This document shows positions 1 to 64,000 of a stretch of DNA of 64,000 bases, piece after piece. Within the stretch, counting starts at the first letter, position 1; every line of letters starts with the position of its first letter. The notes below the pieces were generated by a model. That model saw only the letters and a program-made list of their open reading frames with translations, was not told the DNA's origin and did not search any database. Made by a program: the position numbers and the translations under genes. This stretch comes from Wenjunlia tyrosinilytica. Its GTDB lineage: Bacteria; Actinomycetota; Actinomycetes; Streptomycetales; Streptomycetaceae. The stretch is taken from assembly GCF_014646055.1 (NCBI RefSeq), contig NZ_BMMS01000008.1, positions 62,001-126,000 on the forward strand, written 5' to 3'.

Positions 1-8
1 GGTACGCC

Positions 9-650
9 CTACCCATAGGTGTCCCCCGGCCCCTTGCTCCCCGGAGCCCTCAGCCGCCCCCTGGGACGCGGAGGCCCCATCGGCCCCAAAACCTTGATCA
101 ACTTCACGGTGCCATGGCCCAGATCCGCGTTCAGCCGCGCCACCAGCTGCGGAGCCAGCAGCCGCAGCTGCGTCGCCCACGCCGTCGAATCGCACTGAAC
201 GGTCAGCACCCGCTCGTCCTCGTCGTAGGACTTCGGCTCGCAGTGCTGCGCCACCTCCGGCCCCACCAGCTGGGGCCACCGGCCCATCACCCCGCCGACC
301 GCCGCCGGTGTCTCCCACCCGCGCTCGGTGATCAGCCGGTGCACCGCGGCGCCCAGCGGCAGCGGATCCCTGCCGTCCGCCCTCGCACCGCTGCGCAGGC
401 CCCCGCGCCTGGCCTGCTTCTTCTTCCTGACCTCTTCACCGCGGGCCTTGGCCTGCTCACGCGCCGCGCGCAGCGCCACCCGCGCCAGATCCACCCCGGA
501 CAGGCCAGGGGCCGACGGATCAGGACCGGGCACCTCGGGAGCGGCGCCCTCCTTGCCCGAGTCCGGCTCCTTGCCCGAGTCCGGCCGCCGCTCGGGGCCG
601 GTCCTGTCGGGGCCCCCTCTGTCCGGGCCGCCTCTGCCGGGGCCGGTCAC
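9..650 (-). CDS. dciA: DciA / DUF721 family replicative helicase-associated protein
   Basis: This 213-residue protein has a basic, Gly/Pro-rich and disordered N-terminus (about residues 1-85) and a C-terminal DUF721 fold (about 95-190) with the typical RWPQLVG motif and a run ending in [13 protein letters not shown]721/DciA proteins recruit the replicative helicase in bacteria that lack DnaC/DnaI. The GTG start at 650 overlaps the recF stop in a GTGA arrangement, which suggests translational coupling. The place in the gnd-recF-DUF721 order is conserved in actinomycetes, where gyrB normally follows; gyrB would lie beyond the left edge. The family call is firm. The loader role is inferred from studied homologues. 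Confidence 0.85.
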
Positions 651-1771
651 GACGCCCTCACCGCGGTCCCGTCCGACACCGAGAAACGCGCCCCCGCCAG
701 CACCGCGGGAACGTCCTCGTCCACCGCCGCCGTCACCAGCACCTGCTCACCGGGAGCCACCAGCTCCGCCAGGCGCCTGCGCCGCGAGGCGTCCAGCTCG
801 GCGAACACGTCGTCGAGGACCAGCACCGGCTCGGCGCCGTCGGCGCGCAGCAACTCGAACGAAGCGATCCGCAGCGCCAGGGCGTACGACCACGACTCCC
901 CATGGCTGGCGTAGCCCTTCGCGGGCAACTCGCCCAGCTTCAGCACCAGATCGTCCCGGTGCGGGCCCACCAGCGTGATCCCCCGCTCCAGTTCCTGCTT
1001 GCGCGCCTCGCCCAGGGCGCCCAGCAGCGCCTGCGCCAACTGCTCGGGACCGGCCGCGGCCATCGGCCCCATCGAAGCGCGGTACTCCAGCGCCGTGGGC
1101 CCGCCGCCCGGCGCCAGCTGCTCGTACGCCTTGTCCACCAACGGGTGCAGCGCCGCCACGAGATCCAGCCGCGCCGCCAGCAACTGCGCGCCGGCGCGCG
1201 CCAGATGCTGGTCCCACACGTCCAGCGTCGACAGGTCCACCCGGCCGCTGCCGCGACGGGCCGTGGCCGCGGACTTCAGCAGGGCGTTGCGCTGCTTGAG
1301 CACCCGATCGTAGTCCTGGCGCACGCCCGCCATCCGCGGGGAACGGGTGGTGACCAGCTCGTCCAGGAACCGGCGGCGCTCCCCCGGATCCCCCTTGACC
1401 AGCGCCAGGTCCTCGGGCGCGAACAGCACCGTCCGCACGATCCCCAGGACATCGCGGGGGCGCACCTGCGACGAGCGGTTGATCCTGGCGCGGTTGGCCC
1501 GGCCGGGGTTGATCTCCAGCTCCACCAGTTGCTGCCGCTCGCCCTGGACCACGGCCGCCCGCACGATCGCGCGCTCGGCGCCCTGCCGCACCAGCGGGGC
1601 GTCACCGGCCACCCGGTGGCTGCCCAGCGTCGCCAGATAGCCGATCGCCTCGACGAGGTTCGTCTTGCCCTGGCCGTTGGGACCGACAAAGGTGGTCACG
1701 CCCGGGTCGAGGGGGACCTCGACCCGGGCGTAGGACCGGAAATCGGCGAGCGACAGATGCGCTACGTGCAT
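647..1771 (-). CDS. recF: DNA replication and repair protein RecF
   Basis: A 374-residue SMC-like ATPase that helps load RecA on gapped DNA. It starts [14 protein letters not shown], has the Walker A motif GPNGQGKT at about residues 30-37, the LVGPHRDDL signature near 266 and a Walker B-type [11 protein letters not shown] near 316. The length is normal for actinobacterial RecF. The ATG at 1771 lies 54 bases after the gnd stop, and the gene overlaps dciA by 4 bases, so gnd, recF and dciA probably share a transcript. All features expected of an active protein are present. Confidence 0.97.
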
Positions 1772-1825
1772 GGGCTTCCGAGCTGCTTTCCAGGGCTGCT
1801 TGAGCCGCTCGCGCGGCTGTTGGGA

Positions 1826-2707
1826 CTACTTCTTGGAAGCCTCGACGGCGTGGCCGCCGAACTGGTTGCGCAGCGCGGCGATCATCTTCATCTGCGGGGA
1901 GTCGTCCTGGCGCGAGGAGAACCGCGCGAACAGCGACGCGGTGATCGCGGGCAGCGGAACGGCGTGGTCGATCGCCGCCTCCACGGTCCAGCGGCCCTCG
2001 CCGGAGTCCGCGGCCCAGCCGCGCAGCTTCTCCAGGTGCTCGTCGTCGTCGAGGGCGCGGACGGCCAGGTCGAGCAGCCAGGAGCGGATGACCGTGCCCT
2101 CCTGCCAGGAGCGGAAGACCTCGCGCACGTCGGTGACGGCGGGCGCGGCCTCGAGGAGCTCCCAGCCCTCGGCGAAGGCCTGCATCATGCCGTACTCGAT
2201 GCCGTTGTGGACCATCTTCGCGAAGTGGCCGGCGCCGACCTTGCCCGCGTGCACCGAGCCGAAGGCACCCTCGGGCTTGAGCGCGTCGAAGACCGGCTGC
2301 ACCTTGGCGACGTCCTCGGGCTCGCCGCCGTACATCAGCGCGTAGCCGTTCTCCAGGCCCCACACACCGCCGGAGACACCGCAGTCGACGAAGCCGATGC
2401 CCTTGGCCTTCAGCAGCTCGGCGTGCTTCTCGTCGTCCGTCCAGCGGGAGTTGCCGCCGTCCACGACCACGTCACCGGGCGAGAGCAGCTCGGCGAGCTC
2501 CTCGACGGTGGCCTGGGTGGCCTCGCCGGCGGGGACCATGACCCAGACCACGCGGGGAGCCTTCAGGCCGTCCACAAGGTCCTTGAGGCTGTGGACATCG
2601 GCGAGGTCCGCGTTCCGGTCGTAGCCGATGACGGTGTGGCCCGCGCGGCGGATGCGCTCGCGCATGTTGCCGCCCATCTTGCCGAGACCGATGAGACCGA
2701 GCTCCAT
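1826..2707 (-). CDS. gnd: 6-phosphogluconate dehydrogenase (decarboxylating), short GndA-type
   Basis: A 293-residue protein with the N-terminal Rossmann motif GLIGLGKMGGNM and the VDGGNSRWTDD and KMVHNGIEYGMMQ segments of 6-phosphogluconate dehydrogenases. It oxidatively decarboxylates 6-phosphogluconate to ribulose 5-phosphate in the pentose phosphate pathway. At about 294 residues it belongs to the short class, often NAD-preferring, not the 470-residue class. The ATG at 2707 is preferred: AAGGATC lies six bases upstream of the GTG-ATG pair (GTG at 2710 is the alternative). The position between dnaN and recF is a streptomycete hallmark with no known functional reason. Confidence 0.93.
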   Translation of the reverse strand: MELGLIGLGKMGGNMRERIRRAGHTVIGYDRNADLADVHSLKDLVDGLKAPRVVWVMVPAGEATQATVEELAELLSPGDVVVDGGNSRWTDDEKHAELLKAKGIGFVDCGVSGGVWGLENGYALMYGGEPEDVAKVQPVFDALKPEGAFGSVHAGKVGAGHFAKMVHNGIEYGMMQAFAEGWELLEAAPAVTDVREVFRSWQEGTVIRSWLLDLAVRALDDDEHLEKLRGWAADSGEGRWTVEAAIDHAVPLPAITASLFARFSSRQDDSPQMKMIAALRNQFGGHAVEASKK

Positions 2708-2901
2708 CACAGATCCTTCACTTGTCGCCGTAGCTGATCGGGCTTCGAGCCTACGTCGGCCGACCGGCGAAGCGGTCCGCCGTCCCTCGCCTTCCCCCAG
2801 GGCGCCTTCCCTTCAGGGGCGCCCCTGCTCGGAGCACCCTCCCCGGGGGCGCCTTCCCTCAGGGCCCGTGATCCACCGCGGGCCCCGAGGAGGGAGATCA
2901 T
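2707..2901 (-). CDS. Possible 64-residue ORF filling the dnaN-gnd gap
   Basis: An open frame of 64 codons starts with an ATG that overlaps the dnaN stop (ATGA) and ends with a TGA that overlaps the gnd start (TGATG). It therefore exactly fills the gap. The predicted peptide (MISLLGARGGSRALREG...) is basic and rich in Gly, Ala, Pro and Arg, with no recognised domain. Part of it is encoded by a short imperfect repeat (GCGCCTTCCCTCAGGG-like, about 2790-2865). It may be a coupling ORF that carries ribosomes from dnaN to gnd, or chance. No homologue is recognised from the sequence. Confidence 0.25.
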   Translation of the reverse strand: MISLLGARGGSRALREGAPGEGAPSRGAPEGKAPWGKARDGGPLRRSADVGSKPDQLRRQVKDL

Positions 2902-4028
2902 CCGCTCAGCCGCACCGGCATGATCAGGTGGCGGTAGCTCTCGTCCGCCTCCACGTCCAGCGCCGGGCGGCCGCTGAGCAGCGCCGGCTTGGTCGGGGTG
3001 GTGAACGACAGCTGCGCGACCGGGGAGGCGATGGCGCTCAGGGCGTCCAGCAGGAACGTGGGGTTGAAGGCGAGCGGGCCGCCCTCGCCCTCGAGCCGGG
3101 CGTCGATCCGCTCCGAAGCCTGGGCGTCGTCGCTCGAGCCCGCCTCCAGCGTCAGCACACCCTCCTCGACCCGCAGGCGCACCGGGGTGTTCCGCTCGGC
3201 CACCAGCGACACACGCTTGACCGCCTCGACGAACGGCGCGGTCTCGATCACCGCGACGGAGGTGAACTCCGTCGGGAAGAGCTTCTGGTACTTCGGCAGG
3301 TCGCCCTCGAGCAGCCGCGTCGTCGTGCGGCGCCCGGCGCCCTCGAAACCGATCAGGCCCTCGCCGGCACCGCTGCCGGACAGCGCCAGGCTGACGGTGT
3401 CACCGCTCGTGAGCGACTTGGCGGTGTCGAGGAGGGTCTTGGCCGGGACCAGCGCGACGGCGGACATGTCCGCGGTCTCCGGCTTCCACGTGAACTCGCG
3501 GACCGCGAAGCGGTAGCGGTCGGTGGCGGCCAGGGTGACCGTGTCGCCCTCGATCTCGATCCGCACACCGGTCAGGACCGGCAGGGTGTCGTCGCGCCCG
3601 GCGGCGATGGCCACCTGGGAGACGGCGGCGGCGAAGACGTCACCGGGGACGCTGCCGGAAGCCGTGGGCATGGCGGGCAGCGCCGGGTACTCGTCCACAG
3701 GCAGTGTGTGCAGCGCGAACCGCGAGGTGCCGCAGTGCACATTGACCCGCGAGCCGTCGGTGGAGATCTCCACAGGGCTGTTGGGGAGCGCGCGTGAGAT
3801 GTCGGCGAGCAGGCGGCCCGAGACCAGGACCGTGCCCTCGTCCTCGACGTCCGCCTCGATCTCGACACGGGCCGAGACCTCGTAGTCGAAGCCGGAAAGG
3901 CTGAGGGCACCGTGCTGGGCCCTCAGCAGCAGACCTGCCAGGACCGGCACCGGCGGACGGGCCGGAAGACTGCGGGCTGCCCAGGCCACTGCCTCCGCGA
4001 GGACATCTCGCTCCACCCGGAGCTTCAC
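2898..4028 (-). CDS. dnaN: DNA polymerase III beta sliding clamp
   Basis: Three tandem clamp domains make up 376 residues, the usual length. The protein begins (V)KLRVERDVLAEAVAW and ends YRHLIMPVRL, the conserved C-terminus that contributes to the partner-binding pocket. It is the processivity clamp for DNA polymerase III. The open frame extends 51 codons further upstream to 4181, but that extension runs into the DnaA boxes and is Gln/Thr-rich. The GTG at 4028 has AGGAGG eight bases upstream and is the start chosen here. The gene is oriented away from oriC, as in other actinobacteria. Confidence 0.97.
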   Translation of the reverse strand: MKLRVERDVLAEAVAWAARSLPARPPVPVLAGLLLRAQHGALSLSGFDYEVSARVEIEADVEDEGTVLVSGRLLADISRALPNSPVEISTDGSRVNVHCGTSRFALHTLPVDEYPALPAMPTASGSVPGDVFAAAVSQVAIAAGRDDTLPVLTGVRIEIEGDTVTLAATDRYRFAVREFTWKPETADMSAVALVPAKTLLDTAKSLTSGDTVSLALSGSGAGEGLIGFEGAGRRTTTRLLEGDLPKYQKLFPTEFTSVAVIETAPFVEAVKRVSLVAERNTPVRLRVEEGVLTLEAGSSDDAQASERIDARLEGEGGPLAFNPTFLLDALSAIASPVAQLSFTTPTKPALLSGRPALDVEADESYRHLIMPVRLSG

Positions 4029-4977
4029 CGGAACCGCCTCCTGCTGTTGCTGCTGTCGTTTGCCTGCTGCTGTCGTGGCTGTCGTGCCGAGGACAGTCTG
4101 ACGTACCGCGCCGACAGCGTGTGCAGGTTGGTCCGAAGCGATGCGGTCCGGTCCCGGCTCGCTCGATCCACAGCTGTCCACAGCCCAGGCTTCGAATCCA
4201 GCTCCCCGGTATCTCTACGTAGTCGTAGTAATAGGGGTTGTGGATACCGTGGATAACCCATGTCCCCGCAGGTCAGGGCCACTTTTTTATCCACCGGGCC
4301 TGTGGGTGGAGGCAGTGGATAACCCGGTGGGTCTGTGGACGGCCGCAGCACTGTCCACACCCATCCCCAGGCAAGCCCTGGTTGTCCCCAGAGTGATCCC
4401 CAGGTTCTACCCCTGTTTTCCCCACCCCAATCCACGCCCTGGTGTGACGGCTTTCACTCGACACGGTGAGAGGGCTTCCGATGTTGCCGAACAGTGGACA
4501 AGGGTGTGGAAACCCTGTGTACAACAGGGAGTTGGCTGTGGGTAACCCGTGGACAACCCCGCTCGCCGCTCGTGGGCCATTCGGCTGTCCACAGGCTGTG
4601 GACGACGGTTGACCACAATTCCACAGGCTCCCCACCTGCGAGGACATCCTCCCGTACACCGCTCCTGTGGAGGGCCATCTGGACAACTCCGGCGTCCCCA
4701 GGGTGTGGACGGGGGAAAACCCCCGAGCCTGTGGAAAGGTCCCCCGGCGCCGCTTTCTGTTCGAATAGCTGCCTCTTGGGGGTCATGCGGAAGAAGGCCC
4801 GCGGACGCCCCTCGAGGGAAATGCGGCCGGAAGAAGTGGCCGGGGAAGCGGCGGGGAAGGCGGGAAAGCGGGCGGGGAAACGGGCACCGGGGAGCGCACG
4901 ATGGCGCACAGGCAAAGCAAAGGGCCCGCCGGGGATGTGCGGTCCCCGCGAGCCCCTCGGCCGTCTCCGGCCCGGTC
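4029..4977. other. oriC: Chromosomal replication origin oriC (dnaN-dnaA intergenic region)
   Basis: This 949-base non-coding region separates dnaN and dnaA and holds about 20 DnaA-box-like 9-mers in both orientations. Good matches to the Streptomyces consensus TTGTCCACA (YYGTCCACA) are at 4174-4182, 4351-4359 and 4585-4593 on plus, and 4334-4342, 4597-4605 and 4704-4712 on minus. One- or two-mismatch boxes are at 4164, 4239, 4248, 4287, 4314, 4382, 4493, 4516, 4548 and 4609. Boxes fill 4160-4740. There is little AT-rich DNA beyond short tracts such as that at 4283-4290. The rest (4740-4977) is purine-rich with several G-runs. It matches the known plan of streptomycete oriC. Confidence 0.95.
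4919..4953 (-). terminator. Possible dnaA terminator
   Basis: On the minus strand, 25-30 bases after the dnaA stop, a short hairpin (CGGGGA/TCCCCG, 4930-4935 with 4943-4948) is followed by a T-rich stretch (CCCTTTGCTTTGC). It is weak, and it lies before the G-run cluster and the DnaA boxes. Confidence 0.35.
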
Positions 4978-6930
4978 TCAGCTCTTGATGCGGTTGGTCA
5001 GCTCGGTGACCTGGTTGTAGATGGAGCGCCGCTCGGCCATCAGAGTGCGGATCTTGCGGTCCGCGTGCATCACCGTGGTGTGGTCGCGGCTGCCGAACTG
5101 CGCCCCGATCTTGGGCAGCGACAGGTCGGTGAGCTCCCGGCACAGGTACATCGCGATCTGGCGGGCCGTGACGATGACCCGGCTGCGGGAGGGCCCGCAC
5201 AGGTCGTCCACCGTGAGCCCGAAGTACGAGGCCGTGGACGCCATGATCGTCGTCGCGGTGATCTCGGGGCCGGCGTCGTCGCCGCCCGGCATGAGGTCCT
5301 TGAGCACGATCTCGGTCAGCTGGAGGTCCACCGGCTGCCGGTTCAGGCTCGCGAAGGCGGTGACCCGGATGAGCGCGCCCTCGAGTTCCCGGATGTTGCG
5401 GGAGATCCGGCTCGCGATGAACTCGAGCACCTCCGGAGGAGCGTTCAGCTGCTCCTGGATCGCCTTCTTGCGAAGGATCGCGATGCGCGTCTCCAGCTCG
5501 GGCGGCTGGACGTCGGTGATCAGGCCCCACTCGAACCGGTTGCGCAGCCGGTCCTCCAGGGTGACCAGCTGCTTGGGCGGCCGGTCGGAGGAGATCACGA
5601 TCTGCTTGTTGGCGTTGTGGAGGGTGTTGAAGGTGTGGAAGAACTCCTCCTGGGTCTGCTCCTTGGTCTCCAGGAACTGGATGTCGTCCACGAGCAGGAT
5701 GTCCATGTCCCGGTACCGCTTGCGGAAGCCGTCCGCCTTGCCGTCCCGGATGGAGTTGATGAACTCGTTGGTGAACTCCTCGGAGCTCACGTACCGCACC
5801 CGCGTGCCCTCGTAGAGGCTGCGGGCGTAGTGCCCGATGGCGTGCAGCAGGTGCGTCTTGCCGAGGCCGGACTCGCCGTAGATGAACAGCGGGTTGTAGG
5901 CCTTGGCGGGGGCTTCGGCGACGGCGACGGCGGCGGCGTGCGCGAAGCGGTTGCTGGCGCCGATGACGAATGTGTCGAAGAGGTACTTGGGGTTCAGCCG
6001 CGCCGCGGGCTCACCGGGTCCCGGCGCCGGACCGGGCTTGGCGGCCAAGGGGCCGGGGGCGCCGCTGGGGGCGGGCAGGTCCGGGCGTCCGGAGCGGGGC
6101 TGGGGCTGCGAAGAGCGCCCCTGCTCCCCGGCGCCGCCGCGCTCACTCCGGTCGGGCAGGTGCTCCCCGCGCTGGTTGGGCAGCGCCGGCAGGTCCATGG
6201 ACTGCTGGCGCCGCTCGGGCGTCTGCGCGGACCAGTCGGTGCGGGGCGCGTAGGTGTCGTGGTCGGGATAGCCGAGGCGGGGCTGCTGCCAGCCGTCCTG
6301 GCCGCCGGGGGCGCTGTGACTGCCGGGTCCGTTGTGGCCGTGGTGGTGATCAGGGCTTGAGTGACGATCGGATCCGGGGTGACGGTCGGGGCCGGGGTGA
6401 CGCTCGGGGCCCGCGTGACGCTCGGGCCCGAGGTGGCCGCCGTACTCGGGCCGGCGCCAGGCCGGCTCCTGCTCGCCGTATCCGCCGCCCTGATAGCCCG
6501 GACCCGGTCCCCGGCCGCCCGGGCCATCGCCCGGGCGGGGGTCGTACCCGGGGTCCTGGTGGCCGCGCCCGTAACCGTCCTGCTCGTACTCGCGGCGGGG
6601 CTCCCCGTAGCCGGGCTGGGGCTGCGGCGCGGGCTCGGCCTGCGGTGGCGGCGGCGAGGCTGCCGCCGAGGGGTTGACGGTGACGGCGATCCGGATGGGA
6701 CGGCCGAATTCATGGGTGAGGTTCTCGGTGATCTGCTTGAGCAACCGGCCCTCGAGGACGCCCTTGGCGAACTCGTTGGGCACGGCCAGCAGGGCCGTGT
6801 CGGACACCAGCGCCAGCGCCTGGCTGGTCTGGAGCCAGCGCTTGTCCTTCGCCTCCACGCTCTCGTCGGCGCTCAGCCGGTCGATGACCCTGGCCCACCC
6901 TGCGGCAAGATCGGCGGTTACATCAGCCAC
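4978..6930 (-). CDS. dnaA: Chromosomal replication initiator protein DnaA
   Basis: A 650-residue AAA+ initiator that binds DnaA boxes and opens oriC. Domain I is about residues 1-85. A very long Pro/Gly/His-rich domain II (about 90-310, with repeats of PERH/PDRH type) is typical of Streptomyces, in contrast to the roughly 470-residue enterobacterial protein. Domain III has Walker A GESGLGKT near 352 and Walker [11 protein letters not shown]. Domain IV has the box-recognition signature [12 protein letters not shown] near 612. The start is GTG at 6930 ([12 protein letters not shown]); upstream codons to 7083 run through the promoter. Two DnaA boxes abut the predicted promoter, so autoregulation is likely. 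Confidence 0.97.
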
Positions 6931-7020
6931 AGTGCACGCTCTCTCGCTTGGGGTATGGGCTCGCTGGCTCCCACGGCGGTGTTGTTCCTGGGAAGGGCGG
7001 GGAACACGGGAAGTCCAGCA

Positions 7021-7074
7021 ACGGTAATCAGCCCGGGTGCCTGCTTCAAGTTGTTGTCCACAGGCTGTGTACAA
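7021..7074 (-). promoter_or_regulatory. dnaA promoter with inverted DnaA box pair
   Basis: Read on the minus strand, a -35-like TTGAAG (7044-7049) and a -10-like TACCGT (7021-7026) are 17 bases apart. Directly upstream, TTGTCCACA (7054-7062, plus) and TGTGTACAA (7066-7074, a minus-strand TTGTACACA) form an inverted pair with a 3-base gap. Streptomyces DnaA is known to autoregulate through two boxes at its promoter, and this arrangement fits. Confidence 0.75.
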
Positions 7075-7149
7075 ATGTGCCATGGTCCCACGGCGCGACG
7101 GCCTCCGGGGAGGAGTCCGGCGGGTCGGCCGGGAACCGGCGGGCTCGGT

Positions 7150-7179
7150 TTGACCGGATGGAGCAGTCCCGCGTACCGT
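7150..7179 (+). promoter_or_regulatory. Predicted rpmH promoter
   Basis: TTGACC (7150-7155), an 18-base spacer and TACCGT (7174-7179) match the streptomycete housekeeping consensus. They lie about 160 bases before rpmH, leaving a long leader (7190-7341) in which no other gene is seen. Confidence 0.55.
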
Positions 7180-7341
7180 GACCAGGTCGAGTTGTCGATG
7201 GCTGCTGCCGCATGCCTCCGATGGGCAGGATCATTTCGGTGATCGGGAAGCGGTACACCACTAGAGCGTGTCGCGAGCTTCTCGTGGGCGCACGGTGACA
7301 GCCAGGCGACGCCCCGCATCACGATTTCCTGGAGCCCCCGA

Positions 7342-7479
7342 GTGAGCAAGCGCACCTTCCAGCCGAACAACCGCCGCCGCGCGAAGACCCACGGCTTCCG
7401 GTTGCGCATGCGCACCCGTGCCGGTCGCGCCATCCTGGCGACCCGCCGCAGCAAGGGCCGCGCGCGCCTGTCCGCCTGA
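7342..7479 (+). CDS. rpmH: 50S ribosomal protein L34
   Basis: A 45-residue, highly basic protein beginning (V)[19 protein letters not shown] and ending SKGRARLSA, which is unmistakably L34. The start is GTG at 7342, preceded by GGAG at 7331. It is divergent from dnaA and heads the rpmH-rnpA-yidD-yidC-jag-rsmG series, the standard bacterial origin-proximal cluster. The length is normal and no anomaly is seen. Confidence 0.96.
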
Positions 7480-7505
7480 TCGCGCACACCAGGTCAGGTC
7501 ATGCC

Positions 7506-7904
7506 GTGCTGCCCACCGAGAACCGGCTGAGGCGGCGCCAGGACTTCGCGACCGCGGTTCGCCGCGGACGCCGGGCCGGCCGCCCGCTCCTGGTAGTGCA
7601 TCTGAGAAGCGGTACGCCCCTGAACAGGGACCACGGCGACCCGCACGCAACCGGGGGGATGCTCCCCCCGGCGCGTGCGGGTTTCGTCGTCAGCAAGGCC
7701 GTGGGTCCGGCCGTGGTCCGCAATCTGGTCAAGCGCAGACTGCGGCATCTTGTCCGGGAACGCCTGAGGCTTCTGCCCCCCGGTAGCCTGATAGTCGTAC
7801 GGGCATTGCCCGGGGCAGGCGTCGCGGAGTACACCGAGCTGGCCCGCGACCTCGATGCCGCACTCCAGCGGCTACTGCCGGCCAAGGCAGGAGGGGCGAC
7901 ATGA
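7506..7904 (+). CDS. rnpA: Ribonuclease P protein component
   Basis: A 132-residue basic protein that assists the RNase P RNA in maturing tRNA 5' ends. It begins (V)[22 protein letters not shown] and contains the family signature around [19 protein letters not shown] (about residues 77-95). The start is GTG at 7506, 26 bases after rpmH. The stop overlaps the yidD ATG (ATGA), implying coupled translation. Confidence 0.95.
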
Positions 7905-8197
7905 AATACCCGCTGCTCGGGCTGATCAAGCTTTACCAGTGGACCATCAGCCCGCTGCTGGGCCCTGTGTGCAAGTACTACCCCTCGTGCTCCCACTACG
8001 GATACGAGGCCATCTCCGTGCACGGCGCGGTGAAGGGCACATACCTGACCGTGTGGCGGATTCTGCGCTGCAACCCCTGGTCGGCCGGCGGTGTCGACCA
8101 CGTACCGCCGCGCAAGCGGCCCCCGATCTTCCGGCGCGCCAAGCACGGTGGAGCCGACAGTAGCCCTGCCCCCGCGCACAATGCCCAAGGAGCCTGA
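7901..8197 (+). CDS. yidD: Membrane protein insertion efficiency factor YidD
   Basis: 98 residues with the YidD core: [30 protein letters not shown] (conserved cysteines) and [17 protein letters not shown]. YidD is a small membrane-associated protein that helps YidC/Sec insertion. It overlaps rnpA by four bases, and yidC starts two bases after its stop, so the three genes are tightly coupled. A hydrophilic C-terminal tail of about 25 residues is extra and poorly conserved. Confidence 0.94.
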
Positions 8198-8199
8198 CC

Positions 8200-9417
8200 G
8201 TGGGTCTCTTGAACCCGCTCTACGACGCAGTGTCGTGGATCATCGTCCAATTCCACTCGCTGTACGGCCACATCTTCGACCCTGACAGCGGGTGGGCTTG
8301 GGGCCTTTCCATCGTCTCGCTGGTGGTGCTGATCCGGATCTGCCTGATCCCGCTCTTCGTGAAGCAGATCAAGGCGACCCGGAACATGCAGGCGCTCCAG
8401 CCGAAGATGAAGGCGATCCAGGAGCGCTACAAGAGCGACAAGCAGCGTCAGTCCGAAGAGATGATGAAGCTGTACAAGGAGACGGGCACCAACCCGTTCT
8501 CCTCGTGCCTTCCCATCCTGGTGCAGTCGCCGTTCTTCTTCGCGCTGTACCACGTGCTCAGCTACATCGCGAAGGGCAAGACGGTCGGCGTCATCGACGA
8601 CCAGGCTCTCGTCAACAGCGCCCGTGACGCCCATATCTTCGGTGCCCCGCTGTCGGCGAAGTTCACCGACAGCGCCGCCAAGCTCCATGATCTCGGCGCG
8701 ACGGTCACCGACGTACGCGTGGTCACGGTCGTCATGATCCTCCTGATGTCGGCGTCGCAGTTCATCACGCAGCGCCAGCTGATGACGAAGAACGTCGACC
8801 TCTCCGTGAAGACGCCGTTCATGCAGCAGCAGAAGATGCTGATGTACGTCTTCCCGATCATGTTCGCCGTCTTCGGTATCAACTTCCCCGTCGGTGTCCT
8901 GGTCTACTGGCTGACCACCAACGCCTGGACCATGGGCCAGCAGCTCGTGGTGATCCGACGCAACCCGACCCCGGGCAGCAAGGCCTTCACCGAGCGCGTG
9001 GAGCGCCTGAAGGCCAAGGGCAAGCAGCTCGACCCGAAGACCGGCAAGGTCGTCGCCATCGAGGCCGTCGCGGCCACCGCCACCGCCGATCAGCCCGCCG
9101 ACGCGGGGCCGGCCAAGCGCCATCAGCCGAAGCGCCAGACCAAGGCACAGCGCCAGAGCGGTGCCGCCGCGGCCGCGCCCTCGGGTGCCGCGGCCTCCAC
9201 GGGTGCGGCCAAGGCGGACGCCGCGGACGCCGCCGACGCCGTGGCCGACGAGCCCTCCGACGCCACGCCGGATCTGCAGAAGAAGCCCCAGCAGGCGGCG
9301 AGGGGCCAGGGCAGCCAGGGCGCCCAGAGCAAGGCGGGACGCGGCGGCAAGGGCGGCCAGCAGCGCAAGGGCGGCAAGCCACGCCAGCCGACGGGCTCAC
9401 GCCCGAGCAAGAAGTAG
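8200..9417 (+). CDS. yidC: Membrane protein insertase YidC/Oxa1
   Basis: 405 residues of the Gram-positive YidC type, without the large periplasmic domain of proteobacterial YidC. Membrane segments are visible near residues 5-25, 30-55, 105-130, 165-185 and 205-240. The Arg in the second helix ([11 protein letters not shown]) is the conserved groove arginine. A K/A/Q-rich cytoplasmic tail (about 260-405) probably contacts ribosomes. It inserts and folds membrane proteins. The GTG at 8200 follows yidD by two bases; jag follows. Confidence 0.95.
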
Positions 9418-9480
9418 TCCCGCCGGGGACCGCAATCCCGCCCCAGACCTCGTACGAGAAGATCCGATAGGAGTCCATCC

Positions 9481-10014
9481 GTGACGGAAGGCACCACCCC
9501 CACCGCCGAGGGCACTGTCTCCGCCCCCGCCGACGCGGACAGCCTGACCAGGCTCGAGCAGGAAGGGGAGATCGCGGCCGACTACCTCGAGGGGCTGCTG
9601 GACATCGCCGACCTCGACGGTGACATCGACATGGACGTCGAGGGCGACCGCGCCGCTGTCTCCATCGTCGCCGAGAGCGGCTCCGGCAGGGACCTGCAGA
9701 AGCTGGTCGGCCGGGACGGCGAGGTGCTGGAGGCTCTGCAGGAGCTCACCAGGCTGGCCGTGCACCGCGAGACCGGTGACCGCAGCCGCCTGATGCTGGA
9801 CATCGCCGGCTTCCGGGCGCGCAAGCGCGAGGAACTCGCGGAGCTGGGCGCGAAGGCGGCCGAGGAGGCCAAGGGCACGGGGCAGCCCGTGAAACTGCGG
9901 CCGATGACCCCCTTCGAGCGCAAGGTCGTCCACGACGCCGTGGCCGCGGCCGGGCTGCGGAGCGAGTCCGAGGGCGAGGAGCCTCAGCGCCGGGTGGTCG
10001 TGCTTCCGGTCTGA
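9481..10014 (+). CDS. jag: Jag / SpoIIIJ-associated R3H-domain RNA-binding protein
   Basis: 177 residues: an acidic N-terminus, a KH-like domain (about 55-110, with the GRDGEVLEALQELT motif) and an R3H domain (about 115-172, with MTPFERKVVHDAV). Jag/KhpB proteins bind RNA and are linked to cell elongation and division in Gram-positives. The start is GTG at 9481, with GGAG about ten bases upstream. A strong terminator follows directly, closing the rpmH-jag transcript. Confidence 0.9.
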   Translation: MTEGTTPTAEGTVSAPADADSLTRLEQEGEIAADYLEGLLDIADLDGDIDMDVEGDRAAVSIVAESGSGRDLQKLVGRDGEVLEALQELTRLAVHRETGDRSRLMLDIAGFRARKREELAELGAKAAEEAKGTGQPVKLRPMTPFERKVVHDAVAAAGLRSESEGEEPQRRVVVLPV

Positions 10015-10040
10015 CGCCCGAGCGCGGCAGTGCGTTGTCT

Positions 10041-10068
10041 CGGCCCCGCCTGGGAACAGGCGGGGCCG
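10041..10068 (+). terminator. Intrinsic terminator after jag
   Basis: An 11-bp perfect stem CGGCCCCGCCT/AGGCGGGGCCG with a 6-base loop is followed by ATTGTTGTGT. It is a clear rho-independent terminator between jag and rsmG. Confidence 0.88.
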
Positions 10069-10156
10069 ATTGTTGTGTCAGCCTGATAGAGAGCGTGCAG
10101 CAAGTGCTCCTCCCGCCCTTCCGGGGGCGAGGAGGGCGGATGGGAAGGACGGTCCC

Positions 10157-10897
10157 GTGGATCCCGTGATCGAGGCAGCGGAGCTTCCGCCGGCGCCGGA
10201 GCAGGCCAAGGCGGTTTTCGGTGAGTATTTCCCGCAGGCCGTGCGGTACGCGGAGCTCCTGGCGGACGCGGGCGTGCGCCGCGGTCTCATCGGGCCGCGT
10301 GAGGTGCCCAGGCTCTGGGAGCGCCACCTGCTGAACTGCGCGGTGCTGTCCGAGGTGGTTCCCGCCGATGTCTCCGTGTGCGACGTCGGCTCGGGCGCCG
10401 GGCTGCCGGGTATTCCGCTGGCGCTCACCAGGCCCGATCTTCGGATCACACTCCTGGAGCCGCTGCTGCGGCGGACGACCTTCCTGGAGGAGGCCGTGCG
10501 TGAGCTGGGGCTGGAGAATGTGACCGTGGCACGTGGGCGTGCCGAGGAGATGGTGGGCAAGCTGCCTCAGGTGGATGTGGTCACCGCCCGTGCCGTAGCG
10601 CCCCTGGACCGCCTCGCCGGATGGGGGCTTCCCCTGCTGCGCCAGCGCGGGGAGATGCTCGCGCTCAAGGGCGACACGGCCGAGGAGGAGCTCGCGGCGG
10701 CGCGGGACGCCCTGCACAAGCTCGGCGCGGTGGAGTGGTCCGTGGTGCAGGCGGGCGAGGATGTGCTCGAGGTGCCGTCCACCGTCGTGCGAGTGCTGGT
10801 GGGGGAGAGCCCCGGCGGGGTGAAGGCCGCGGCCCGGCGGGCCAAGGCCGTCCGGGCCAACCGCTCGGCCCGCGGAGGCGGCCGACGCCGGCGCTGA
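10157..10897 (+). CDS. rsmG: 16S rRNA (guanine(527)-N7)-methyltransferase RsmG (GidB)
   Basis: 246 residues. A SAM-binding motif VCDVGSGAGLPGIPLAL (about residues 75-91) and LRITLLEPLLRRTTFL identify RsmG, which methylates G527 of 16S rRNA; its loss gives low-level streptomycin resistance in Streptomyces. The GTG at 10157 is chosen for the GGAAGGA upstream. The frame stays open back to 10070, but that part overlaps the jag terminator tail. The C-terminus is Arg/Gly-rich. It precedes parAB, as is usual near actinobacterial origins. Confidence 0.94.
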   Translation: MDPVIEAAELPPAPEQAKAVFGEYFPQAVRYAELLADAGVRRGLIGPREVPRLWERHLLNCAVLSEVVPADVSVCDVGSGAGLPGIPLALTRPDLRITLLEPLLRRTTFLEEAVRELGLENVTVARGRAEEMVGKLPQVDVVTARAVAPLDRLAGWGLPLLRQRGEMLALKGDTAEEELAAARDALHKLGAVEWSVVQAGEDVLEVPSTVVRVLVGESPGGVKAAARRAKAVRANRSARGGGRRRR

Positions 10898-11042
10898 GGC
10901 GCTGGTCGTCCCGGCTGCTTTCCCGGGGCGGTCGGCCCATCAGCGGCCGGTCGGCCATCGGCCCATCGGTCTCTGGGTAAATCGGGACAGTATCCACAAA
11001 GCGGAGTGTCGCGCCCTGGATACGACCGGCCGCGGGGCATCG

Positions 11043-11058
11043 TGTTTCACGTGAAACA
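11043..11058. other. parS: parS centromere site 1 (upstream of parA)
   Basis: A perfect 16-bp palindrome, TGTTTCACGTGAAACA, in the rsmG-parA interval about 210 bases before the preferred parA start. ParB binds such sites to form the origin-proximal segregation complex. Its position also suggests ParB feedback on the parAB promoter. Confidence 0.95.
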
Positions 11059-11254
11059 TCGTCGCTCGCTGCTGCCAGGGATCCTCAGCCGTGGTCGCGC
11101 TTCGACCACGGCCCCTGCTCCCCTTCCTCCACCCGCTCCCGCTCGCGCACGACGTGCCACCACGCGGAAGCCCGCCGCCACGGGGGATTCCCGCACCGAA
11201 GAGGTGGATTCGGGCGCTGAACCAGGGCCCTCTGTAGTTTCTGGTGCCGAAGGC

Positions 11255-12361
11255 ATGGCAGGCTCTGTATGTCGTGAGTCTGAAGTCCCTGAGAGCGCAC
11301 CGGAGAGTGAACCCTTGCGGTCCGAATCCAATGTCGCGGGTCCGGTGACCGATCCGGTCCCGGGTCCGCGGAGCGAGTCGGGTGGGACGGACCTGTCCCG
11401 TGAGACACCGCCACCGATGGACGACACCCCCATCGGCCGGGCTGCCCAGCTCGCAGTCGAAGCCATGGGACGTGCCGGTGAGGGCCTGCCCCGACCGGAA
11501 CAGACCCGTGTCATCGTCGTCGCCAACCAGAAGGGCGGCGTCGGCAAGACCACCACGACGGTCAACCTGGCCGCCTCCCTGGCCCTGCACGGCTCCCGCG
11601 TCCTGGTGGTCGACCTCGACCCGCAGGGCAATGCCTCCACCGCGCTCGGCATCGACCACCACGCCGAGGTGCCCTCCATCTACGACGTGCTGGTGGAGAG
11701 CAAGCCGCTGGCCGATGTGGTGCAGCCGGTGCCGGACGTGGAGGGTCTGTTCTGTGCCCCCGCGACCATCGACCTGGCGGGCGCCGAGATCGAGTTGGTC
11801 TCGCTGGTGGCCCGGGAGAGCAGGCTGCAGCGGGCCATCCAGGCGTACGAGCAGCCGCTGGACTACATCCTCATCGACTGCCCGCCGTCACTGGGCCTGC
11901 TGACCGTCAACGCCCTGGTGGCCGGCGCCGAGGTGCTCATCCCCATCCAGTGCGAGTACTACGCGTTGGAGGGGCTCGGTCAGCTGCTGCGGAATGTGGA
12001 GTTGGTGCGCGGCCACCTCAACCCCGACCTCCATGTCTCCACCATCCTGCTCACGATGTACGACGGCCGTACGAGGCTGGCCTCACAGGTGGCGGACGAG
12101 GTGCGCACCCACTTCGGCAATGAGGTGCTGCGTACGAGCATTCCCCGCTCGGTGCGTATCTCCGAGGCGCCGAGCTACGGGCAGACCGTGCTCACCTACG
12201 ATCCCGGGTCCAGCGGGGCCCTCTCGTACTTCGAGGCGGCCAGGGAGATCGCCCTGCGGGGCGTCCCCACTGCCGGCCGGATCGATGTCTCGTACGACGC
12301 ACCGCAGAACCACATGAACAGCCAGCAGAGCAGCGCCACTTCGGAGGGTTTCAGTGACTGA
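11255..12361 (+). CDS. parA: Chromosome partitioning ATPase ParA (Soj family)
   Basis: A 368-residue Walker-type ATPase with the deviant Walker A KGGVGKTT (about residues 93-100), [10 protein letters not shown] and [14 protein letters not shown]. ParA dimerises on ATP and guides ParB-parS complexes, notably during sporulation septation. The frame opens at 11006. The ATG at 11255 ([11 protein letters not shown]) is favoured from memory of homologues, but it lacks a well-spaced ribosome site; 11417 ([10 protein letters not shown]) is the alternative. The disordered N-terminus contains DLSRET, encoded by what looks like a decayed parS (11393-11406). It overlaps parB by 8 bases. Confidence 0.94.
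11393..11406. other. Degenerate parS-like sequence inside parA
   Basis: CTGTCCCGTGAGAC matches 10 of 14 positions of GTTTCACGTGAAAC. It encodes LSRET in the same reading frame in which the intact parS of parB encodes VSRET. This suggests a former parS that lost its palindrome while the codons were kept. ParB affinity is probably low. Confidence 0.45.
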
Positions 12362-13430
12362 GCGACGCAGGGGACTCGGCCGTGGGCTGGGTGCCCTGAT
12401 CCCTCCGGCAGCGGACGGCGCGGGAAGTGGGACCGCCGGTCCCACCGTGATCAGCCAGGGTGCCTCCTCGCCGACGGCGGTCCCCCAGGTCTTCACCGCC
12501 GAGCGTGGCGTGACCGCGGCGAGCCTCGCGGTCGTGGGGAACGACGTTTCACGTGAAACCGAGGGAGTCGCCGGAGCGCACTTCGCCGAGCTGCCGCTCG
12601 ACGCCATCACACCCAACCCGCGCCAGCCCCGTGAGCACTTCGACGAGGACGCTCTGCTCGAACTGGTCCACTCCATCAAGGAGGTGGGCCTGCTCCAGCC
12701 GGTCGTGGTGCGCAGGACCGGGCCGGAGCGCTACGAGCTCATCATGGGCGAGCGCCGGTGGCGGGCGAGTCGGGAAGCCGGTCTGGAGCGGATTCCCGCG
12801 ATTGTGCGGGCGACCGAGGACGACAAGCTTCTCCTGGACGCCCTCCTGGAGAACCTGCACCGGGCCCAGCTCAACCCGCTGGAGGAGGCGGCCGCCTACG
12901 ACCAGCTCCTGGAGGACTTCTCCTGCACGCACGACGAGCTGGCCGACCGGATCGGCCGCTCCCGTCCTCATGTCACCAACACCCTCCGGCTGCTGAAGCT
13001 GTCGCCTCCGGTGCAGAGCAAGGTGGCGGCAGGAGTGATCTCCGCCGGCCACGCCAGGGCCCTGGTGAAGGTGGACGACATCGAACAGCAGATCCGGCTG
13101 GCCGAGCGCACCATCGCCGAGGGGCTGTCGGTGCGCTCGGTCGAGGAGATCGTCAGGCTCATGGAGCTGGGGGACATGCCCTCGTCCCGGCCCAAGGGGC
13201 CGCGTGCGGGCAAGCGTCTGTCTCCCGCGCTCGCGGACCTGGGGGCCAGGCTGTCCGATCGCTTCGAGACCCGGGTGAAGGTGGACCTCGGGCAGAAGAA
13301 GGGGAAGATCGTGGTGGAGTTCGCCTCGGTCGAGGACCTGGAGCGGATCCTGGGCGCGATGGCGCCGGGTGAGGGCAAGGTGCTCCAGCAGAGCCTCTCC
13401 GGGGAGAGCGACGAGGACGAGATGGACTGA
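12354..13430 (+). CDS. parB: Chromosome partitioning protein ParB (CTPase, parS-binding)
   Basis: 358 residues with an N-terminal CTP-binding ParB domain (about 80-175; box PNPRQPR and the CTPase motif GERRWR near 131-136), a central helix-turn-helix for parS (about 185-250, with [18 protein letters not shown]) and a C-terminal dimerisation domain. It loads at parS and slides as a CTP clamp to organise the origin. A perfect parS lies within its own coding sequence (12545-12560), encoding VSRET. It is translated in overlap with parA. The terminator downstream contains another parS. Confidence 0.96.
12545..12560. other. parS: parS site 2 (inside parB coding sequence)
   Basis: CGTTTCACGTGAAACC, with a perfect 14-bp core (12546-12559), lies at codons about 65-69 of parB and encodes VSRET in the disordered region before the CTPase domain. 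Confidence 0.92.
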
Positions 13431-13475
13431 ATCCGACCGGGCCGTCACGGCCACGACTGGCCGGCACCGCCAGTA

Positions 13476-13525
13476 CCGAAGGGCCGGTTCGACGTTTCAC
13501 GTGAAACGTCGAACCGGCCCTTCGG
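13476..13525. terminator. parS: parB terminator: 50-bp perfect palindrome centred on parS site 3
   Basis: Two 25-bp arms (13476-13500 and 13501-13525) are perfectly complementary with no loop. The centre is the parS core GTTTCACGTGAAAC (13494-13507); the outer arms are GC-rich (CCGAAGGGCCGGTTC). It begins 45 bases after the parB stop, so the RNA would form a long hairpin. The same DNA is a ParB binding site and a probable terminator. Confidence 0.85.
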
Positions 13526-13668
13526 CGTCCGGGGCTTCACCCAGGCGTCCGGGGCGAGCCAAGACGTCCTGGCGTGTCACCCCGATCGCGGTGTTGCCCG
13601 GCGAGGACCCATGGATACGATGCGCTCAGGAAGGCCACGTAGCTTCCCGGCTGTTGTGGAGGACTGCC

Positions 13669-13836
13669 ATGCGTTCGCTGAGCCGCGACGGGATCGCACA
13701 CTGGCCGCGCAGCGCCCTGGTGGCGACCGGGCTCGGGATCGGCGCCGTCGGAGGATTCCTGGGCGGACTCTTCCGGGACCGGCGTGGTGGCCGGATGCCC
13801 CAGGGGGTCTCCAGGCCGATGGGAACGAGGTTCTGA
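13669..13836 (+). CDS. Small hydrophobic Gly-rich protein, unknown function
   Basis: 55 residues: MRSLSRDGIAHWPRSALVATG, then a short hydrophobic Gly-rich segment (about residues 17-35, LVATGLGIGAVGGFLGGLF) and a basic tail. The start at 13669 has GGAGG seven bases upstream and ends six bases before the acetyltransferase, so the two are probably co-transcribed. It could be a single-pass membrane peptide. No family is recognised; it is reported on the ribosome site, spacing and coding bias. Confidence 0.6.
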   Translation: MRSLSRDGIAHWPRSALVATGLGIGAVGGFLGGLFRDRRGGRMPQGVSRPMGTRF

Positions 13837-13842
13837 GGACCG

Positions 13843-14460
13843 ATGGGACGTCGTCTGGTTCCGCTCACCCTGGACAACCTTCCGGATCTGCCGAAGCGCT
13901 GCCGCTCCTGTGTGTTCTGGGAGTTGGACCCGGTCAGTGGTGAGGCCGCGGTTCAGGCCGGAGCGCCCGAGCTGGAGAAGGAGGCATGGATTTCCGCGGT
14001 CCTGCTGGAGTGGGGCTCCTGCGGGCGCGTGGTCTATGTCGACGAGGTCCTGGCGGGCTTTGTGCTCTACGCTCCCCCGGCCTACGTTCCGCGGTCCACG
14101 GCTTTCCCCACAAGCCCTGTGTCGCCGGACGCCGTACAGCTGATGACCGCTCGGATCCTCCCGGGCTTCCAGGGGCAGGGTCTGGGCCGGGTGCTGGTGC
14201 AGACGGTGGCCAAGGACCTGGTGCGGCGCGGCTTCAAGGCGATCGAGGCATTCGGCGACGCCCAGTGGGAGGAGCCCGCGTGCGTCCTGCCCGCCGACCA
14301 TCTGCTGGCGGTGGGCTTCAAGACCGTCCGTCCGCACCCCCGCTTCCCCCGGCTGCGGCTGGAGCTGCGCACGACGATCTCCTGGAAGGAGGACGTCGAG
14401 GTGGCGCTGGAGAGGCTCCTGGGCGCGGTGCAGAAGGAGCCGGTTTTCCGGCCGGTGTGA
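13843..14460 (+). CDS. GNAT-family N-acetyltransferase
   Basis: 205 residues. The acetyl-CoA binding motif A appears as ARILPGFQGQGLGRVLVQTVAKDL (about 98-122), preceded by beta strands typical of GNAT folds. The substrate is unknown. A conserved CRSCVFWEL stretch near the N-terminus resembles a group of actinobacterial GNATs encoded beside parB; mycobacteria carry a comparable gene at this place. The start follows GAGGACC by a few bases. It converges on cwlM, with parS site 4 between them. Confidence 0.82.
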   Translation: MGRRLVPLTLDNLPDLPKRCRSCVFWELDPVSGEAAVQAGAPELEKEAWISAVLLEWGSCGRVVYVDEVLAGFVLYAPPAYVPRSTAFPTSPVSPDAVQLMTARILPGFQGQGLGRVLVQTVAKDLVRRGFKAIEAFGDAQWEEPACVLPADHLLAVGFKTVRPHPRFPRLRLELRTTISWKEDVEVALERLLGAVQKEPVFRPV

Positions 14461-14503
14461 GCACCCGATGCCATGTCCGCCGCTCTGGCGGTGGCAGGCG
14501 TCG

Positions 14504-14519
14504 TGTTTCACGTGAAACA
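14504..14519. other. parS: parS site 4 (between convergent acetyltransferase and cwlM)
   Basis: A perfect TGTTTCACGTGAAACA within a longer 24-bp perfect palindrome (14500-14523). It sits in the 111-base gap between two convergent genes, where it may also serve as a short bidirectional hairpin. Confidence 0.94.
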
Positions 14520-14571
14520 CGACCTGTCCGCCCGTCGAGCGCGGCGGCCCCGGGTGGGCGTCGGGAGCGCG

Positions 14572-15741
14572 TCAGTCGGTGACGCTGGCGGGCAGGTGCA
14601 GCATCCCGGTCGGGTGGTCGTCCTCCGGAGCGAGGTAGAGCCGCTGGAGCGCCACGGCGATCGCCTCCACGGCCAGCGCCTGCACCTCGGACGAGCCCAG
14701 CTTCTTGGCGTCGTCGGCGTTGGTGAGGTAGCCCAGTTCGATGCGCACCGTGGGCATCCGGGTCGTGCGCAGCAGGGTCCAGGTCTTGCCGTGGCTGCGG
14801 TTGTCGCCGATGCCGGTCCTGGCGACCAGCTCTCGCTGGACGAGCCCCGCGAATCGGCGTCCGGTGTGGGACCAGCGCCCGTGCTGGTCGTATCCGTAGT
14901 AGTAGGTGGAGCTGCCGCTCGCCTCCTCGTTGGGGTGGCTGTCGGCGTGCAGGGAGATCGCGAGGTCCGCGTCGGTGGCGTTGGCGAACTCGGCGCGCTG
15001 GGTCTCGTCGCCCCCGGTGTTGCGGCCCCGGGTGAGATACGTGCGCACTCCCAGGGCGGCGAGCCTGCCTTCGAGTCGGGCGGCCAGCTCCCACATCAGA
15101 TCCGCCTCGGTGAAGCCGTTCGCGATGATCCCGGTGTCCGCTCCACCGTGGCCGGGGTCGAGCACGAGGACCTTCCCGGCGAGCGAGGGGCCGGAGCGGC
15201 GCAGTTGCTCGCTCTCGCGCATGACGTGCGGGTGGCCGCCGACGACGGTTCTGGCGAGGCGGGCGAGGACGGTGAAGGTGGCCGGCCCACAGGTGCCGTC
15301 GGGGAGGAGCCCGGTGTTGCGCTGGAATTCCCGTAGGGCCTGCTCGGTGTCGGTACCGAAGATGCCGTCGACGCGTCCGGGGACGAAGCCCATGTCGAGC
15401 AGGCGCTGCTGGAGCTGTGCCACATCGTCGCCGACCGTGGGGTGGCTGACGGTGTGGGCGAGAAGGCGGTCACCCAGCTTCCACCGTGCCTCGTCGAGAT
15501 TGCGGTAGGTCTCCCGTCCGACGACGCCGTCCGCGCTCAGTGCCCGCTGTTGCTGGAAGTGGAGGACGGCCGCTTCCATGGCCTCGTCGAACGGCTGGGT
15601 GGCGGGGTCCTCGTGCTGCGGGGACCGGTCCGCCGTCAGCAGGCCCAGGGCGATGAGCCTGGAGCGGATGTCGGCGACGGCGGGGCCGCTGTCCCCGAGC
15701 TTCCAGAGGAACATGGCTGAGGTGGGCTGCTGATGGTTCAC
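14572..15741 (-). CDS. cwlM: CwlM-like N-acetylmuramoyl-L-alanine amidase family protein
   Basis: 389 residues without a signal peptide. Two peptidoglycan-binding repeats (about 8-75 and 90-160, the second with MGFVPGRVDGIFG) precede an Amidase_3 domain (about 190-375). The zinc/catalytic residues appear present: DPGHGG, a Glu in NGFTEADLMW, SLHAD and RIELGYLTN. In mycobacteria the homologue next to trxBA is CwlM, a cytoplasmic regulator of MurA and MurJ. The lack of an export signal here agrees with a cytoplasmic role. The start GTG 15741 is the best-placed codon; the frame stays open to 16077 through parS and trxA. Confidence 0.85.
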   Translation of the reverse strand: MNHQQPTSAMFLWKLGDSGPAVADIRSRLIALGLLTADRSPQHEDPATQPFDEAMEAAVLHFQQQRALSADGVVGRETYRNLDEARWKLGDRLLAHTVSHPTVGDDVAQLQQRLLDMGFVPGRVDGIFGTDTEQALREFQRNTGLLPDGTCGPATFTVLARLARTVVGGHPHVMRESEQLRRSGPSLAGKVLVLDPGHGGADTGIIANGFTEADLMWELAARLEGRLAALGVRTYLTRGRNTGGDETQRAEFANATDADLAISLHADSHPNEEASGSSTYYYGYDQHGRWSHTGRRFAGLVQRELVARTGIGDNRSHGKTWTLLRTTRMPTVRIELGYLTNADDAKKLGSSEVQALAVEAIAVALQRLYLAPEDDHPTGMLHLPASVTD

Positions 15742-15768
15742 ATGCCCGATCGTAGGCAGAAGATCGGC

Positions 15769-15784
15769 TGTTTCACGTGAAACA
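15769..15784. other. parS: parS site 5 (between trxA and cwlM)
   Basis: A perfect TGTTTCACGTGAAACA, 27 bases upstream of the cwlM start and 4 bases from the trxA terminator hairpin. A ParB complex here could affect cwlM expression. Confidence 0.95.
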
Positions 15785-15787
15785 CGA

Positions 15788-15824
15788 GAGAGGCGGCCCG
15801 TCCGCGTCGGACGGGCCGCCTCTC
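15788..15824 (-). terminator. trxA terminator
   Basis: A perfect 17-bp stem (GAGAGGCGGCCCGTCCG with its complement) and a 3-base loop, 16 bases after the trxA stop and directly beside parS site 5. Confidence 0.8.
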
Positions 15825-15839
15825 GGGCAGGGTTCGGGG

Positions 15840-16169
15840 TCAGCCGATGAACTCCGCCAGGTCGCGCTCGATGGCGGCCTTGGGCTTGGCGCCCACGATG
15901 GTCTTCACGACCTCGCCGCCCTGGTACACGTTCATCGTCGGGATGGACAGGATGCCGTACTTGGCGGCCACCTGCGGGTTCTCGTCGATGTTCACCTTGG
16001 CGATGACAATCTTGTCGCTGTGCTCGCCCGCGATTGCCTCGAGGGACGGGGCGATCTGGCGGCAGGGGCCGCACCATGCCGCCCAGAAGTCGACCAGGAC
16101 GGGCTTGTCGTTCTTGAGGACGTCTTCCTCGAACGACGCGTCGGTGACGGTGATGGTGTTACCGGCCAC
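15840..16169 (-). CDS. trxA: Thioredoxin
   Basis: 109 residues with the active site WCGPC (residues 32-36) in a complete thioredoxin fold, ending with the cis-proline region (SIPTMNVYQGGE). It is the disulphide reductant re-reduced by the adjacent thioredoxin reductase. The ATG at 16169 follows trxB after 90 bases, so the two form the known trxBA operon, which in S. coelicolor responds to thiol stress through SigR. Confidence 0.96.
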   Translation of the reverse strand: MAGNTITVTDASFEEDVLKNDKPVLVDFWAAWCGPCRQIAPSLEAIAGEHSDKIVIAKVNIDENPQVAAKYGILSIPTMNVYQGGEVVKTIVGAKPKAAIERDLAEFIG

Positions 16170-16259
16170 GGAAATCTCCTCAGGTGGTAGTGCGGTGTGG
16201 CAGTTGGTCGGATGCGGGCCCGGCGGACGAAGGGCTCCCGGACCCTGGCTGGGGTTCCG

Positions 16260-17246
16260 TCAGCCTTCGACGGTGGTGAGCTCGGGCTCGCGGGTGTGCT
16301 CGCTGTGCTCGCCGTCCGCCAGCGCCGACAGGTAGCGCTCGGCGTCGAGAGCGGCGGAACAGCCCGTGCCGGCCGCCGTGATGGCCTGGCGGTAGGTGTG
16401 GTCGACGACGTCACCGGCGCCGAAGACACCCTGGACGGATGTGCGGGTCGAGGGTGCGTGGACCTTGAGGTAACCCTCGTCGTCCAGGTCCAGCTGGCCT
16501 TTGAGGAGCTCGGTGCGCGGGTCGTGGCCGATCGCGATGAACAGGCCGGTCACGGGGAGCTCGGCGGTCTCTCCCGTCTTGACGTTGCGCAGGGTCAGCC
16601 CGGTGAGCTTGGTCTCGCCGTGGATCTCGGCGACCTCGCTGTCCCAGATGAACCTGATCTTCTCGTCGGCGAACGCGCGGTCCTGCATGGCCTTCGAGGC
16701 GCGCAGGGCGTCCCGGCGGTGGACTACGGTGACCGTCTTGGCGAAGCGGGAGAGGAACGTGGCCTCCTCCATGGCGGTGTCACCGCCACCGATCACCGCG
16801 ATGTCCTGGTCGCGGAAGAAGAAGCCGTCGCACGTGGCACACCAGGAGACACCGCGGCCGGAGAGCTCGTCCTCGCGGGGCAGCCCCAGCTTGCGGTGCT
16901 GGGAGCCGGTGGCCACGATGACCGTCTTGGCGCGGTGGACGGCACCGGTGGAGTCGGTGACGGTCTTGATGTCGCCGCTCAGGTCGACGGACTCGACGTC
17001 GTCCGGGACGAGCTCGGCGCCGAAGCGCTCGGCCTGCGCCCTCATGTTCTCCATGAGGTCCGGGCCCATGATGCCGTCGCGGAAGCCCGGGTAGTTCTCG
17101 ACGTCCGTGGTGTTCATCAGCGCGCCACCCGCGGTGACGGCGCCCTCGAAGACGAGCGGCTTGAGAGATGCGCGGGCGGTGTAGAGCGCCGCCGTGTAGC
17201 CCGCCGGGCCGGAACCAACGATGATCACGTTACGGACGTCGCTCAC
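16260..17246 (-). CDS. trxB: Thioredoxin reductase (NADPH)
   Basis: 328 residues with the N-terminal FAD motif GSGPAGY (residues 11-17), the redox pair CATC at about 135-138, the NADPH motif [10 protein letters not shown] and the C-terminal FAD motif [16 protein letters not shown]. The GTG at 17246 is chosen because AGGGAAG lies about eight bases upstream. It reduces TrxA. A near-perfect SigR promoter lies about 60 bases upstream. Confidence 0.96.
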
Positions 17247-17307
17247 GGTGTCTACTTCCCTGTCTGCCGACTGCTGTCTGGGTCCCTGCGGGAGTCTCAT
17301 CCCGCCT

Positions 17308-17333
17308 AACGGATCCTACGTGTCGAGCATTCC
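17308..17333 (-). promoter_or_regulatory. SigR-type promoter of trxBA
   Basis: On the minus strand, GGAAT (17329-17333), exactly 18 bases, then GTT (17308-17310), matching the SigR consensus GGAAT-N18-GTT. SigR is the thiol-oxidative stress sigma factor and trxBA is its classic target in Streptomyces. Transcription would start around 17300. Confidence 0.85.
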
Positions 17334-17425
17334 CGCTCACCGTGCGCGGCACGTCGGACACGCGGCACGGGGGTGGTGGGCAAGGGGCGTGGAGCAGGGC
17401 GGCGAGGGGGCGGCAGACGGGCGGC

Positions 17426-17467
17426 AAGGGTCGGTCGGCAAGGGTCGGTCGGCAAGGGTCGGTCGGC
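17426..17467. repeat. Three tandem copies of a 14-bp repeat
   Basis: AAGGGTCGGTCGGC is repeated three times without change in the gap between the anti-sigma gene stop and trxB. No coding or hairpin role is evident; copy number may vary between strains. Confidence 0.85.
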
Positions 17468-17513
17468 AGGCGGCGAAAGGCGGCGAGTGGGTCCGCAGCG
17501 TTTCAGGCGGGCC

Positions 17514-18428
17514 TCAGGAACGGGGGACCGTGCGCTGGAGGAGGACGGTCCCGGTGCCGGAGGGCGACGCGTTCGCGCAGGAGGAGTCCACGAGGAACAC
17601 ATTGACGCGTCGGCTGTCGGAGCGGTCGGGCAGGACCACCACGTCGACCTGCTTGCCCCGGTACACGCCCTGGTCGGTGGCCAGGGGCTGCTCGGAGGGG
17701 CGCCCTGTCGCCTTCAGTACGCAGCCCGGCAGGGACGGCCCGACAGGGTTCTTCGAGGGACGCACGAGGGGGGACCTCTCCGAGGTCTCGCCGTTCTCCC
17801 GGTGGTACTTGGCACTGGAGTCGTCCTGTCCCGAGGTGAGCAGTTTCCGCACGGTCGGCTCGAGATTGGCGTCGGTGTAGCCGTGGACGGGCGCCGTGGC
17901 CCGGTCCGCCTTGGCGCCCATGTCACTGCCGCTGTCGCCGGAGGTCAGGGCGCTGATGAAGAAGGCGCTGAAGCCGAGGACCACCAGGGCGCAGGTGAGA
18001 GCGAGGAGCACGGCCGGCGAACGGCGGCGGCGGGAGCCCCCGCCCTGTCCCCTGCCCGGTCCGCTGCGGGCACTGCGGGCAGGCCCGCCCGCGGCGTGTG
18101 CTCGGCGCTGAGGAGTGGACGCCGGACGCCTTTCCACGGGCTCCCCCGGCGTCGGCGAGGTCGCCGCGAGCAGCGTCTCGGCGGCGAGGGCGGCGTCGAT
18201 GCGTCCGGCGACGTCCGCGGGCATCTGCGGGGGGCCGGGCAGCCTGCCGAGCAGGCCCCGGATCTCCTCCAGGGAGTCGCGGACATCGGCGCACAGCTCG
18301 CAGCCGAAGAGGTGGGCCCGCACCTCGTCGGTCCGGTCCTGGGGCAGGACGCCCTCGGTGAGCGCGGAGATCTCCTCGACCTCGGGGTGCTGCTCGTCGG
18401 TGCCGACGAAGTTCTGTTCGCTGTTCAC
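17514..18428 (-). CDS. Membrane anti-sigma factor with zinc-finger (ZAS) domain
   Basis: 304 residues. An N-terminal ZAS-type motif HLFGCELC (H39, C43, C46) should bind the partner sigma factor; then come a Pro/Arg-rich linker, one membrane segment (about 130-155, AVLLALTCALVVLGFSAFF) and an outside domain of about 145 residues with paired cysteines. The start overlaps the sigma gene stop (ATGA, 4 bases), the usual sigma/anti-sigma layout. It corresponds in position to RsmA beside SigM in mycobacteria. The signal that releases the sigma factor is unknown. Confidence 0.88.
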   Translation of the reverse strand: MNSEQNFVGTDEQHPEVEEISALTEGVLPQDRTDEVRAHLFGCELCADVRDSLEEIRGLLGRLPGPPQMPADVAGRIDAALAAETLLAATSPTPGEPVERRPASTPQRRAHAAGGPARSARSGPGRGQGGGSRRRRSPAVLLALTCALVVLGFSAFFISALTSGDSGSDMGAKADRATAPVHGYTDANLEPTVRKLLTSGQDDSSAKYHRENGETSERSPLVRPSKNPVGPSLPGCVLKATGRPSEQPLATDQGVYRGKQVDVVVLPDRSDSRRVNVFLVDSSCANASPSGTGTVLLQRTVPRS

Positions 18429-19111
18429 GGGTTACCACCTCCGCCCTGGTCCGACCGCGGCTTGTGCTGTGCTGCCGTCGGTGTGACGGATGCGCTGCCC
18501 GTCCGGTTCCTTCCCCCCGCCGCGGCCGCGTTATCCATGGTGCCGGAGTGCAGATGCGAGAGCAGTGGGAGCAGACGCGCGCGACCGCGGGCGCAGCGGC
18601 TCTTCACGGTCCCCATCGGCACGCCCAGGATGTCGGCGGCCTCCGCGACGGGGTAGCCCTGCATGTCCACCAGGACCAGGGCGGCCCGCTGGTCGGCCGG
18701 CAGGGTGCCCAGAGCCGTGACGAGCTCGGAGTGCAGCTCCTTGCGCTCCGCGGGCACCTCGGCCGACTCGTGGGGCTCCAGGAGCTCCTCGAAGCGGTCG
18801 GAGTCCGAGACGGGGGAGGTCCTGCGGTTCTCCGCCCTGCGCAGGCGGTCCAGACAGGCGTTGACGGTGATCCGGTGCAGCCAGGTGGTGACGGCGGCCT
18901 GCCCCCGGAAGGTGTGCGCGGCCCGGAACGCCGAGACGAAGGCGTCCTGGACGGCGTCGGCGGCCTCCTCACGGTCCCCGAGGGTCCGCAGTGCGACGGC
19001 CCACAGCCGGTCCCGGTGCCGGCGGACGATCTCGCCGAAGGCGTCATGGTCTCCCGCGACGTGCCGTGCCAGGAGTTCACGGTCGCTCAGCGGCTCCGCG
19101 ACTCCGTCCAC
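18425..19111 (-). CDS. sigM: ECF RNA polymerase sigma factor, SigM-like
   Basis: 228 residues: region 2 (about 10-85, with DAVQDAFVSAFRAAHTF and TTWLHRITVNACLDRLRR) and region 4 (about 135-190, with VDMQGYPVAEAADILGVPMG) make a standard ECF factor. It should direct RNA polymerase to an envelope- or redox-related regulon. The gene starts 34 bases after the pseudokinase and overlaps its anti-sigma gene. Placement between trxB and murJ matches mycobacterial SigM. The name is given by synteny; the target promoters are not known from here. Confidence 0.88.
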   Translation of the reverse strand: MDGVAEPLSDRELLARHVAGDHDAFGEIVRRHRDRLWAVALRTLGDREEAADAVQDAFVSAFRAAHTFRGQAAVTTWLHRITVNACLDRLRRAENRRTSPVSDSDRFEELLEPHESAEVPAERKELHSELVTALGTLPADQRAALVLVDMQGYPVAEAADILGVPMGTVKSRCARGRARLLPLLSHLHSGTMDNAAAAGGRNRTGSASVTPTAAQHKPRSDQGGGGNP

Positions 19112-19145
19112 CGCCCCTTGCCCTTCTCGTGGACCGGGCCCTGGG

Positions 19146-21032
19146 TCACTTCTTGAGCCCGGCGAACGACAGATCCGTTATTCCCTGCTTGTAGCCGTCG
19201 TTGCTGAAGTCGTCCTTCGGCGCGTGCGGCAGCTCGGTGAGCCACAACAGAACGTACCTCGTCCTGACCGCCTTGCCGCCCTGGATCTTCAGCGTCCGGT
19301 TCTGTGTGCTGCCGCCGCCGATCTTCTTCATGGACGACAGCGGGCCGCCCTGCAGGGAGTCGGTGGCGTAGAGCGCGCCGGTGGTCCGGTTGCCCGGGTA
19401 CTGCAGCGAGGCCGTCACGCCGGTGACGTCCTTGGCCGAGCCCAGGTCGTAGATGATGCCCACACCGTCCTTGTAGGGGGCCAGCGGGGGCCCCGCGAGG
19501 TAGCTGCTGGTGCGCCAGTACGTCGTCTTGTCGCGGTCGTAGGTCTTCGCGACGTCGTTGGGGTGCTGCGGGCTCCCCTTGGACACGAACTCCTGGGCCC
19601 CCTGGATCCCCAGCGGCACGGTCTTCGGCTTGGTCTTGGTCTTGGTCGAGCCCGACGAGGAGGTGGAGCCCTTGGACTTGTGCTTGTCCTTGTGCAGGAA
19701 CGCGTCCGCGACCTGCCAGCTGCCGAGGCCCAGCGCGGCGATCAGCAGGCCGGAGACGGCCCATTTCAGGGCCTTGCCGGTGCGGCCCGGCAGAGCGGGC
19801 GGCGGGGGCGGAGGAGCGACGGGGGAGGGTGCCGGGGTCACCGGGGTGCGCGACGGCGGCTGGCGGTAGCTGCCCTGCTGGTACGTCGTGCGCTGGTACG
19901 GCCCGAGTTCCGGCTCCGGGGGCCGGACCCTCGGCATGCCCGCGGCGGCCTTGGCCAGCTCCTCCGGAGTGGCGCAGGCCGGCTCCTGGCGGGTGGAGGT
20001 CGCCCCGTCGTTGACGAGGGCGCGCATGGCGAGCTCGGACAGGCCGCGGTGCACGCCCGCGCGCACCTGGTCGGGGGCGACGAGGCCGATGTCGCGGGGC
20101 AGCCCGACGAGCCCGTGGGCGTCCTCCGAGTAGGGCCAGCGCTGGGTGATGGCGGCGTACAGCAGCGCGCCGATCGCCTCGGTGTCCACCCGCTGCGGAC
20201 GGTCGGCCTCGCAGCCGTGCAGCGCGGCGGCGACGGCGAGGCCGCGGATGCGGAACTGGCCGCCCTCGGTGCGCAGTACGGCGTGCGGGGTGAGCTTGAG
20301 GTGGGACAGGCCCTCGCGGTGGGCGGCGGCCATCGCCTCGGCGAGCTGGCGGACCATGTGGTCGGCCTCGTAGGGCTGCATGGGGCCTTCGGCGAGCACG
20401 GCGGTCAGCTCGGTGGCGTCCGGCAGCCATTCGTGGACGACGTAGACGAGCTCATCCTCCTCGACGGCGTCGAGGACCTGGACGAACCGGGGATCGCCGA
20501 GCAGGGCCGCCGAACGGGCGGCGGCCAGGACGCGCTTGGCCCGCAGATGGTCCGAGGGGAGGATGTGCACGCCCACGGCCCGGCGGAGCATCTCGTCGAC
20601 GGCGCGCCAGCTGCTGAAGCCGTCGGCGCGGGTGACGCACTCCTCGAGGCGGTAGCGGCGGGCGAGTTTGTGGCCGCTGTGGAGCTCGGGCGGCTCGGGG
20701 AGCTTGGGCTCCTCCAGCGTCTCGCAGACCTTGGGGAGGTCGAGGGGCCCGGTGGAGGCGGCGACTTCGGGGAGTTCTTCCGTGACCGCGGTCGCCTCGG
20801 TGGAGGACGCCTTCGCCGTGGACGCATCGGCCGCGGACGCGTCGAAGGAGGTGTCGGCGGTGGTGGTCACCTCGTCCTCACCCGTTCGGCCCTGTAGGGG
20901 CTCCGCTTCCGTCTCGTCCTTGTCCACCGCGTCGATCGTGGCCCCGGGGGTCGCCGCGGCGTCCGCTGCCCCGTCCAGCGGTGCCCCGCTCTCATTGGCC
21001 ACGTCGACGGCAGCCGTACTGCGATCCGCCAC
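19146..21032 (-). CDS. Membrane pseudokinase with extracellular discoidin-like domain
   Basis: 628 residues. An acidic Thr/Ala-rich N-terminus is followed by a kinase-like fold (about 135-400) that has lost catalytic motifs: HLKLTPHAVL stands where HRDLKPxNI is expected, IRGLAV replaces DFG, and the VAIK lysine is absent (VGVHIL). A Pro-rich linker, one membrane segment (about 455-480) and an extracellular domain (about 490-628) follow. In M. tuberculosis a pseudokinase domain is fused to MurJ and recruits FhaA; here it is a separate gene next to murJ. The GTG at 21032 is chosen for AGGAG five bases upstream. Confidence 0.85.
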   Translation of the reverse strand: MADRSTAAVDVANESGAPLDGAADAAATPGATIDAVDKDETEAEPLQGRTGEDEVTTTADTSFDASAADASTAKASSTEATAVTEELPEVAASTGPLDLPKVCETLEEPKLPEPPELHSGHKLARRYRLEECVTRADGFSSWRAVDEMLRRAVGVHILPSDHLRAKRVLAAARSAALLGDPRFVQVLDAVEEDELVYVVHEWLPDATELTAVLAEGPMQPYEADHMVRQLAEAMAAAHREGLSHLKLTPHAVLRTEGGQFRIRGLAVAAALHGCEADRPQRVDTEAIGALLYAAITQRWPYSEDAHGLVGLPRDIGLVAPDQVRAGVHRGLSELAMRALVNDGATSTRQEPACATPEELAKAAAGMPRVRPPEPELGPYQRTTYQQGSYRQPPSRTPVTPAPSPVAPPPPPPALPGRTGKALKWAVSGLLIAALGLGSWQVADAFLHKDKHKSKGSTSSSGSTKTKTKPKTVPLGIQGAQEFVSKGSPQHPNDVAKTYDRDKTTYWRTSSYLAGPPLAPYKDGVGIIYDLGSAKDVTGVTASLQYPGNRTTGALYATDSLQGGPLSSMKKIGGGSTQNRTLKIQGGKAVRTRYVLLWLTELPHAPKDDFSNDGYKQGITDLSFAGLKK

Positions 21033-21216
21033 CGTCGCTCCTGCCTCCCCATCCGTTGGCGCGTCCATCGATTCTAAAAAGACGTCCGAAGCCAATTGTG
21101 CCCACTGACGACCACTGTGCACGACTCACGAGAGTGCACATTGGTTGCCCCCGAACCGCGAGTACATGCCGCTGCTCGGCGAACGCCCTGTTCAGCGCGG
21201 TGCGAGGGGTCCTCGA

Positions 21217-24200
21217 CTAGCGTCCGAGTTTTCCACGGACCATGCCCACCAATGCGGTCATCTCATCGATTCGCATGCGCTTGCCGATGACGAGGAACAG
21301 GGCGATCAGGGCAAGTCCCCCACCGCACACCGCGACGAGCGAGCCCAGGGCTCCACTGCCCAGTCCCTGCACGATCGCGTAGGCGAACACGGCGGCGACG
21401 GCCGCGGAGGGCAGGCACGCGCCGACCAGCCGTGCGTAGGTGCGCAGGATCCTGGCCCCGTCGATGTCTCCGCCGAGCCGGTGCTTGAGGCGCTTGACCG
21501 CGACTCCCACTCCGATGGCGTAAGCGGCTCCGTAGGCGGCGGCCATGCCGGCGACGGCCCAGCGGGCGGGCAGCACCAGGTAGCACACGGCCGACAGGGC
21601 GGCGTTGGAGGCGGCGACGATGACCGTGTTGTAGAACGGCGTGCGCGTGTCCTCGTACGCGTAGAAGCCGCGCAGCACGACGTACTGGACCGAGAACGGG
21701 ATCAGCCCGAGCCCGAAGCCCATGAGGACGAACCCGGTGGACCGCGCTCCGGAGACACCCGCGCTGGAGTACATCAGCGTGCACAGCGGGACGCCGACCG
21801 CGAGGAAGAGGAACGCGGCCGGCACGATCGCCACCGCGGACGTGCGCAGACCGTACGAGATGTCGTCGCGCACGGCGTGCGGGTCGCCGTCGGCGGCGGC
21901 CCGGGAGATGCGGGGCAGGACGGCGGCCATCACGGAGACGGTGATGATGGCCTGCGGCATCTGCCAGATCGCCAGGGCGTTGTTGTACGCGGTGATGCCC
22001 GTGCCGTCGAAGCCGAGGTGGTGCGCCTTCTTGCCCGCCAGCGTGGCGAGCTGGGTGACGACGATGAGGCCGGCCTGGTTGGCGAGGACGAACAGGAAGG
22101 TCCACTTGGCCAGCTTGGCGGCCTTGCCGAGGCCATGGCCGCGCCAGTCGAAGCGCGGCCTGAACCTGAAGCCCGCCTCCCGCAGGTAGGGCAGCATCGA
22201 CAGCGCCTGCACGACCAGGCCCAGCAGGGTACCGACGCCCAGCAGCCGCACACCCTCGGGAGTGATGGTCGAGGAGTCCATGTGGGTCGAGGAGAACGGC
22301 CCGTAGACCCAGAGGAAGGCGCTGAAGGCGAAGATGACCACGATGTTGTTGAGGACCGGGGTCCACATCATCGCGCCGAATCGGCCGCGGGCGTTGAGGA
22401 TCTGGCCCATCACCACGTGCACGCCCATGAAGAAGATGGTGGGCAGGCAGAAGCGGGCGAAGGTGACCGCGACCTCCATCTGGACGGGGTCGCTGGCCAC
22501 GCTGTTCGACATCATCCTGATCAGCAGAGGCGCCGCCACGACGGTGACCGCCACGATTCCGCCGAGGATGACCATCACCAGGGTCAGCAGGCGGTTGGCA
22601 TAGGCCTCGCCGCCGTCGTCGTCCTCCTTCATGGCCCGGACGAGCTGCGGGACGAAGACGGAGTTGAGGCCGCCGCCGATGGTCAGGATGTAGATCATGG
22701 TCGGCAGCACCATGGCGACCTGGTAGACGTCGCCGAGGGTGGCCAGACCGATCGCCGCCGCCATGACCAGGGTGCGGACGAAGCCGGTGATGCGGGAGAC
22801 CAGGGTCCCCGCGGCCATCAGGGCGCTCGACTTCAGTATTCCGCCGGCGCGACCGCCCGTGCTCTCGGGTCTGGCCGGCTCGGGCTCCGCCGACGCGGGA
22901 TCGGCGGTGGCGGTGGCCGCGCCGGGAGGCATGGGCACGGGCGGGGCGGTGGCCCCGGGGCGCTGGTCCCTGAACAGGTGCGCGTAGGCGTCCGGCTGGG
23001 GACCGTCCTCGGAGGCGGCGCTCATCAGCTCGTCGACGCCGACGTAGTCGGTGGTCTCGCGGTCTCCGTAGGGCAGGTGGCGCTCGACCGGCCCGGCGGG
23101 CTCCCCCTGCGGCGGCGCGGCCCACAGTCGGGGATCGGGCGCCGGGAGCTGCTGGGTGGCGTCGGGGTATCCCGCCCCGGGTGCGGGCGGAGGATGCGCC
23201 GCCCGGTCATGGAGCGCCGCGGCCACCGGATCGGGCCCGGGCGGCGTCTGTGTGCGGTAGGGGTCGGCGTAGGTCTGCTGGAGGTAGGGGTCCTGGGCAT
23301 AGGAATCCTGCCCCTGCGGGCCCTGGCCGTACGGTGCCGGGCCCTGCGGGGCCTGGCTGTAGGGCACCTGACCTTGCGGTGCCTGGCTCCGAGGTGCTTC
23401 ACCGTGCGCAATGCCGCCCTGCGGGTCCTGCGCCTGTCCGTAGGGCGCCTGTCCCTGCGGGGCGTGGAGAGAGGGATCCTGCCCCTGCGGGCCCTGCCCT
23501 TGCGGTGCCGGGCCCTGCGGGGCCTGGCTGTACGGCGCCTGACCTTGCGGCGCCTGGCCCTGCGGCGCCTGCCCTTGCGGGCTCTGTCCGTAGGGCGTCT
23601 GTCCCTGCGGGGCGTGGGGAGAGGGATCCTGCCCCTGGGGGCCCTGGCCGTACGGTGCCGGGCCCTGCGGGCCCTGGCCGTACGGCGCCGGGCCCTGCGG
23701 GCTCTGCCCGTACTGAGCGTGCCCCTGCGGGCTCTGTCCGTAGGGTGCCTGCCCCTGCGGGGACTGCAAAGTGGAACCCTGCCCTTGCGGGCCCTGGCTG
23801 TAGGGCGCCTGACCTTGCGGGGCGTGGGGAGAGGGATCCTGCCCCTGGGGGCCCTGGCCGTACGGTGCCGGGCCCTGCGGGGCCTGGCTGTAGGGCGCCT
23901 GACCTTGCGGTGCCTGGTTCCGAGGTGCTTCACCGTGCGGAATGCCGCCCTGCGGGTCCTGCGCCTGCCCGTAGGGCGCCTGTCCCTGCGGGGCGTGGGG
24001 AGCGGGATCCTGCCCCTGCGGGCTCTGGCCGTACTGAGCCTGCCCCTGCGGGGACTGCGGAGCTGCACCCTGCGCCTGTGACCCCGGGCTGTACGGGGCC
24101 TGACCCTGTGGTGCCTGGTTCTGCGCGCGTCGGCCGTACGGGGCAGGGCCCGGCGCCCCCTGCCCCTGCGGGGCCTGGCCATAAGGCGCCTGCGGGTAGG

Positions 24201-24375
24201 CGGTCGGGGCGTAGGTGTTCTCGGGGGGGTAGGGGTCCGCAGTGGCGCCGTACGGGGGTTCCTGGGCATGCGAGGGCTCCTGGGCGTACCCAGGGCCCTG
24301 CGCGGGCGCAGGAGGCTGCGGGACCCGGCCCGCCTCGGCCTCCCCGTCGCGCTCACCGTCGTACGGCGCGTTCAT
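21217..24375 (-). CDS. murJ: Lipid II flippase MurJ with long repetitive N-terminal arm
   Basis: 1052 residues. The C-terminal half (about 505-1045) is a complete MurJ/MviN core of about 14 membrane helices, beginning GGILKSSALMAAGTLVSRITGFVRT. It flips lipid II for peptidoglycan synthesis. The first roughly 490 residues form a cytoplasmic, low-complexity arm dominated by PQGQ, APYGQ and GPQGQDP units, with a segment of about 53 residues present twice. E. coli MurJ is only about 510 residues. The stop lies 184 bases before the pseudokinase start; the DUF6049 gene lies 51 bases upstream. Confidence 0.93.
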   Translation of the reverse strand: MNAPYDGERDGEAEAGRVPQPPAPAQGPGYAQEPSHAQEPPYGATADPYPPENTYAPTAYPQAPYGQAPQGQGAPGPAPYGRRAQNQAPQGQAPYSPGSQAQGAAPQSPQGQAQYGQSPQGQDPAPHAPQGQAPYGQAQDPQGGIPHGEAPRNQAPQGQAPYSQAPQGPAPYGQGPQGQDPSPHAPQGQAPYSQGPQGQGSTLQSPQGQAPYGQSPQGHAQYGQSPQGPAPYGQGPQGPAPYGQGPQGQDPSPHAPQGQTPYGQSPQGQAPQGQAPQGQAPYSQAPQGPAPQGQGPQGQDPSLHAPQGQAPYGQAQDPQGGIAHGEAPRSQAPQGQVPYSQAPQGPAPYGQGPQGQDSYAQDPYLQQTYADPYRTQTPPGPDPVAAALHDRAAHPPPAPGAGYPDATQQLPAPDPRLWAAPPQGEPAGPVERHLPYGDRETTDYVGVDELMSAASEDGPQPDAYAHLFRDQRPGATAPPVPMPPGAATATADPASAEPEPARPESTGGRAGGILKSSALMAAGTLVSRITGFVRTLVMAAAIGLATLGDVYQVAMVLPTMIYILTIGGGLNSVFVPQLVRAMKEDDDGGEAYANRLLTLVMVILGGIVAVTVVAAPLLIRMMSNSVASDPVQMEVAVTFARFCLPTIFFMGVHVVMGQILNARGRFGAMMWTPVLNNIVVIFAFSAFLWVYGPFSSTHMDSSTITPEGVRLLGVGTLLGLVVQALSMLPYLREAGFRFRPRFDWRGHGLGKAAKLAKWTFLFVLANQAGLIVVTQLATLAGKKAHHLGFDGTGITAYNNALAIWQMPQAIITVSVMAAVLPRISRAAADGDPHAVRDDISYGLRTSAVAIVPAAFLFLAVGVPLCTLMYSSAGVSGARSTGFVLMGFGLGLIPFSVQYVVLRGFYAYEDTRTPFYNTVIVAASNAALSAVCYLVLPARWAVAGMAAAYGAAYAIGVGVAVKRLKHRLGGDIDGARILRTYARLVGACLPSAAVAAVFAYAIVQGLGSGALGSLVAVCGGGLALIALFLVIGKRMRIDEMTALVGMVRGKLGR
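23333..24025. repeat. Degenerate tandem and long direct repeats in murJ 5' half
   Basis: Units of about 30 bp encoding PQGQAPYGQ-like decapeptides recur throughout 23280-24200. In addition, about 160 bp at 23333-23490 recurs at about 23864-24025 with few changes, 532 bp apart. Such direct repeats can expand or contract in frame. Confidence 0.85.
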
Positions 24376-24426
24376 GCTGGACCCCTACTTCTCATCCGGG
24401 CGCGCGGCGCGCAGCCACGGGCTCGA

Positions 24427-26907
24427 CTACCGGTCCACCTTCTCATCCGAGACGTCCGGCTCCGAGCCCTCGGCGCAGGTGTCCGGCTTCGGATCCGCTC
24501 CGACGGCCTCCTGGCCAGCGGATTTCGTCCCGGTATGAGGATCGTCCCCCGAAGGATCCTCCTCGCCCGCACCGTCGTCGGCCTCGGCGTCGTCCTCCCG
24601 CTCGGCGCCGTCCTCCGCCTCCGATGTCTCCAACGCCTCCGATGTCTCCGACGTCTCTTGCGCCAGCGCCGAGCGCTTGCGCTGCCGGTACATTCTCGCC
24701 CCCGCGAGCACCAGCAACAGCAGTCCGAACGCGATGACCACGAGCACGATCTCGGTCACCGACTTCACGTTGACCTCGAATGTCATCGGCTTGCCGTACG
24801 GCTCGCCGTTCTCCGTGTACAGCTGCGCCACGACCGGGACCGGTCCGTTGGCCTTCGCCGAGGTGTGGAACTTGAACGACTTGCGGTGCGCACCCGCCAC
24901 CGAGACCACCTGCGGGTCCCCGACCTGGAACCGCTGGCGCTGCCCCGAGGTCAGCTCCAGATGGAGGTTCCTCACCTCCTGCGCCAGGTTGTTCTCCACC
25001 GTCACCTGTACGGTCCCGCTGCTGCCGGACAGCGTCACATCGGACTTGTCCATGACATGGACGGCACCCTGCAGCCCCTTGAGGTACCCCGCGACCGACG
25101 AGCGGTAGGTGCCCGCGCCGGAAGCGTCCCCGCGCCAGGAGTTGGACATCGAGCGCAGGACCGCGGTGTTGAAGGGGGTGATCACCCGCCGCTGCTGGGA
25201 GAGGATCGACAGCAGGGTCTTCAGGGACGCCTGGGTGTTCTGGATCTCACGGAACGCGTTTGTGCCCAGCTCCCCCTTGCGCAGCTGCGCCGGGTAGCGG
25301 CTCGAGCCGGGTACCGCGTGCTGGGCCTCGCGGTCCGGGGACGCCTTCTCCAGCGTCTCCAGGCTCACCGGCGTCATCCACTTGCCGTCCTGGGCGGCCG
25401 AGAGCGCCGTGGACAGCGACTGGGCGGCGCTCGGCGCTAGCCCCCGTGGGGGCGTGACGAGCACACTGCGCTCGGTGTTCGGTGCCTCCATGGTGATCAT
25501 CAGGGTTTCGGCGAGGAACCGCTGGACCGCCTGCGTGGACTTCCCGGCCATCGCCATGTCGCCGTTGAATGTGTTCGAGAGTGTGCTGTCCGAGACCAGG
25601 GCGGTGGTGCCGCCGCCGATCGGTCGGGGGGAGTTCGGGGTGCGGTTGAGTCCGCCGGCGCCGAGCGCCGAGCTGCCGACGACCACCTTGTCGGCCCCGG
25701 CGGTGCGGGCCACGCTGACGATGGATCGGTCCACGGCTCCCTCGAAGGGCCAGGCCACGTCCGTGCGCGGTCTCACACCGAGGATGGTGTCCGTGGTCTC
25801 GGCCGCCAGGTCGGTGGCCGACTTCAGGTGCCCCAGGGTGCCCGGGACGAACCTGCCGTGGTGGGCGATGGAGGCGAGGTCGGGATCGGCGAAGGGCAGC
25901 GCGACGACCTTCTGGCTCTTCACGGTGGTCTTCAGCTCGTTCAGCCACCGCTTGGCCACCTGGCTGCCGGAGCCCGGCCGCGCCTTGTCGATGGTCTCGC
26001 CGTCGTCGGCGACCTTGTAGCCCTTGGCCATCGCGTCGACCGTGGCGAGGAGGTCGGGGTCGATGACCCAGGTCACCGGCAGGTTCTTGCCGATGGACAC
26101 CATCTGCTCCAGGCGCCCGCCCGGGGCCAGCTCGGCGGCCAGGCGGTCGTCCCGGAAGACGGGGGTCTGCTGCGGATCGGAGTCGGTGCGGGCGTCGAGG
26201 TGCGGGCGGTCGACGAGCGGCCACGCCAGCGCCACCCGCGTGTGCTGGGTGTCTGCGGGGTCGGGGTACCACGGCAGGAAGGTCCGCTCGATGCCGAGGA
26301 CGTGCCCGTACGGGGCGGCCCGGTCCTGGCCGTAGAGGGAGACACCGAGCTGGTAGACGCCGTTTCCGCCGAGATTCAGATCCTCGACAGGGACCTTCAG
26401 CGTGAACGGGCGGCTGATGCCGGGCGCCATGGCCGCCATCCGCTGTGTGTGGCCGGTGATCTCGCTGCCGTCCGACGCCTGGAGGCCCTTGCGCCCGGCG
26501 GTGGCCGACAGGTCACTGCGGCTGCCGAGCGCCTGTCCGCCCTGGCCGAGGCGCAGTCCGACGTGAGCGCCGGTGATGGTGGACCTGCCGTTGTTGGTCA
26601 CGGTGCCGCTGACGGTCACGGTGTCGTGGTCACCGGGGACGGTGGGCGTGATCGAGGTCAGGGAGATCGCGGCGGTCTCGGACCCGGTACCGGGCTGCGA
26701 GGGGGCCTTGGCCGGGGAGGCGGTCCTCAGTGGCGCGGCGGCCGGGCTTTTCGCCGCGGCCGTCCCGGCGGCGTTCCTCCGCGGGGCGGCGGCCTGGGCG
26801 GGGTACGCGGTCCCGGCGAGGAGCAGACCGCCCGCCAGCAGCGCTCCGGCCCGGAGCAGTCGTACGCGGGCAGGGGTCGTGCCAAAATGACGTGCCGCCT
26901 TGCCCAC
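24427..26907 (-). CDS. DUF6049 family exported membrane protein
   Basis: 826 residues with a Sec-type signal peptide (about residues 1-40, hydrophobic LLRAGALLAGGLLLAGTA, cleavage near AQA), a large extracytoplasmic region, one membrane segment near residue 710 (EIVLVVIAFGLLLLVLAG) and an acidic cytoplasmic tail rich in Glu/Asp. It corresponds in position to the large membrane protein between PcnA and MurJ in mycobacteria (Rv3909-like). Function is unknown; a link to MurJ is inferred from synteny. The GTG at 26907 has GAGGA upstream; the frame is open to 27132 but overlaps the divergent pcnA start. Confidence 0.8.
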   Translation of the reverse strand: MGKAARHFGTTPARVRLLRAGALLAGGLLLAGTAYPAQAAAPRRNAAGTAAAKSPAAAPLRTASPAKAPSQPGTGSETAAISLTSITPTVPGDHDTVTVSGTVTNNGRSTITGAHVGLRLGQGGQALGSRSDLSATAGRKGLQASDGSEITGHTQRMAAMAPGISRPFTLKVPVEDLNLGGNGVYQLGVSLYGQDRAAPYGHVLGIERTFLPWYPDPADTQHTRVALAWPLVDRPHLDARTDSDPQQTPVFRDDRLAAELAPGGRLEQMVSIGKNLPVTWVIDPDLLATVDAMAKGYKVADDGETIDKARPGSGSQVAKRWLNELKTTVKSQKVVALPFADPDLASIAHHGRFVPGTLGHLKSATDLAAETTDTILGVRPRTDVAWPFEGAVDRSIVSVARTAGADKVVVGSSALGAGGLNRTPNSPRPIGGGTTALVSDSTLSNTFNGDMAMAGKSTQAVQRFLAETLMITMEAPNTERSVLVTPPRGLAPSAAQSLSTALSAAQDGKWMTPVSLETLEKASPDREAQHAVPGSSRYPAQLRKGELGTNAFREIQNTQASLKTLLSILSQQRRVITPFNTAVLRSMSNSWRGDASGAGTYRSSVAGYLKGLQGAVHVMDKSDVTLSGSSGTVQVTVENNLAQEVRNLHLELTSGQRQRFQVGDPQVVSVAGAHRKSFKFHTSAKANGPVPVVAQLYTENGEPYGKPMTFEVNVKSVTEIVLVVIAFGLLLLVLAGARMYRQRKRSALAQETSETSEALETSEAEDGAEREDDAEADDGAGEEDPSGDDPHTGTKSAGQEAVGADPKPDTCAEGSEPDVSDEKVDR

Positions 26908-27089
26908 GCGTTCGCCGTCCTCGGTTCTCGTCGGATGTGCGCCCTGGAATGGTAACGATGCGCCGGGCCGGAAAGTGCTGCGGAGTGCCCGCATGATCGT
27001 TGCGATGCGGTGACGGGCACCGCTCCAGGGTTTCGTCCGGCTCGAATACGGGAAGCTCGCGGGGCCGGGGCCACGTACCCTCTTCTGTT

Positions 27090-28565
27090 GTGCCGAATGC
27101 CAACAATGACAGCAGCCAGACCCCGCAGTCACCGAACGTGCTCAGCCAGGTCCAGCGCCGGGCCGTGAGCGAGCTCCTTCGGGTCTCCCCGGTCGCGGAC
27201 GACCTCGCCCGCCGGTTCGAGGAGGCGGGACACCACCTCGCACTCGTCGGGGGTTCGGTTCGCGACGCGCTGCTCGGCCGCCTCGGCAACGACCTGGACT
27301 TCACCACGGACGCCCGCCCCGAGCAGGTGCTCGCCATTGTCCGTCCCTGGGCGGACGCGGTGTGGGACGTGGGCATAGCGTTCGGCACGGTCGGGTGCCG
27401 CAAGCAGGACTTCCAGATCGAGATCACTACCTACAGGTCCGAGGCGTACGACCGGACTTCGCGCAAGCCCGAGGTGTCGTACGGCGACTCCATCGAGGAG
27501 GACCTGGTCCGCCGTGACTTCACCGTGAACGCCATGGCGGTGGCCCTGCCCGCGAAGGCGTTCATCGACCCCCACGGGGGCCTGGTGGACCTGGCGGAGC
27601 GAGTGCTGCGCACGCCGGGCACGCCGGAGGCGTCCTTCTCCGACGATCCGCTGCGGATGATGCGGGCCGCTCGCTTCGCGGCGCAGCTCGACTTCGAGGT
27701 CGCCCCCGAGGTGGTGACCGCGATGACGGAGATGGCCGAGCGCGTCGAGATCGTCTCCGCGGAGCGGGTGCGCGACGAGTTCAACAAGCTGATCATGTCG
27801 GCGCACCCCCGCAAGGGCCTTGAGCTGCTCGTGCGGACCGGTCTCGCGGAGCGGGTCTTCCCCGAGATCCCGGCGATGCGGCTGGAGCGTGACGAGCACC
27901 ACCGCCACAAGGACGTCTACGAGCACACCCTGACCGTGCTCGAGCAGGCGATGGACCTCGAGGAGGAGGGTCCGGACCTGGTGCTGCGGCTGGCGGCCCT
28001 GCTGCACGACATCGGCAAGCCCAGGACCCGGCGGTTCGAGCAGGACGGGCGGGTCTCCTTCCACCACCACGAGGTGGTGGGCGCGAAGATGACCAAGTCC
28101 CGTATGACGAAGCTGAAGTACTCCAATGACCTGGTGAAGGACGTCTCCCGCCTGGTCGAGCTGCACCTGCGCTTCCACGGCTACGGTACGGGCGAGTGGA
28201 CGGACTCCGCGGTGCGCCGCTACGTCCGGGACGCGGGGCCGCTGCTGAACCGCCTGCACAAGCTGACCCGTTCGGACTGCACCACCCGCAACCGGCGCAA
28301 GGCGGCGGCGCTGTCGAGGGCGTACGACGGGCTGGAGGAGCGCATCGCCAAGCTTCGGGAGCAGGAGAAGCTCGACGCGATCCGCCCCGACCTGGACGGC
28401 AACGAGATCATGGGCATCCTCGGTCTCAAGCCCGGCCCGCAGGTCGGCAGGGCGTACCAGCACCTGATGGAGCTGCGCCTGGAGTACGGCCCGATGGAGC
28501 ACGACGCGGCGGTCGCCGCCCTGAAGGAGTGGTGGGCGACCCAGCAGGACTCCGCGCAGGCCTGA
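27090..28565 (+). CDS. pcnA: CCA tRNA nucleotidyltransferase
   Basis: 491 residues. The class II nucleotidyltransferase motif LVGGSVRDALLGR (about 51-63) with DLDFTTDA is followed by RRDFTVNAMA and an HD domain with LLHDIGKP near 304. It adds or repairs the 3' CCA of tRNAs. The GTG at 27090 has no ribosome site; TACCCT lies 9 bases upstream as a possible -10, so the mRNA may be leaderless. It is divergent from the DUF6049 gene. A terminator carrying parS follows. Confidence 0.92.
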   Translation: MPNANNDSSQTPQSPNVLSQVQRRAVSELLRVSPVADDLARRFEEAGHHLALVGGSVRDALLGRLGNDLDFTTDARPEQVLAIVRPWADAVWDVGIAFGTVGCRKQDFQIEITTYRSEAYDRTSRKPEVSYGDSIEEDLVRRDFTVNAMAVALPAKAFIDPHGGLVDLAERVLRTPGTPEASFSDDPLRMMRAARFAAQLDFEVAPEVVTAMTEMAERVEIVSAERVRDEFNKLIMSAHPRKGLELLVRTGLAERVFPEIPAMRLERDEHHRHKDVYEHTLTVLEQAMDLEEEGPDLVLRLAALLHDIGKPRTRRFEQDGRVSFHHHEVVGAKMTKSRMTKLKYSNDLVKDVSRLVELHLRFHGYGTGEWTDSAVRRYVRDAGPLLNRLHKLTRSDCTTRNRRKAAALSRAYDGLEERIAKLREQEKLDAIRPDLDGNEIMGILGLKPGPQVGRAYQHLMELRLEYGPMEHDAAVAALKEWWATQQDSAQA

Positions 28566-28588
28566 ATCCTCGGAGTCCGGGCACGCAC

Positions 28589-28632
28589 CAGGGGCGGTGT
28601 TTTACGTTGTTTCACGTGAAACACCGCCCCTG
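28589..28632. terminator. parS: pcnA terminator overlapping parS site 6
   Basis: A 14-bp stem CAGGGGCGGTGTTT (28589-28602) pairs with 28619-28632. The descending arm contains the right end of a perfect parS, TGTTTCACGTGAAACA (28608-28623), so the hairpin and the ParB site share bases. It also faces the convergent gene at 28675. Confidence 0.85.
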
Positions 28633-28674
28633 AGCGCTGTACTGAGCCGCCGGCGCCGATGTGCCGGCGTCGGC

Positions 28675-29184
28675 CTACTTGTGCTTCAGGCAGAGCACGA
28701 AGTTGTTGCCGCCGCCGCTCTCGTAGTACGCCGCGTCGCCGACCGTGCACTTCTGGGTGTCACTGGTGTCGTCGATCTTCTTCAGCACGGTGTACTGGGC
28801 CTTGGACGAACCGCAGTCCACGACCTCGAGGTCCGGCTTGAAGTTGGTGCCGCTGTTGTGCATGCAGTCACCCGCCTTCGCCGTTTCGGCGTCGTCACGG
28901 CTGGCTATGTAGCCGCCGATCGCGACAGCGAGGACGATCACCGGCACGACCACCAACTTGACGATCTTGGCCTTGGAGCGGCGCTGCGGCTGCGGCGCGG
29001 GGTAGCCGCCCGGCAAACCGCCCTGCGGGCCGCCCTGAGGCTGGTTGAAGTACGGCGAGGGCTGCGGGCCCCCGGGCTGGGGCGGTGTCTGCTGGCCGTA
29101 GGGGGCGCCGCCCTGGTAGGGCTGGGGCTGGGGCTGGGGCTGGCCGTACGGGTTCCCACCGTAGGGCGGCTGGGGGGTGGTCAT
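28675..29184 (-). CDS. Pro/Gly/Gln-rich membrane-anchored protein with Cys-rich outer domain (LppU/SCO3897-like)
   Basis: 169 residues: a repetitive cytoplasmic N-terminus (PYGGNPYGQPQPQ... about 1-65), one membrane segment (about 72-92, IVKLVVVPVIVLAVAIGGYIA) and a small extracellular domain with four cysteines (CMHNSG, VVDCGSS, KCTVGD, LCLKHK) that probably form two disulphides. The start ATG 29184 has GAGGGAA six bases upstream. Function is unknown; such proteins are common in streptomycetes. Confidence 0.75.
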   Translation of the reverse strand: MTTPQPPYGGNPYGQPQPQPQPYQGGAPYGQQTPPQPGGPQPSPYFNQPQGGPQGGLPGGYPAPQPQRRSKAKIVKLVVVPVIVLAVAIGGYIASRDDAETAKAGDCMHNSGTNFKPDLEVVDCGSSKAQYTVLKKIDDTSDTQKCTVGDAAYYESGGGNNFVLCLKHK

Positions 29185-29291
29185 GCGATTCCCTCGTTGG
29201 ATGTTTGTTGGTGGATCGAAAGCACGCACGCTATCGACTGCCGCGGACACCCCCGCACTCATTTCCGTAACACTGCTGCTGCAATGAAGCG

Positions 29292-30593
29292 CTAACCGCC
29301 CGAAACACGGTCAAACGACCGAGCCCGCACCGCCGTCGCGTACCCCACGGCCGTTAGCGCGTACAGCACCGCGACGAGGACGAGCAGCGCGGACGACCTC
29401 CCGTCGGGGGGCAGCATCAGCGCGGTGAGTGCCGCGGCGCCCACGAACGCCACGTTGAACAGCACGTCGTAGAGGGAGAAGACCCGCCCCCGGAACCCGT
29501 CGTCCACCGTCTCCTGCACCACCGTGTCCGTCGCGATCTTCGCGCCCTGGGTGACCACCCCGAGCACGAACGCCGCCGCCAGCAGCGGGTAGGGGTGGAA
29601 CGGCAGGCCGAGCGCCGGCTCCAGGACGGCGGCCGCCGCTGCGCAGAAGGTGATCCAGTTCTCCAGGCCCAGCCGGTCGGTCCCCCACGGGGTCACCAGA
29701 GCCGCCACGAAGAAGCCCGCCCCGGAGAAGCCCACCGCCAGCCCCAGCATGGCCAGCCCGTCCGAGGAGCCGCCGCCGACGCCGTTGAAGGTGTAGCGGC
29801 ACAGCATGAGCACCGTCACGGTGAGCGCGCCGTAGCAGAAGCGCATCGCGGTCATGGCGCCCAGCGCGTAGGCGGCGAGCCGGCGTTCGGCCAGATGGCG
29901 CAGTCCCATCGCCATGTCGCGCACGGTCGCCACCACCGCGGAGCCCAGCGGAGGCCGCTCCCGGTCCGCCTCGGGGCCCAGCAGGTCCACCGGGATCCGC
30001 CGGGCGGCGAGCGCGGCGCACAGGTACAGGAGCGCGGACAGCAGGAGCACCACCGCGTCCGAGCCCGCCCCCTTCGCCATGAAGAGGTTCACCAGGAACG
30101 CCCCACCGCCGCCCACCGTGGCGGCGACGGTGCCCGCTGTCGGGGAGACCGCGTTCGCCATGAGGAGCCTGTCCTCGGGCACGACCCTCGGCAGGGAGGC
30201 GGACAGGCCCGCCAGGACGAAGCGGTTGGCCGCGGTGACCGACAGCGCCGAGAGGTACAGGAGCCAGTCGGAGACGACGGACAGGACGAGGACCGCGGTG
30301 ACCGAGGCCAGCACCGCCCGCAGGAGGTTGCAGTAGAGCAGTGCCTGCCGTCTGCGCCAGCGGTCCAGCAGGACGCCGGTGAACGGTCCCAGCAGGGAGT
30401 ACGGCAGCAGCAGGACCGCCATGGCCGAGGCGATGGCCGTGGCCGAGGTCTGCCGCTCCGGCGAGAAGACCACATGGGCGGCGAGCGCGACCTGGAAAGC
30501 ACCGTCCGAGGCCTGCGAGAGCAGGCGCACCGCGAACAGCCGTCGGAAGTCCCGCAGCCGCAGCAGGGCCCGAAGATCGCGGAGGAACGACAC
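29292..30593 (-). CDS. MFS transporter (putative drug or metabolite exporter)
   Basis: 433 residues with about 12 hydrophobic segments and the MFS loop GVLLDRWRRR after helix 2, like the Bcr/MdtG or macrolide-efflux type. It begins (V)SFLRDLRALLRLRDFRRLF, a common N-terminus of this group. The GTG at 30593 is preferred although no strong ribosome site is seen; ATG 30656 lies upstream, within the ino1 terminator. The substrate is unknown. Confidence 0.8.
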   Translation of the reverse strand: MSFLRDLRALLRLRDFRRLFAVRLLSQASDGAFQVALAAHVVFSPERQTSATAIASAMAVLLLPYSLLGPFTGVLLDRWRRRQALLYCNLLRAVLASVTAVLVLSVVSDWLLYLSALSVTAANRFVLAGLSASLPRVVPEDRLLMANAVSPTAGTVAATVGGGGAFLVNLFMAKGAGSDAVVLLLSALLYLCAALAARRIPVDLLGPEADRERPPLGSAVVATVRDMAMGLRHLAERRLAAYALGAMTAMRFCYGALTVTVLMLCRYTFNGVGGGSSDGLAMLGLAVGFSGAGFFVAALVTPWGTDRLGLENWITFCAAAAAVLEPALGLPFHPYPLLAAAFVLGVVTQGAKIATDTVVQETVDDGFRGRVFSLYDVLFNVAFVGAAALTALMLPPDGRSSALLVLVAVLYALTAVGYATAVRARSFDRVSGG

Positions 30594-30617
30594 GGCCCCA
30601 GGGTCGCACAGACACAC

Positions 30618-30650
30618 GAGGGTCCCCGTGCGATACGCACGGGGACCCTC
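30618..30650 (-). terminator. Terminator after ino1
   Basis: A near-perfect hairpin, GAGGGTCCCCGTGC with its complement and a 5-base loop, 85 bases after the ino1 stop and before the MFS gene. Confidence 0.8.
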
Positions 30651-30734
30651 GGTCACAGGACGCCGTTCAAGGAGTCACCGGACGCCGCTCGAGCAGCGCC
30701 GCGGCGGCCCTGCTGTCCGGCCTCGAGCCGAACG

Positions 30735-31817
30735 TCAGCGCTCGACCTCGCCGCGGATGAACTTCTCGACGTTCTCGCGGGCCTCGTCGTCGAAGTACTG
30801 CACCGGGGGCGACTTCATGAAGTACGAGGACGCCGACAGGATCGGGCCGCCGATGCCGCGGTCCTTGGCGATCTTCGCGGCACGCAGCGCGTCGATGATG
30901 ACACCGGCCGAGTTCGGGGAGTCCCAGACCTCGAGCTTGTACTCCAGGTTCAGCGGAACGTCACCGAAGGCACGGCCCTCGAGGCGCACGTACGCCCACT
31001 TGCGGTCGTCGAGCCACGCGACGTAGTCGGACGGGCCGATGTGGACGTTCTTGGCGCCCAGGTCGCGGTCGGGGATCTGGGAGGTGACGGCCTGAGTCTT
31101 GGAGATCTTCTTGGACTCCAGGCGCTCGCGCTCGAGCATGTTCTTGAAGTCCATGTTGCCGCCGACGTTCAGCTGCATGGTGCGCTCGAGGACGACACCG
31201 CGGTCCTCGAACAGCTTCGCCATCACGCGGTGGGTGATGGTGGCGCCCACCTGCGACTTGATGTCGTCACCGACGATCGGCACGCCCGCCTCGGTGAACT
31301 TGTCCGCCCACTCCTTGGTACCGGCGATGAAGACCGGAAGGGCGTTGACGAAGGCGACCTTGGCGTCGATGGCGCACTGCGCGTAGAACTTCGCGGCGTC
31401 CTCGGAACCCACGGGCAGGTAGCAGACCAGGACGTCGACCTGCTTGTCCTCGAGGACGCGCACGATGTCGACCGGCTCCTCGGAGGACTCCTCGATGGTC
31501 TCGAGGTAGTACTTGCCGAGGCCGTCGAGGGTGTGGCCGCGCTGGACGGTCACACCGGTCGGCGGGACGTCGCAGATCTTGATGGTGTTGTTCTCGCTGG
31601 CGCCGATGGCGTGCGCGAGGTCCTGGCCGACCTTCTTGGCGTCCACGTCGAACGCGGCCACGAACTCGACGTCGCGGACGTGGTAGTCGCCGAACTGCAC
31701 GTGCATGAGGCCCGGCACGCGGCTGTCCGGGTCGGCGTCCTTGTAGTACTCGACGCCCTGCACCAGCGACGCGGCGCAGTTGCCCACGCCGACAATGGCT
31801 ACGCGTACCGAACCCAT
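30735..31817 (-). CDS. ino1: myo-Inositol-3-phosphate synthase
   Basis: 360 residues with the NAD-binding motif [16 protein letters not shown] (about 6-21) and the family segments [12 protein letters not shown] and [15 protein letters not shown]. It converts glucose 6-phosphate to inositol 1-phosphate for phosphatidylinositol and mycothiol. The length matches the short actinobacterial form. It follows padR by 120 bases with a hairpin between them, so it may have its own promoter. Confidence 0.95.
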
Positions 31818-31843
31818 TGCGGTTGCTCCCTGTGTTCTCGACC

Positions 31844-31866
31844 AGGCCCGCGACGGAAGCGGGCCT
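31844..31866 (-). terminator. Short hairpin between padR and ino1
   Basis: An 8-bp stem AGGCCCGC/GCGGGCCT followed on the minus strand by further GC-rich DNA. It may attenuate padR read-through into ino1. Confidence 0.45.
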
Positions 31867-31937
31867 TGTTTGGCGGTGCCTTGATTGGCTGGGTCGACCG
31901 GTGGCGCGCGGCGCGCTGCCGCTGCCGCCGAGCGGTC

Positions 31938-32618
31938 CTACGTGGCGGTGTCGGACGGGTCCGGGCCAGTGCCCCGGTCCCGGGCCGAGCCGTCCTTGTC
32001 TGTTGAGTTGTTGCTCGGGTTGTTGCTCGAGTTGCTGCCGTCCGCGGCCCGGCGCGCCTCGCGCCCGGCCCGCTCGGTCTCGATCAGCTCGTTCAGCCAG
32101 CGGACCTCGCGCTCCACCGACTCCATCCCGTGGCGCTGCAGCTCGAGCGTGTAGTCGTCGAGCCGCTCGCGTGTCCTGGCGAGGGAGGCACGCATCTTCT
32201 CCAGCCGCTCCTCGAGGCGGCTGCGCCTTCCCTCCAGCACGCGCATGCGCACGGACTGGTCGGTCTGCCCGAAGAAGGCGAACCGGACGCCGAAGTGCTC
32301 GTCCTCCCAGGCGTCCGGGCCCGAGTTCGCCAGCAGCTCCTCGAAGTGCTCCTTGCCCTCGGCCGTGAGCCGGTAGACGATCTTCGCCCGCCTGCCGGCC
32401 AGGGGCGCGGCGAGCGGATCCGGAACGGGGCTGTGCTCCTCGATCAACCATCCCTTGGCGACCAGCGTTTTCAGACAGGGGTAGAGGGTGCCGTAGCTGA
32501 ACGCACGGAACGTTCCGAGCAGGGTGTTGAGCCGCTTGCGCAGCTCGTATCCGTGCATCGGCGACTCGCGCAGCAGACCGAGGACGGCGAACTCGAGCAT
32601 GTTGGAACGTCTGCTCAC
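31938..32618 (-). CDS. PadR family transcriptional regulator
   Basis: 226 residues: an N-terminal winged helix (about 7-90, MLEFAVLGLLRESPMHGYELRKRL, then SYGTLYPCLKTLVAKGWL) and a C-terminal coiled-coil PadR_C domain (about 100-200). A Ser/Asn-rich tail ends the protein. The GTG at 32618 has GAGGAGGG eight bases upstream. It likely represses itself through the palindrome at 32701-32721; ino1 and the divergent PBP gene are possible targets. The ligand is unknown. Confidence 0.9.
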   Translation of the reverse strand: MSRRSNMLEFAVLGLLRESPMHGYELRKRLNTLLGTFRAFSYGTLYPCLKTLVAKGWLIEEHSPVPDPLAAPLAGRRAKIVYRLTAEGKEHFEELLANSGPDAWEDEHFGVRFAFFGQTDQSVRMRVLEGRRSRLEERLEKMRASLARTRERLDDYTLELQRHGMESVEREVRWLNELIETERAGREARRAADGSNSSNNPSNNSTDKDGSARDRGTGPDPSDTAT

Positions 32619-32700
32619 CGCTCGCACCCTCCTCGTCCATCCGCGCCGGTCCCGCGTCTGCCATTGCTCGTTCCGATGCATCCGGGCGATATGCCGCCAC

Positions 32701-32721
32701 GATGTATCGACTCGATACATC
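32701..32721. promoter_or_regulatory. Operator-like palindrome upstream of padR
   Basis: GATGTATCGA and TCGATACATC form a perfect 10-bp inverted repeat around one central base. It lies 83 bases upstream of padR and about 335 before the divergent PBP. PadR regulators bind such AT-containing ATGTAT/ATACAT dyads. Confidence 0.75.
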
Positions 32722-33055
32722 TGGACGATAGAACGGTGATCGAGATGTGGCAAGAGGGGGTGCGGTGAACGGCGTCACACAGAAGTTCTCGGAGGGCCAA
32801 CTGACCGCTATACGCCGAAGGTGCGCATCAAGCAGGTTTTGACCGTGCGTACTCTTTCCCTTGCAGTCCGATGCAGTCCGAGAACTGTGGACCTGGAACC
32901 ATGGGACGCTGCTGAGCGTCTGAAGTCCTCTGTGTGCCCGCTCCTTGAGCAATCGGACCCCAAGGGTCCACACTGCCGGGGCGACGGACGCCGGGGGACC
33001 GGAAGACAACTGCCGCCTTCAGGCGCTATCGCCTGCCCGAGGAGTAGCTGGAACG

Positions 33056-35713
33056 ATGAGCGAGCACCGCCGGAAGCCGCCTCAGTCGCAGGGTGGCGGC
33101 GGCCGAGCCGCCGCGCGACGCGGAGCGCAGCCCCCGCAGCCGTCCGGTCGTCGAGCGACCCCGCCCAGCGGAGCGTCCCCTTCGTCAGGAGCTTCGAGCG
33201 GGGGGCAGCCCCGCGCCCGGTCCGGGGCCGCGCAGCCGCGTGGAGGAAGGGCCGAAGCCCGCCGTGCGGCGCAGGCCGCCTCCCGGGGCGGCCGACGCCG
33301 CGGCGCCACGACCGCCCATGCCTCGGGCGCGGGCGGAGGGCGCGCGGGCGGTGGCGGCGGTGGCGGCGGCGGTGGCCGCAAGCGCTTCATCGACTACCCG
33401 AGGGCCGGCCGCGCCGGTGCCAAGCGGTGGATGCCGTCGTGGCGGCTGGTGACCGGCATCTGCCTGTCGTTCCTCGGCATGCTCGTCGGCCTGTCCTGGA
33501 TCGCCTTCCTGCTCGTCGGCGTCCCCGACGAGGCCAAGGCCGCCTCCACCCAGCAGAGCAACGTCTTCTACTGGTCCGACGGCAAGGTCATGGGCCACCG
33601 GGGTGAGACCAACCGGCAGAACGTCGACCTGGCGAAGATCTCCACCCATATGCAGGACGCGGTCATCTCCGCGGAGAACGCCAGCTTCCGCACCGACTCC
33701 GGCGTCGACCCGAAGGGCATCGCCCGGGCCCTGTTCAACATGGCCACCGGCGGTGACACCCAGGGCGGCTCCACCATCACCCAGCAGTATGTGAAGAACA
33801 CCTACTTGAGCCAGGAGCAGACGCTCAGCCGCAAGTTCAAGGAGATGTTCATCTCGATAAAGGTGAGCACCACCCAGGACAAGGACAAGATCCTCCAGGG
33901 CTATCTCAACACCGCCTGGTACGGGCGCGGCGCCTACGGCATCCAGGCGGCCGCGCAGGCGTACTTCCACAAGGACGCCGCGAACCTGAACTCCAACGAG
34001 AGCGCGTTCCTCACCGCACTGCTGAAGAACGCCAACCTCTACAACCCCGACGGCGGCGTCGGCCCGGGCGCCTCGCCCCAGGAGAACCGCCAGCGCGCCG
34101 AGGGCCGCTGGAACGACGTCCTCAACGCCATGGTCAAGCACGGCAAGCTCTCCCAGAGCGAGCGGGACTCCTACAAGTTCCCCAAGGTCAAGGGCCAGAC
34201 CGTCGAGCAGGGGCAGGCCGGCCAGATCGGCTACCTGATGGACACCGCCGAGAAGTACATCCTGAAGAAGACCAACCTCACCAAGAAGGACCTGGAGCTC
34301 GGCGGCTTCAGCATCCACACCACCTTCGACCGCAAGAAGGTCAAGGAGCTCGAGACCGCGGTCAAGAAGGTCCGCAAGGCCAACATCGACGAGAAGCTGC
34401 GCCCGGGCAAGGACAAGCACGTCCAGTTCGGCGCGGCCTCGATCGCGCCGGGCGACGGAAAGATCGTCGCGCTCTACGGCGGTGGCGACTACGTCAAGCA
34501 CTTCACCAACAACGCCGACACCCAGGGCGTCCCGGTCGGTTCGACGTGGAAGCCGTTCGTGCTCGCGGCGGCCATGGACAGCGGCACCTACAAGTCCGAC
34601 GGCCCGATCTCCCCGATGAGCAAGTACCTGGCCAACGACCTGATGAAGATCAGGAACCCGGACGGCTCGTACGTGCGGAACAAGGACGGCTCGTTCTTCC
34701 TCCAGAAGAACGAGGGGACGACGCGGTGGGGCGCCATCACGCTGCGCAAGGCGATGGAGCAGTCCATCAACGTCCCGTTCGTCCAGCTCGGCATGGACGT
34801 CGGCATGGACAAGGTCATGAAGATGGCCGAGTCGGCGGGCATCTCGCACGACAGCATGGCCGAGCGCAATGCCTCGTTCGCCCTGGGTACCTCCACTCCC
34901 TCCGCCATCCGGATGGCGGACGCCTACGGCACCTTCGCCTCCTCCGGGCTGCGGGCGGAGCCGTACTCGGTGACGAGCGTGGAGAAGGAGGGCCAGCCGC
35001 TGGCGGGCTTCGGCAAGCCTAAGACGAGCCAGACCATCGACGACAACGTGGCCAACAACGTCACCGACGTCCTCAAGAACGTGATCAAGAACGGTACGGG
35101 TAGGAAGGCGCTCGCGCTCGGCCGTCCCGCGGCCGGCAAGACCGGTACCACCGACAAGAACAAGTCGGCGTGGTTCGTCGGCTACACGCCGCAGCTGTCC
35201 ACGGCGGTCACGATGTTCCGCGAGGACCCGAAGAAGCACAAGCTGCTGTCCATGAACGGCGTGGGCGGCAAGGACTCCATCCACGGTGGTGACCTGCCGA
35301 CCGAGGTGTGGACCGAGTACATGAGGGCCGCGCTGGAGGGCAGGACGGCCCAGGACTTCCCGTCGGCCACCGACCTCGGCGAGGTGACGGACGGGCTGGG
35401 CGTGCCCAAGCCGACCCCCTCGGCCCCGCCGAGCAGCACCTCGCCGACCCCCTCGGACACCCCGTCCTCCCCGTCGCCGTCGCCGTCGAGTTCGCCGTCG
35501 AACTCCCCGTCCCCCTCGCCGTCGAACTCGCCGTGCCGCAACCCCGTCGACTGCACCGACGGCGGCCAGGACGGCGGCGCGAACGGAGGCCAGGACGGTG
35601 GCCCCGTGAACGGAGGCAACAGCAACAGCGGGGGCAGCAACGGAGGCAATCCGGACGGCGGCAGTACCAGCAGTTCCAACGGGACGATCTTCGGGCAGGA
35701 CGGCGGCGCCTAG
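33056..35713 (+). CDS. Class A penicillin-binding protein (transglycosylase/transpeptidase)
   Basis: 885 residues. A basic, Gly/Arg-rich cytoplasmic N-terminus (about 1-130) precedes one membrane anchor (about 138-162). The GT51 domain has ENASFRTDSGVDPKG near 207 and GGSTITQQYVKN. The transpeptidase has STWK (Ser near 495), SIN near 570 and KTGT near 695. A long extracellular tail is Ser/Pro- then Gly/Asn/Asp-rich. It polymerises and crosslinks peptidoglycan. The ATG at 33056 has GAGGAG upstream; earlier codons to 32945 lack support. All catalytic motifs are intact. Confidence 0.93.
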   Translation: MSEHRRKPPQSQGGGGRAAARRGAQPPQPSGRRATPPSGASPSSGASSGGQPRARSGAAQPRGGRAEARRAAQAASRGGRRRGATTAHASGAGGGRAGGGGGGGGGGRKRFIDYPRAGRAGAKRWMPSWRLVTGICLSFLGMLVGLSWIAFLLVGVPDEAKAASTQQSNVFYWSDGKVMGHRGETNRQNVDLAKISTHMQDAVISAENASFRTDSGVDPKGIARALFNMATGGDTQGGSTITQQYVKNTYLSQEQTLSRKFKEMFISIKVSTTQDKDKILQGYLNTAWYGRGAYGIQAAAQAYFHKDAANLNSNESAFLTALLKNANLYNPDGGVGPGASPQENRQRAEGRWNDVLNAMVKHGKLSQSERDSYKFPKVKGQTVEQGQAGQIGYLMDTAEKYILKKTNLTKKDLELGGFSIHTTFDRKKVKELETAVKKVRKANIDEKLRPGKDKHVQFGAASIAPGDGKIVALYGGGDYVKHFTNNADTQGVPVGSTWKPFVLAAAMDSGTYKSDGPISPMSKYLANDLMKIRNPDGSYVRNKDGSFFLQKNEGTTRWGAITLRKAMEQSINVPFVQLGMDVGMDKVMKMAESAGISHDSMAERNASFALGTSTPSAIRMADAYGTFASSGLRAEPYSVTSVEKEGQPLAGFGKPKTSQTIDDNVANNVTDVLKNVIKNGTGRKALALGRPAAGKTGTTDKNKSAWFVGYTPQLSTAVTMFREDPKKHKLLSMNGVGGKDSIHGGDLPTEVWTEYMRAALEGRTAQDFPSATDLGEVTDGLGVPKPTPSAPPSSTSPTPSDTPSSPSPSPSSSPSNSPSPSPSNSPCRNPVDCTDGGQDGGANGGQDGGPVNGGNSNSGGSNGGNPDGGSTSSSNGTIFGQDGGA

Positions 35714-35770
35714 CCCTTCCCGACAGGGCTTCGGCCCGGCGTCCGCCCGGGCTGGGCCCGGCGCACCGGC

Positions 35771-35807
35771 GGCCACGGCGAGCACAGGCACCACGCTCGC
35801 CGTGGCC
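35771..35807 (+). terminator. Terminator after the PBP gene
   Basis: A 13-bp perfect stem GGCCACGGCGAGC with its complement and an 11-base loop, about 58 bases after the PBP stop. Confidence 0.7.
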
Positions 35808-35855
35808 GCGGCCGTTCCCGGGCCGTCCCCGACCGCGGGGGCGCCGTAGGGCAGG

Positions 35856-37352
35856 ATGGCGGGCATGACGAGCGTGCGCGAAGACCATGCGGGCCGCCGT
35901 GACGGCCGCGGCCCCGTGCTGCCGACCGCGGAGGACCCCGTCGCCGTGACCGGCAGCGAGGCGCTCGGCGGCCCGCCGGGACGGCGGCTCGTCGTCGGGA
36001 GGGGGTGGTGGACGCCCCTGCGGGTGATGGCCCTCGCCGTCATCGCGATGTTCGCGCTCGGCATGGTGCAGAAGTACCCCTGCTACGACGGGGCGTGGTT
36101 CTTCGGGGCGAACGCGCAGTACACGCACGCCTGCTACTCGGACATCCCGCACCTGTTCCAGGGGCGAGGCTTCGCGGACGGCCTCGTGCCGTACTTCGAC
36201 AAGATCCCCTCGAATGTCTCGGGCGGGATGGACTACCTCGAGTACCCGGTGCTCACGGGCGCGCTGATGCAGCTCGCCGCCTGGTTCACCCCGGACGGGG
36301 GCTCCATCCAGGACCGCGAGCAGGCGTACTGGATGGCGAACGCCTCCCTGCTGATGATCTGCGCCGTCGTCGTGGTCGTGGCCGTGGCGCGCACCCACCG
36401 CAGGCGGCCCTGGGACGCCCTGCTCGTGGCGCTCGCGCCCGCTCTCGCGCTGAACGCCACCATCAACTGGGACCTGCTCGCCGTGGCGCTCACGGCGATC
36501 GCGATGTACCTGTGGTCGCGAGGGAGGACGGGCTGGGCGGGGGTCCTCATCGGGCTCGCCACCGCGGCGAAGCTCTATCCCGTGCTCCTGCTCGGCCCCC
36601 TGCTGGTGCTGTGTCTGAGGGCCGGGCGGATGCGGGACTTCGGCAGGGCGCTGTGGGGGGCCGTCGCGGCATGGGTGGTGGTGAACCTGCCCTTCATCCT
36701 GCTCGCGCCGCAGGGATGGGCGAAGTTCTACACCTTCAGCCAGGAGCGCGGGGAGGACTACGGCTCGTTCTGGCTGATCCTGATGCAGCAGCGGGGGCAG
36801 GCCCTCGACGGGCTCAACACGTACTGCTCGGTGGCGATGCTGGTGATCTGCGCGGCCATCGGCGTGCTGGCCCTGTCCACCCGTCGGCGCCCGCGCTTGG
36901 CTCAACTGGCCTTCCTGGTCGTGGCGGCGTTCGTGCTGACCAACAAGGTGTACTCGCCGCAGTACGTCCTCTGGCTCATCCCCCTGGCCGCCCTCGCGCG
37001 GCCGCGCTGGCGCGACTTCCTGATCTGGCAGGCGGCCGAGGTCATGTACTTCCTCGGCGTGTGGCTGTACCTGGCCAACAACATCGGCGACAAGCACCAG
37101 GGCCTGCCCGAGGGCGGCTACCACGCCGTCATCGCCGTCCACCTGCTCGGCACGCTGTACCTGTGCGCGATGGTCGTGCGCGACATGCTCCACCCGGAAC
37201 ACGACCCGGTCCGCCAGGACGGCACCGACGACCCCTCCGGCGGCCCCCTGGACGGCGCCCGGGACCACTGGACCCTCACCCGTCCCTCCCCGGGCCCCCT
37301 GGAGAAGGCGCAGTACGTCCACTGGGGCACAACCAGTCCGGGCACGGACTAA
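35856..37352 (+). CDS. GT87-type polyprenyl-linked mannosyltransferase-like membrane protein
   Basis: 498 residues with about 10 membrane segments, the first near residues 48-70. It belongs to the GT-C superfamily, glycosyltransferase 87/DUF2029, with an early periplasmic loop carrying acidic residues and the LAPALALNATINWDLLAVAL segment. Such enzymes use polyprenyl-phosphate sugars outside the membrane to build mannosylated glycolipids or wall polymers. The ATG at 35856 is used; 35865 is equally possible. It sits after the PBP, which fits an envelope function. Confidence 0.8.
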   Translation: MAGMTSVREDHAGRRDGRGPVLPTAEDPVAVTGSEALGGPPGRRLVVGRGWWTPLRVMALAVIAMFALGMVQKYPCYDGAWFFGANAQYTHACYSDIPHLFQGRGFADGLVPYFDKIPSNVSGGMDYLEYPVLTGALMQLAAWFTPDGGSIQDREQAYWMANASLLMICAVVVVVAVARTHRRRPWDALLVALAPALALNATINWDLLAVALTAIAMYLWSRGRTGWAGVLIGLATAAKLYPVLLLGPLLVLCLRAGRMRDFGRALWGAVAAWVVVNLPFILLAPQGWAKFYTFSQERGEDYGSFWLILMQQRGQALDGLNTYCSVAMLVICAAIGVLALSTRRRPRLAQLAFLVVAAFVLTNKVYSPQYVLWLIPLAALARPRWRDFLIWQAAEVMYFLGVWLYLANNIGDKHQGLPEGGYHAVIAVHLLGTLYLCAMVVRDMLHPEHDPVRQDGTDDPSGGPLDGARDHWTLTRPSPGPLEKAQYVHWGTTSPGTD

Positions 37353-37423
37353 CCCACCACCCGTTCGAGTGAAGCACCGTATTTAAACCCAATAGAGGGT
37401 GATTTCTGCCTACGTTTCTGTGC

Positions 37424-38314
37424 ATGAACGACAAACCGATCGTCCCTGCACAGCGACGTACGGATGCCATCGACATCAACGATTTCGTCTTCGCGGCGAC
37501 GGGCGCGAGGGTCCGCAGACTGACCCTCCCGGACGGCGAGCACTGGTTCCCGGCCGTCGACCTGTGCAGGAACCTGGGCTACGTCAACACGCGTCAGGCC
37601 GTCCTCGTACACGTCCCGGAGGAGGCGCGGCTGACGCTGGAGACTCTCGCGCGAAGCGTCTACAGGGGAGACACTTCGCACAATCTCGCAGGCCACGGGC
37701 TCAAGAGATCCATGCGCATGGTCAATCTCCAAGGCCTTGTACGACTCGTCAACGGCTCCACCAAGCCCGAGTCCGAACCCTTCAAGCGCTGGGTCACCGA
37801 CGTCATCCTGACCGTCCAGCGTGAAGGCTCCTACTCCCTGCCCGGCAAGCAACCCGCCGACGAGCCCGTGGACCCGGCCCCGACCGATCGCCTCGTGGAC
37901 GCGATCGCTGGACTGGAGCACGCGCATCGCGCGTCCCACCGCACGCTCGACCGAATTGCGGACTCCCTTGCGGCCATCGCCGACCGGATGCCCGTGCCCG
38001 GCACCGCATCTCCCACACCCGTGCCCGTCCCCACCCGCAGGCAGGTGCTTGCCGAGTGGCAGGCGCGGGTGCCGCTCGGTGACGACGCGTGGGCCGTGGC
38101 CGCGTACATCCTCCCGTTGCTCCTGGAGGAGGGGCAGTTGACGGCCTCACTCGAAAGGATCTCGGCGGCGACCGGGCTGCCGCGGCAGCGGGTGAACGCC
38201 TGCCTGGGGATGCTGATGCGCAACGGCTGCATCCGGCAGGCGGGGCTGATCAGTCCTCACGGGGACCCGCTCTACGTTCTCGTCCGGCCGCAGGCCTGGT
38301 TGTCGCAGGCGTAG
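37424..38314 (+). CDS. BRO-N domain protein (phage antirepressor type) with C-terminal helix-turn-helix
   Basis: 296 residues. Residues about 15-130 match the BRO-N/Bro-like fold (FVFAATGARVRRL, HWFPAVDLCRNLGY, FKRWVTDVILTVQREGSY) typical of phage antirepressors. The middle is Pro/Arg-rich. Residues about 205-290 look like a winged helix (LERISAATGLPRQRVNACLGML). A relatively AT-rich upstream stretch (37375-37420, with TATTTAAACCCAATAG) stands out from its neighbours. It may be a domesticated phage regulator; the target is unknown. Confidence 0.8.
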   Translation: MNDKPIVPAQRRTDAIDINDFVFAATGARVRRLTLPDGEHWFPAVDLCRNLGYVNTRQAVLVHVPEEARLTLETLARSVYRGDTSHNLAGHGLKRSMRMVNLQGLVRLVNGSTKPESEPFKRWVTDVILTVQREGSYSLPGKQPADEPVDPAPTDRLVDAIAGLEHAHRASHRTLDRIADSLAAIADRMPVPGTASPTPVPVPTRRQVLAEWQARVPLGDDAWAVAAYILPLLLEEGQLTASLERISAATGLPRQRVNACLGMLMRNGCIRQAGLISPHGDPLYVLVRPQAWLSQA

Positions 38315-38379
38315 CCGACAGGAAGGGGCCGGAGGCCGCGATGGTGCGGTCTCCGGCCTTTTCGCGAGTCAGGGGTGGG

Positions 38380-39417
38380 TCAGGCTCTGCGGTCGACCAG
38401 ACGGTCGAAGTGGGTGGTGGTGTGGCGGAGGTGGGCCACCAGTTCGTCGCCCACGGCCGGGGGGGCCACGTCGGAGGGGAGGTAGAGGATGCTCACCTGC
38501 ATGTGCGGGGGCTCGGCGAACCAGCGTTGCTTGCCGGCCCACACGAACGGCGAGAGGTTCCTGTTCACCGTGGCCAGGCCCGCACGGGCGACGCCCTTCG
38601 CGCGCGGCATCACGCCGTGCATCGCCTTCGGGGCCTCCAGGCCCACACCGTGGGACGTGCCGCCCGCCACGACCACCAGGTGGCCGTCGGAGGACGCCTT
38701 CTGCTGGCGGTAGCCGAAGCGGTCGCCCTTCGAGACGCGGGTGACGTCCAGGACCGCGCCCCGGTACTCCGTCGCCTCGTGGTCGCCCAGCCACAGCCGG
38801 GTGCCGACCCGGGCGCGGAACGTGGTCTGCGGGAACTCCCGCTGCAGCCGCGCCAGTTCGTCCGACTTCACATGGCTGACGAAGACGGTGTGCAGTGGCA
38901 GGCGTGCTCCCCGGAGGCGGTCGATCCACTGCATGACCTCGTCCACCGCGTCCGAGCCGTCGGTGCGGTCGAGCGGCAGGTGGATCGCGAAGCCCTCGAG
39001 CCGCACGTCCTCGATCGCGCTGTGCAGCTTCACCAGGTCGTCCTCGGCGATGCCGTGGCGCTTCATGGAGCTCATGACCTCGACGACGACCCGTGCGCCC
39101 ACGAGCGCGCGCACGCCCTCCACCGACGAGACCGAGCGGATCACCCGGTCCGGCAGCGGGACCGGGTCCTCGCCGAGGCGGTACGGCGTGAGCACGAGCA
39201 GGTCACCGTTGAAGTGGTCCTTGGCCCTGGCGGCCTCGTACGTCGTGCCGACGGCCAGCAGGTTCGCGCCGAACCGCGAAGCCTCCTCCGCCAGCCGCAT
39301 GTTGTCGAAGCCGTAGCCGTTCCCCTTGGCGACGGGAACGAGCCCGGGGAAGGCCTCCAGGACCGCGGACTGGTGTGCCCGCCAGCGGTCGGTGTCGACG
39401 TAGAGCGTGAGCGCCAT
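38380..39417 (-). CDS. Alanine racemase-like PLP-binding protein
   Basis: 345 residues of the fold-type III PLP family. Residues about 29-35 (VAKGNGYG) match the lysine that binds PLP in Alr (VVKANAYG). Later segments (AIHLPLDRTDGSD, VSHVKSDELARL, RVGTRLWLGDH) follow the racemase barrel but with unusual motifs. It is 21 bases downstream of femX with GAGAGGGG before its ATG, so the two form an operon. It may supply or modify an amino acid for the wall bridge. That is inferred only; typical Alr is found elsewhere in streptomycetes. Confidence 0.75.
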   Translation of the reverse strand: MALTLYVDTDRWRAHQSAVLEAFPGLVPVAKGNGYGFDNMRLAEEASRFGANLLAVGTTYEAARAKDHFNGDLLVLTPYRLGEDPVPLPDRVIRSVSSVEGVRALVGARVVVEVMSSMKRHGIAEDDLVKLHSAIEDVRLEGFAIHLPLDRTDGSDAVDEVMQWIDRLRGARLPLHTVFVSHVKSDELARLQREFPQTTFRARVGTRLWLGDHEATEYRGAVLDVTRVSKGDRFGYRQQKASSDGHLVVVAGGTSHGVGLEAPKAMHGVMPRAKGVARAGLATVNRNLSPFVWAGKQRWFAEPPHMQVSILYLPSDVAPPAVGDELVAHLRHTTTHFDRLVDRRA

Positions 39418-39438
39418 GGCTGTTGGAACCCCTCTCGT

Positions 39439-40557
39439 TTAGCGGCGCGACATGTAGATGTCGAGTGCCTTGTGGAGCAGCTTGTTGAGGGGGAAGTCCC
39501 ACTCGCCGATGTACTCGGCGGCCTGTCCGCCCGTGCCCAGTTTGAACTGGATCAGCCCGAAGAGGTGGTCCTCCTCGTCCAGGCTGTCCCCGATGCCCCG
39601 CAGGTCGTACACGGTGCCACCGAGCGCGTAGGCGTCGCGCAGCATCCGCCACTGGATGGCGTTGCTCGGGCGGACCTCCCGCTTGTGGTTGGCGGAGGCG
39701 CCGTAGGAGTACCAGACGTGCCCGCCGACGGTCAGCATGGTCGTGGCCGCGAGCGCCTCGCCCTCGTGCACGGCCAGGTACAGGCGCATGCGGTTGGGGT
39801 CCTCGGCGGTCAACGCGTTCCACATCCGCTGGAAGTAGCTCAGGGGCCGCGGGCGGAAGCCGTCGCGCTCCGCGGTGACCACATAGAGGTCGTGGAAGAT
39901 CTTCAGCTCGTCGTACCCGCCCTGGTAGACCTCGACGCCGGCCTTCTCGGCCTTCTTGATGTTGCGCCGCCAGAGCTGGTTGAAGCCCTTGTGCACGTCG
40001 TCCAGGCTGCGGCCCTCCAGCGGCACCTGGAACACATACCGGGGCTGCACGTCGCCGAAGCCCGCCCCGCCGTCCTCGCCCTGCTGCCAGCCCATGCGGC
40101 GCAGCCGGTCCGACACCTCGAAGGCGCGCGGCTCGATGAAGGTGGCCTCGACGTCCCGCAGCCGCTTCGCCTGCTTGCCCGCGATGGCTTCCTTGATCAC
40201 GGGGGCGTCCCAGCGCCGGATGACGACCGGCGGGCCCATCTTGACCGAGAAGGCGCCCACCGACTTCAGATGGGCGAGCATGGGCTTCATCCACTGCTCG
40301 AGATTGGGGTCGAACCAGTTGATGACCGGGCCCTCGGGCATGTAGGCGAGGTACCGCTTGACCTTGGGGAGCTGCCGGTAGAGCACGAGAGCCGTGCCGA
40401 CGAGCTGCCCGCCCTGGTCGAACCACCCGAGGCTCTCCGAGCGCCATTCGGCCTTCACATCGGCCCATGCCGGCACCTGCATGTGGCTCGCGGAGGGCAG
40501 GCTCCGGATGAAGGCCAGGTGCTCCTCGCGGCTGATGGTCCTCAGGCTCAGGGTCAT
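39439..40557 (-). CDS. femX: FemX-like lipid II peptidyl aminoacyltransferase
   Basis: 372 residues of the FemAB family: two GNAT-like subdomains with RYLAYMPEGPVINW, the C-terminal region SNAIQWRMLRDAYALGGTVYDLRGI and GLIQFKLGTGGQAAEYIGEWD. These enzymes add bridge amino acids to lipid II from aminoacyl-tRNA. In S. coelicolor FemX adds the glycine of the LL-Dap-Gly bridge. The ATG at 40557 has GAGGAG upstream. It is co-transcribed with the racemase-like gene. Confidence 0.9.
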   Translation of the reverse strand: MTLSLRTISREEHLAFIRSLPSASHMQVPAWADVKAEWRSESLGWFDQGGQLVGTALVLYRQLPKVKRYLAYMPEGPVINWFDPNLEQWMKPMLAHLKSVGAFSVKMGPPVVIRRWDAPVIKEAIAGKQAKRLRDVEATFIEPRAFEVSDRLRRMGWQQGEDGGAGFGDVQPRYVFQVPLEGRSLDDVHKGFNQLWRRNIKKAEKAGVEVYQGGYDELKIFHDLYVVTAERDGFRPRPLSYFQRMWNALTAEDPNRMRLYLAVHEGEALAATTMLTVGGHVWYSYGASANHKREVRPSNAIQWRMLRDAYALGGTVYDLRGIGDSLDEEDHLFGLIQFKLGTGGQAAEYIGEWDFPLNKLLHKALDIYMSRR

Positions 40558-40617
40558 GCGCGGCGCTCCTCGGGGGCTGCAAGGCTGTCGCGTCGCAGCC
40601 TACTGCGCCGGGCGGGG

Positions 40618-40654
40618 CTCGGGGCCTGCCGCCGTAGGGGCGGCAGGCCCCGAG
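40618..40654 (-). terminator. Terminator after the small membrane protein gene
   Basis: A perfect 16-bp stem CTCGGGGCCTGCCGCC with its complement and a short loop, between the 40737 stop and the femX start. Confidence 0.82.
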
Positions 40655-40736
40655 ACACCGGATCCCGGCCGTACGGCCCCCCGCGCGGCTCACGGTGCCG
40701 GGCGGGGGTGCCGTCGCTCGGGGATCCCTCCGCGGC

Positions 40737-41045
40737 TCAGCCGATCACCCCGCCCCACAGGCCTCCGTGCGCCAACCCGAGGTAGAGGCCCACCGCCGAC
40801 GCGCCCAGACCGAGGATGGCCACGAAGCGCTCCGCCGTCGTCGCGGAGATCATCTGCGCCCACAGGCCCGTGCAGACCCCGATCAGGCCGGTCCACGAAC
40901 TCAGCAGGTGCAGTCCGGGCCAGATCGAGGTGATGGCCGCGATCAGTCCGAGCAGGGCCGTGACCGCGGCGAAGCCGTTCTCCACCGGATGGGCCTTGCC
41001 GTCGGTGTTCAGAGTCAGCGGGATGTTCCGGAACGTCTGTGCCAT
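40737..41045 (-). CDS. Conserved small membrane protein, unknown function
   Basis: 102 residues beginning MAQTFRNIPLTLNTDGKAHP, with about three membrane segments (residues about 22-42, 45-65, 75-95). No enzyme motif is seen. The ATG at 41045 has GGAGG six bases upstream. It lies between femX and rpsF on the opposite strand from the ribosomal genes. The frame is open further upstream to 41327, but that part is a shadow of the rpsF leader. Confidence 0.75.
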   Translation of the reverse strand: MAQTFRNIPLTLNTDGKAHPVENGFAAVTALLGLIAAITSIWPGLHLLSSWTGLIGVCTGLWAQMISATTAERFVAILGLGASAVGLYLGLAHGGLWGGVIG

Positions 41046-41384
41046 AGGGCACCTCCGAGATGGACAGAGGGTGCCGGGCGGGCTGCGCACCGTAACGGGT
41101 CCACCCACCCGATGTGTACAGATTGCGCGGGTTGGCGGGCGGATTTCAAGAGGCCGAACGAGTGCGGGTAGTCTGTTACGTCTGCACCGGTGTCCGCGCC
41201 GGTCCACGAGCACATTCCGAGCCTTGGCCCCGATGCGAGCTCGACTCGAAGCCCGAGTCATCCGAGCCCGGATCACGGAGCCGAGGCCCGTTGTCAGTGG
41301 GCCGCAGTACCGTTGCCGACGCAACACAACCCTCCTGCCACGGAGAGACCGTGGCCGCTGAGTCCAGAGGAGGTGGGTTCACGC

Positions 41385-41675
41385 ATGCGTCACTACGAGC
41401 TGATGGTCATCCTCGACCCGGATCTCGAGGAGCGGGCCGTTTCCCCGCTGATCGAGAACTTCCTTTCCGTCGTCCGCAACGGCGGCGGCAAGGTGGAGAA
41501 GGTCGACACGTGGGGCCGTCGTCGCCTGGCGTACGAGATCAAGAAGAAGCCCGAGGGCATCTACTCGGTCATCGACCTCAACGCAGCACCCGAGGTCGTC
41601 AAGGAGCTCGACCGGCAGCTCAATCTGAACGAGTCGGTGCTCCGGACCAAGGTCCTCCGCCCGGACATGCACTGA
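41385..41675 (+). CDS. rpsF: 30S ribosomal protein S6
   Basis: 96 residues, [17 protein letters not shown]...[11 protein letters not shown], a clear S6. The ATG at 41385 follows GAGGAGG by 11 bases. A 339-base leader (41046-41384) precedes it and must hold its promoter; TAGTCT at 41169-41174 is a candidate -10. It heads the rpsF-ssb-rpsR-rplI operon. Confidence 0.96.
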
Positions 41676-41758
41676 GCCTGAGCGCTCAGTCAGTACCGGG
41701 TTCCGAGTAGCAGTACAGCCGAGACACCCGAGCACACCCGCCGAGAGGTCACCAAACC

Positions 41759-42340
41759 ATGGCAGGCGAGACCGTCATCACCGTCGTCGGAAACCTCACC
41801 GACGATCCCGAGCTGCGCTTCACCCCGAGCGGTGCGGCCGTCGCGAACTTCACGATCGCGTCGACCCCGCGCACGTTCGACCGTCAGACAAACGAGTGGA
41901 AGGACGGCGACGCGCTGTTCCTGCGCTGCTCGATCTGGCGGCAGGCCGCGGAGAACGTGGCCGAGTCGCTGCAGCGCGGGATGCGCGTGGTCGCCCAGGG
42001 GCGCCTGCGGCAGCGTTCGTACGAAACCCAGCAGGGTGAGAAGCGGACCGTCGTGGAGCTCGAGGTCGACGAGATCGGTCCCTCGCTGCGTTACGCCAGC
42101 GCCAAGGTCACCAAGACCGGTGGCCGCGGCCAGGGCGGTGGCGGAGGTTTCGGCGGTGGCGGTGGCGGCCAGCAGGGCGGCGGCTGGGGCGGCAACGCTC
42201 CCGGCGGCGCCCCGCAGCAGGGTGGCGCTCCGGCCGACGACCCGTGGGCGACGGGGGCTCCTGCCTCCGGCGGCCAGGGCGGCGGCAACTGGGGTGGCAA
42301 CCAGTCCGGCGGCGGCTACTCGGACGAACCGCCCTTCTAG
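41759..42340 (+). CDS. ssb: Single-stranded DNA-binding protein
   Basis: 193 residues. An OB fold (about 1-115, [25 protein letters not shown]) binds ssDNA. A Gly-rich flexible linker (about 122-185) leads to the tip SDEPPF, the conserved acidic tail that docks replication and repair partners. Gene order rpsF-ssb-rpsR-rplI is standard in bacteria. Length and motifs are normal for the main SsbA. Confidence 0.95.
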
Positions 42341-42421
42341 TCCCGGGCGGGCGGCCTTCACGGCCGTCCTCGCAGGGACGGGGCGAATCCCCCACTTCTT
42401 GATCCCGTTTGGAGAGGCACA

Positions 42422-42658
42422 ATGGCGAAGCCGCCCGTGCGCAAGCCGAAGAAGAAGGTTTGCGTGTTCTGCAAGGAGAAGATCTCCTACGTCGACTACA
42501 AGGACACGAACCTGCTGCGGAAGTTCATTTCCGACCGCGGCAAGATCCGTGCCCGCCGGGTCACCGGCAACTGCACCCAGCACCAGCGCGACGTCGCCAC
42601 GGCTGTGAAGAACAGCCGTGAGATGGCGCTGCTGCCCTACACCTCGACTGCTCGCTGA
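42422..42658 (+). CDS. rpsR: 30S ribosomal protein S18 (Cys-containing form)
   Basis: 78 residues with VCVFCKEK and NCTQH, so it carries the cysteines of the zinc-binding (C+) form of S18. Streptomycetes often have a second, Cys-free paralogue in a zinc-regulated cluster. It lies between ssb and rplI with a GGAGAGGC site upstream. Confidence 0.95.
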
Positions 42659-42675
42659 GAGAGGGTGACCGAAGC

Positions 42676-43122
42676 ATGAAGATCATCCTCACCAACGAGG
42701 TCAGCGGCCTCGGTGCCGCCGGCGACGTCGTCGAGGTCAAGGACGGCTACGCCCGCAACTACCTGGTCCCGCGCGGTTTCGCGATCCGCTGGACCAAGGG
42801 TGGCGAGAAGGACGTCGAGCAGATCCGCCGCGCCCGCCGGGTGCGCGAGATCCAGACCCTCGACGACGCCAACACCGTCAAGACGCAGCTGCAGGGCGTG
42901 AAGGTGCGCCTGCAGACCCGCGCCGGTGACACCGGCCGCCTGTTCGGCTCCGTCACCCCGGCCGACATCGCCCAGGCGATCAAGTCCGCCGGTGGTCCGG
43001 ACGTGGACAAGCGCCGTATCGAGCTGGACTCGCCGATCAAGACGGTCGGCGCGCACCAGTTCACCGTGCGCCTGCACCCCGAGGTCTCCGCGAAGCTCGA
43101 CCTCGAGGTCGTCTCCGCCTGA
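42676..43122 (+). CDS. rplI: 50S ribosomal protein L9
   Basis: 148 residues: N-terminal domain [30 protein letters not shown], a connecting helix, and a C-terminal domain with [12 protein letters not shown]. It ends the rpsF operon, 17 bases after rpsR and before a strong terminator. Confidence 0.96.
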
Positions 43123-43151
43123 CCCGGGGTCATGGCTGTCGCCGTGGTTGA

Positions 43152-43192
43152 CGAAGGGCCGGGACCCCCGTTCTGGGGGTCCCGGCCCTTCG
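43152..43192 (+). terminator. Terminator of the rpsF-ssb-rpsR-rplI operon
   Basis: A perfect 18-bp stem CGAAGGGCCGGGACCCCC with its complement and a 5-base loop, 30 bases after rplI. Confidence 0.9.
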
Positions 43193-43293
43193 CCGTTGCC
43201 GCTGCCGATTCGCCGGGGTGCCGCCGCCGCTGAAACGGACCCGCGGACCCGCGGCTCGGGGGCGCGGGGGCGCGGGGCTCGGGTGCGCAGGCG

Positions 43294-44625
43294 CTACGCC
43301 CGCACCGCACCCGTCACGATCCACTTGCCCGAGCGCGTCCTCGCCCACAGGAACGCCATCCGGGTCGCCATGAACAGCCCCATCGCGCACCACAGCGCGG
43401 TCAGTCCGCCCCCGAGGGCGGGCACGGCCAGGGCGGCCGGCAGGAAGACGGCGAAGGTGCCGAGCATCGCCCAGGCCAGGTAGGGCCCGTCACCGGCGCC
43501 CATCAGTACCCCGTCGAGCACGAAGACGATCCCGCAGACCGGCTCGGTCACCGCCACCACCAGCAGTGCCGCCGTCAACTGGTCGCGCACCGCCTGGTCG
43601 GAGGTGAACGGAGGGATGAACAACGGCCGGGCGGCCACCACCACAAGCCCCAGGACCACTCCCGAGGCGATGCCCCACTGCACCATGCGGCGGCAGGCCG
43701 CCCGAGCGCCGTCGGCGTCGCCCGCCCCCAGGTAGCGGCCGATGATCGCCTGCCCGGCGATGGCTATCGCGTCGAGCGCGAAGGCCAGCAGGCTCCACAG
43801 GGTGAGGATGATCTGGTGCGCGGCCACCTCGACGTCCCCGAGCCTCGCGGCCACGGCGGTGGCGACCATCAGGATGGCACGCAGGCTGAGTGTGCGCACC
43901 AGAAGGGGAACTCCCGCGGTGGCGCCGGCCTTTATCCCGGCGAGGTCCGGCCTGAGCTCCGCTCCGTACCGGTGGGCGCCGCGCACCACGACGACGAGGT
44001 AGGCCGCGGCCATGCCCCATTGGGCGATGACCGTGCCCCACGCGGAACCGGCCACGCCCAGGTGGGCCCCGTAGACGAGTCCGGCGTTGAGTCCCGCGTT
44101 GGCCGTGAAGCCCGCGACGGCGACGACGAGCGGGGTGCGGGTGTCCTGGAGGCCGCGCAGCACCCCTGTGGCGGCGAGCACCACGAGCATGGCGGGGATC
44201 CCCAGGGAGCTGATCCGCAGATACGTTCCGGCATAGGGCGCCGCGGTAGCCGACGCCCCGAACAGGTCCACGATCGCGGGCGCCGCCGGCAGGGTCACCG
44301 CGATGACCACACCACCGAGCAGGACGGCGAGCCAGATGCCGTCCATGCCCTGGCGGATCGCCGACGGGAGGTCACCTGCGCCGACGCGGCGGGCGACGGC
44401 CGCGGTGGTGGCGTAGGCGAGGAAGACGAAGACATTGACGGCCGTGGCGAGCAGGGCGGCCGCGACACCGAGTCCGGCCAGCTGAGCGGTGCCGAGGTGG
44501 CCGACGACGGCGCTGTCGACCATGACGAACAGGGGCTCGGCGACCAGTGCGCCGAAGGCGGGCAGGGCGAGCGCGACGATCTCTCGGTCATGGCGTCGCG
44601 CGGGTCTGGTGGCGGCTTCGGGCAT
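43294..44625 (-). CDS. MATE family efflux transporter (DinF-like)
   Basis: 443 residues with about 12 membrane helices in two repeated MatE halves; EPLFVMVDSAVVGHLGTAQLAGLG (first part of half one) is typical of DinF/NorM-type exporters. It likely exports cationic or organic compounds using a cation gradient. The ATG at 44625 is used; an upstream frame to 44661 is less likely. It is convergent with rplI. Confidence 0.85.
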   Translation of the reverse strand: MPEAATRPARRHDREIVALALPAFGALVAEPLFVMVDSAVVGHLGTAQLAGLGVAAALLATAVNVFVFLAYATTAAVARRVGAGDLPSAIRQGMDGIWLAVLLGGVVIAVTLPAAPAIVDLFGASATAAPYAGTYLRISSLGIPAMLVVLAATGVLRGLQDTRTPLVVAVAGFTANAGLNAGLVYGAHLGVAGSAWGTVIAQWGMAAAYLVVVVRGAHRYGAELRPDLAGIKAGATAGVPLLVRTLSLRAILMVATAVAARLGDVEVAAHQIILTLWSLLAFALDAIAIAGQAIIGRYLGAGDADGARAACRRMVQWGIASGVVLGLVVVAARPLFIPPFTSDQAVRDQLTAALLVVAVTEPVCGIVFVLDGVLMGAGDGPYLAWAMLGTFAVFLPAALAVPALGGGLTALWCAMGLFMATRMAFLWARTRSGKWIVTGAVRA

Positions 44626-44812
44626 GCGCTTACCGTAGTCGTCCACAGGTAATAGGTGCAAGCCACTTTGGTCTATTACTTTGCTGACTGTGGGGTGATG
44701 GACTGCGCACCGTTTGTCGTGATCTTGGTCGCACCTGAGAAGTTTTTCTCCTGCACAGGCGGTGGATGGAGAATCCGCAGGTCACAGCCTCAAGTGGCGG
44801 TTGATTGTCTGG

Positions 44813-44935
44813 TTATCCACAGCGTCTTCCCCCGGCCTGTACACAGGTTGGGGCAGCTTCTCCACAGAGTTGGCCCCGTCGTCCACATGGCCTGTGGATA
44901 ACCATCTTGGCTGACGGTGCCGACGGCCCTAGCGT
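44813..44935 (+). promoter_or_regulatory. DnaA-box cluster and predicted dnaB promoter
   Basis: The 445-base MATE-dnaB gap holds TTATCCACA (44813-44821), TTCTCCACA (44858-44866), TCGTCCACA (44879-44887) and TGTGGATAA (44893-44901, minus-strand TTATCCACA). The first and last are perfect E. coli-type boxes. Six bases later comes a promoter-like TTGGCT (44907-44912), a 17-base spacer and TAGCGT (44930-44935). DnaA may bind here and affect dnaB. Short AT-rich tracts lie at 44675-44755. Confidence 0.7.
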
Positions 44936-45070
44936 TGGGCGTCGCGCGACGACTCGACCGACGCGCCGGACGCGGAGTCGGGACCCCTTTTTGTCACAGC
45001 CGTGCCGTAAGAAAGAGGGGCGCAGTTCTGGCATTTCGGTCCGCGGCGCGGACGGGGAGGAGGTGGCGGG

Positions 45071-46618
45071 GTGAACCAGCCCGAGCACGTTGGAGGGCAC
45101 CTGGCCCCGCCCCCCGAGGACCCCTGGCCGGACGAGCCCCCGGTGGAGCGGCTCCCGGTCTCCCGCCGCTCCGACGACGGCGGAGACCGCGCAGACCGCG
45201 GTGAGCGGGGCGGCTACGGCGGTCGCGGCGGACGCGGCGAGCGGGGAGACCGCGGCGACCGGCACGACCGAGGGGGATTCGACGGCGGCGGGGGCTTCGA
45301 GCGCGTTCCCCCGCAGGACATCGACGCCGAACAGTCCGTCCTCGGCGGCATGCTGCTGTCCAAGGACGCCATCGCCGACGTCGTCGAGGTCATCAAGGGC
45401 GTCGACTTCTACCGCCCCGCCCACGAGACCATCTACGGCGCCATCCTCGACCTCTACGGCCGCGGCGAGCCCGCCGACCCGATCACGGTGGCCGCCGAGT
45501 TGGTCAAGCGCGGCGAGATCACCCGCGTCGGCGGCGCCGCGTACCTGCACACCCTTGTCTCGTCGGTCCCGACGGCGGCCAACGCCGAGTACTACGCGGA
45601 GATCGTCCACGAGCGGGCCGTTCTGCGCCGCCTGGTCGAGGCCGGTACCCGTATCACCCAGATGGGATACGCGGCCGACGGGGACGTGGACGACATCGTC
45701 AACTCCGCGCAGGCGGAGATCTATGCCGTCACCGAGCAGCGAACGTCCGAGGACTACGCCCCGCTGAGCGACATCATGGAGGGCGCCCTCGACGAGATCG
45801 AGGCCATCGGCTCGCGCAGCGGCCAGATGTCCGGCGTCCCGACCGGTTTCACCGACCTCGACTCCCTGACCAACGGCCTCCACCCCGGCCAGATGATCGT
45901 GGTCGCGGCCCGCCCGGCCATGGGCAAGTCGACCCTGGCCCTGGATTTCGCGCGCGCGTGCTCGATCAAGAACGGCATGCCCAGCGTCATCTTCTCCCTG
46001 GAGATGGGGCGCAACGAGATCGCGATGCGCCTGCTGTCGGCCGAGGCCCGGGTGGCCCTGCACCACATGCGGTCCGGTTCCATGACGGACGACGACTGGA
46101 CCCGCCTGGCGCGCCGGATGCCGGAGGTGACGGCGGCTCCGCTCTACATCGACGACTCGCCGAATCTGACGATGATGGAGATCCGGGCCAAGTGCCGCCG
46201 GCTCAAACAGCGCAACGACCTGCGCATGGTCGTCATCGACTATCTCCAGCTGATGCAGAGCGGCGGCTCGCGCCGCCCGGAGAGCCGCCAGCAAGAGGTC
46301 TCCGACATGTCCCGCAATCTCAAGCTCCTCGCCAAGGAGCTGGAGGTACCGGTGATCGCGCTGTCCCAGCTCAACCGCGGCCCCGAGCAGCGCACGGACA
46401 AGAAGCCGATGGTCTCCGACCTCCGAGAGAGTGGTTCGATCGAGCAGGACGCCGACATGGTCATCCTGCTGCACCGCGAGGACGCCTACGAGAAGGAGTC
46501 CCCCCGCGCGGGAGAGGCCGACCTGATCGTCGCCAAGCACCGCAACGGCCCCACCGCGACCATCACCGTGGCCTTCCAGGGCCACTACTCCCGCTTCGTG
46601 GACATGGCCCAGACCTGA
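45071..46618 (+). CDS. dnaB: Replicative DNA helicase DnaB
   Basis: 515 residues. An Arg/Gly/Asp-rich N-terminal extension (about 1-75, with several RGERGDRGDR-like units) precedes the helicase collar (FERVPPQDIDAEQSVLGGMLLS) and a RecA-like domain with Walker A ARPAMGKST near 280 and Walker B MVVIDYLQLMQ. It unwinds DNA at the fork. No intein interrupts the ATPase motif. The GTG at 45071 has GGAGGAGG upstream. Confidence 0.95.
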   Translation: MNQPEHVGGHLAPPPEDPWPDEPPVERLPVSRRSDDGGDRADRGERGGYGGRGGRGERGDRGDRHDRGGFDGGGGFERVPPQDIDAEQSVLGGMLLSKDAIADVVEVIKGVDFYRPAHETIYGAILDLYGRGEPADPITVAAELVKRGEITRVGGAAYLHTLVSSVPTAANAEYYAEIVHERAVLRRLVEAGTRITQMGYAADGDVDDIVNSAQAEIYAVTEQRTSEDYAPLSDIMEGALDEIEAIGSRSGQMSGVPTGFTDLDSLTNGLHPGQMIVVAARPAMGKSTLALDFARACSIKNGMPSVIFSLEMGRNEIAMRLLSAEARVALHHMRSGSMTDDDWTRLARRMPEVTAAPLYIDDSPNLTMMEIRAKCRRLKQRNDLRMVVIDYLQLMQSGGSRRPESRQQEVSDMSRNLKLLAKELEVPVIALSQLNRGPEQRTDKKPMVSDLRESGSIEQDADMVILLHREDAYEKESPRAGEADLIVAKHRNGPTATITVAFQGHYSRFVDMAQT

Positions 46619-46659
46619 TCGCCGAGTTGTAGGGCCTCAAAAGCCTGGCAGAATCTCAC

Positions 46660-46695
46660 GGCAGTTGGCAGATGGATGGCAGAAATGCCACTGCC
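46660..46695 (+). terminator. Possible dnaB terminator
   Basis: A hairpin with one bulge, GGCAGTTGGCA with TGCCACTGCC, and a 15-base loop, about 40 bases after dnaB. The rest of 46619-46805 holds no gene. Confidence 0.5.
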
Positions 46696-46805
46696 ACGAG
46701 ACTTGCAGTTCAGGGGCTTCACTCGTTCGGGTGGCTTGGGCGGTGGTCCGGTTCACCCAGGACGGCTGTACCGGACCCGGGCCGCGATCCTGGCGGGGGC
46801 CCGGG

Positions 46806-47369
46806 TCAGCGCCTCCTCTCGTACCTGGTCAGGATCACGCCGCAGGGAAGCGTCCGCGTCTCCACCAGGTTCAGGTTCACCCAGCTGTCCAGCGCGGTGA
46901 AGAACGGCGTGCCGCCGCCCACCAGGACCGGCGCGGTGGCCAGCACGTACTCGTCGATCAGCCCGGCCCGCATGGCCGCCCCGGCGAGCGTCGCGCCGCC
47001 GATGTCCATCGGGCCGCCGTCCTCGGCCTTGAGCCGGGTGATCTCGGCGACCGCGTCGCCGGTGACCAGGCGGGTGTTCCAGTCGACCTCGTCGATCGTC
47101 GAGGAGAACACCACCTTCGACATGTCCCGCCAGCGGCGCGCGAACTCGATCTCCGCCGGGGTGGCGCTGGGCTGCTGGTCGCCGGTGGGCCAGTAGGAGC
47201 TCATCGTCTGCCACAGCTTGCGCCCGTACAGCGACAGGTCGGTCGCCTGCAACTGGTCGGACCAAAACTGGAACAGCTCGTCGCTCGGCACGCTCCAGCC
47301 GATGTCGTCGCCGGGCGCGGCGATGTAGCCGTCCAGGGTCAGGTTCATGCCGTAGATCAGTTTCCGCAT
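46806..47369 (-). CDS. Dihydrofolate reductase / RibD C-terminal family protein
   Basis: 187 residues, MRKLIYGMNLTLDGYIAAPG then DLSLYGRKLWQTM and a C-terminal GGGTPFF loop, as in the DHFR-like RibD_C family of stand-alone reductases. The substrate is unknown. A similar but non-identical gene follows at 47555 on the same strand; the two may be diverged duplicates. It begins the more variable block after dnaB. Confidence 0.8.
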   Translation of the reverse strand: MRKLIYGMNLTLDGYIAAPGDDIGWSVPSDELFQFWSDQLQATDLSLYGRKLWQTMSSYWPTGDQQPSATPAEIEFARRWRDMSKVVFSSTIDEVDWNTRLVTGDAVAEITRLKAEDGGPMDIGGATLAGAAMRAGLIDEYVLATAPVLVGGGTPFFTALDSWVNLNLVETRTLPCGVILTRYERRR

Positions 47370-47554
47370 GGCACCAGCCTTCCGTGAGTCGGTCTCACGC
47401 GTACAGACCGGCGCGGCGCGGGAACCTCATCGGCGCGCGATCTGAGCTCGCATGTAGTCCTCGTGCTCGGTGGCTCAGCCGCAGACTCAATCGTTCCGCC
47501 GTGGAAACGGCATCGATCTGAGACCGATCTTGGGTGGCATGGCGCGGGGCGGCC

Positions 47555-48199
47555 TCAGTCGTCGCGCCCGGCACCGCGATCGGGTGCGCTCATGTCCCCC
47601 GTCCCGGGCGTGCCATCGGCGAGCCCGTAGCGCAGATACACGGTCCCCTTCGGACCGGCCACCGGCGGTTCGAGGAGTGTGACGTTCGTGGGCACCGCGC
47701 CACCGTCGAACACCTTCTTCCCGACGCCGAGCACGATCGGGTGCACCCAGAGGTCGAGACGGTCGAAGAGCTTCTCGCGCAGAAGGGTCTGCACCAGGTT
47801 CAGGCTCCCGACGACCTTCACGTGCTCGTGCCGGTCACGGATCTCGCGCACCGCGTCGGCCAGATCCGGGCCGAGCTGCGTGGACCCGGCCCACGAGAGG
47901 TCGGGCCTGCCGCGGGAGGCCACGTACTTCGGGACGCTGTTGAAGAGCGTGGCGATCTCGTTGTCCTCGCCGCCCTCCTGGTTCGGCCAGTAGGCGGCGA
48001 AGATGTCATACGTCCGCCGGCCGAGCAGGAGGGCGTCCGTGCCCTCGTACGCGGCACCTACCTGCGCCCCGGTGACCTCGTCCAGCAGGGGCGCCTGCCA
48101 GCCGCCGAACGGGAACCCCACCGGGTCCTCGTCGGGGCCGCCGGGCGCCTGCCCGACGAGGTCGAGGGTTGCGAACAGCTCGATGTGGATGAGGCCCAT
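47555..48199 (-). CDS. Dihydrofolate reductase / RibD C-terminal family protein
   Basis: 214 residues, MGLIHIELFATLDLVGQAPGG, then TDALLLGRRTYDIFAAYWPNQ, IRDRHEHVKVVGSLNLVQTLL and a C-terminal LGVGKKVFDGG loop, typical of the RibD_C/DHFR-like group. It lacks the N-terminal deaminase of true RibD, so a role in riboflavin synthesis is unlikely. The reaction is unknown. It is codirectional with its neighbour at 46806 with a gap of 185 bases. Confidence 0.8.
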   Translation of the reverse strand: MGLIHIELFATLDLVGQAPGGPDEDPVGFPFGGWQAPLLDEVTGAQVGAAYEGTDALLLGRRTYDIFAAYWPNQEGGEDNEIATLFNSVPKYVASRGRPDLSWAGSTQLGPDLADAVREIRDRHEHVKVVGSLNLVQTLLREKLFDRLDLWVHPIVLGVGKKVFDGGAVPTNVTLLEPPVAGPKGTVYLRYGLADGTPGTGDMSAPDRGAGRDD

Positions 48200-48336
48200 G
48201 CCTTACTCCCGATGAGTTGGTTTTTCGGTCGGAAGGTAGACCTGTGGGCGCCGCCGGACTCATCGCTGCGACGGTCCCCAGCTTCGTACTTGCCGACCGC
48301 CTCGCCCGGTGCGTCGGTCACCACCCCGTCCCGCGG

Positions 48337-48459
48337 TCAGCGTTCTTGCGCCGCCCGGCAGCAGGGCTCGGCAGGTATGCCGGGCGCCGTGATCCAGGCC
48401 CGCACGTCCGACCACTCGAACAGCATATGCCGACCGATCTTCGAGCGAGCTGTGATCCA
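48337..48459 (-). pseudogene. Possible remnant of an excisionase-like helix-turn-helix protein
   Basis: In the 308-base gap between the reductase and the TetR gene, a 40-codon stretch without a start reads WITARSKIGRHMLFEWSDVR, then AWITAPGIPAEPCCRAAQER and a stop. The GRHMLFEWSDVRAWI part resembles the end of phage/ICE excisionase helix-turn-helix domains. The upstream part is not found in frame. The resemblance is short and could be chance. Confidence 0.25.
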
Positions 48460-48507
48460 GCGTGAGTGGGTAGAACGGATGGCTGCAGTCCCGCACCGAC
48501 CGGCGCC

Positions 48508-49110
48508 TCAGCCGTTCTCCCGTGACCGGTCGGTCGCGGTCACGCTCGAGGCGACGATGCGCAGCGCCTCCGCCACGTCCTTGCCGGACGGCGCGGTCCC
48601 GGGGTCGATGAGCCACTGGGACATCACGCCGATCAGGAGCGCCTGGTAGAACGCGCCCAAGATCCGCGCCGAGTCTCCCGCGGGCTCGCGGTGAACGCCC
48701 TGGAACATCTCCAGCATGCCCTCGCGCCCCTCCGGTTGGAGGTCGGCCAGGGTCTTGCGCATCTGCGGGTCGTGCTCGGCCTGGGCGACGAGTTCGATAT
48801 TGGCGGCCCACAGCTGGCGGTGGGTGGTGAAGTGCTCGACCATGCGGTTCCAGATCGTCTCGAACCGCTCGAGCGGTGTCACCTCCGGATCGAGGTCCGC
48901 GGCCATGGCCCGCTCGATCTCCTCGCCCCAGTCGCCGAGCGACTCGACGAGCGCGGCTTTCATCAGGGCGTCCTTGGAGCCGTAGTGGTAGCCGATGGAC
49001 GCCAGGTTGGTGCCCGAGGCGGCCACGATGTCGCGCGCAGTCGTGCGCGCCCACCCCTTCTCGAGCAGGCAGCGCTTGGCGCCGGCCAGCAGATCCTCTC
49101 GATGTCCCAT
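48508..49110 (-). CDS. TetR family transcriptional regulator
   Basis: 200 residues with an N-terminal helix-turn-helix (about 5-55, GWARTTARDIVAASGTNLASIGYHYGSKDAL) and a C-terminal ligand-binding helical domain (about 85-190). It is divergent from the MFS transporter gene 86 bases away, so it probably represses that exporter and itself through the 13-bp repeats between them. The ligand is unknown. The ATG at 49110 is chosen over 49140, which would lie within the operator. Confidence 0.9.
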   Translation of the reverse strand: MGHREDLLAGAKRCLLEKGWARTTARDIVAASGTNLASIGYHYGSKDALMKAALVESLGDWGEEIERAMAADLDPEVTPLERFETIWNRMVEHFTTHRQLWAANIELVAQAEHDPQMRKTLADLQPEGREGMLEMFQGVHREPAGDSARILGAFYQALLIGVMSQWLIDPGTAPSGKDVAEALRIVASSVTATDRSRENG

Positions 49111-49136
49111 GCTCCACAGCCTAGCGCGATGGCTAT

Positions 49137-49190
49137 ACAAGCGTCTTAAACAAGCGTCCTATACAAGCGTATTAGACGTGTGTATATTCG
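49137..49190. promoter_or_regulatory. TetR/MFS intergenic operator: three ACAAGCGT repeats at 13-bp spacing
   Basis: ACAAGCGT occurs at 49137, 49150 and 49163, exactly 13 bp apart. The third copy also forms an imperfect palindrome, ATACAAGCGT-ATTAG-ACGTGTGTAT (49161-49185). The region is AT-richer than its surroundings and covers the divergent promoters. Confidence 0.75.
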
Positions 49191-49195
49191 CTGCC

Positions 49196-50821
49196 ATGAC
49201 TCAGACCAACGCAAGCGCCAAGGCCGGGCGCAAGGAGTGGATCGCCCTCGGAGTGCTCCTGCTCCCCTGCCTCCTGGTGTCCATGGACGTGTCGGTCCTG
49301 TACTTCGCGGTCCCGGCCATCACCAAGGAGCTCGAGCCCAGCAGCACCCAGCAGCTGTGGATCCTCGACATGTACGGCTTCGTCCTGGCCGGCCTGCTGA
49401 TCACCATGGGCGCCCTCGGCGACCGGACAGGGCGCCGCAAACTCCTCCTGGCGGGGGCGGCCGCGTTCGGTCTCGCCTCGGTCGCCGCCGCCTACGCCCA
49501 GAGCGCCGAGATGCTCATCGCCTGCCGGGCGCTGCTGGGCATCGGCGGTGCGACCCTGATGCCCTCGACCCTGGCGCTGATCCGCAACCTCTTCCACGAC
49601 GACAAACAGCGCGCCAAGGCCGTCTCCATCTGGTCGGCCGCCATGGTCGGCGGCGTCTCCCTCGGCCCGATCCTCAGCGGCTTCCTGATGGAGCACTTCT
49701 GGTGGGGCTCGGTCTTCCTCGTCAACACCCCGGCGATGCTGATGCTCCTGCTGCTCGCCCCGGTCCTGCTGCCGGAGTTCAAGGGCGCGAGCAAGGGCGG
49801 GTTCGACTTCTTCAGCTCGCTGCTGTCGATGGGGGCGCTCCTGCCCGTGGTGTACGGGCTCAAGGAGATGGCGAAGAACGGCTTCGAGGCGCTCCCGGCG
49901 CTCGCCGTCGTCCTCGGTCTGGCCGTCGGCCTGGTCTTCCTGCGCAGGCAGCGCACGCTCGACGACCCGATGATCGACCTGGAGCTCTTCCGCCGCCGCG
50001 CCTTCGGCGGATCGCTCCTGATGAACCTGATCGCGATGTTCTCCATCGTGGGCTTCGCCATCTTCACCACGCAGTACCTGCAGTCGGTCCTCGGCAAGAG
50101 CCCGCTCCAGGCTGCCCTGTGGAGCCTGGTGCCGTCCGTGGCGGTCGGCTTCGCCGCTCCCGTGGGCTCCCTGCTCGTCCAGCGGGGTGTGAACCGCGCC
50201 CATGTGCTCGCCGGGGGCTTCCTCACCGCGGCCCTCGGCTTCGTCGAGCTGACACGGGTGCGGGCCGACTCCGGGCTGTGGGTCGCGCTGACCGGGGCCG
50301 CCGTCTACGCCGGGGGACTCGTCCTGGTGATGACCCTGGGCTCGGAACTGGTGATGGGCGTCGCCCCGCCCGAGCGGGCCGGCTCCGCCTCCGCCCTGCT
50401 GGAGTCGAGCTCGGAGCTCGGCGGCGCGCTCGGCATGGCGGTCCTGGGCAGCATCGGCAGCGCGGTCTACCACCACCGGATGGGCGGGCACATGCCCGCG
50501 GGGGTGCCCACCGCGGCCATGGGCGAGGTGCGCGAGACGCTCGGCGGTGCCCAGGCGGTCGCGGCGCACCTGCCCGCGCGGACGGCCGACACCCTGCTCA
50601 CCACGGCTCGGGAGGCATTCACCAGCGGGATGAACGCGGCCGCGATCGGCGCGGTGGTGGTGATGGCCGGTGCCGCCGTCCTCGCCGTGGCCCTGCTGCG
50701 GGACGCGAAGGCCGCCACCTCGACGGCGGCGGGGCCTGACGTGAAGGCCGACCGCGAGACCGACGCCGGGATGGACCCCGAGGCCGAGCGGGGGTCCTCG
50801 TCGGCCGCCGTGGAAGCCTGA
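49196..50821 (+). CDS. DHA2-family MFS drug:H+ antiporter
   Basis: 541 residues with about 14 membrane helices. LLPCLLVSMDVSVLYFAVPAI contains the DVSVLxxALPxI-type motif of DHA2 exporters (QacA/SmvA/LfrA), and LITMGALGDRTGRRK the MFS loop. It probably exports cationic or aromatic drugs. The frame is open back to 48995, but ATG 49196 lies just after the operator. It is controlled by the divergent TetR gene. Confidence 0.9.
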   Translation: MTQTNASAKAGRKEWIALGVLLLPCLLVSMDVSVLYFAVPAITKELEPSSTQQLWILDMYGFVLAGLLITMGALGDRTGRRKLLLAGAAAFGLASVAAAYAQSAEMLIACRALLGIGGATLMPSTLALIRNLFHDDKQRAKAVSIWSAAMVGGVSLGPILSGFLMEHFWWGSVFLVNTPAMLMLLLLAPVLLPEFKGASKGGFDFFSSLLSMGALLPVVYGLKEMAKNGFEALPALAVVLGLAVGLVFLRRQRTLDDPMIDLELFRRRAFGGSLLMNLIAMFSIVGFAIFTTQYLQSVLGKSPLQAALWSLVPSVAVGFAAPVGSLLVQRGVNRAHVLAGGFLTAALGFVELTRVRADSGLWVALTGAAVYAGGLVLVMTLGSELVMGVAPPERAGSASALLESSSELGGALGMAVLGSIGSAVYHHRMGGHMPAGVPTAAMGEVRETLGGAQAVAAHLPARTADTLLTTAREAFTSGMNAAAIGAVVVMAGAAVLAVALLRDAKAATSTAAGPDVKADRETDAGMDPEAERGSSSAAVEA

Positions 50822-50851
50822 TTGTCAGTGGCGGGTGGCAGGCTGGCGGTC

Positions 50852-51265
50852 ATGGTGCCTTGGACTCTGAGCGATATCGAACGAGCCTTGCGTTCCTCGT
50901 GGACAGCCGACATCTGCTCCCCCGACGACCTTCCCCAATGGCATCCGGGCAATCCGGCTCGCGGGCAGTGCGACATCACCGCCCTCGTCGTGCACGACCT
51001 GCTCGGAGGCGAGCTGATACTCGGGGAGGTGCATGTCAACGGGGTGCGGCGCGGCCACCACTGGTGGAACCGGCTGTCGACGGAGGTGGAGATCGATCTC
51101 ACCCGGGAGCAGTTCGAGCCCGACGAGGTGGTCACCAACGCTCGGCTGATCGAGCGGCCACGGGGGCCGCTCGGCCGGCGCGAGAGGGAGTACGAGGAGT
51201 TGCGCCGCCGCATCGCCGACCTGTTGGGCCCACTGCCGCGCCGCATGTCGGGCCACCTGGTCTGA
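50852..51265 (+). CDS. YunG-like protein of unknown function
   Basis: 137 residues: MVPWTLSDIERALRSSWTAD, then GQCDITALVVHDLLGGELIL and HHWWNRLSTEVEIDLTREQF. The GQC..T..V..D..GG and H.WN pattern resembles the YunG family, with a possible Cys/His pair. The reaction is unknown. The ATG at 50852 is preferred to TTG 50822. It ends before a strong terminator shared with the truncated ORF on the opposite strand. Confidence 0.7.
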   Translation: MVPWTLSDIERALRSSWTADICSPDDLPQWHPGNPARGQCDITALVVHDLLGGELILGEVHVNGVRRGHHWWNRLSTEVEIDLTREQFEPDEVVTNARLIERPRGPLGRREREYEELRRRIADLLGPLPRRMSGHLV

Positions 51266-51280
51266 GCCGACCGGGAAGGC

Positions 51281-51319
51281 GGATGCTCCCGGACACCTTC
51301 ACGGTGTCCGGGAGCATCC
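51281..51319 (+). terminator. Terminator after the YunG-like gene
   Basis: A perfect 17-bp stem GGATGCTCCCGGACACC with its complement and a 5-base loop, 15 bases after the YunG-like stop. It also overlaps the end of the short ORF on the minus strand. Confidence 0.85.
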
Positions 51320-51442
51320 CACCGTCCGGCTCCGCCCCGAGAACCTGTTGGTCTCGAAGAGCAGCTGGGCACGCTCCCAGCGCCGAGGGGTGCTCTCGGG
51401 CCCGGTGTCGTAGTCGCTCTCGTACTGAGGGTACTTGGTCAC
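51299..51442 (-). pseudogene. Truncated small ORF with a strong ribosome site
   Basis: 47 residues, (V)TKYPQYESDYDTGPESTPRR, then WERAQLLFETNRFSGRSRTV, ending inside the terminator hairpin. AAGGAGGG lies five bases before the GTG. The N-terminal WERAQLLFE pattern resembles the start of a helical-repeat (TPR-like) protein, so this may be the 5' remnant of a longer gene cut by rearrangement at the hairpin. It could also be a true short protein. Confidence 0.4.
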
Positions 51443-51558
51443 GGTGACCCTCCTTCCCCACCTGAGAACATGAGTTGATCCTCAACCATTCCGGCCATTC
51501 CATCTGTTCCCACCCCCTGGCGGCACCGGCCCGCACCGTGTGCCCTTACCCTGCTGCC

Positions 51559-52185
51559 GTGAGTCGACTGCATCTCTTCGACATGGACGGGACCTTGATG
51601 CGCGGATCCTCGGCGAGCATGGAGATGGCCCGGGAGTTGGGGCTCATCGAGGAGTTCCGGATGCTGGAGGCCGAACTGGCCGAAGGGCTGACCGACCCAC
51701 CCGGCTATGCCGCCCGCGCCTACGAGATGTGGGGGAGGCTCAACGCCGAGCAGGTTATGGCGGCGTTCGAGTCCGCGCCCTGGCTCGAGGGGATCCGTGA
51801 GGTGTGGCAGGACATCCGCGACCGAGGCGAGTACTGCGCGGTGATCTCCCTGTCGCCGAGCTTCTTCGTGACCCGCCTGCGGGAGTGGGGCGCGCACGAG
51901 GTGCGGGCCTCGGTCTTCCCCGACGTGCCCTTCGCGGGTGCGCGGCTGGATCCGCGGGGCATCCTGCTGCCGGAGTCGAAGGTGCTGGCGGCGGACGAGT
52001 TGTGCGCCACATTCGGGGTGGGCCGGGAGCGCTGCGTGGCCTACGGGGACTCGCTGTCGGACGCGCCGCTGTTCCAGGCGCTCAGGACCTCGGTCGCGGT
52101 CAACGCCGACCACCACGTACGGGAGCTGGCCACATTCGCCTACAACGGCACGGACTTGCGCGAGGCGTATGAACTCGTCCGATGA
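51559..52185 (+). CDS. HAD-superfamily phosphatase (SerB-like, HAD-IB)
   Basis: 208 residues with motif I DMDGT (about residues 7-11), motif II around VISLSPS and motif IV YGDSLSDAPLF. It resembles phosphoserine phosphatases in layout but lacks the full SerB N-terminus; the substrate is uncertain. GTG 51559 has no ribosome site, while TACCCT lies seven bases upstream, so the mRNA is probably leaderless. No operon partner is obvious. Confidence 0.85.
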   Translation: MSRLHLFDMDGTLMRGSSASMEMARELGLIEEFRMLEAELAEGLTDPPGYAARAYEMWGRLNAEQVMAAFESAPWLEGIREVWQDIRDRGEYCAVISLSPSFFVTRLREWGAHEVRASVFPDVPFAGARLDPRGILLPESKVLAADELCATFGVGRERCVAYGDSLSDAPLFQALRTSVAVNADHHVRELATFAYNGTDLREAYELVR

Positions 52186-52295
52186 GGGCAAATACGAAAC
52201 GGATTAGCCGAGTTCGGTCGCCAACAGCCTGGGGTTGTGCATTCTCCTCGGCCGGGTAGGGTCGTTTGCGATCGATCGCCGGAGACGGATACCTC

Positions 52296-52321
52296 AGTCG
52301 AACACCGGAGTCGAACACCGG
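52296..52321. repeat. Two tandem copies of a 13-bp repeat upstream of the globin-reductase gene
   Basis: AGTCGAACACCGG is repeated directly, 219 bases before the gene start. The surrounding gap (52186-52539) holds no clear gene. The repeat could be a regulator site. Confidence 0.55.
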
Positions 52322-52539
52322 AGACGAGCAGCGACGCGGAGGCAGCAACCACGAGTCAACCGATCCTAACGGGCGTGGAGACCCGCTTCACTGGACTTCC
52401 GGCAATATGTCCGATGCGCTACGCACTCGTGCGACGCTTTGCGCTGCGACACGCCCGACATGCCTGAACGAATTGGGAGTTCCTTCCCACTTCGGGGGGT
52501 GAGGAAGCAGACAGTGAGATGCTCGAGGCGAGGCAGACG

Positions 52540-54123
52540 ATGGACGCTCTGACCACAACGTCGGCGCAAGCGAGGAAATCGGAGGGGGAACAGGAGCAGT
52601 CGGCAGTGGTCCCGAAGCCTGAGGAACCCCGGACCGAGGACACGGCGGACAGCAACTGGAGCTGGTTCGCCCCGGCGAAGCCGGACACCGGGTCGTACGA
52701 CATCGAGTCGCAGGACCCCGGGTCGCGGGACACCGAACCACCGGCCGACCGTCCCGCGCCGAGCGCCGAGCCCCCCTCCGTGCCGCGGCAGCGAATATCA
52801 CGGCACCGCGACCTCGCGGCGGCGATCAGGCCCACCGCGCTCACCGCGCCGAATCCCGCACCCGGGACAGCGCACCCGTCCCCCGCGGCACCCGCGTCCG
52901 GCACAGCGCCCGAGCGGCCCCACCCCGCGCCGCCGTCGCAGCCCCCGTCCCTGGACGACATCCGCCCGCCGGCGGCAGCCGCCGGCTCTGCGCAGCCCTC
53001 GCCCGACGCGATCCGCATCCGCCGCACGATGGACGCGATCGGACCCGTCGCGGACAAGGTGATCTCGTACTTCTACGCGGTGCTGTTCGTCAACCACCCT
53101 TACCTGCGCGAGCTGTTCCCGGCCTCCATGGACCACCAGCGCGACCGCCTGCTGCGGGCGCTGCTCACCGCCGCCAAGCACGTCGACGACAGCAGGACCC
53201 TGGGCGAGTACCTCTCCCACCTCGGCCGCGGCCACCGCAAGTACGGCACCCGGCCCGAGCACTACCCCGCCGTCGGCGAGGCGCTCATCGCCGCGCTGAG
53301 CCGCTACGCGGGCGACGTCTGGGACGAGGAGACCGAGGCGGCCTGGGTGCGCGCCTACACCGCGATCTCCCAGACCATGATCGACTCGGCCGCCGCCGAG
53401 GAGGACAAGTCCCCGCCGTGGTGGCACGCCGAGATCGTCTCGCACGAGGTGCGCACCTCCGACATCGCGGTGATCACCGTCCGTCCGGACCAGCCGTACC
53501 CGTTCCTGGCCGGGCAGTACACGACGCTGGAGACGCCCTGGTGGCCCAGGGTGTGGCGCAACTACTCCTTCGCCGGCGCCCCCAGCCCCAACGGCCTGCT
53601 GAGCTTCCACGTCAAGGCCGTGCCCGCGGGCTGGGTCAGTTCGGCGCTGGTGCACCGGGCCCGTCCCGGCGATGTGATCCGGCTCGGTCCGCCGACCGGT
53701 TCGATGGTGGTGGACCACCGCTCGCCCAACGGCCTGCTCTGCCTCGGCGGCGGCACCGGCATCGCCCCTATCAAGGCCCTCGTGGAGGACGTGGCCGAGC
53801 ACGGCGTCAGGCGCCCGGTCGAGGTCTTCTACGGGGCGCGCAGCGATGTCGACCTGTACGAGCTGGACACCATGCTGCGCCTGGCGCAGCAGCATCCGTG
53901 GCTGTCCGTCCGGCCGGTCGTCTCGGACGCGCCCACGCGCGGGCTCTCCGGCCCCCTGCCGGACATCGTGCGGCAGTACGGGCCCTGGCACTCGTTCGAC
54001 GCCTACCTCAGCGGACCGCCCGCGATGATCCGCAGCAGTGTGGACACATTGATGGGGATAGGCATACCGTCCCACCGGATCCGCCACGACTTCGTGGGAG
54101 ACCTGGTCGGGACGGAAGGCTGA
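52540..54123 (+). CDS. Globin-reductase (flavohaemoglobin-like) with long disordered N-terminus
   Basis: 527 residues. A Pro/Ser/Glu-rich N-terminus (about 1-155) leads to a globin domain (about 160-285) that keeps the B10 Tyr (SYFYAVLF) and the proximal His (GRGHRKYGTRPEHY), then a ferredoxin-reductase module with RNYSFAG (FAD) and GGGTGIAPI (NAD). Flavohaemoglobins convert NO to nitrate; the long tail is unusual for them. The ATG at 52540 has GAGG six bases upstream; 52519 is possible. The next gene is a PPOX protein. Confidence 0.85.
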   Translation: MDALTTTSAQARKSEGEQEQSAVVPKPEEPRTEDTADSNWSWFAPAKPDTGSYDIESQDPGSRDTEPPADRPAPSAEPPSVPRQRISRHRDLAAAIRPTALTAPNPAPGTAHPSPAAPASGTAPERPHPAPPSQPPSLDDIRPPAAAAGSAQPSPDAIRIRRTMDAIGPVADKVISYFYAVLFVNHPYLRELFPASMDHQRDRLLRALLTAAKHVDDSRTLGEYLSHLGRGHRKYGTRPEHYPAVGEALIAALSRYAGDVWDEETEAAWVRAYTAISQTMIDSAAAEEDKSPPWWHAEIVSHEVRTSDIAVITVRPDQPYPFLAGQYTTLETPWWPRVWRNYSFAGAPSPNGLLSFHVKAVPAGWVSSALVHRARPGDVIRLGPPTGSMVVDHRSPNGLLCLGGGTGIAPIKALVEDVAEHGVRRPVEVFYGARSDVDLYELDTMLRLAQQHPWLSVRPVVSDAPTRGLSGPLPDIVRQYGPWHSFDAYLSGPPAMIRSSVDTLMGIGIPSHRIRHDFVGDLVGTEG

Positions 54124-54215
54124 GCCGCTCGGCGGCGCCGGCCCGATGGCCGGCCCTCCCTCCGATCCGTGGCGGCGGCGTGCCTGCCCAAGGACCGCGA
54201 CACCCAGGGGAAACG

Positions 54216-54914
54216 TTGTACCTCGATCACCGCGCACACCGTCCAGGATCGGCGGCCGAGCACGCGCTCCAGGAGGAGTTGGGCACGGTCGCGCGTGCCG
54301 AGCGCTTCTACGAGGACCAGGTGCTGGACCATCTCAACCCCCGCATGCGCGAGTTCGCCGCCTGCCAGGAGATGTTCTTCCTGTCGACCGCCGACGCCAA
54401 GGGCGAGTGCGACAGCACCTTCCGAGCCGGGCCGCCGGGCTTCCTCCACGTCTTCGGGCCCAAGTCCCTTGCCTACGCCGAGTACCGCGGCAACGGCGTG
54501 ATGGCGAGCCTGGGCAACATCCGGGAGAACCCGCACGTCGGCATGCTCCTCATCGACTTCGAGCGGGACCGGATCGGCCTGCACATCAACGGCCGTGCCA
54601 CCTTGCTGACGGACGGGCAGATCCGCTCCGTCCATCCGCTGCTGCCGTTCGACCCGGTCCCCGGCCGCCGCCCGCAGGCATGGGTGGAGATCGAGGTCGA
54701 GGAGGCCTACATCCACTGCTCCAAGCACATCCCGCGGATGGCCAGGCAGCCCACGAAGGGGGGCCGTGCCTGGGGCACGGACGACGTCAAGCGCAAGGGC
54801 GGCGACTTCTTCGGCGCCGCGGCCGACCGGCTCGCCGCGCTGGGCAAGCCGGAGCCGGTGGAGTCCGAGCCCCGGCAGAAGGAGCCGGAGCCGTTCAGCG
54901 GGTGGTTCCGCTGA
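54216..54914 (+). CDS. PPOX-fold flavin-binding oxidoreductase (pyridoxamine oxidase-like)
   Basis: 232 residues: LDHRAHRPGSAAEHALQEEL, then MREFAACQEMFFLSTADAKG and PGFLHVFGPKSLAYAEYRGN, a split-barrel PPOX family pattern with a flavin site. It lies 92 bases after the globin-reductase and probably shares its mRNA, suggesting joint redox or nitrosative-stress work. TTG 54216 is preferred for AGGGGAAA upstream; GTG 54180 is the alternative. The substrate is unknown. Confidence 0.78.
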   Translation: MYLDHRAHRPGSAAEHALQEELGTVARAERFYEDQVLDHLNPRMREFAACQEMFFLSTADAKGECDSTFRAGPPGFLHVFGPKSLAYAEYRGNGVMASLGNIRENPHVGMLLIDFERDRIGLHINGRATLLTDGQIRSVHPLLPFDPVPGRRPQAWVEIEVEEAYIHCSKHIPRMARQPTKGGRAWGTDDVKRKGGDFFGAAADRLAALGKPEPVESEPRQKEPEPFSGWFR

Positions 54915-54952
54915 AGGCTGCCCCGCCCCGGCCGATCCGACTCACCCGGCCC

Positions 54953-55100
54953 GTACCCGCTCACCCGTCCCCGCTCACGCCGGCCTGTACCCGCTCACCC
55001 GTCCCCGCTCACGCCGGCCTGTACCCGCTCACCCGTCCCCGCTCACGCCGGCCCGTACCCGCTCACGCTCACCCGTCCCCGCTCACCCGGCCCGGGCCCC
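54953..55100. repeat. 34-bp tandem repeats before the NUDIX gene end
   Basis: A 34-bp unit beginning GTACCCGCTCACCCGTCCCC starts at 54953, 54987 and 55021, with a diverged fourth copy from 55055. The array fills the gap between two convergent genes and stops at the NUDIX stop codon. No spacers are present. Confidence 0.9.
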
Positions 55101-55102
55101 GC

Positions 55103-55645
55103 TCACCCCAGGTCGTCGCAGAGCAGCGCCCTGACCCCCTCGATGTTCGCGGACAGGTAGGCACGCAGCGACGGCGGAACGACCTCGACGGAGGCGATCC
55201 CGGCACGCGTGAACGGGATGCGCACGATCTCGTACTGCCCGACGGGCTCGTCCACCTCGGGTCCGTGCCTGCGTGAGGGGTCCATCGACGCCAGGCGGCA
55301 GACGAAGAAGAACTGGATCTTCACTCCGCTGCGGCCGTCCTCGGCGGTGTGCTCGACGGTGTCCACGAACGCCGGGACCACATCGACGACCTTGCCGCCG
55401 AGCTCCTCGTCGATCTCCCGGTGCAGCGCGTCGGTGACCGTGCTGTCCTCGGGCTCCATGCCCCCGCCCGGAGTGATCCAGTACGGGTCGCTGTCCGGCT
55501 TGGTGCGCTTGATCAGGACCAGGTCGGGCCCGTCCAGCACGATCGCGCGGGCGGTGCGCTTGACCACGGGCCGCATCGGCGGTGCGGGGCGGGCGGTGCC
55601 CCCGCGTTCCTCGGGCTGCTCGGCTGCGGCTCCATCGACGTGCAT
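55103..55645 (-). CDS. NUDIX hydrolase
   Basis: 180 residues with the NUDIX box GGGMEPEDSTVTDALHREID then EELGG (about 77-100). It hydrolyses nucleoside diphosphate-linked compounds; which one is not predictable. The N-terminus (1-30) is Ala/Pro-rich. The ATG at 55645 has GGAGGAG upstream. It converges with the PPOX gene across the 34-bp repeats. Confidence 0.88.
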   Translation of the reverse strand: MHVDGAAAEQPEERGGTARPAPPMRPVVKRTARAIVLDGPDLVLIKRTKPDSDPYWITPGGGMEPEDSTVTDALHREIDEELGGKVVDVVPAFVDTVEHTAEDGRSGVKIQFFFVCRLASMDPSRRHGPEVDEPVGQYEIVRIPFTRAGIASVEVVPPSLRAYLSANIEGVRALLCDDLG

Positions 55646-55740
55646 GGACGCTCCTCCGGTCGCGTGGGCGGCACTGGATGGGAATGTGCCTTGGTCCAGG
55701 GGGTGTGAAACGTGACGGTGGCCACCGGCCTCGCCGCGGC

Positions 55741-56628
55741 CTACCACTCGGCCGCCGCCCGCAGCAGCCGCTCGTGCCCCAGCGCGATGTGCGGCTGGGT
55801 GAGCGTGCCGATGCGGGTCACGAGGAAGAACGTGCGCAGGGGCGGCACGGCGGGCTCCAGGAGGGCGACCAGGCCCCCCGCGGCCAGGTCGTCGCGGCAC
55901 AGGTAGCTGGGCAGGACGGCGACGCCCGCGCCCGCCCGCACGGTGTGGAGGACGGCTCTGAGGTCCGGTACGACGACCGATCCGGCGACGGAGGGCTTGG
56001 TGTCGAAGACGGCCGACCAGTAGCGGGAGACGAACGGCAGGTCCTCGTCGAAGTCGATCACGGGTGCCCCCTCGAGGACGCCCGGACCGCCCTCGGCCAC
56101 GGCCGGGTCGAGCCGCTCGCCCCACGAGGGGGAGGCGACCAGGACATCCTCCTCGTCGCACAGCGGCGTGGCGGTGAACAGCCGCCCGCGAGGCCGTGAG
56201 GTGGCGACGACGAGGTCGTAGTGCGCGGCGGCGAGGCCGTTGAGGTTCTCCTCGTCCCGGCCGAGGGAGACCCGCAGTCCGAGCCCGTCCGCGACGAGCA
56301 CGGCGAGGGCGGGCAGCACCCGGGCGGAGGTGAAGTCACGCGGCCCGGCCAGGTGGAGGGTGCGGACGGCGTCAGCGCCGAGGTCCGCCTCGGTGATCTC
56401 GGACAGCGCGTCGAGGTGCGGGGCGACCTTGTGGGCGAGTTCGTCCCCGACGGTGGTGGGGGCCACTCCGCGGGGCAGGCGCAGGAACAGGGGGCGGCCG
56501 ATCTGCCGCTCCAGGCTGCGTATCTGGCCGGTGACCGCGGGCTGGGACAGTCCGAGAAGCTGTGCGGCCCGCGTGAAGGAGCCCGCCCGGTGCACGGCGA
56601 CGAAGGTCCGCAACAGGGTCAGGTCCAC
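55741..56628 (-). CDS. LysR family transcriptional regulator
   Basis: 295 residues: an N-terminal winged helix (about 3-60, LTLLRTFVAVHRAGSFTRAAQLLGLSQPAVT) and a periplasmic-binding-type effector domain (about 90-290). GTG 56628 has AGGAGG seven bases upstream. An AT-rich island lies just upstream (about 56650-56685, with a CTAT...ATAG dyad), a likely binding site. Its targets are unknown; the nearest codirectional gene is the PLP lyase upstream. Confidence 0.88.
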   Translation of the reverse strand: MDLTLLRTFVAVHRAGSFTRAAQLLGLSQPAVTGQIRSLERQIGRPLFLRLPRGVAPTTVGDELAHKVAPHLDALSEITEADLGADAVRTLHLAGPRDFTSARVLPALAVLVADGLGLRVSLGRDEENLNGLAAAHYDLVVATSRPRGRLFTATPLCDEEDVLVASPSWGERLDPAVAEGGPGVLEGAPVIDFDEDLPFVSRYWSAVFDTKPSVAGSVVVPDLRAVLHTVRAGAGVAVLPSYLCRDDLAAGGLVALLEPAVPPLRTFFLVTRIGTLTQPHIALGHERLLRAAAEW

Positions 56629-56791
56629 AGCGCCGCCTCCTCGAACAGCGAACTATAAATATATCGATAGCTATTAGGCCTAACCGTGATTGGACACTGA
56701 CTCAGAGTCAACTACCGTTGGACCCGCGAGTCTCCGCGCGTTGATCATGGCCGCTCTCGGACGTCGGCCGATCCGCGCGGAGGTGGCGCAC

Positions 56792-56834
56792 CGGGGCGTG
56801 CGGGGCCACGAGGGGGGAGGTCCCGCACGCCCCG
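56792..56834 (-). terminator. Hairpin after the cystathionine lyase/synthase gene
   Basis: A 13-bp stem CGGGGCGTGCGGG with its complement, loop 17 bases, 60 bases after the stop. A second small dyad (AACGGGCC/GGCCCGTT, about 56849-56874) lies nearer the stop. Confidence 0.5.
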
Positions 56835-56894
56835 TCGTATCCACGCCAACGGGCCGCAGCCAACGGCCCGTTGCCGAGGAAGCGCCGAACCCGC

Positions 56895-58154
56895 TCAAGG
56901 GGCGGCCGACCACGTACGGGCCGCCGTGTCCAGAGCCTGCCGGACGTCGGCGACCAGGTCCCCCGGATCCTCCACGCCGACCGAGAAGCGGACGAACCCC
57001 GGCGCCACCGCGTCCCCGCCCCAGCGCCCGCGCCGTTCCGCGGTACTGCGCACCCCGCCGAAGCTGGTGGCCTCACCCACGAGCCGCAGCGCACCCAGAA
57101 ACGTTTCCGCGAACTCCTGGTCCGGCAGCGTGAACGAGACCACGGACCCGAACCGGCGCATCTGGCGCACGGCGAGGGCGTGCGCGGGGTCCCCGGGCAG
57201 ACCGGGGTGGCGCAGCCTGGTGACCTCCGGGCGTTCCACGAGAGCGGCGGCCAGCGCGAGGGCGTTGGCGCTCTGGCGGTCCACCCGCAACTGAAGCGTG
57301 GCCAGGGAGCGGTGGGCCAGCCACGCCTCCATCGGCCCGGGGATGGCGCCCACGGTCTTGCGCCACAGCCTCAGCTGCTCGGCGAGCGCGGGGTCCCGCA
57401 CGGCCGCGTAGCCGAGCAGGAGGTCGCCATGACCGCTGAGCGCCTTGGTCCCGCTGGCGACGGAGAAGTCGGCACCGAGGTCGAGGGGGCGCTGGCCCAG
57501 CGGCGTGGCCAGGGTGTTGTCGACGGCGACGAGGGCGCCCGCGGCATGGGCGGCGTCGGCGAGGCGGCGGATGTCGCACACGTCGAGGCCGGGGTTGGAC
57601 GGGGTCTCGATCCACAGCAACCGGGCCCCGTCGAGGACGTCGAGCTGCGCGTCGCCCGCCGTCGGCGCCAGCCGCACCCGGGCCCCGTACGACTCCAGGC
57701 GCTCGGCGAGCTTGCGGGCGGTGTAGTAGCAGTCGTCGGGCAGGACGACCGTGTCACCGGAGCGCACCTGGCTGAGCAGGACGGCGGAGACGGCGGCCAT
57801 GCCGGAGGCGAAGGCGACGGTCCCGACCCCGCCCGCGCCGCCGGACTCCAGGGTCGCGATGGCGTCCTCGAGCAGGGTCCAGGTGGGGTTCTCGTCCCGC
57901 CCGTACCGGTAGGGCCCGGTGGGCTCGCCCGGCAGGTGGTAGTGGGCGGCGAAGACCGGCCCCGGCAGGGTGGGGCGGTTGGGCTCGGCCGGGGGCAGGC
58001 CCGCGTGCGCGGCCAGGGTGCCGTCCCCCAGCGGAGTGCCGTCTCCCATGAGCGTCCCGTCCGCCCCGTCTCTCCCGTCCGCCTCTTCCCTCCCGTCCGT
58101 CCTGCCCGTCCCGTCCGCGTGGGGCGGCTGCCCCGGTGCCCGTTCCGCTTCCAT
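56895..58154 (-). CDS. Cystathionine gamma-synthase/lyase-type PLP enzyme
   Basis: 419 residues of the Cys/Met metabolism PLP family: YRYGRDENPTWTLLE, the PLP lysine in SGTKALSGHGD (about 235) and FRFSVGVEDP-like VRFSVGVEDPGDL near the end. It interconverts sulfur amino acids through cystathionine; lyase and synthase cannot be told apart from sequence alone. The first 60 residues are Gly/Asp/Thr repeats of low complexity. The ATG at 58154 is used, but a later ATG is possible. Confidence 0.85.
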   Translation of the reverse strand: MEAERAPGQPPHADGTGRTDGREEADGRDGADGTLMGDGTPLGDGTLAAHAGLPPAEPNRPTLPGPVFAAHYHLPGEPTGPYRYGRDENPTWTLLEDAIATLESGGAGGVGTVAFASGMAAVSAVLLSQVRSGDTVVLPDDCYYTARKLAERLESYGARVRLAPTAGDAQLDVLDGARLLWIETPSNPGLDVCDIRRLADAAHAAGALVAVDNTLATPLGQRPLDLGADFSVASGTKALSGHGDLLLGYAAVRDPALAEQLRLWRKTVGAIPGPMEAWLAHRSLATLQLRVDRQSANALALAAALVERPEVTRLRHPGLPGDPAHALAVRQMRRFGSVVSFTLPDQEFAETFLGALRLVGEATSFGGVRSTAERRGRWGGDAVAPGFVRFSVGVEDPGDLVADVRQALDTAARTWSAAP

Positions 58155-58371
58155 GGCGAGGATTGTCTCCCAGCGGGTGTGCGTCCGCGCCTTGGGCGCC
58201 AAAGATGCCCTCGACGACGATGGCCTCAATATGGCCTCAATGGCGATGACGATGACCTCAATATCGGGTGCGCGGGGCCAATATCGGGTGCGCGGGGCCG
58301 CCGTGCCTGCCTAAGCTCGGCTGATCCGCCGGACTGTGCGTGAGACAGCCCGGCCCGGCGCCGACCCCTCC

Positions 58372-59064
58372 TCACAGGGGGTCGGCGCCGTCCCCGTTCC
58401 CCGGCTCCTCCGCCAGCCGCCCGCGGACCTCGTCCATGAGGCCGGTGGCGGCGGCCTCGATGAGGTCCAGGCAGAGCTGGAAGCGCTCGATACCGCCGTA
58501 GTAGGGGTCGGGCACGTCCATCTCGTCCTCGGCAGCGCCGGGGTCGAACGAGCGCAGCAGCCGCACCTTCTCCACCTCGACGGGTCCGCGCGCGAGCCGG
58601 CGCAGGGCGAGGAGGTGCCCCTCGTCCAGCGCCACGACCAGGTCCCGCTCGGCGAACCACTCGGGCCGGAACTGGCGGGCGGTGTGCTCGTCCTCGTAGC
58701 CGTTGCGGGCGAGCACCGCCACGGTCCGCAGATCCGCGCCCTCACCCTCGAACCATCCGCCGGTGCCCGCGCTGTCCACCTCGACGCGGTGCGAGAGCCC
58801 GGCCTCGCGCACCCGGGCACGGAAGACCGACGCCGCCATCGGCGAACGGCAGATGTTCGCCGTGCAGACGAAGCACACCCGGTAGGCCGGGGGTCTCTTC
58901 GGTGGTCCGGTGACCCTTCTCCGGCCTCTTCCCCGGTCCTTGCGCCGGTCTTCCGGCTGGTCGTCGCGCTGGTCGCTGCTCTGGTCCTTGCGATCTTGTT
59001 TTCCGGGGGCTCGAGAGGCGCGGCGCAGTCCTCGCGGGGACGGGGCGGTCATGCCTTCCATCAT
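58372..59064 (-). CDS. ptpA: Low-molecular-weight protein tyrosine phosphatase (PtpA-like)
   Basis: 230 residues. The active-site loop CTANICRS (C-X5-R-S) near residues 67-74 and the DPYYGG aspartate loop near 175 are complete. In S. coelicolor PtpA acts on secondary metabolism; that protein is about 164 residues. Here about 60 extra, Arg/Lys/Asp-rich N-terminal residues precede the domain. No internal start near the domain is an initiation codon (the Val before it is GTC), so the tail is probably real. Start 59064 or 59052. Confidence 0.85.
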   Translation of the reverse strand: MMEGMTAPSPRGLRRASRAPGKQDRKDQSSDQRDDQPEDRRKDRGRGRRRVTGPPKRPPAYRVCFVCTANICRSPMAASVFRARVREAGLSHRVEVDSAGTGGWFEGEGADLRTVAVLARNGYEDEHTARQFRPEWFAERDLVVALDEGHLLALRRLARGPVEVEKVRLLRSFDPGAAEDEMDVPDPYYGGIERFQLCLDLIEAAATGLMDEVRGRLAEEPGNGDGADPL

Positions 59065-59137
59065 GGGCGATGGCCGCTCCCGGCGCTCCCGAGTTGTGCC
59101 CTGCCCGGCCGTTCTTCCGGAACCGGCCGGTGCCCGC

Positions 59138-59515
59138 TCAGTCGTCGTCCGGCAGGACCATGTTCAGGGCCCACGACACCACACTCACGATCAGGGCGCC
59201 CCAGAACGCGGCCACGAAGCCGCTCACATGGAAGTCCACCGAGAGCTTTCCGGACGCCCACGAGGTCAACCAGAGCATCAGCGCGTTCACCACGAAGGTG
59301 ATCAGACCGAGGGTGAGCACGAACAGGGGGAAAGAGAACAGCTTCACGACGGGCTTGACGAGGAAGTTCACGAGCCCGAAGAGCAGGGCGACGAGCACCA
59401 GGGTCAGCGACTTGTCCCAGGTGCTGCCGCCGGTCAGCGCTATCCCGGTGACGATCCAGGTGGCCACACCGATGGCCACGGCGTTGGCCAGGGTCTTGAC
59501 GAGGAAGTTCTTCAT
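59138..59515 (-). CDS. Holin-like (phage holin 4 superfamily) membrane protein
   Basis: 125 residues with three to four membrane segments (about 8-28, 38-75, 95-120), MKNFLVKTLANAVAIGVATW start and a DDD end. It belongs to the widespread actinobacterial phage holin family IV set; it is not near lysis genes, so a holin role is doubtful. A general membrane function is more likely. Confidence 0.82.
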   Translation of the reverse strand: MKNFLVKTLANAVAIGVATWIVTGIALTGGSTWDKSLTLVLVALLFGLVNFLVKPVVKLFSFPLFVLTLGLITFVVNALMLWLTSWASGKLSVDFHVSGFVAAFWGALIVSVVSWALNMVLPDDD

Positions 59516-59644
59516 GCGCCGATGGTGGCAGGCCGGGTGGTGGAACGTCGATCAAGCGGCCGCGATTGAATGAGTCCAGCGGCATGTCGCCAGAGGCGTG
59601 CCGGGACGGGTACGACGCCCGTCGGCACGGAAGGACCACAGGCC

Positions 59645-59962
59645 ATGCAGGTGTTCCGGCTGGACGACCTCGAGGCGGAGCGCTCCGCGAATCGGGGCAA
59701 CTACCTGCGATTCCTCAACGAGCGGAATATGTCCGCCGGGCTGTACGCGCTCTCCCCCGGAGAGCTCGACACCCAGCAGCCGCACGGGCAGGACGAGATC
59801 TACCTGGTGGTGAGCGGCCGCGCCTCGATCACCGTGGGCTCCGAGACCGCCCATGTGGCGCGCGGCAGTGTGGTCTACGTTCCCGCGGGGGTGCCGCACC
59901 GCTTCCACCACATCACGGAGGACCTGCGGGTCATGGTGGTCTTCTCCCCGCCCGAGGCGTAG
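59645..59962 (+). CDS. Cupin domain protein
   Basis: 105 residues: a small beta-barrel with metal-site motifs HGQDEIYLVVSGRASI (cupin motif 1) and VPAGVPHRFHHI (motif 2). It may be an isomerase or sensor; the activity is unknown. The ATG at 59645 has GGAAGGA upstream. tenA follows 75 bases later in the same direction. Confidence 0.85.
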   Translation: MQVFRLDDLEAERSANRGNYLRFLNERNMSAGLYALSPGELDTQQPHGQDEIYLVVSGRASITVGSETAHVARGSVVYVPAGVPHRFHHITEDLRVMVVFSPPEA

Positions 59963-60037
59963 CCGGTCCCAACGCCGCGTCCGCCCGAGCACGGCCGGTC
60001 CGAAGCGTAGAGAGCGTAGAAGGAGCAAGCGCCAACC

Positions 60038-60697
60038 ATGCGATCGCTGTCCGAAGAACTGTGGGCGAGCGCCGAGTCGACCTACGCGTCGATCCTCGGC
60101 CACCCCTTCCTCCAGGGGCTGACCGACGGGACCCTGCCCCGTGACGCCTTCCGCCACTTCGTCGTGCAGGACTCGCACTACCTGCGCGACTACGCCCGCG
60201 CGCTCGCGGTGTGCGCGGCCAAGGCGCCGACCGAGGACGATGTGCGCTCCTTCGCCGACGACGCGGTGGGGGCCATCGCCGCGGAGCAGGAGATGCACGC
60301 CGGGTTCATGGCCGAGCTCGGCGGCGAGCGGCCCGAGGACGCGGTCGTGCTGCCGACCACCCGCGCCTACACCAGCTATCTGCTGGCCACGGTGCACGGG
60401 GGCTCCTTCACCGACGGACTGGCCGCCGTGCTGCCCTGCTACTGGATCTACGCCAGGGTCGGCACCGAACTGCTCGCCAAGTCCTCGCCCGATCCCCTCT
60501 ACGCCCGCTGGATCGCCGCCTACGGCGACGAGGCGTTCCAGTCCGTCGTCCGCAGGGTGCTCGGCATCGCCGACCGGGTCGGGCAGGACTGCTCGCCGGC
60601 GCAGCGGCGCGGGGCGGTCGAGCACTTCACCACCACCGCCAGGTACGAGTGGATGTTCTGGGACGCCGCCTGGCGGAAGGAGTCCTGGCCGGTGTGA
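60038..60697 (+). CDS. tenA: TenA family thiaminase II / aminopyrimidine aminohydrolase
   Basis: 219 residues, all-helical TenA fold with the active-site Cys in AAVLPCYWIYARVG (about residue 132) and FVVQDSHYLRDYARAL. TenA salvages thiamine pyrimidine breakdown products. thiC, the pyrimidine synthase, lies about 2 kb away on the other strand, consistent with a thiamine setting. It follows the cupin gene. Confidence 0.88.
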   Translation: MRSLSEELWASAESTYASILGHPFLQGLTDGTLPRDAFRHFVVQDSHYLRDYARALAVCAAKAPTEDDVRSFADDAVGAIAAEQEMHAGFMAELGGERPEDAVVLPTTRAYTSYLLATVHGGSFTDGLAAVLPCYWIYARVGTELLAKSSPDPLYARWIAAYGDEAFQSVVRRVLGIADRVGQDCSPAQRRGAVEHFTTTARYEWMFWDAAWRKESWPV

Positions 60698-60798
60698 CCC
60701 GTAGGGGGCGAATCCGGGACCTATGGGGACTCGGGTGTGCCCGGGGAAGCGCCCCCCGCCCGTAGCATCGAAGGCAGGCGACAAGGAGGCCGGACGAG

Positions 60799-60993
60799 AT
60801 GAAGAAGCTGTTCGAAGAGCTGCCGGGATGGGTGCGCTGGGGCGTGATCCCGGTGCTCGCCCTGCTGGTCTTCGGCTCCGTGATCATGAAGATCATCGGC
60901 GTCCTGGTCTTTCTGCTCTTCAAGGTGCTGCTGTTCGTGGCGGTGGTCGCCGCCGTGATCCTGGCGGCGAGGAAGTTCTCCAAGCGGGCATAG
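60799..60993 (+). CDS. DUF5326 family small membrane protein
   Basis: 64 residues, MKKLFEELPGWVRWGVIPVL, with two hydrophobic segments (about 13-33 and 35-58) and a basic end. It is a widespread streptomycete family of unknown function. The start is preceded by GGAGG-like CAAGGAGG. Confidence 0.75.
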   Translation: MKKLFEELPGWVRWGVIPVLALLVFGSVIMKIIGVLVFLLFKVLLFVAVVAAVILAARKFSKRA

Positions 60994-61056
60994 GACCGCG
61001 GGCGCCGGGTGGCGGCCGCCCTTGTCGGCGGCCGCCACCCGGCGCCTGTCCGTGCG

Positions 61057-62469
61057 CTACTCCTTCTCCTCCCGCAGCGGCACGCGCTGCACCGGCGGGG
61101 GAGCCGCCACGCCGTTGGCGGAGGGGGCCTTGGCGGCCTCGGCGCCATTCATCGTGGACAGCAGCTGCCGGGCCAGACCCAGCCCCGTGCCACCCATGGT
61201 CAGCGCCTTGGCGAACATGTCCGCCATACCGTCGGCGCCGTTGAGTACGACCATGTGGTCGACGTTCCTGAACGCCTCGGCGCCGGCCAGGACGATCTCC
61301 GGCCACTTCTCGGCGAGCTGCTGGGCGACGACCGCCTCCTGGTTGTCCGCGAGAGCCGCCGCCCTGGCCTTGATCGCCTCCGCCTCGGCCAGGCCCTTCG
61401 CCTTCGCCGACTCCGCGGCGGCGAGCCCCTTCGCCTTGGCGGCGCCCGCCTCCGCCTCACCCGTCGCGAGTGTCGCCGCGGCCTCCGCGGTCGCCGACAG
61501 CTCCGTCTCCTTGGCCTTCGCGTGCGCCGCGGAGATCCGTGCGTCACGGTCGGCCTCGGCCAGCGTCCGCCGCTCGTACGCGGCCGCGTCCGCGGGCTTG
61601 CGCACATCCGCCTGCAACTGCTGTTCGCGGCGGGCGGCCTCCAGCTCGGCGACCCGGGTCTCCTGGACGACGACCTCCTGCCGTGCCTGCGCCTCCGACA
61701 GCGGACCGGCCGCCCGCGCCGTCGCGGACGCCGTGTCCCGCTCCGCCTGGAATCCGGCCTGGAGGATCTCGCTGTCCCTCGTCGCCTCCGCCATCCGCGC
61801 CGCGGCCTTCTGCTCGGCCTCGGTGGCCAGCCGGTCCGCCTCCGCCTGCGCTATCCGCGCGTCCCGGCGCACGGCGGCGGTGTGCGGGGCGGCCAGGTTC
61901 TTGATGTACCCCGTGGGGTCCTCGATCTCCTGGATCTGCAGCGAGTCGATGATCAGCCCGAGCTTCTCCATCTCCGTGCCCGAGGCCACCCGGGTCTGCC
62001 CGGTCAGCTTCTCCCGGTCACGGATCATGTCCTCCACGGTCAGCCCGCCCACGATCGAGCGCAGATGCCCGGAGAAGACGTTGTGGACGCGCTCGGCCAT
62101 GTGCTTCTGCTGGTCCAGGAAGCGCCGGGCCGCGTTGGCTATGGAGACGTAGTCGTCCCCGACCTTGAAGATCACGACTCCGCGCACCTTCACGGGGATG
62201 CCCTGCTGGGTCACGCAGTCCACGGACAGCGCGGCCTCGTTGAGGTCGAGCGAGAGCTTGCGCACGACCTGCACCCCGGGCATGACGAGCGTTCCGCGAC
62301 CGGTGACGATGCGGAAGTCCATCCCTTCCCCGAGACCGTCCGTGCGGTGCTTGGACCCGGAGATGACCAGGGCCTCGTTCGGCTCGGCCACCCGCCACAT
62401 GAGTTTGAAGATGCCGATCAGGACCAAGACTGCGGCGAGGCCAGCCCCCGCCAGGACGCCGACAACCAT
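61057..62469 (-). CDS. Flotillin / SPFH-domain membrane protein
   Basis: 470 residues: an N-terminal membrane segment (about 3-25), an SPFH/band-7 domain (about 30-200) and a long Ala/Glu-rich coiled coil (about 210-380) typical of flotillins. It likely organises membrane microdomains or membrane protein complexes. It ends with a Pro/Ala-rich tail. The neighbours (DUF5326, thiC) do not suggest a specific partner. Confidence 0.88.
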   Translation of the reverse strand: MVVGVLAGAGLAAVLVLIGIFKLMWRVAEPNEALVISGSKHRTDGLGEGMDFRIVTGRGTLVMPGVQVVRKLSLDLNEAALSVDCVTQQGIPVKVRGVVIFKVGDDYVSIANAARRFLDQQKHMAERVHNVFSGHLRSIVGGLTVEDMIRDREKLTGQTRVASGTEMEKLGLIIDSLQIQEIEDPTGYIKNLAAPHTAAVRRDARIAQAEADRLATEAEQKAAARMAEATRDSEILQAGFQAERDTASATARAAGPLSEAQARQEVVVQETRVAELEAARREQQLQADVRKPADAAAYERRTLAEADRDARISAAHAKAKETELSATAEAAATLATGEAEAGAAKAKGLAAAESAKAKGLAEAEAIKARAAALADNQEAVVAQQLAEKWPEIVLAGAEAFRNVDHMVVLNGADGMADMFAKALTMGGTGLGLARQLLSTMNGAEAAKAPSANGVAAPPPVQRVPLREEKE

Positions 62470-62732
62470 CGGCTCATGCCCCCTTCACGGCCTCCTCCGC
62501 GCGCCCGCCGGACGCGGGCCGGGCGAGGCCTACGCACGTGAGTGTCCGCCGGGGGAGGCGGGAGGTGAAGGACCGGGCGGGTTCTGGCGAGGTACTGGTG
62601 CAGTGCTGGGCCGAAACAATGACGGGCCAAGGAGTTTGAGGCACGGTCAGGTGTTCGAGGAGTGCTCGGCACAGGGCCTTCGGCGAGGTGGGCGAGCCGG
62701 GCGAGGCGGGGGCCGGCCGGGGGAGCCGGGGC

Positions 62733-62815
62733 GGCCGGAACGCCACCCACCGCCTCACGGCGGCGTTCCGGTGGCCTTCCGGCGGCGCTCCGGTGGCTTC
62801 CCGGCGGCGTTCCGG
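62733..62815. repeat. GC-rich short repeats and hairpins downstream of thiC
   Basis: Units like TTCCGGCGGCGTTCCGGTGGC recur in direct and inverted form in the gap between the SPFH gene start and the thiC stop. They probably include the thiC terminator. The rest of 62470-62732 shows no gene. Confidence 0.5.
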
Positions 62816-62829
62816 CCGGCGCCCCCGTG

Positions 62830-64000
<1,171 letters not shown>

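Follow-up and report, generated by a model that had tools for sequence, protein, structure and literature searches.

The window (the whole 64-kb stretch of DNA analysed here) contains a partition locus in which rsmG, parA, parB, a palindrome, a 55-aa open reading frame (ORF) and a GNAT gene follow one another, with an amidase gene and trxA beyond them on the opposite strand; rsmG and trxA were named from their translations. parA, as listed, extends over 11006–12361 of the + strand (its true start is perhaps further in) and matches AAA_31 (PF13614, E 4.6e-60 on 11504–12358). parB (12354–13430, + strand) encodes the HTH_ParB, ParB_N and ParB_C domains, as in the ParABS systems of Streptomyces, whose ParB likewise combines ParB_N, HTH and C-terminal domains. 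The 55-aa ORF downstream of the palindrome has no Pfam match. Two more ParB-like matches (37% identity) lie in opposite orientations on a single contig (G000:C36:12945–13547, − strand, and 10317–10907, + strand) and are perhaps a plasmid partition locus.

Six exact copies of the parS core GTTTCACGTGAAAC are present in the window, against 0.07 expected from shuffles. The genome holds seven in total, five of the six in the window lying within 5 kb of parAB, and contains no parS with one mismatch. For comparison, 24 chromosomal parS sites are reported in S. coelicolor and 16–17 in S. venezuelae (PMC4852455, PMC12511625), and binding of ParB at parS in vivo was shown by ChIP-seq in S. venezuelae (PMC4852455). 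The sites of this genome resemble those of Streptomyces chromosomes in having the exact 14-bp core, in lying near parAB and in occurring as several copies per region. The copy at 13494–13507 is by sequence and place a chromosomal parS, a putative ParB site.

This copy occupies the dyad centre of a 50-bp perfect palindrome (13476–13525) that begins 45 nt past the parB stop codon. The two arms (13476–13500 and 13501–13525) are 25 nt each, 100% complementary and separated by 0 nt, and on the + strand they form the 5′ and 3′ sides of a hairpin, as found by arm search and RNA folding. The bases flanking the core are C/G, against T/A in the 16-bp parS consensus. With a match chance of 0.29 per base, calculated from the 70% G+C of the window, the probability that 18 more bases match beyond the 14-mer is about 2e-10 per site, or about 1.5e-9 over the seven parS sites of the genome. 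No other perfect inverted repeat in the window is as long, and among those of at least 13 bp the palindrome alone has no spacer; the next-longest repeats have 20 bp with a 6-nt loop and 18 bp with a 5-nt loop. No second copy of the arm was found in the 8.49-Mb assembly with up to three mismatches allowed, which rules out a repeated or mobile palindrome.

Folded as RNA, the palindrome is predicted to form 23 bp closed by an ACGU tetraloop (−47.3 kcal/mol), and the 141-nt region around it has a folding z of −7.4 against dinucleotide shuffles. It is thus a stable, G+C-rich hairpin shortly past a stop codon, as in an intrinsic terminator. The initial annotation had placed parS at the centre of this palindrome and had read the same bases as a long hairpin after parB, and both points are borne out: just past parB, one stretch of bases matches parS and can fold into a very stable hairpin. 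Its description of the arms as fully complementary and loop-free applies to the DNA; in RNA, four nucleotides must stay unpaired as a loop.

Hairpins past parB in related genomes

The comparison set comprised 213 parB 3′ flanks, mostly from Streptomycetaceae. Thirty genomes came from a first search and 80 records were named entries of Streptomyces type; the remaining genomes were spread over 17 genus codes of the family. Genus code g9 shares identical hairpins and ParBs with named Streptomyces (locus L120 equals L044, S. netropsis), so the family compared is Streptomycetaceae; the window genome has a genus code other than the Streptomyces-like g9 within the same family. In a strand-symmetric search, 157 of the 213 flanks contained a strong inverted repeat, against none of 71 shuffled ones, and the number of hairpins rises above 157 once bulges are allowed.

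The relation of parS to these hairpins varies. An exact or one-mismatch parS lies at the exact hairpin centre in genus codes g1, g3, g10, g14 and g15, in a few Streptomyces (S. klenkii, S. netropsis, S. hiroshimensis and S. griseocarneus) and in one genome from a second family of the order. Thirteen further g14 genomes and g4 have an exact parS off centre, where it makes one arm, often opposite a decayed second parS. Nearly all other sampled Streptomyces (g7, g9 and the named set) keep the hairpin, usually about 60–75 nt past the stop codon, and lack parS, the apex often reading GTGTTCCGG...CCGGAACAC. A Streptomyces series from GTGTTTCACGTGGAACAC through a split form to GTGTTCCGG..CCGGAACAC looks like decay of parS, which is suggestive only. 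On the ParB tree, the parS state changes eight times and is clustered (0 of 500 shuffles gave a number as low); the polarity of gain and loss is undecided because a number of the deep branches are long and weak. Genomes of code g19 (L025–L030), which belong to another family of the order, have few or no standard parS, and within the first 150 nt past their parB GTTTCACGGGAAAC adjoins the hairpin, perhaps reflecting a shifted parS specificity.

The letters of the stem differ widely between genomes: CGAAGGGCCGGTTCGAC in this genome, CGGGCTCGGGGTTGGGT in L015, CTGGGCGGTTCCC in L012, CGATGGGTGCAT in g14, GAAGGGCCCTT in g3 and AAGGGCGGGTGGT in S. klenkii. We tested covariation in an ungapped alignment of 30 distinct parS-centred parB 3′ hairpin sequences. 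Paired cells amounted to 98.3% against 76.5% in shuffled alignments, a percentage that is inflated by the choice of rows alone, since these were picked for a centred inverted repeat. Cells with compensatory changes on both sides numbered 108 against 31 shuffled, and the covariation score was 0.59 against 0.16, with every slid register far lower. Watson–Crick or G–U pairs are formed at positions 8–17 from the centre in 29–31 of 31 sequences, at position 18 in 27 and at position 19 in 24, and pairing becomes chance-like from about 20–21 bases off the centre. Two observations are independent of the choice of rows, namely that stems of different genera differ by compensatory changes and that hairpins persist where parS is lacking.

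Conservation of the outer arms in relatives was the check proposed in the initial annotation, and the arms are kept: it is their pairing that is conserved, while their letters turn over. Because letters changed and complementarity stayed, the objection that the outer arms are not conserved fails in the strong sense. The pattern in these alignments indicates that selection maintained complementarity during sequence turnover.

Long arms at parB and at other gene ends

Elsewhere in the same genome parS has no perfect arms of comparable length. The other five copies in the window have perfect arms of 7–12 bp only, and those at 11044, 12546 and 15770 have 7–8 bp. Two of these serve as internal controls without extended arms, one in the rsmG–parA region (11044–11057) and one within the parB coding sequence (12546–12559). 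A third parS (14505–14518) has 12-bp perfect arms (14500–14523) and lies between the convergent GNAT and amidase genes. Between the convergent cca gene and a lipoprotein-like ORF, a second parS hairpin (28589–28632) has a 19-bp stem, including G–U pairs, in which parS (28609–28622) occupies the loop and the right arm. The seventh parS, on another contig (L216, G000:C6, at 1501), sits in the pyrE–fba gap within an 18-bp palindrome stem with one mismatch.

The same division was seen across genomes. For the 331 parS that precede parB or lie within it, the median arm is 7–8 bp and folding is at shuffle level, whereas the 57 parS just past parB have a median folding z of −5.0. Perfect arms of at least 18 bp surround 16 of these 57 and none of the 331; among 60 parS within parB, not one has arms of 14 bp. 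Since parS elsewhere is armless and hairpins occur without parS, each can exist without the other, and the two simply have bases in common. Long arms are thus not a requirement of ParB and, judging from these comparisons, appear to be kept through selection for RNA pairing.

Fusion of parS with a hairpin also occurs at the ends of other genes. Perfect parS-centred palindromes lie at the rsmG 3′ end with 25–26-bp arms (L227, L229 and L230), and at the end of the GNAT gene, opposite trxA or an amidase gene, with arms of 27 bp (L042), 24 bp (L051 and L055) and 25 bp (L227). A further one, of 18 bp, lies in an unassigned gap of genome G009 (L257), and in L227 three successive gaps each carry a perfect parS palindrome. 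Among gene-end parS other than that of parB, 71% lie in a stem of at least 11 bp, against 19% of parS planted randomly in the same gaps; because gene calls were crude and rows related, with a contaminated 'CDS' class, this difference counts as support, short of proof. A layout rule in Streptomycetaceae is conceivable, and we put it forward tentatively, somewhat short of an even chance: parS sites at gene ends (parB, rsmG, GNAT, cca and pyrE) would have been built recurrently and independently into terminator hairpins, and the constraint on the terminator would preserve these centromere sites, which would lie at the boundaries between transcription units, where ParB clamps sliding along the DNA would meet least transcription.

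Several variants of this arrangement were observed. Genomes of code g3 have perfect parS palindromes with 18–26-bp arms in successive gaps around parAB, all with different stems (L227 at 918, 1701 and 4271; L229 at 4478; L230 at 549). At L245 (1501–1539) and L252 (1501–1536), two close parS copies form both arms of one 23–27-bp stem. In the GNAT–trxA gap of many Streptomyces loci (for example, L067 at 7871), parS stands immediately 3′ of a terminator stem, GGGCCCGCCCC..GGGGCGGGCCC-GTTTCAC, and its TTT may double as the short U-tract of that stem.

A literature search for parS within terminators returned nothing relevant; older Streptomyces work (Kim et al. 2000, Jakimowicz et al. 2002, Livny et al. 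2007) could mention it. The literature that we found treats parS as a 14–16-bp palindrome only, whereas here a 50-bp palindrome that follows parB has the core as its centre of symmetry. The closest precedent is provided by the neisserial DNA uptake sequences, which supply inverted repeats of rho-independent terminators (PMC2397512) and are likewise short protein-recognised motifs in gene-end hairpins. The likeness is nearest for the paired parS of L245 and L252. In Neisseria, however, two non-palindromic motifs form the arms and serve DNA uptake, whereas in the parS hairpins usually one palindromic motif, which serves segregation, forms the apex.

The putative parAB transcript end

Of the 8 nt that follow the stem (CGTCCGGG, 13526–13533, + strand), one is U, so there is no canonical U-tract, and a scan for canonical terminators found none at the palindrome. 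Searches for known RNA families gave sub-threshold matches to long hairpins only, the best being mir-6715 (30.6 bits against a gathering threshold of 82) and naRNA4 (27.3 against 59.5), which we took as chance. With no U-tract, the hairpin could at most belong to the U-poor class of terminators, which needs none. A stable stem with few U is a major described class of 3′ ends in S. clavuligerus (PMC8269248), and Term-seq places Streptomyces 3′ ends about 4 nt past the stem (PMC8269248, PMC12207403). Structured U-poor ends lie near the stem base, typically 66–76 nt from the stop codon (PMC12207403); the stem base of the palindrome is 95 nt from that of parB.

The palindrome shares with these structured ends (the HS-U-lack class and the I-shaped intrinsic terminators; PMC8269248, PMC12207403) a very stable long stem tens of nucleotides past the stop codon and few U. 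It differs in that its apex is a predicted protein-binding site and that its stem is perfect down to the 4-nt loop. Because the hairpin fits this class, we take it as the parAB 3′ end, which Term-seq precedents would put at or slightly past 13526, within the U-poor segment. The outer arms are most likely part of a base-paired 3′-end element, a candidate U-poor terminator of parAB.

Proposed sharing of bases by ParB loading and transcript ending

The same bases very likely serve two functions here, as parS and as a 3′-end hairpin. In the reading that we favour, and hold to be probable, the palindrome combines the 3′-end hairpin of the parAB RNA with a central 14-bp ParB-loading site, and its arms are kept by RNA pairing. 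The RNA form would act as a U-poor intrinsic terminator, or as the stop and protecting structure of a Rho-assisted 3′ end. In the DNA form, the central 14 bp would be an ordinary ParB-loading site, the outer arms being selected for pairing in RNA and not by ParB. Hairpin and parS would share bases because parS, itself palindromic, fits the apex of a stem at no cost in pairing. While the locus is untranscribed, ParB–CTP clamps would load at the centre and slide off both ways; in each round of parAB transcription, RNA polymerase would cross parS, the hairpin would fold and the transcript would end about 4 nt past 13525.

An active link between the two functions had been proposed in the initial annotation: ParB loading at parS could affect how transcription of its operon ends, and readthrough could disturb loading. 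Such coupling, with ParB changing termination or passage of polymerase through the hairpin gating ParB loading, would give feedback on the ParB level. In several genera parS does lie inside a transcribed 3′-end element adjoining parB, and P. aeruginosa ParB at the intergenic parS3 and parS4 represses adjacent promoters (reviewed in PMC7022226). The geometry at the palindrome is unfavourable, however. The right arm is made only once RNA polymerase has left parS, so ParB bound there would stall the polymerase before the hairpin forms. In vitro, ParB condensates anchored at parS make RNA polymerase pause more but do not keep it from transcribing through them (PMC10681803), most sampled Streptomyces retain the hairpin without parS, and the same fusion is found at the ends of rsmG, GNAT and cca, none of which encodes ParB. 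Together, the geometry, the passage of polymerase in vitro and the hairpins that lack parS make regulatory coupling unlikely, and little cross-talk between ParB and termination would be expected at this site.

The palindrome might instead act at the level of DNA, as a cruciform or as an extended recognition site for the ParB C-domain, SMC or another dyad-binding protein. Perfect dyad symmetry without a spacer would fit this, and pairing kept through changes of letters would suit a cruciform as well as an RNA. The direction of wobble, which could reveal selection on the sense RNA, does not decide between them, with 27 GT against 5 AC in the parS-centred stems, whose rows are related, and 18 against 15 in the parS-less hairpins. 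Sequence-specific contacts are hard to reconcile with the unconserved letters of the arms, parS elsewhere in the same genomes is armless and the parS-less hairpins have loops of about 7 nt, so that we regard a DNA-level element as very unlikely. Just as improbable is a mutational by-product, in which a short terminator at or around parS was perfected by template-switch quasi-palindrome repair and pairing reflects drift and conversion with little function: perfect arms do come and go quickly, and intermediates with two parS or a one-arm parS exist (L014, L041, L147–L169, L245 and L252), but parS-seeded repair predicts arms away from gene ends, where those of at least 15 bp are essentially absent among the 331 upstream and internal sites (the single case is a misassigned 3′ site), and the vast majority of Streptomyces retain a hairpin that lacks parS. 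Termination nevertheless does not call for arms this perfect and spacer-less, and DNA-level effects or mutation may have contributed to the two-function element that we favour.

In these bacteria, deletion or relocation of parS would also change a 3′-end hairpin, and the resulting phenotypes would possibly be confused. The natural variants, with parS centred, off centre or absent, allow a direct test. The fusion of parS with hairpins would account for the positions of part of the parS sites, and it bears on the question of how transcription near the origin is reconciled with the nucleation and sliding of ParB. The palindrome would thus be one stretch of DNA retained for two unrelated duties, loading of the centromere and ending of a transcript.
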